Below, piece by piece: positions 1 through 6,901 of a stretch of DNA of 6,901 nt; the stretch's first letter is position 1; every line of letters begins with the position of its first letter. A program made the translations under genes and the position numbers. Below the pieces are notes generated by a model. That model saw nothing but the letters and a program-made list of their open reading frames with translations. It was not told where the DNA came from and did no database searches. This DNA is from Methylothermaceae bacterium (GTDB lineage Bacteria; Pseudomonadota; Gammaproteobacteria; Methylococcales; Methylothermaceae), in assembly GCA_027024125.1 (NCBI GenBank), contig JALVSV010000077.1:1-6901 (forward strand). Reading direction: 5' to 3'.

Positions 1-954
1 GGTGGCCACCGTGAGGGAGCGCGAATCGGCATCCGGATCCTCGGCCATGCGCTGATAGTATTCACTGAGGATATGGATCGAATCGGCCACGGCGATGCCG
101 ATCAACACCACCGGCAGGGCATTGGTGATCACGAAGAAATGGATGCCGAAGGCGGCCATCAGGCCGATGGCGCTGCCTGCGGTGGCCAGGACCACCAGAT
201 TGGGCAGCAGCATTCCCCGCAAGGTGCGAAATGCCAGCAGGCAGATCAGGGTAATGACGATGGCGGCGATGGGGTCGAGCCGGGTCGCATCGGCATCGAT
301 ATAGGCTCCCATGTAGCCCGCCACCGCGCCTTCTCCGGCAACATGCAGGTTTTCCCCCGGTGCCAGGGGCGCCCGGGCGACCAGATCGAGCAGGGCCTGA
401 TAGACCTGTTGGGCCTGTTTCAGATCGTGGAGTTCGGCGACGATCAGGGTCCCTTTCCCGTTTTTGGCCACCAGACTACCCAGATACAGGGGGAAATCCA
501 TCACCTGGGCGCGGATTCTGTCGGCCTCCCTCTGAGTGGCCGGCGGCTCGTCGAAAAAAGGCTCCACTTCCATGCCATCCCCGGTGCCGGTGATGTCGTT
601 TTCCGTGGCCAGGCTGGTTACCCGGTCGGGGTCGATGTTGGGAAGCCTGCCGATCTCACGGCTGAGCCAGTCCAGCAAAAACAGGGAATGGGGGTTGAAG
701 ACTCCATGTTCGCTTTCGTTGACCAATGCGATCACCATGGGGTCTTCCAGCCCGAACAGCTCGCGGGTTCGATCGCGTAATTGCAGGGAGGGGTCCGAGG
801 CCGGAATGAAGGCATCCAGGCGCGTATCCTTTTGCAGTCCGGGCAGCAGGGAGGCCGACATCACGATAAACATAATGCCCAGGGAAACGATGGTCCTGGG
901 TCTGGCAGTGATGGCCAGGAAGAATCGCCGGGAGAAGGTGGGATCAGTCTGCAT
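1..954 (-). CDS. RND-superfamily exporter (MMPL/COG1033-like), 5' part only
   Basis: This is the N-terminal 318 codons of an inner-membrane exporter of the RND superfamily; the frame is open to the left edge, so the rest lies outside. Seen: a positively charged start, a hydrophobic segment at about residues 23-40, a soluble loop of about 185 residues (40-226) as expected for a periplasmic domain, then closely packed membrane segments at about 229-243, 247-271 and 272-290. The last ends in GIAVADSIHILSEYY, with Asp291 where RND proteins keep a proton-relay acidic residue. Such proteins export hydrophobic or lipid-like compounds using the proton gradient; the substrate here is unknown. The start ATG lies inside the 3' end of the glutathione transferase gene (ATGCAGACTGA, 11-nt overlap) behind GGAGAG, indicating translational coupling. 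The family call is firm; the substrate cannot be named. Confidence 0.88.
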   Translation of the reverse strand, partial: MQTDPTFSRRFFLAITARPRTIVSLGIMFIVMSASLLPGLQKDTRLDAFIPASDPSLQLRDRTRELFGLEDPMVIALVNESEHGVFNPHSLFLLDWLSREIGRLPNIDPDRVTSLATENDITGTGDGMEVEPFFDEPPATQREADRIRAQVMDFPLYLGSLVAKNGKGTLIVAELHDLKQAQQVYQALLDLVARAPLAPGENLHVAGEGAVAGYMGAYIDADATRLDPIAAIVITLICLLAFRTLRGMLLPNLVVLATAGSAIGLMAAFGIHFFVITNALPVVLIGIAVADSIHILSEYYQRMAEDPDADSRSLTVAT

Positions 955-1576
955 GTCCGCTCTCCGGTGATGAAGCGGCCAGGCCCTGCCTGACTGTGGG
1001 CCGCTGTTTCAATTCTGTCAACCAATGGGTCAGGTGCCGGTAACCCTGCAAACGCTTTTCCAGGGCCAGGGCTCCCGGCAACACGATGACGTCGGCAATG
1101 GTGTAATCGAGGCCGGCTAGGTAGGGATGAGTGGCCAGTTGAGCATCGAAATGACGGTATAGTCCCAAGACCCGTTTTCTCAGAATTGAGGCGGCCAGTG
1201 ACAGGCCGAAGAGACTGTGGCGTTGCAGGTAAAATGCGTTGAACAGGGTGGTGCTGATGTCGGTAGCGTGAAACTGCATCCATTCGTAGACTCTGGCCCG
1301 CCCGACGGGATCTTCCGGAAGCAGTTTCCCGGTTTTCTCCGCCAGATACAGGACGATGGCGACCGACTGGGTCAGTACCAATGGTTTCTCTTTGCCGCTG
1401 TCGTGGTCGACCAGGACCGGAATGCGGCCGCTGGGATTGAGTTTGAGGAATGCCGGTTGCCGTTGTTCGCCCCTGGAGAGATCAATCCAGTGCCCTGTGT
1501 AGGGCAGGCCGGTTTCTTCCAGCATCAAAGAGGCACGTTGACCATTGGGAGTGGTGGACGTGTACAGGTCGATCAT
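944..1576 (-). CDS. Glutathione S-transferase, nu-class/YfcG-like
   Basis: This is a 210-residue cytosolic glutathione transferase. The N-terminal thioredoxin-fold domain (about 1-80) begins MIDLYTSTTPNG, very close to E. coli YfcG, whose Thr9 and Asn11 act on glutathione; both are present here (T9, N11). The cis-proline motif GRIPVLVDHD (50-59) and the helix AIVLYLAEKTGKLLPED follow, then an all-helical C-terminal domain with the usual YTIADV N-cap motif. Family members reduce disulfides or conjugate glutathione to electrophiles. Oddity: the Glu-Ser pair that normally grips the glutathione gamma-glutamyl group is Gln70-Ser71. The start at 1576 was chosen over an upstream in-frame ATG at 1642 because the protein then begins exactly like the family, GGAGA stands 5 nt upstream (1582-1586), and the longer version would overlap the operators. 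It is first in an operon with the RND exporter and divergent from the tetR-type gene. Confidence 0.9.
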   Translation of the reverse strand: MIDLYTSTTPNGQRASLMLEETGLPYTGHWIDLSRGEQRQPAFLKLNPSGRIPVLVDHDSGKEKPLVLTQSVAIVLYLAEKTGKLLPEDPVGRARVYEWMQFHATDISTTLFNAFYLQRHSLFGLSLAASILRKRVLGLYRHFDAQLATHPYLAGLDYTIADVIVLPGALALEKRLQGYRHLTHWLTELKQRPTVRQGLAASSPESGHAD

Positions 1577-1603
1577 GGCTGTCTCCGTGAACAGGTTGAA
1601 CCA

Positions 1604-1633
1604 ATAACAAACCAACTGGTCTGTCTGTGGTAA
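1604..1633 (-). promoter_or_regulatory. Predicted promoter of the GST-exporter operon
   Basis: Reading the minus strand, TTACCA (1628-1633; 4 of 6 matches to TTGACA) and TGTTAT (1604-1609; a weaker -10) are separated by 18 bp. The left palindrome (1607-1624) occupies most of the spacer and touches the -10, so a bound repressor would block polymerase. The position fits a start about 20 bp upstream of the GST gene's ATG. Prediction by eye only. Confidence 0.5.
1607..1624. promoter_or_regulatory. TetR-type operator, left copy (one mismatch)
   Basis: ACAAACCA-AC-TGGTCTGT is an 18-bp palindrome with a single arm mismatch (A at 1610 where the right copy has G). It shares 17 of 18 bases with the second copy. 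It lies between the divergent genes and inside the spacer of the predicted GST promoter, so the adjacent TetR-family protein is the obvious ligand (inference). Confidence 0.8.
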
Positions 1634-1635
1634 CG

Positions 1636-1665
1636 CTATCACAGACCAACTGGTCTGTCTATAAT
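1636..1665 (+). promoter_or_regulatory. Predicted promoter of the tetR-ferredoxin operon
   Basis: A perfect -10 TATAAT stands at 1660-1665. The -35 is weak: CTATCA at 1636-1641 with an 18-bp spacer matches TTGACA at 3 of 6 positions. The right palindrome (1641-1658) fills the spacer, which predicts autorepression. Transcription would start near 1672, giving a leader of about 20 nt before the regulator gene. Confidence 0.65.
1641..1658. promoter_or_regulatory. TetR-type operator, right copy (perfect palindrome)
   Basis: ACAGACCA-AC-TGGTCTGT is a perfect 8+2+8 inverted repeat. Its centre is 34 bp from the centre of the left copy. The core AGACC-N4-GGTCT resembles, from memory, the NemR box of enterobacteria. 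It sits between the -35 and -10 of the regulator's own promoter. Confidence 0.85.
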
Positions 1666-1693
1666 GTCCTTAACATTTTTTTGGTGAATGCAG

Positions 1694-2335
1694 ATGTCCA
1701 CGGAACGCAATCCTGAAAATACCCGTTTCAAGATCCTCAAGGCTGCCTTTGCGGAAATGCATCAACACGGATTCCAGGGGATGCGGGTGGATCAGGTTCT
1801 GAGCAGGACAGGCCTGAAGAAGGGGGCGCTCTATCATCATTTCCCCAGCAAACAGGCGTTGGGATACGCGGTTTTGGAAGAGCTGATTGAAAAGCGTATC
1901 CGTGAGCTTTGGATCGATCCCCTGGCGGATTTCGATGATCCCCTGGAAGGCATCTATGTCTTGTACGAGCGCATCGGTGACGTGTGGAGTGATGAATTTT
2001 TCGCTCTGGGTTGCCCGCTGAACAAGCTGGCACAGGAAATGTCTCCCATCGACGGGGGGTTCCGGGAGCGGATAGGCCGGTTTTTCCGGTTGTGGCAGAA
2101 GGCCGTCAGCCAGGCGTTGTTACAAGGGCAAAGCCGTGGAATCGTGAAGCCGGAAATTCAACCCGATGATTGTGCCCTGTTTGTCGTAGCCGCGATTGAG
2201 GGGGCTTTGGGGATGACGAAAATTCTGGGTGATAAAGCGGTTTACGAGCGGGGTAAGGGAGAGCTGAAGAGATATCTGGAATCCTTGCGCCTCGATATTG
2301 AATCAATGACAAATGACTCATGGGAGGAAGAATGA
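1694..2335 (+). CDS. TetR/AcrR-family repressor, NemR-like redox switch residues
   Basis: This is a 213-residue TetR-family repressor. The N-terminal DNA-binding domain spans about residues 10-58, with the recognition region [18 protein letters not shown] typical of the family. The remainder is the helical ligand/dimer domain, with the motif [12 protein letters not shown]. The start at 1694 is preferred because GGTGA (1683-1687) lies 6 nt upstream; an in-frame ATG at 1688 would add Met-Gln but has no usable ribosome site. Cys107 and Lys176 are 69 residues apart, the same spacing as Cys106 and Lys175 of E. coli NemR, which form a reversible sulfenamide on oxidation (family knowledge). There is a further Cys160. 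It probably represses both itself and the divergent GST-exporter operon through the two palindromes, releasing on electrophile or oxidant stress (inference). Its stop overlaps the ferredoxin start. Confidence 0.9.
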
Positions 2336-2706
2336 GCGAATCACTCAAATCCATTGCCGAGAAACTGGGATTGGCAGCTACCAGGTATCATATCTTTCTG
2401 TGCTGCGATGCCGCTGTGCCAAAATGCTGCCAGCGTGAGCAGGGACAGGCGTCTTGGGCGTACTTGAAAAAACGCCTTGATGAATTGGGGTTGGCTGGCC
2501 AGGGAGGCGTTCAGCGTACCAAGGCTGATTGCCTAAGGGTCTGTGCTCAAGGACCTGTTGCGGTGATCTATCCAGAAGGCGTCTGGTATCACTCTTGCAC
2601 CCCCAAGGTTCTGGAGCGGATCATTCAGGAGCATTTGATCGAAGGCAAGGTGGTGAAGGACTATGCCTTTGCCCAGGTGCAAACGATCCCGAACAGACAG
2701 AAATGA
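2332..2706 (+). CDS. [2Fe-2S] ferredoxin, thioredoxin-fold (Shethna/Fd4-like)
   Basis: This is a 124-residue small electron carrier of the thioredoxin-like [2Fe-2S] ferredoxin family. Seen: the opening strand YHIFLCC, cysteines at 24/25 and 32/33, then the second ligand pair Cys67 and Cys71 in [11 protein letters not shown], followed by [12 protein letters not shown] and an EHLIEG helix, all typical of the family. The two vicinal Cys pairs leave two cysteines beyond the four needed for the cluster, so which ones bind iron is unclear. The start at 2332 was chosen because GGAGG (2323-2327) precedes it and the codon overlaps the tetR stop as ATGA; an in-frame ATG at 2320 would swallow that ribosome site. 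Partners are unknown. Co-transcription with the regulator suggests a role in the same redox response, though such ferredoxins often sit beside unrelated genes. Confidence 0.9.
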
Positions 2707-2728
2707 ACAGGAAGATTCTTGGCCCTCG

Positions 2729-2747
2729 AGGAAACGCAGCGTTTCTT
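2729..2747 (+). terminator. Weak hairpin after the ferredoxin gene
   Basis: GAAACG and CGTTTC (2731-2736 and 2740-2745) form a 6-bp stem with a CAG loop, extended by a G-U and an A-U pair. Only an interrupted T-rich run (TTGTT) follows. It stands 22 nt after the ferredoxin stop and may be a leaky terminator of the tetR-ferredoxin operon or a 3'-end stabiliser. Confidence 0.35.
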
Positions 2748-2776
2748 GTTGTGGGGCGCCGGTTACAGAACATAAG

Positions 2777-2792
2777 TTTGATTTGGATCAAA
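2777..2792 (+). promoter_or_regulatory. FNR/ANR binding site
   Basis: TTTGATTTGGATCAAA matches the FNR/ANR consensus TTGAT-N4-ATCAA at every position, with one more symmetric pair outside. FNR-type proteins carry an oxygen-labile [4Fe-4S] cluster and activate genes when oxygen is low. The centre (2784.5) is about 41.5 bp upstream of the start predicted from the -10 at 2813-2818, which is the classic activating (class II) position. Confidence 0.85.
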
Positions 2793-2812
2793 ACGCGTTT
2801 GTGGGGAACCGC

Positions 2813-2818
2813 TATGCT
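2813..2818 (+). promoter_or_regulatory. -10 element of a class II FNR-dependent promoter
   Basis: TATGCT matches TATAAT at 4 of 6 positions and lies where the FNR site predicts it, giving a start at about 2824-2826. No good -35 is present (AAAACG overlaps the FNR site), as is usual for activator-dependent promoters. An overlapping alternative, TATGAA at 2819-2824, would shift the start by 6 nt. Confidence 0.65.
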
Positions 2819-2824
2819 TATGAA

Positions 2825-2918
2825 TAAGCCTCCTTCCTGTCGTGAAACACAGGATATTTCAGCCATTTTATCCTCTGGGAAGGGATTGAGCGGGTGCCAT
2901 GTGCCCCGCTCTTTTTTT
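2825..2918 (+). ncRNA. Candidate FNR-activated small RNA, about 92 nt
   Basis: Between the predicted FNR-dependent start (about 2825) and a strong intrinsic terminator (2888-2918) there is no protein gene, so the unit would yield a short stand-alone RNA. From 5' to 3': a C/U-rich segment (CCTCCTTCCT, 2829-2838); a hairpin with stem TCCTGT/ACAGGA (2835-2840 and 2849-2854); an A/U-rich single-stranded stretch (about 2855-2869) that could bind Hfq; a possible weak stem (ATCCT/GGGAT, about 2870-2886); and the terminator hairpin with seven Ts. This is the architecture of Hfq-dependent trans-acting sRNAs. I see no sequence likeness to E. coli FnrS, the known FNR-activated sRNA. Alternatives are an FNR-controlled leader with a conditional terminator ahead of nqr, or the 3' end of a longer tetR-ferredoxin transcript. 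Confidence 0.6.
2888..2918 (+). terminator. Strong intrinsic terminator
   Basis: GAGCGGG (2888-2894) pairs perfectly with CCCGCTC (2905-2911), a 7-bp GC-rich stem around a 10-nt loop that may add two inner pairs. Seven Ts follow directly (2912-2918). The other strand has no T-run, so it works only rightward. It would end the candidate sRNA and isolate nqr from upstream transcription. Confidence 0.88.
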
Positions 2919-2941
2919 GTCTTGCGGTAGCTTAGGTTGCG

Positions 2942-2970
2942 TTGTCCGCAGGTTGGTTTTGTGATCTAAT
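2942..2970 (+). promoter_or_regulatory. Predicted nqr operon promoter (extended -10)
   Basis: TTGTCC (2942-2947; 4 of 6 to TTGACA) and TCTAAT (2965-2970; 5 of 6 to TATAAT) are 17 bp apart, and TGA just before the -10 forms the TGN extended element. Transcription would start near 2977, leaving a leader of about 92 nt before nqrA. It lies just downstream of the terminator, so nqr appears to have its own sigma70-type promoter. Confidence 0.65.
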
Positions 2971-2987
2971 ACGGCGAGTTTTGCCTT

Positions 2988-3028
2988 GACCCGGGTCGCT
3001 GGTGCCAAGTCTGGGGCCGCGGGTTTTT
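2988..3028 (+). promoter_or_regulatory. GC-rich nqr leader, possible attenuator hairpin
   Basis: The leader contains the 10-bp palindrome GACCCGGGTC (2988-2997), and ACCCG (2989-2993) can pair with CGGGT (3020-3024), extended inward by GG/CC across a bulged G. Five Ts (3024-3028) end the element. This could be an attenuator, but the stem is short for its long loop and the T-run is modest. Confidence 0.3.
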
Positions 3029-3032
3029 CTGA

Positions 3033-4429
<1,397 letters not shown>

Positions 4430-4430
<1 letters not shown>

Positions 4431-5635
4431 TGTCCAAAGTCAGAGCATTCTTAGACAAAATTCATCCTTTGTTCGCCAAGGGGGGGCGTTACGAAATTCT
4501 GTATCCGCTCTATGAGATGGTGGATACATTTTTGTACTCGCCCGCAGACAGTACTCCAGACCCGGTGCAGGTACGCGATGCCATCGATCTGAAACGGGTG
4601 ATGGTCTATGTCTGGTTGGCCACTTTCCCAGTGGTTTTCATCGCCATGTACAACACCGGCTACCAGGCCAATCAGGCGATGGAAGCGTTGGGATTGGAGA
4701 CCATCGCCAACTGGCGTGGCCCTATCATGGACTGGTTGGGCTACAACCCCTCCAATCCTCTTTCCTGTCTGATGCACGGGGCGTTGTATTTCCTCCCTGT
4801 CTACATCGTCACCTTCGTGGTGGGAGGTATCTGGGAAGTGATCTTTTCAGTAGTGCGCAAGCACGACATCAACGAAGGTTTCTTCGTCACCTCCATCCTG
4901 TTTGCCCTGACTGTGCCCCCATCCATTCCCCTTTGGCAGGTGGCTTTGGGGATCAGTTTCGGGGTGGTGTTGGGCAAGGAAGTGTTCGGCGGTACGGGCA
5001 AGAACTTCCTCAATCCCGCATTGACCGGCAGGGCCTTTCTGTTTTTCGCCTATCCTGCCAATATGAGTGGCGATTCCATATGGACCGCGTTGGATGGCTA
5101 CAGCGCCGCTACCCCGCTGGCTCTGGGGGCCGAAGGCGGATTGGAGGCCATACATCAGGCCGGGTACTCCTGGGCTCAGACCTTCTTTGGCTTCATGCCG
5201 GGCTCTATGGGTGAGACTTCGGTAGTGGCTATTTTGATTGGCGCCGCATTTCTGCTTTATACCGGAATTGCCAGTTATCGAGTGATGGCAGGGGTGTTGA
5301 TTGGCACCATAGTCACAGCCACCCTGTTCAATCTCATCGGTAGTGAAACCAATCCAATGTTCGGTTTGCCCTGGTATTGGCACCTGACTCTGGGTGGGCT
5401 GATGTTCGGATTGGTCTTCATGGCGACCGACCCTGTCAGTTCGGCTATGACCGATACCGGACGTTGGATCTTCGGGATACTGATCGGGGTGATGGTGGTG
5501 CTGATCCGTGTGGTCAATCCTGCTTTCCCCGAGGGCATGATGCTGTCGATCCTGTTTGCTAACATCTTCGCCCCGCTCATCGACTATTTCGTGGTTCAAG
5601 CCAACATCAGAAGAAGGGCCAAGCGCAATGTCTGA
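4430..5635 (+). CDS. nqrB: Na+-translocating NADH:quinone reductase subunit B
   Basis: This is the large integral membrane subunit (401 residues), which carries one covalently bound FMN and riboflavin and forms much of the Na+ path. Multiple membrane segments are evident, for example about 56-73, 118-140, 168-182 and several in the last 150 residues. Conserved stretches include KHDINEGFFVTSILFALTVPP (from residue 144), GKEVFGGTGKNFLNPAL and MATDPVSS. The FMN-attachment threonine is Thr228 in DGYSAATPL, matching Thr236 of Vibrio cholerae NqrB; the residue two before it is Ala where Gly is usual (SGAT). The flavin is attached by ApbE, which is not in the window. A good ribosome site, AGGAAGG (4420-4426), lies in the end of nqrA and the start overlaps the nqrA stop by one base. 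Confidence 0.97.
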
Positions 5636-6488
5636 CAATAGCAATTCAACGACCCAACTGGCTGATACCTGGCAAATCTGGAAGGAACGTGCCAGGATCT
5701 ATGCAGAGAGAATCCTCTCCTTACCCAACGACAGTTACGAGAAAACCCTGGCAGTGGCCTTCTGGTTGTGCCTGGTGTGTGCCATCCTGGTCTCTTTCGC
5801 CGCGGTTGCCCTCAAGCCGCTGCAGCTCAGCAATAAGTCCGCCGACATGAAGCGCAACATCCTTGAGGTCGTCGATCTCTGGGAGGAAGGCATGGATGTG
5901 GATGAAGCCTTCAAACAGTTCGAAATCAAGGTGGTGGACCTGGCGACGGGAGAGTTCGTGGACGACATCGATCCTGAGAGTTACGACATGCGTAAAGCGG
6001 CCAAGGATCCTTCCCTGAGCGATCCTTTGCCAAGGGAGAGGGATATTGCCCAAATCAAGCGCAGGCCCAAGTATGCGACGGTCTACTTCTTGAAAGAGGG
6101 GGGCAAGCTCCAGGCCATTATCCTGCCTGTCTCTGGCTATGGTCTGTGGTCCACCATGTATGGTTTCCTAGCCCTGGAACCCGATTGCAACACGGTGATC
6201 GGTATCAATTTCTATGACCAGGGGGAGACGCCAGGACTTGGTGGTGAAGTGGTGAACTCCGACTGGCGTGCCTTGTGGAAAGGCAAACAGGTCTACGACG
6301 AGTCCGGCACTCCGGTGCTGCGCCTGGTCAAAGGAAGTGTCAGTCCGGATCAATCCGGGGCCGAATACATGGTTGATGGGTTGGCTGGAGCAACTTTGAC
6401 CAGTAACGGCGTCAGCAATCTGATTCGTTTCTGGCTGGGCGAGGATGGTTATAAACCCTTCCTTGACAAATTCTGCGGTCAGCAATAA
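5628..6488 (+). CDS. nqrC: Na+-translocating NADH:quinone reductase subunit C, long N-terminus
   Basis: This subunit holds the second covalent FMN on a periplasmic domain anchored by one N-terminal helix. The product is 286 residues. The membrane helix is at about 41-62 ([22 protein letters not shown] in part), then the soluble FMN domain with [14 protein letters not shown] (195-208) and the attachment motif [10 protein letters not shown], where Thr256 corresponds to Thr225 of V. cholerae; Ala253 replaces the common Ser. About 30-35 residues precede the helix beyond what family members usually have, explaining the length above the typical 257 or so. The start at 5628 overlaps the nqrB stop by 8 nt behind AAGGG (5614-5618 region). 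A frame extension to 5556 is possible but lies wholly inside nqrB and looks spurious. Confidence 0.95.
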
Positions 6489-6499
6489 GGAGAACTATC

Positions 6500-6901
6500 A
6501 TGAGTGAAGAAATCCAGGCAGTAGGAGAAGAGGAATTCGACTTCGAGAAGGTCAAACCAGCGCTCATCGATCCGCTGGTGGACAACAATCCGATCACCCT
6601 GCAGGTGCTGGGAATCTGTTCGGCCCTGGCGGTGACTTCCCAGTTGTCGACCGCATTGATCATGTGTCTGGCACTGACTGCGGTGGTTGCCAGTTCCAAT
6701 ACCGCCATCGCCTTGATCCGAAATCATATTCCTTCGAGCATTCGCATCATTGTCCAGATGACCATCATCGCCTCGCTGGTGATCGTGGTGGATCAGATCC
6801 TCAAGGCCTTTGCTTACGAGATCAGCAAGCAGTTGTCGGTGTTCGTGGGTCTGATTATTACCAACTGTATCGTCATGGGGCGGGCAGAAGCCTATGCCAT
6901 G
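6500..6901 (+). CDS. nqrD: Na+-translocating NADH:quinone reductase subunit D, 5' part
   Basis: These are the first 134 codons of an integral membrane subunit that normally has about 210 residues; the frame runs off the right edge. NqrD and NqrE are homologous, inverted in the membrane, and together hold an iron site reached by electrons from NqrF. The key cysteines are present: Cys40 in LGICSALAV and Cys123 in [14 protein letters not shown], each 11 residues later than Cys29 and Cys112 of V. cholerae. The shift comes from an acidic extension ([17 protein letters not shown]). Membrane segments are at about 34-46, 50-72, 83-102 and 112-126. AAGGAG (6487-6492), 7 nt upstream, is a good ribosome site. 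The gap from nqrC is 11 nt; nqrE and nqrF should follow. Confidence 0.96.

Follow-up and report, generated by a model that had tools for sequence, protein, structure and literature searches.

The window, i.e., the whole stretch of 6,901 nt that we analysed, encodes an NqrA protein 89% identical to that of a MAG of Methylothermaceae, a family within Methylococcales. In the region preceding nqrA, a ferredoxin-like gene (2332-2706) is followed by an FNR-type palindrome, a -10 element, an intrinsic terminator and then nqrA (from 3063), with a separate sigma70-like promoter between the last two (Table 1). A hairpin-like palindrome (GGAAACGCAGCGTTTC, 2730-2745) lies 3' of the ferredoxin-like gene, and similar ones are found in several relatives. 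It could mark the end of this gene's transcript or be a protein site.

Table 1. Features of the nqrA upstream region and of nqrA, in window coordinates.
Feature	Position	Strand	Basis or conservation
Ferredoxin gene (2Fe-2S, thioredoxin-like), 5' of the RNA unit	2332..2706	+	NCBIfam NF041612, E 2.7e-15 but below cut-off; Pfam PF01257, E 0.0011, below cut-off
FNR-type palindrome TTGATTTGGATCAA, centre 2784.5	2778..2791	+	TTGAY-N4-RTCAA also in 26 relatives
-10 element TATGCT; spacing to the FNR-type site as in class II	2813..2818	+	TANNNT in relatives likewise
Predicted small RNA, about 93 nt	2826..2918	+	Bounds from FNR spacing and terminator
CCTCCTTCC, 5' strand of predicted closing helix	2829..2837	+	Identical in 6/8 nearest members (window counted)
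Loop plus core TTTCAGCCATTTTATCCTCTGGGAAGGG; core ATCCTCTGGGA = 2870-2880	2857..2884	+	Strongly conserved; core common to the wider family
Intrinsic terminator: 7-bp stem GAGCGGG (2888-2894) / CCCGCTC (2905-2911), seven T (2912-2918)	2888..2918	+	Sequence; relatives have different stem sequences
Separate sigma70-like nqr promoter TTGTCC-17-TCTAAT	2942..2970	+	Sequence; 3' of the terminator, kept in near relatives
nqrA	3063..4430	+	Pfam NQRA domains; a longer ORF starts at 3033

The original prediction described a non-coding unit of about 92 nt, made of a perfect FNR site, a -10 element placing FNR at about -41.5 and a strong intrinsic terminator, and all of these elements are present. The palindrome TTGATNNNNATCAA occurs once in the window, at 2778-2791, and none of 200 dinucleotide shuffles contained one. 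The start predicted from the -10 element is at 2825-2826, putting the FNR-type site at about -40.5 to -41.5, and, counted from 2826 through the last T, the stretch measures 93 nt. The terminator is listed by a generic scan, but this class of sites is not enriched in the window (seven found vs a shuffle mean of 7.0); it is credible because it is conserved, not because of the scan. Judged from the sequence, the locus thus appears to have what distinguishes an FNR-activated sRNA gene, a standalone terminated unit with an FNR-type site at about -41.5.

When 300 genomes of the order were searched by BLAST, 54 showed a match at E 0.1. The seven strong matches (E 3e-9 or better) all had the FNR-type site and adjoined nqrA, and the next best (0.003) were short pieces. 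Three of the regions preceding nqrA (L001, L002, L004) retain the FNR-type site, the -10 element, the long block of loop plus core and the terminator, and their spacers drift. Conservation of the FNR site and the terminator in relatives, one of the checks named in the original prediction, was therefore found. When the window was aligned with three relatives, the invariant bases clustered on the elements (12/16 in the FNR segment, 28/33 in the loop plus core, 21/30 in the terminator segment, 18/33 in the nqr promoter region, 2942-2974), with few elsewhere (11/68 in the upstream spacer, 5/23 just 3' of the terminator).

The unit lies 5' of nqrA in seven of the nine genomes of the nearest relative's family, with 44-47 nt between the FNR centre and CCTCC. 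The two others (G003 and G009) lack the RNA. The 6 kb upstream of nqrA in G003 contain no FNR-type site, and a stretch similar by eye (GGCCATTTATCTCTCAGGG) may be a remnant of the RNA locus. In G009 (L229:1000-1530), a frame that we take to be FtsH-like reaches the -10 of the nqr promoter, at the place where close relatives carry the sRNA gene, as if the latter had been deleted. The sRNA gene itself adjoins ftsH in G082 (L120).

Mechanical ORFs (2529-2930 and 2663-2827) overlap the RNA stretch in the window, as would be expected if it held a short peptide gene. Yet, the ATG codons of the window are absent from the relatives, and indels of one or two bases within the conserved loop (CATTTTATCC, CATTTATCC or CATTATCC) shift the reading frame. 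The stretch is therefore no conserved protein gene, in line with what had been predicted. The conserved bases are those of the promoter, the core and the terminator, which makes both a peptide gene and a promoter region whose transcription has been lost highly improbable.

We then asked how far the RNA extends in Methylococcales. Model R1, run on 310 genomes of the order, recovered the seven strong matches and six weak ones, five of which have an FNR-type site. A core pattern (ATCCTCTGGGAWGG) built from the seven and four of the weak matches was searched in the same genomes and found at 38 places in 32 genomes, vs two for the reversed pattern. Each place was scored on three features: TTGAY-N4-RTCAA on its 5' side, TANNNT spaced as in class II, and a terminator on its 3' side. 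The FNR-type site and the -10 element at class-II distance were present at 21 places, 20 of which also had a terminator stem; the remaining 17 had neither an FNR-type site nor a terminator (0 for each). Eleven of the 21 had defined the core, and the fresh result is therefore 10 of 27 new places. R2, a core-plus-terminator model (A8), added five members with an FNR-type site, four of them with a terminator. The family with core AUCCUCUGGGA(A/U)G includes in total 26 genomes of the order plus the window, a count of members that are related and hence not independent; accepted members are absent from 284 of the 310 genomes.

In all 26 members with the site, as in the window, the TANNNT hexamer begins at a distance of 28-31 nt from the FNR centre. 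Members have a constant core but differ in their 5' part and in the terminator stem, which persists with unrelated sequences. The shortest predicted RNAs with a visible terminator measure 62 nt (G011, G018) and the longest about 150 nt (G038, G063, G078); the scoring test found no terminator in G045 and G104. At E 1 or better, R2 gave many weak matches, in 270 of the 310 genomes, of which we inspected 26 beyond the 20 strong ones. Two loci (L179, L181) have an FNR-type site, ATCCTCTTGAAAGATA and a terminator, and a third (L182) has a core variant and a terminator, with the FNR-type pattern unmatched. These three, with ATCCTCTTGAAAGATA or TTATCCTCTGGTATGATG as core variants, are possible distant members, and were left out of the count. 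Both the conserved unit and the type of its promoter are well supported by these sequence comparisons.

When R2 was taken beyond the order, to 369 genomes of the class, it matched 11 places with an E-value of at most 5e-4. Known members account for two of these; the nine others lack the exact core, and no FNR-type site precedes them within 130 nt. A search of plasmid records with a 171-base stretch gave zero matches. Five of the class-level matches (L220, L221, L222, L225, L226, near position 1501) have in common a hairpin, CCATC...GRTGGTTT, with a GGCG-type terminator after it; a TTGACA-like promoter precedes some of them. They possibly represent another undescribed sRNA family, and nothing in Rfam matched at the place of the hairpin in the four that were scanned (L220, L221, L225, L226).

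The position upstream of nqr, noted in the original prediction, holds in most relatives as well: in 21 of the 26 member genomes nqrA lies no more than about 340 nt 3' of the RNA and in the same orientation. Such proximity would suit a 5' leader and attenuator of the nqr operon, with nqr under FNR control and RNA polymerase passing the terminator in certain conditions. A leader would act in cis and be continuous with nqr, but the RNA is not directly 5' of nqrA in five of the 26 genomes: in two (G011, G018) an oppositely oriented FKBP isomerase gene intervenes, and the RNA and nqrA are on different contigs in three (G045, G082, G102). Furthermore, near relatives keep the sigma70-like promoter between the terminator and nqrA. 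Because of this separate promoter and of the five exceptions, the RNA is not simply the nqr leader, a reading that we consider unlikely; the genomic arrangement argues for a standalone RNA.

CRP/FNR-type proteins, the presumed class of regulator, are encoded in all nine genomes of the nearest relative's family, and a four-cysteine, putatively oxygen-sensing FNR (CX2CX5C plus a fourth cysteine) is plain in six of them (G001, G002, G004, G009, G016, G022). Outside this count are G003 (protein cut at a contig end), a second match in G026 (L095) and G039 (another CRP-like match). One of the proteins (L094) aligned to the solved FNR 5cvr with an E-value of 3.2e-50 and coinciding cysteines at all four positions; it scored 210 bits against the NCBIfam Fnr model NF008365, for a cut-off of 228. 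The recognition helix of the FNR-like proteins (L092-L094, L096-L098) has an Ala at the position of Glu209 of E. coli FNR, a point against the proposed reading, although the sites still conform to TTGAY-N4-RTCAA. Hfq was found in 27 of the 28 genomes examined, and not seen in G082. FNR dependence of the RNA is likely.

Simple searches revealed no pairing target common to members. The start region of nqrA is not favoured, as it pairs no better than shuffles (z of -0.9 to +1.5 in the window and 20 genomes, using simple duplex energies). We considered a start region GAGGATAAAATGGCTGAA, the exact antisense of the loop plus core in the nearest members. This form in four genomes, and the one-base-shorter form in seven, matched exactly at the RNA genes only. 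Most of the places with one or two mismatches were inspected, and these showed no start common to two member genomes; one mismatch stretch, found in G001 and in the RNA-less G003, looks like a gene end.

A pattern of the core's complement plus a following ATG matched at 70 places in the 26 member genomes, vs 24 for the reversed pattern. By coordinates, 19 of the 70 are the RNA genes. Among the 30 places inspected, 13 were RNA genes and the other 17 showed no gene start twice; as this inspection covers 30 of the 70, it does not fully explain the excess. Two start regions, each of a single genome and unconserved, have the complement just before ATG (L199:1501 in G094, L213:1501 in G018); by eye we take their proteins to be carbonic anhydrase-like and 2Fe-2S hydrogenase-type subunit-like, respectively. 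Another candidate came from 14 weak R2 matches (46-56 nt) in other genomes of the order, which by eye are antisense to a gene end plus the next start, presumably the fabZ-lpxA junction in the four cases translated. This junction was seen in none of the 17 inspected complement-ATG places that are not RNA genes, and its match in non-member genomes is taken as coincidence.

These simple tests showed no conserved pairing target at the places inspected, as would be expected if the RNA were made but acted on a protein, e.g., as a CsrA/RsmA sponge, with the core as the protein site instead of a pairing seed. The core UCUGGGAUGG does contain GGA, and several members have its UCUG largely single-stranded, flanked by paired UCC and GGA. 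However, just one GGA is kept in the core, and the possible AUCC/GGAU pairing shows no covariation, the last base being A or U vs a constant A. We regard action on a protein as improbable. Points against the sRNA reading come from the fold: its stability exceeds that of shuffles only slightly (window z, -2.1; three relatives, z from -0.2 to -1.6), and of 23 predicted pairs a single one, located in the terminator, has both bases changed. In the predicted fold of the window UUCAGCCAUUU is unpaired and most of the core is paired; in several members with an ATGG core (G048, G007, G025, G102) the UCUG is predicted to be largely unpaired.

An sRNA that pairs in trans with mRNAs is the reading we prefer. 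Positions 2826-2918 quite probably encode an sRNA of ~93 nt that FNR is predicted to activate at low oxygen, with a core, a terminator and an FNR-type promoter motif conserved in Methylococcales. Without oxygen, [4Fe-4S] FNR would bind 2778-2791 and contact RNA polymerase, and transcription would start near 2825. The RNA would end at 2912-2918, and Hfq would hold it by its U-rich end. We infer by analogy that it acts in trans: the conserved core AUCCUCUGGGA would pair with ribosome-binding regions of mRNAs, as would the exposed loop UUUCAGCCAUUUUA in the group of the window. In E. coli, FnrS lowers the translation of its mRNAs. The same outcome would be the most likely here. The RNA would then turn FNR activation into mRNA repression, by analogy with FnrS and the gonococcal RNA (PMC3032703).

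Aerobic methanotrophs often live where oxygen is exhausted, conditions under which they switch metabolism. We lean towards the view that Methylococcales have their own FNR-controlled low-oxygen sRNA, which would predate the split of the order into families, be kept beside nqr, and use the core AUCCUCUGGGA as a pairing seed to reshape aerobic metabolism when oxygen becomes scarce for methane oxidation, i.e., an independently evolved counterpart of FnrS. A conserved FNR-type sRNA is one small deletable gene, and can be tested in cultured Methylococcales.

No Rfam family matched the window at the gathering cut-off, and FnrS was not among the six matches obtained in 2700-3100 when the threshold was relaxed to E 10. 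The original claim that the RNA is not kin to FnrS agrees with this, and its reading of the locus, an FNR-activated sRNA unrelated to FnrS, is largely supported by the sequence data and is the best one. The best sub-threshold match was the L20 leader (RF00558; 28.6 bits over 2820-2923, cut-off 58.7). It spans the RNA of the window including the terminator, but the gene downstream is nqrA and not a ribosomal protein gene. Eleven member loci scanned against Rfam showed no match at the RNA, with RNase P near by in two. The RNA is not described in Rfam or in the literature searched, which left out most subscription-journal papers, and it likely represents a real FNR-type sRNA family undescribed in these sources.

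Meningococcal AniS is the counterpart of the gonococcal FnrS. ProQ binding is treated in PMC11912907. The FnrS of Enterobacteriaceae (Durand and Storz 2010, as described in PMC3032703) is a short RNA with an FNR class-II site centred at -41.5. The RNA of the window has the same class-II FNR-type arrangement, but the hosts differ and it has no Rfam match to FnrS. The gonococcal FnrS has an FNR-type class-II site, a length of about 111 nt and an intrinsic terminator at its end, and its authors term it the likely functional equivalent of the enteric FnrS (PMC3032703). By its description, it shares with the RNA of the window the class-II site and the short terminated transcript, in other hosts. 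If our reading is true, the RNA of Methylococcales would be an independent case of FNR acting through RNA, beside the enteric FnrS and the gonococcal RNA.
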